From Phycisphaerae bacterium (GTDB lineage: Bacteria; Planctomycetota; Phycisphaerae; Sedimentisphaerales; SG8-4): 6,912 nt of DNA. Below the pieces are notes generated by a model. It did no database searches and was not told the DNA's origin. It saw only the letters and a list, made by a program, of their open reading frames with translations. Below, piece by piece: positions 1-6,912 of the stretch. The stretch covers positions 1 through 6,912 of the forward strand of contig JAUXAH010000096.1 in assembly GCA_030614945.1 (NCBI GenBank), given 5' to 3'. The number at the start of each line of letters is the position of its first letter. Position 1 is the stretch's first letter. The position numbers were made by a program, and so were the translations under genes.

Positions 1-1130
1 CCATTACCGGTCGCGGGACATTAGACGGCCAGGGGAAGCCGTGGTGGGAAGCGTTGCGCAAAGATAAAAACAAGAAGAGAAGCGAAAAGAAGATACTTAC
101 CTATGGCCGCCCAAGGGTAATCAACCTTTACCGCTGCCGAAACGTCCTGATACAGGGAGTGACCATCATCGACTCTCCTTCGTGGACGGTCCATCCGGTC
201 GGTTGCGAAAACCTTGTTGTGGAAGGCATTTCGATTATCAATCCCGAGGACGGCCCCAACACCGACGGCATAAACCCCGAGTCCTGCCGCAATGTGCGCA
301 TCTCGAACTGCTTCATAGACACGGGCGACGACTGCATCACGTTGAAATCGGGACGTGATGAAGAAGGCCGGTTAAAAGGAAAGCCCACTGAAAACGTTGT
401 CATCACTAACTGTGTGATGTACAAAGGCCACGGTGCTGTGGTTATTGGCAGCGAGATGTCAGGAGGTGTCCGCAACGTTAGCGTAAGCAACATCGTGTGT
501 GTTGGCACTGACCGTGCTGTTCGCATTAAGAGTACGCGGGGGCGAGGTGGGGTGGTGGAAAACATTCGTTTCTCTAACTTTGTGGTCGAAAACGTGAGGG
601 AACCGATTTACATCACTACTTTTTACACAAAGACCGATCCAGAACCTGTTTCAGAGCGGACCCCTGTTTTTCGCGATATAGCCATCAGCCATTTTACAAT
701 CAAGAAATCGTTCTGCACGGCAAAAATACTTGGATTGCCCGAAATGCCCATTCAGGGGCTGCGTATCACCGATGTCGTAGCCTCGACAGAGGTGGGGTTC
801 TTTTGTGACAGCACTGTGGGTCTTGAACTACAAAACGTACAGGTGAACACTGCCAAGGGCCCCTCTTTTCATCTCAGGAACTGCACGAATCTAAGGCTCT
901 CTGGAACAGAAACGACGAAGCCCCGAGCCAATGGCCCAGTTGTCCTGCTGGAGAGTGTCCAGGATGCTTTTATCCATGGGTGCAGGGCATTTTCTGGAAC
1001 CGGTAACTTTCTCGAGGTTGGGGGAAAAGCGAGCAAAGGTATTGTTCTGGTCGGAAACGAGCTTTCGGCTGCGAAAAAACCCTTCGTTTTGAAAAAAGGT
1101 GTTCCAGAAGGAGCTGTTGTGGAGAGATAG
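1..1130 (+). CDS. GH28 family glycoside hydrolase (polygalacturonase-like), 5' end outside window
   Basis: This is a right-handed beta-helix enzyme of glycoside hydrolase family 28, which hydrolyses galacturonan or rhamnogalacturonan backbones or terminal galacturonates of pectin. The frame is open from position 3 and the first residues read ITGRGTLDGQGKPWWEA, a typical GH28 stretch, so a TTG at 54 is not the real start and the N-terminus lies left of the window. The family catalytic signatures are complete and in order: NTDG (258-269), GDD within DTGDDC (about 321-338), GHG (426-434) and RIK (522-530). The enzyme should therefore be active. The remaining 200 or so residues continue as beta-helix coils with repeated N-V/L-x-L/I turns. 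It ends at TAG 1128-1130. Exact specificity (endo, exo, rhamno-) cannot be read from this part. A signal peptide would be in the missing part. The gene belongs to a separate transcription unit from the operon starting at 1654. Confidence 0.93.
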   Translation, partial: ITGRGTLDGQGKPWWEALRKDKNKKRSEKKILTYGRPRVINLYRCRNVLIQGVTIIDSPSWTVHPVGCENLVVEGISIINPEDGPNTDGINPESCRNVRISNCFIDTGDDCITLKSGRDEEGRLKGKPTENVVITNCVMYKGHGAVVIGSEMSGGVRNVSVSNIVCVGTDRAVRIKSTRGRGGVVENIRFSNFVVENVREPIYITTFYTKTDPEPVSERTPVFRDIAISHFTIKKSFCTAKILGLPEMPIQGLRITDVVASTEVGFFCDSTVGLELQNVQVNTAKGPSFHLRNCTNLRLSGTETTKPRANGPVVLLESVQDAFIHGCRAFSGTGNFLEVGGKASKGIVLVGNELSAAKKPFVLKKGVPEGAVVER

Positions 1131-1234
1131 GAGCAGCTTGGGAAATACGCGACTACGATTAGCAGGGAGAGGTATGCTTCGAGGGAGGAGATTGTGAAGG
1201 GGGGGTGTACGGTGTTCCTTTCCCATCCTAATTT

Positions 1235-1406
1235 GTAACCGTTCACGGGGTAAGTATGCTGATTTTGAGCTGTTATGGACGATTGGATTAACTATTTCGC
1301 CAAAAAATCTTATAAATCTTTAAATAAATCTTAAAAACACCTTGCACAATAACAAAAATCAGCTATATTGAGCTATAGACGCTGGTTTAAACCCGTGAAC
1401 GGTTAC
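1235..1406. mobile_element. 172-bp MITE-like element with IS66-type ends
   Basis: The two ends are perfect 15-bp inverted repeats: GTAACCGTTCACGGG at 1235-1249 and its reverse complement at 1392-1406. A second, subterminal inverted pair (GCTGATTTT at 1258-1266, AAAATCAGC at 1355-1363) makes the ends longer imperfect repeats. Immediately outside lie CCTAATTT (1227-1234) and CCCAATTT (1407-1414), matching at 7 of 8 positions, which reads as an aged 8-bp target duplication. IS66-family insertion sequences are known for ends starting GTAA and for 8-bp duplications, so the family assignment is reasonable. The interior is AT-rich, includes three AAATCTT copies between 1305 and 1332, and encodes no transposase, so the element would need a transposase supplied in trans. 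It could also be a solo internal-deletion remnant. Confidence 0.72.
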
Positions 1407-1429
1407 CCCAATTTTAACTAAAAAAGGTA

Positions 1430-1457
1430 TTGACTCCTACTCTATATATGTTATAAT
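1430..1457 (+). promoter_or_regulatory. Strong sigma70-type promoter with extended -10
   Basis: A -35 box TTGACT (1430-1435) and a perfect -10 box TATAAT (1452-1457) are separated by 16 bp. The dinucleotide TG sits one base upstream of the -10 (1449-1450), giving an extended -10. The 1411-1427 stretch just upstream is A/T-rich and could act as an UP element. Transcription would start near 1464 and run into the VTC operon with a leader of about 190 nt. The -35 lies only 16 nt beyond the flanking duplication of the inserted element. Confidence 0.75.
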
Positions 1458-1508
1458 AAGTCAGTTTGGTGGTTTGGGGAAAAATTGGTTTTTACGCAAT
1501 GGATTTGC

Positions 1509-1560
1509 GGCTCAAACGTCTTTTTGCAAGGAGGGTATCCGATAATAGGGCTCAAAAGTC
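1509..1560 (+). repeat. 12-nt direct repeat in the operon leader
   Basis: GGCTCAAACGTC (1509-1520) recurs as GGCTCAAAAGTC (1549-1560), 11 of 12 identical and exactly 40 nt apart, inside the predicted 5' leader. Between and around them, GGGTA (1533-1537) could pair with TACCC (1566-1570). A 21-codon frame (ATG 1499 to TAA 1562-1564) spans both copies but lacks a convincing ribosome-binding site. I do not recognise a known riboswitch; a regulatory role is a guess from position. Confidence 0.45.
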
Positions 1561-1653
1561 GTAAGTACCCAGAATAAATAGCTTTACGATTGTGGTTTCT
1601 TGAATATCGGGTGATTTAAAGCGTAAGGTTGATATGTTTGGAAGAGGGTTAAT

Positions 1654-2511
1654 ATGTTCGGAGGGTGTAGATCACTAAAAAAGAGCCCCGAGCAAAAGAC
1701 GGGCTCACATCGTCGTAAAAGCGGCATCAGCACTGTAATAAAAGGGGCGAGGGAGCCGGTCAATGGAACTCTGCGACACCGCTATGAGCTGAAATATCGC
1801 ATCAGTGAGTCGCAAGCTGAGGCGATTGCGCAGTTTGTCAAGTCCTACTTGCACCTGGACCGTTACTGCAAATTACGGCGAGGCGGCCGCTATCCGATCG
1901 TCAGTCTCTATTTGGACTCGAACGATTTTCTGCTCTGCCGAGAAAGTCTGACAGGGCAGAAAAATCGCTATAAGCTGCGGATACGCAGTTATACCGACGA
2001 GCCGGACTATCCTTGTTTTTTCGAGATCAAACGCCGGATGGACGCGACTATTCTCAAAAGCCGGGCCCGCATTATGCATCAGGATGTAGGCGCTTTGCTT
2101 TCGGGATTGTCTCTACCACCGCAAAATTATAATGTCGATGATGAGGACACGCTCAGACAGTTCCGGTTGTATATGGACAGTATTAATGCCAGACCCGTAA
2201 TACAAGTTCGCTATATGCGGCAAGCGTATGAAGGCGACTCGGACAACAGGGTAAGGGTGACCTTTGACCAACAGCTATGCTATAAGGTCACCACTGCGCC
2301 CGAAGTAGCGCTTAACGGCCGCGGCTGGCAGCATCATTCCATATCCTTAAGCGGTGTGATTTTAGAGATCAAGTTTACCGATGCTTACCCGGCGTGGATA
2401 AGCCAAATGGCCAAGTATTTCGACTTACGGCAGCAACCAACATCGAAATATGTTTCTTCAGTAAAAGAGTCCTGTATGCTGAGGTTCTGTGCGCCGCTAT
2501 TAAGGGGGTAG
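1654..2511 (+). CDS. VTC-domain polyphosphate-polymerase-like protein
   Basis: This 285-residue protein matches the VTC domain, a triphosphate-tunnel-fold beta barrel that in yeast Vtc4 polymerises ATP gamma-phosphates into polyphosphate. The tunnel motifs are visible in order: RYELKY (43-48, Lys47), YLDS (86-89), the RYKLRIRSY strand (105-113), FEIKRR (123-128), RPVIQVRY (180-187), RVRVTFD (199-205), LEIKF (237-241) and SKY (264-266). These supply the basic residues lining the tunnel and the metal-binding Glu238. The catalytic set looks intact. There are no membrane segments, so the protein is cytosolic. A Lys/Arg-rich extension of about 40 residues precedes the domain. ATG 1654 was chosen because GAAGAGGG lies 5 nt upstream. 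It is the first gene of the operon, 5 nt before the DUF4956 gene, its usual bacterial partner. The bacterial product is usually assumed to be polyphosphate, but this is not proven for this subfamily. Confidence 0.9.
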   Translation: MFGGCRSLKKSPEQKTGSHRRKSGISTVIKGAREPVNGTLRHRYELKYRISESQAEAIAQFVKSYLHLDRYCKLRRGGRYPIVSLYLDSNDFLLCRESLTGQKNRYKLRIRSYTDEPDYPCFFEIKRRMDATILKSRARIMHQDVGALLSGLSLPPQNYNVDDEDTLRQFRLYMDSINARPVIQVRYMRQAYEGDSDNRVRVTFDQQLCYKVTTAPEVALNGRGWQHHSISLSGVILEIKFTDAYPAWISQMAKYFDLRQQPTSKYVSSVKESCMLRFCAPLLRG

Positions 2512-2516
2512 TAACT

Positions 2517-3218
2517 ATGGATAGAATCTGGCAAGTATTTGAAGAGACCCCTGTTGCAGGTGGAAGAGTCTTTACTCTCGAAGGCATCCTTTTGTCCCTA
2601 TTACTGGCCTTTGTTCTGGGGCAGGTTATAGCCTGGGTTTACCACGCCACCCATAGTGGTCTGTCCTACTCAAAGTCCTTTGTGCAGGCGCTGATTTTAA
2701 TCACCGTCGTGGTAGCAATGGTTATGACCGTCATCGGCAACAATATCATCACCGCTGTTGGGCTGATGGGTGCTTTAGCGATTATCCGTTTTCGCAACAT
2801 CATCAAGGACACTCGTGACATAGCATTCATTTTCTGTACGCTGGTGGTCGGTATGGCAGCCGGCTCCCAGCGATACGGCACCGCCATTATCGGCACCGTT
2901 GTTCTCAGTTTGATAGTAATATACCTGTATCTGACCGGCTTCGGCACGCATGAGCCAAACAATGGTTTTTTGCGGTTTAGTCTTAAGGGTCCTATTGGCT
3001 CTGAGCACCCAATTCCCGCTATTCTTAAACGTTTCTGCGGCAAATTCACCCTCATATCGTCGCAAGAGGGCGACTTTGGCGTCTCCGCCGTTGAGTACGC
3101 TTACCAGTTGATAATACGAAATGCCGCAAAAAATGAACTGATGTTGTCCGAACTGAAAAAAGTCGAGGGTATCGAGAGTATCAACCTGACGATGCAGGAA
3201 CGGCTGCTGGAGGTTTAG
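2517..3218 (+). CDS. DUF4956 integral membrane protein
   Basis: This 233-residue protein belongs to the DUF4956 family, whose genes commonly sit next to bacterial VTC-domain genes. It has about five hydrophobic segments (roughly 22-43, 54-74, 76-90, 101-117 and 120-141). The conserved family stretch covers 82-106 and includes GLMGALAIIRFRN and KDTRDIAF. A soluble region of about 90 residues at the C-terminus (145-233) is probably cytoplasmic and ends in a small alpha/beta fold. The start at ATG 2517 is favoured over an upstream in-frame start near 2394. It has AAGGGGG (2502-2508) 8 nt upstream, and an upstream start would overlap the VTC gene by over 100 nt. The gap to the VTC stop is 5 nt, indicating tight co-expression. 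It resembles the role of the small membrane domain of yeast VTC, which anchors the polymerase and forms the translocation path. This role is an inference, since the molecular function of the family is not established to my knowledge. Confidence 0.88.
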   Translation: MDRIWQVFEETPVAGGRVFTLEGILLSLLLAFVLGQVIAWVYHATHSGLSYSKSFVQALILITVVVAMVMTVIGNNIITAVGLMGALAIIRFRNIIKDTRDIAFIFCTLVVGMAAGSQRYGTAIIGTVVLSLIVIYLYLTGFGTHEPNNGFLRFSLKGPIGSEHPIPAILKRFCGKFTLISSQEGDFGVSAVEYAYQLIIRNAAKNELMLSELKKVEGIESINLTMQERLLEV

Positions 3219-3225
3219 CGCACGT

Positions 3226-4452
3226 ATGACAAGAATAGGCTCAAAGAGTTACTGGTTTCGTCGTTTGTATCTGCATTTTTTGCCTATCCTGGTATGGTTG
3301 GGAACGGTGGCATGCGTGGTCGCGCTTTTTCAGCGTCGCGCTGAACGTTTTGAAATTCCGGGTTTTGCGCAGGGTCAAGTGCGTCACGTTAAAGCTACCT
3401 CTCCGGGGCGGTTGAAAAGCGTTTCTGTTCAATTATTTGAGAAAGTCAGCCTGGGCGATACAGTGGCTATAATCGATACTGTACTCGACAATGAAGCCCT
3501 GCTGGAAGGTCAATTAAAGGCACAATTGGATACTGCCCGGGCGGAGATAGAACACCTGATGGCCCAATTAGTCCCCATTCAGGAAACTATGCTCGCCGAA
3601 GCAGCTAATCTGGAAACCGACAAGGTTGAAGCGCAGCGACGATACGCTGTAGATGTAGAGAACGCCAGAGTTCTCATTCTGGAGACCAAAGCGTTGCTTG
3701 CAAGTGACCGGATAATCTTGGAAGACCTGGCCCTGGAGGTACAAATTGTCGAGGAGCTTCTGGCCGAGAAAGCTGTCGTACCTTATGAACTACAAAAAGC
3801 GCAGGTAGCGTACAGCACATTAGCGAAAAAGATTGAAGAGAATGAGCGCCTGCTGGAGCAGAGCGAGCAGGATTTGAAACAAGCACAAGAGCGCTATGAT
3901 GAATTTGCCCAACTCCAGCTGCAGCACCCATCAGTGGACAGTGCCCTTGAGGTTATACACAAAGAAATAGCGGTTCGGGAGCGGTGGATGGATGATTTGT
4001 GGGTACAACTTGAGGCGTTAGAGCTACGTCAAACGGTAAAGTTAAAAGCTCCGTTCGACGGCGTGGTCGTCCCACTTTATGGCAGGGCAGGCGAGGTTGT
4101 TTTACGCAGGTCGGGTGAGTCTATTTTACGCAGGCCGGGTGAGGTTGTTTTAGCCGGCGAGTCGATACTTGCCATAGCAGAGGCCAGGCCCCGTGAAATA
4201 ATCGCCTATGCCGCCGAAGAACAAATAGACCGGGTTCAAGAAGGAATGGGGGTTGAGCTTATCAAAAAGAGGGCGCAGAAAGTTACGATTGTGGAGTCTC
4301 GCGTAGTGCATGTCGGGCCGACTATGGAAAGAAAGCCGGAACGGTTGTGGCAAAATCCGAACATTCCTGAGTGGGGACTTCCCATATCGATAAAAATTCC
4401 CTCGGGTATGGAACTGGTCTCAGGTGAGTTAGTGGGAATAAGAAGCTTGTAG
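3226..4452 (+). CDS. HlyD/AcrA-type periplasmic adaptor (membrane fusion protein)
   Basis: This 408-residue protein has the architecture of membrane fusion proteins, which bridge an inner-membrane transporter to an outer-membrane channel. One N-terminal membrane segment (about 17-36) anchors it in the inner membrane. The first lipoyl half follows (about 52-84, with ATSPGRLKSVSV and GDTVAIID). A long alpha-helical hairpin, rich in Glu, Gln, Leu and Ala, covers about 88-268. The second lipoyl half (272-318) contains LKAPFDGVV and GESILAIAE, and a beta-barrel domain completes the C-terminus. The second lipoyl half carries an unusual insertion of tandem 8-residue units at 289-312. ATG 3226 lies 7 nt after the DUF4956 stop, with GGAGG at 3209-3213. 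The TolC-family gene follows 75 nt later. Normally such adaptors are paired with an RND, ABC or MFS pump, and none is present here. The neighbouring inner-membrane protein is DUF4956, which suggests it is the partner. Confidence 0.9.
   Translation: MTRIGSKSYWFRRLYLHFLPILVWLGTVACVVALFQRRAERFEIPGFAQGQVRHVKATSPGRLKSVSVQLFEKVSLGDTVAIIDTVLDNEALLEGQLKAQLDTARAEIEHLMAQLVPIQETMLAEAANLETDKVEAQRRYAVDVENARVLILETKALLASDRIILEDLALEVQIVEELLAEKAVVPYELQKAQVAYSTLAKKIEENERLLEQSEQDLKQAQERYDEFAQLQLQHPSVDSALEVIHKEIAVRERWMDDLWVQLEALELRQTVKLKAPFDGVVVPLYGRAGEVVLRRSGESILRRPGEVVLAGESILAIAEARPREIIAYAAEEQIDRVQEGMGVELIKKRAQKVTIVESRVVHVGPTMERKPERLWQNPNIPEWGLPISIKIPSGMELVSGELVGIRSL
4090..4161 (+). repeat. Three tandem 24-bp (8-codon) units inside the adaptor gene
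   Basis: Three in-frame units lie at 4090-4113, 4114-4137 and 4138-4161, encoding GEVVLRRS, GESILRRP and GEVVLAGE (residues 289-312). Units one and two share the exact stretch TTTTACGCAGG, and units one and three share GAGGTTGTTTTA. The likely ancestral sequence is a single GEVVLAGESIL strand pair, as in ordinary lipoyl halves, expanded by slippage or duplication without breaking the frame. Confidence 0.85.
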
Positions 4453-4498
4453 CCGGATGAATCCGGCAATCCGCCATCGTGTGGCGGGATGACGGATT
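4452..4498. repeat. REP-like palindromic repeat between adaptor and TolC-family genes
   Basis: The intercistronic gap contains GCCGGA-TGAA-TCCGGC (4452-4467), a perfect 6-bp stem with a tetraloop. It also contains CCGCCA-TCGTG-TGGCGG (4471-4487), another perfect 6-bp stem. An outer stem AATCCG (4460-4465) / CGGATT (4493-4498) would enclose the second hairpin and compete with the first. The TGGCGGGATGACGGAT core resembles dispersed intergenic palindromes (GGCGGGAATGACGG type) known from many Gram-negative genomes. No T-run follows, so it is not a classical terminator. It may set the ratio of downstream gene expression or protect the upstream mRNA from 3' decay. Confidence 0.7.
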
Positions 4499-4527
4499 TG
4501 ACAGACCTGGGGAGGGATACCAAATAT

Positions 4528-6303
4528 ATGATTTGCAGTTGTTTTACCAAAAAACTGGTGTATTCGATTATGTGCGTCCTCGCCGGCTTGTGTAGTTTAA
4601 GCGGGTGCGCTCGGCATGACTATAAAGCAGAAGCCGACGAAAAAGTTTATAAAATCATTGACCAAAAATGGCAGAAGGAATTCGGCAGCCGGGTTAACTA
4701 CAAGATTAGCGATACCGAGCCATCGCCCAATGATATTCAAATCGAAAAAGCCATCCCTGCCTCGGGCGTACTCGGCCTCCCGCAAGCAGTAGCGCTGGCA
4801 ACAGCACATAACCGCCTGTATCAATTAGAGAAAGAATTACTTTACACAACGGCTTTGGATTTGAGATTGACCCGACATGAGTTTGAAACAAAGTTTTTCA
4901 GCGGTGGAAGGGAAGCGTACGGCAAAGAGGGTGACGAGGAAGGACTCGGCGGCGAAGCAGACTTCGGTTTTGAGCGGCTGCTCGCCGACGGTGCGAGAAT
5001 CGGCGCAAAAGTTGGTATCGCCTGGTTCAGTGTGGTCACGGGCGACGTTAGTGGCGGGCTGGCCTCCATCCTGAGCGCAACCGTGATACAACCTCTGCTT
5101 CGCGGAAGCAACCGTAAAATCGTCCAGGAAAATCTCACCCAGGCCGAACGCAACACGCTCTATCAGGTGCGTTCGTTCAATCGGTTCCGCAAAACGTTCG
5201 TGGTTGGGGTCATCACTCAATACTACTGGGTTCTGCAGAACTATGACGCGGTAGAAAATGCGCACGAATATTACAAGACTCTTGACGAGATGTATGGGCC
5301 GGTCGAGAAATTGGTCAATGCAGGACGTTTGTTCAGTCTGGAGCTGGACCGCATCCGCCAGGAGAAGCTGGAAGCCTGGGATATTTATGTTCAGGCACAA
5401 AAAGAATACAAGCAGGCACTGGATGAGTTCAAGTTTTGGCAGTTGAGTTTCCCGGCAAATGTTGAATTCCAATTAGATGTTAATGAGCTTGAAGTTTTAA
5501 GGTCGGTGATGCAGTCTAAGCCCGAGTTTTCCGAGGCCGAGGCCATTGAAGTGGCATTGGTCGAGCGTCTGGACCTTGCTAACAGCGGCGACGCCATCGC
5601 TGATGCCGAGCGTAAGGTTCTTGTTGCCGCCGATGGTCTTCGTGGCGAATTAAACCTTTTCGTTGGTGTGGATGCTACCTCGCTTTCAGACTCTTCAGAA
5701 TTAGCAGGCGTAGGTGCTTTAGATGACGACTTTACCACCGACCGAGATCGTCTCAATCCACTGAGACGTTTGCGTGACAACAATCCGCTGAGAAGTTTTC
5801 TTGACGAGTCCGAGATTGGTGTCGATGTGGAGCTACCGCTGGACAGAGTTCTTGAACAAAACATATATCGCAAAGCTTTAATAGCCCTGAGCCAGCGTCA
5901 GCGCGAGTATGAGGAAATGTCCGATTGGGTAACATTGGAAGTGCGTCAGGCCTACCGTGACCTGACGGAAGCAGCCGAACGCTACCGTGTCCAGTCAGAC
6001 GGCGTCGCATTGGCAGAAAAACGCCTTAAGAATACCAATCTTCTGCTTCAGTACGGCCGAGCAAGCAGTCGCCGCGTGCTCAACGCCCAGGACGCCTTAT
6101 TTGACGCTCAGAATGCCGCTACGGAAGCTCTGGTAAGTTATGCTATCGCTACCTTGAATTTTTATCGTGATACCGGAGTCCTCCAGGTGCGCCCTGACGG
6201 AATGTGGGAGAAAGAAAGTGCACAAGAGAACAAGCCTAAAGACCAAAGACCACAGACCAAAGACCACAGCCCAAAAATTAAAGTCTTGCGTCCTGAGTCT
6301 TGA
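4528..6303 (+). CDS. TolC-family outer-membrane efflux lipoprotein (OEP domains)
   Basis: This 591-residue protein has two outer-membrane efflux protein repeats of the TolC type, forming a trimeric channel through the outer membrane and periplasm. The start at ATG 4528 is favoured over ATG 4489. It has GGGGAGGG at 4509-4516, and it directly yields a lipoprotein signal peptide (KK at 8-9, hydrophobic core, lipobox LSGC with Cys27), whereas the longer form adds a polar front and overlaps the palindromic repeat. Family signs are LGLPQAVALA (82-91), QPLLRG (188-193), VNAGRLFSLELDR (263-275), and the closing helix containing YGRASSRRVLNAQDAL and ALVSYAIATLNFYRDTG. It is longer than E. coli TolC (about 470 mature residues), with an acidic insert between the two halves. 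The natural family-like end is around VLQVRPDGMWE. The last 22 residues (570-591), rich in Lys, Pro and Gln, are encoded by a heptamer repeat array. It presumably docks with the adaptor encoded upstream. Confidence 0.9.
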   Translation: MICSCFTKKLVYSIMCVLAGLCSLSGCARHDYKAEADEKVYKIIDQKWQKEFGSRVNYKISDTEPSPNDIQIEKAIPASGVLGLPQAVALATAHNRLYQLEKELLYTTALDLRLTRHEFETKFFSGGREAYGKEGDEEGLGGEADFGFERLLADGARIGAKVGIAWFSVVTGDVSGGLASILSATVIQPLLRGSNRKIVQENLTQAERNTLYQVRSFNRFRKTFVVGVITQYYWVLQNYDAVENAHEYYKTLDEMYGPVEKLVNAGRLFSLELDRIRQEKLEAWDIYVQAQKEYKQALDEFKFWQLSFPANVEFQLDVNELEVLRSVMQSKPEFSEAEAIEVALVERLDLANSGDAIADAERKVLVAADGLRGELNLFVGVDATSLSDSSELAGVGALDDDFTTDRDRLNPLRRLRDNNPLRSFLDESEIGVDVELPLDRVLEQNIYRKALIALSQRQREYEEMSDWVTLEVRQAYRDLTEAAERYRVQSDGVALAEKRLKNTNLLLQYGRASSRRVLNAQDALFDAQNAATEALVSYAIATLNFYRDTGVLQVRPDGMWEKESAQENKPKDQRPQTKDHSPKIKVLRPES

Positions 6304-6912
6304 GTCTTGTGTTCTGCTATTGATGTGCAGCACCATAGGCCGTGCTGCTTATAACACTCCACCTGAAGAAGTTCTCATTTATCGTGGAACCAGTGATGCC
6401 TCTGCTGCGGTCGCGGTGAGTGAAAAGATGTTCATCGTGGCCGACGATGAGAACAACGTATTGAGGGTTTACAAAACCAATGCATCCGGCCTTCCTGTTT
6501 TCTCTTATGACCTGACAGAGTTTCTTGATATTGAGCCGGAACACCCGGAGGCCGACATTGAGGGCGCAACAATGGTTGGAGACCGCATCTATTGGATTAC
6601 TTCGCACGGTAGAAACAAGGACGGGAAAATGCGGCCGAACCGGTATCGTTTTTTCGCCACCTCGGTTAAAGTCCAAAATGACAACGTTACTATCCGCCCC
6701 GCAGGTATCCCCTGCCGAACCCTCATCGACAGTCTGGTTAAAACCGCCGGCAGCGTCCAGTTAGAATTAAAGCGGGCGACTCGATTTGGTGCAGCGAACC
6801 TTACAAAACAACAGCGCAAAAACCTCGCGCCCAAAGAAGAGGGCCTTAATATTGAGGGGCTTTGTGCTTCACCTGACGGCAGGACAATCTACATTGGATT
6901 CAGGAACCCTCG
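6218..6912 (+). CDS. DUF3616 domain protein, exported, 3' end outside window
   Basis: The frame 6323-6912 encodes a DUF3616 protein, recognised by DIEGATMVGDRIYWITSHGR, the following KMRPNRYRFFAT, and LAPKEEGLNIEGLCASPDGR near the window edge. The family resembles beta-propeller-like secreted proteins of unknown function and is cut off here after about 230 codons. I place the start at GTG 6218 because GGGAG (6206-6210) precedes it by 7 nt. The frame then gives a Lys/Arg-rich front (2-22), a hydrophobic core (24-37, CVLSLESCVLLLMC) and a cleavage-like GRAA at 41-44. This would be a signal peptide with an unusually long n-region. ATG 6323 is the alternative but would start within this core and leave no export signal. 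With the GTG start, the gene overlaps the TolC-family gene by 86 nt in another frame. Cotranscription is likely. Its role in the system is unknown. Confidence 0.82.
   Translation, partial: MHKRTSLKTKDHRPKTTAQKLKSCVLSLESCVLLLMCSTIGRAAYNTPPEEVLIYRGTSDASAAVAVSEKMFIVADDENNVLRVYKTNASGLPVFSYDLTEFLDIEPEHPEADIEGATMVGDRIYWITSHGRNKDGKMRPNRYRFFATSVKVQNDNVTIRPAGIPCRTLIDSLVKTAGSVQLELKRATRFGAANLTKQQRKNLAPKEEGLNIEGLCASPDGRTIYIGFRNP
6235..6317. repeat. Inverted array of heptamer repeats across a gene junction
   Basis: The left arm consists of 7-bp units CCTAAAG, ACCAAAG, ACCACAG, ACCAAAG, ACCACAG (6235-6269). After a short A-rich spacer, the right arm has GTCTTGC, GTCCTGA, GTCTTGA, GTCTTGT, GTTCTGC (6283-6317). 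Read on the minus strand, the left arm gives GTCTTTG / GTCTGTG, so both arms are diverged copies of one GTCTTKR-like heptamer in opposite orientation and could fold into an imperfect stem-loop. The stop codon of the TolC-family gene (6301-6303) lies inside a heptamer. Confidence 0.85.

Follow-up and report, generated by a model that had tools for sequence, protein, structure and literature searches.

An energised pump is the defining part of a tripartite conduit. The closest earlier idea we found to a conduit driven by synthesis is the cyanobacterial synthase-HlyD-TolC (Xcs) proposal, in which cellulose is reportedly exported by XcsA-XcsB(HlyD)-TolC, as described by Maeda in 2018. A review calls this arrangement a tripartite secretion system and says that the model lacks experimental validation (available sections of PMC12430437). 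The eukaryotic VTC complex, studied in yeast, has a tunnel-fold polymerase domain and couples synthesis to the passage of the polymer through membrane helices that carry basic residues (available sections of PMC9911596). In streptococci and clostridia, genes for CotH, a polyphosphate polymerase and DUF4956 form one continuous stretch with pel (excerpts of PMC7112168); the accessible portions of this source and of PMC12345266, dealing with Gram-positive sets beside pel, mention neither an adaptor nor an outer-membrane channel. The open-access papers searched yielded nothing joining polyphosphate, outer membrane, HlyD and DUF4956, and nothing joining any three of Planctomycetes, HlyD, VTC domain and polyphosphate polymerase. 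A search for extracellular polyphosphate in Neisseria was likewise unproductive, and the available text of PMC5817204, PMC10503014, PMC10657179, PMC10434189 and PMC13125312 has no bearing on mechanism.

The window, the whole 6,912-nucleotide stretch of DNA analysed here, carries four forward-strand genes in one apparent operon, and the four domain calls of the original prediction hold, all scoring above Pfam cut-offs. They encode a VTC-domain protein of 285 aa, a putative polyphosphate polymerase (1654..2511; Pfam VTC PF09359); a DUF4956 inner-membrane protein of 233 aa (2517..3218; PF16316, E 2.5e-13); an HlyD/EmrA-type periplasmic adaptor of 408 aa (3226..4452; HlyD_3 PF13437, E 1.8e-07); and a TolC-family outer-membrane channel with the lipoprotein-like signal LSGC (4528..6303, in an ORF open from 4489; OEP PF02321, E 6e-19). 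The gaps are 5 nt, 7 nt and then about 75 nt to the likely channel start, an ATG at 4528 behind GGAGGG, from which a lipoprotein-like product of 591 aa would be read, as long as the channel relatives in loci L002 and L008. As had been claimed, no pump gene lies between 1654 and 6912: Pfam finds no ABC, RND or MFS transporter gene in the window, a remote gene elsewhere in the genome being possible, and the next gene encodes a DUF3616 protein (6323..6912, forward strand, cut by the window end). The pump-less four-gene observation is confirmed. A DUF3616 gene also adjoins the channel in L002 and L008 and lies past the secretin in L014, and a GH28 polysaccharide hydrolase is encoded upstream of the operon in the window and likewise in L008. 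A promoter-like site (TTGACT, 16 nt, TATAAT, with a preceding TG; 1430..1457, forward strand) lies about 200 nt ahead of the VTC start and matches the consensus at 11 of 12 positions; it is only suggestive, as shuffled sequence would yield 5.9 such sites and 7 were counted. The window has no Rfam match at gathering score that would indicate a regulatory RNA.

Like Xcs, the locus has a polymer synthase in the pump's place, an HlyD-type adaptor and a TolC-type channel. XcsA, however, is itself an integral membrane glycosyltransferase, whereas here the VTC protein has no hydrophobic segment and the putative conduit, DUF4956, is a separate gene; moreover, the exported polymer would consist of phosphate, and the genes for all components sit together. 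The tunnel-fold polymerase recalls the eukaryotic VTC complex but lacks SPX and a membrane helix of its own, and has two membranes to cross. The VTC-DUF4956 pair is, by family, that found with CotH on the pel side (available text of PMC7112168 and PMC12345266). The hairpin adaptor fold and TolC-family channel are those of EmrAB-TolC and MacAB-TolC, but no MFS or ABC transporter stands alongside.

The VTC match (E 2.3e-37) scores 129.2 bits against a cut-off of 23; Pfam finds VTC only, with no SPX domain, and the protein shows no membrane helix. Its residues R109, R111, E124 and K126 fall on yeast Vtc4 R264, R266, E279 and K281 in the profile alignment, and are invariant across a 17-sequence alignment that includes the window. 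The predicted intactness of the active-site motifs is therefore largely right, standing for these four positions; the region of Vtc4 E426 falls outside the profile alignment, and window E238, in LEIK, is paired with it by inspection only. Judged by its sequence, the protein is a likely, putative polyphosphate-making enzyme.

The AlphaFold2 model of DUF4956 (mean pLDDT 88) has five membrane helices and a C-terminal ACT-like domain, which fits the predicted five-helix protein in its hydrophobic part and adds a soluble domain. An invariant R91-F92-R93 (2787..2795, forward strand; 72 of 72 aligned DUF4956 sequences) stands at the end of the third helix and opens the basic stretch RFRNIIKDTRD, which the topology would place on the cytosolic side. 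DUF4956 has no sequence match among solved structures. Its structural matches all lie within residues 127-233, nearly all within 145-233 (VIA-align rows); the ACT-like ones include the MgtC C-terminal domain 2lqj, and the membrane part, barely compared with solved folds, has no solved match among those listed. The ACT-like domain is an MgtC/SapB family trait, and the MgtC match itself is weak, at 22.9 bits against a curated cut-off of 31.4 and hence below the family threshold. MgtC and ACT domains, which DUF4956 resembles, are interpreted in the available text of PMC12345266 as phosphate-metabolism or regulatory domains. Overlapping calls in L079 and L084 suggested a fusion of DUF4956 with HlyD, which was rejected: Pfam finds HlyD domains only in the L084 ORF, and the overlap is taken as an over-long reading frame, the Pfam check covering L084 and, at L079, the adjacent opposite-strand ORF, which matches no family.

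The adaptor model (pTM 0.49) shows an N-terminal single membrane helix and a long alpha-hairpin, and its best solved matches are EmrA (Foldseek E 1.8e-17, with low TM-scores of 0.34 and 0.40) and MacA; the adaptor also matches the MdtN and EmrA/EmrK models, under their cut-offs. Together with the HlyD_3 score these features bear out the call of an HlyD-type adaptor. Three tandem 24-nt copies encoding RRxGE repeats (4082..4152, forward strand) occupy a loop of the lipoyl region; the loop region, residues 286-298, is modelled with low confidence, and the longer form of the loop occurs in 13 of 36 aligned adaptor rows. In HlyD, MacA and AcrA, experiments have located TolC binding at the hairpin tip, with the motif RxxxLxxxxxxS (available sections of PMC3391258). 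At the corresponding place (residues 174-185, turn at 181-185 in the model; 3745..3780, forward strand) the window adaptor carries I174, L178 and V185, so the canonical RxxxLxxxxxxS/T is absent; the full motif occurs in 5 of 43 related adaptors (L082, L085, L086, L090 and L097).

A finding beyond the original prediction is that the channel has an alternative: in four relatives (L014, L019, L021 and L022) a secretin, not a TolC-type gene, adjoins the adaptor, in L014 on the opposite strand. That the secretin is part of a type II secretion operon found no support at L019, where the five genes after it encode DUF362, a fucosidase, TsaD, AIRC and one protein without a family. L066 differs, with type II/IV secretion ATPase genes after the adaptor and no secretin by profile. 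For another 18 of the 43 adaptor rows no neighbouring channel gene was found, three of them (L015, L085 and L088) being cut at contig ends; two further OEP genes occur somewhere among the flanks of adaptor loci. The tip varies with the neighbouring channel type. A two-residue insertion is found in 4/4 secretin-linked adaptors versus 0/21 TolC-linked and 0/18 unlinked ones, and Leu178 in 39/39 TolC-linked and unlinked adaptors versus 1/4 secretin-linked, although the four rows are few and perhaps not independent, as the AU test does not reject grouping them in a single clade (p 0.22). (L002, L003, L023 and L024 are shown in the tip alignment and stand outside the adaptor tree and these counts.) This covariation supports docking of the predicted adaptor on the channel, and because the tip differs by channel type the two very likely form one conduit, as had been proposed for their joint path.

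Recurrence of the gene order in other genomes was put forward as a check of the original prediction. The host group is uncultured Planctomycetota, and gene calls in relatives are longest-frame picks. All four genes occur in order at 14 of the 26 loci where an adaptor was found; of the other 12, five are cut by contig ends (L002, L003, L023 and L024 begin at or inside the adaptor and run on into the channel gene, and L015 stops within the adaptor gene), four carry a secretin, one has no channel and two are distant. For the trees, 122 loci were offered (the window, L001-L022 and L057-L155) and 100 kept, with VTC and DUF4956 each above 60% profile coverage and within 6 kb. Both trees contain one clade of 45 rows in which 43 bear the adaptor, the exceptions being L089, cut at a contig end, and L101, which is real. 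Adaptor presence changes three times on the DUF4956 tree and three times on the VTC tree, versus about 32 with shuffled labels (VTC). Since the adaptor is so confined, its distribution fits a single addition to an older VTC-DUF4956 pair; and because no adaptor was found in 57 of the 100 tree loci (L089 among them), the pair does not need one. Consistent absence of a pump gene had been named as another check. From 147 flanking genes, dropping CotH/LTD and six others above 1100 aa left 115, and dropping seven short ones by hand left 108; among the 25 commonest of the 73 families in these 108 genes, from 46 adaptor loci, there is no ABC, RND or MFS family, single pump genes being possible, and no glycosyltransferase family. 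One MatE gene lies on the other strand in the L082 flank. Replacement of PPK1 by VTC was considered and rejected: over 294 genomes there is no association (42/78 VTC genomes versus 126/216 others, p 0.51). PPK1 is found in 0/13 adaptor-locus genomes, 3/18 with five survey genomes added, and in 12/21 adaptor-type survey genomes.

The machine originally predicted is upheld in part. Computation shows the gene order and its recurrence, the lack of a recurrent pump family in the flanks, the tip-channel covariation, and the confinement of the adaptor to one sampled clade; to these we add by inference an oligomeric DUF4956 pore, a polyphosphate cargo, a polymerisation motor and a surface or extracellular polyphosphate product. 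We favour, at somewhat less than an even chance, a pumpless trans-envelope conduit built on the older VTC-DUF4956 pair and exporting polyphosphate by polymerisation. Cytosolic VTC would polymerise phosphate from ATP while docked on the cytosolic face of a DUF4956 oligomer, and the chain would enter at the invariant basic RFR...KDxRD stretch of DUF4956. This protein would pass it over the inner membrane, as the yeast VTC membrane helices do, with chain growth driving movement. As DUF4956 has almost nothing in the periplasm, the long hairpin of the EmrA-like adaptor would bridge to the outer-membrane channel, which in the window is of the TolC type and in some relatives is a secretin. Counting against this reading are the resemblance of DUF4956 to MgtC and ACT proteins, the loci without adaptor (57/100) or channel (18/43), the opposite-strand secretin of L014, the absence of a described polymerase-loss phenotype in the available text on Streptococcus intermedius, the PPK1 distribution, which shows no complementary pattern, and the low TM-scores and pTM of the adaptor model.

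VTC, DUF4956 and a secreted CotH kinase form an older core that the original prediction missed, and this core suggests another use for the pair: VTC and DUF4956 may produce a phosphate carrier (polyphosphate or some other) and hand it across the membrane for use by CotH at the surface, with adaptor and channel only taking it past the outer membrane. CotH is present in 71/78 VTC genomes versus 17/216 others (Fisher p 4e-43), and 66 of 100 survey loci have it no more than 6 kb from VTC or DUF4956; in L001, L011, L016, L017, L058, L060, L062, L063 and L070 the four genes have CotH-LTD proteins on their flanks, and the trio is present in many Planctomycetota loci of the survey, read for the trio only. 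The contiguity with pel in streptococci and clostridia points the same way. The PMC12345266 authors, in the portion available, state that they did not find the trio anywhere but at the Pel locus. Co-occurrence alone does not identify the phosphate donor, however, and while 11 of 13 adaptor-locus genomes have a CotH match, those of L008 (G296, nearest to the window) and L019, metagenome bins that may be incomplete, do not; nor does Pfam find a CotH gene in the window. We think CotH supply rather unlikely. Unlikely, too, is that VTC and DUF4956 act on a polysaccharide, modifying or regulating it, with the adaptor and channel as its export route. Pel rose in S. intermedius when SIR_1592 (MgtC and ACT), here taken as DUF4956, was deleted, and fell when SIR_1594 (CotH) was deleted, with aggregation in 10% artificial sputum medium down by more than 50%; for the polyphosphate-polymerase gene of the related set no deletion phenotype is described (all from the available text of PMC12345266). 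The upstream GH28 hydrolase would suit such a role, but glycosyltransferases are not among the commonest flank families, and Pfam finds none in the window.

An ordinary tripartite efflux or type I secretion system with its pump encoded elsewhere, VTC and DUF4956 being unrelated neighbours or sensors, would agree with the EmrA, MdtN and EmrA/EmrK matches and with the TolC-motif Arg kept in 14 of the 18 adaptors without a neighbouring channel. We nevertheless judge it quite unlikely, given an adaptor confined to one VTC-DUF4956 clade and the lack of pump families among the commonest in the flanks. Tunnel enzymes include hydrolases, so VTC might instead be a triphosphate hydrolase or storage enzyme serving intracellular phosphate control, with DUF4956 as an MgtC-like regulator; the weak MgtC match and the ACT-like domain lend themselves to this, but it leaves a dedicated adaptor and matched channel unexplained, and we regard it as highly improbable.

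If the favoured reading of polymerisation-driven export holds, a recurrent adaptor-channel pair linked with a polymerase and DUF4956 in place of a pump would carry the synthesis-driven principle over to an inorganic polymer, point to candidate genes behind extracellular bacterial polyphosphate and offer a possible role for DUF4956. The apparent replacement of a TolC-type channel by a secretin, accompanied by a corresponding change in the adaptor tip, would, if confirmed, be an unusual case in which one outer-membrane partner is swapped for a non-homologous one, and is directly testable. A wider scheme, which we hold to be very doubtful, would make VTC-DUF4956 a general bacterial polyphosphate exporter, driven by polymerisation, that in Planctomycetota acquired an adaptor a single time and later gained interchangeable TolC-type or secretin exits to the surface, where secreted CotH kinases would use polyphosphate as a phosphate donor in places without ATP. 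The gene set suggests that an enzyme may push its own polymer, putatively polyphosphate, out of the cell.

The genes of the window, all on the forward strand, run in the order GH28 (cut), VTC (1654-2511), DUF4956 (2517-3218), an HlyD/EmrA-type adaptor (3226-4452), a TolC-type channel (OEP family; ~4528-6303) and DUF3616 (cut). Gaps among the four central genes are 5, 7 and ~75 nt, the last counted to the likely channel start at 4528, and the channel has a lipoprotein-like signal ending in LSGC. The original prediction of a pumpless, polymerisation-driven polyphosphate exporter agrees with the gene content of 1654-6912, where only the truncated DUF3616 gene follows the four genes and no pump gene is present. 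A promoter-like site on the forward strand (1430-1457) has 11/12 consensus matches, such sites being about as frequent in the region as chance expects; an Rfam search of the window gave no match. The channel's final codons enter a low-complexity GACCAAAGACCA-like stretch (6225-6310) with a weak direct repeat, which may be an intergenic repeat of the window's lineage. DUF3616 (6323-6912) adjoins the channel also in two other loci (L002 and L008) and lies past a secretin in a third (L014), four loci in total, and is possibly a fifth member of the set.

A one-genome-per-species scan with the adaptor alignment identified 26 loci; distant adaptor relatives are missed because the scan relies on short patterns. 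Named relatives belong to Planctomycetota, Phycisphaerae, Sedimentisphaerales. VTC, DUF4956, adaptor and TolC-type channel occur in that order in 14 of the 26 (L001, L004-L013, L016, L017 and L018), so the gene order recurs in other genomes. L008, the closest locus, has an adaptor 91% identical to that of the window and matches the window's gene order throughout, GH28 and DUF3616 included. In L007, DUF4956 was found by all-frame search only, and the channel of L009 is cut by the contig end. Among the remainder, the contig starts at or inside the adaptor and continues into a channel gene in four (L002, L003, L023 and L024) and stops inside the adaptor in L015; four (L014, L019, L021 and L022) contain a secretin; in L020 the adaptor aligns over a short length (240 aa) and no channel was found; and the two distant loci, L025 and L026, show 24 and 26% identity.

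Of the 294 genomes sampled from the phylum, 78 encode VTC, and the neighbourhoods of all 101 listed VTC matches, corresponding to 100 loci (99 plus L014), were read. As several contigs are short, the neighbourhood counts are lower bounds: DUF4956 lies within 6 kb of VTC in at least 84 of the 100 loci and CotH, a secreted kinase family, within 6 kb of VTC or DUF4956 in at least 66; an adaptor adjoins the VTC-DUF4956 pair in at least 23, itself adjoined by a TolC-type channel in at least six and a secretin in at least one. Trees were computed for 100 loci, comprising survey loci, adaptor-scan loci and the window. The adaptor-bearing loci all fall in a single clade, where they make up 43 of 45 rows, and adaptor presence requires three changes on the DUF4956 tree and three on the VTC tree, versus ~32 on the VTC tree with shuffled labels. 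Of the two adaptor-less rows, L089 stops at a contig end ~100 nt past DUF4956 and L101 is a true exception. This fits one origin of the adaptor; near relatives inflate the clustering, yet the VTC and DUF4956 trees agree. Several loci without an adaptor (L057, at 4187-5290; L061, L064, L065 and L072) carry a gene of 366-398 aa between DUF4956 and CotH, and L073 has a 365-aa gene (11781-12878) on the far side of CotH. The L057 gene has a TPR match above cut-off, and that of L073 a weak one only.

Flanking genes were collected as two on each side of the core at 46 adaptor loci, giving 147 genes, reduced to 115 without CotH, lamin-tail-domain (LTD) and six long genes, of which 108 were scanned. 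Leucyl-tRNA synthetase, DUF3616 and a prenyltransferase-type repeat head the list of 73 families found, and its 25 commonest entries include no pump family (ABC, RND or MFS). No recurrent pump is apparent beside the adaptor at this depth, although rare pump genes may escape such a count. One MatE gene is present in L082, on the opposite strand. Type II/IV secretion ATPase genes follow the adaptor in L066 (6400-10082), where no channel gene was found.

The adaptor model (mean pLDDT 85) has one membrane helix and a hairpin of helices 88-180 and 186-229 joined by a turn at 181-185; despite this pLDDT, its domain arrangement is unsure because the pTM is 0.49. EmrA is the best solved match (E 1.8e-17), although the TM-scores are low (0.34 and 0.40). 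In the C-terminal part, P371, L374, G384, G400 and E401 are at least 90% conserved among 36 aligned adaptors. A loop of the lipoyl region, modelled with low confidence, contains RRxGE repeats encoded by three tandem 24-nt copies at window 4082-4152; the longer form of this loop occurs in 13 of the 36.

The DUF4956 model (mean pLDDT 88) bears out the predicted five-helix protein, with helices at 21-45, 53-73, 77-92, 99-116 and 120-140 in the membrane-side part, followed by a C-terminal beta-alpha domain. Its Foldseek matches include ACT folds of solved structure as well as the C-terminal domain of MgtC (best E 1.7e-3), and the top VIA-align match is ribosomal S6, another ferredoxin-like fold. 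All 72 aligned sequences share G85, R91, F92 and R93. A cytosolic C-terminal domain would place the RFR...KDTRD stretch in the cytosol as well, at the entrance to any pore. In yeast, transport through the VTC channels depends on the basic residues that line them (PMC9911596).

In three loci the adaptor is followed by a secretin gene of like orientation (L019, 7397-9541; L021, 2743-4656; L022, 3182-4846), and in L014 one lies beside it on the minus strand, opposite to the adaptor (11231-12901); relatives have a TolC-type channel in these places. No type II secretion families were found in five genes scanned past the L019 secretin. An RxxxLxxxxxxS/T motif at the adaptor tip binds TolC in HlyD, MacA and AcrA (PMC3391258). 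Among 43 adaptors, a pattern spotted in an alignment and counted afterwards is a two-residue insertion at the modelled tip, in 4/4 secretin-linked, 0/21 TolC-linked and 0/18 unlinked adaptors (three of the last, L015, L085 and L088, being cut by contig ends). Leu178 is found in 1/4, 21/21 and 18/18, and Arg174 in 0/4, 1/21 and 14/18, respectively. A tree without the tip columns is compatible with a single clade of the four secretin-linked adaptors (AU p 0.22), as well as with up to three origins. We read the covariation of tip and channel as contact between the two proteins.

CotH is encoded in 71 of the 78 genomes with VTC versus 17 of the 216 without, and CotH proteins that carry LTDs flank the four genes in nine tree loci. 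Several consecutive CotH genes lie close to VTC and DUF4956 in L118, L135 and L144. Eleven of 13 genomes have a CotH match and those of L008 and L019 have none, which counts against an obligate link. SIR_1592 of S. intermedius (MgtC and ACT domains) we take to be a DUF4956 protein. In Gram-positives, the genes for CotH, a polyphosphate polymerase and DUF4956 are found together next to pel (PMC7112168). Pel in S. intermedius goes up on loss of SIR_1592 and down on loss of the CotH gene, aggregation being lower in both, and the available portion of that paper (PMC12345266) describes no change when the polyphosphate-polymerase gene is lost.

For cyanobacterial cellulose, a conduit of synthase, HlyD and TolC (Xcs) is proposed but as yet unvalidated (PMC12430437); it resembles the arrangement here but has cellulose as cargo. 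A search of open-access literature found no paper on the VTC-DUF4956 pair with an adaptor and channel. In our judgement, the adaptor very likely docks its neighbouring channel, and its inner-membrane partner is probably DUF4956. Polyphosphate as the cargo is plausible at somewhat under even odds, and that chain growth drives export is more doubtful. Taken together, the four genes may, with a chance slightly short of even, form a pumpless trans-envelope conduit by which a VTC-made phosphate polymer would leave the cell through DUF4956, adaptor and channel, a reading that would hold even with a different motor.
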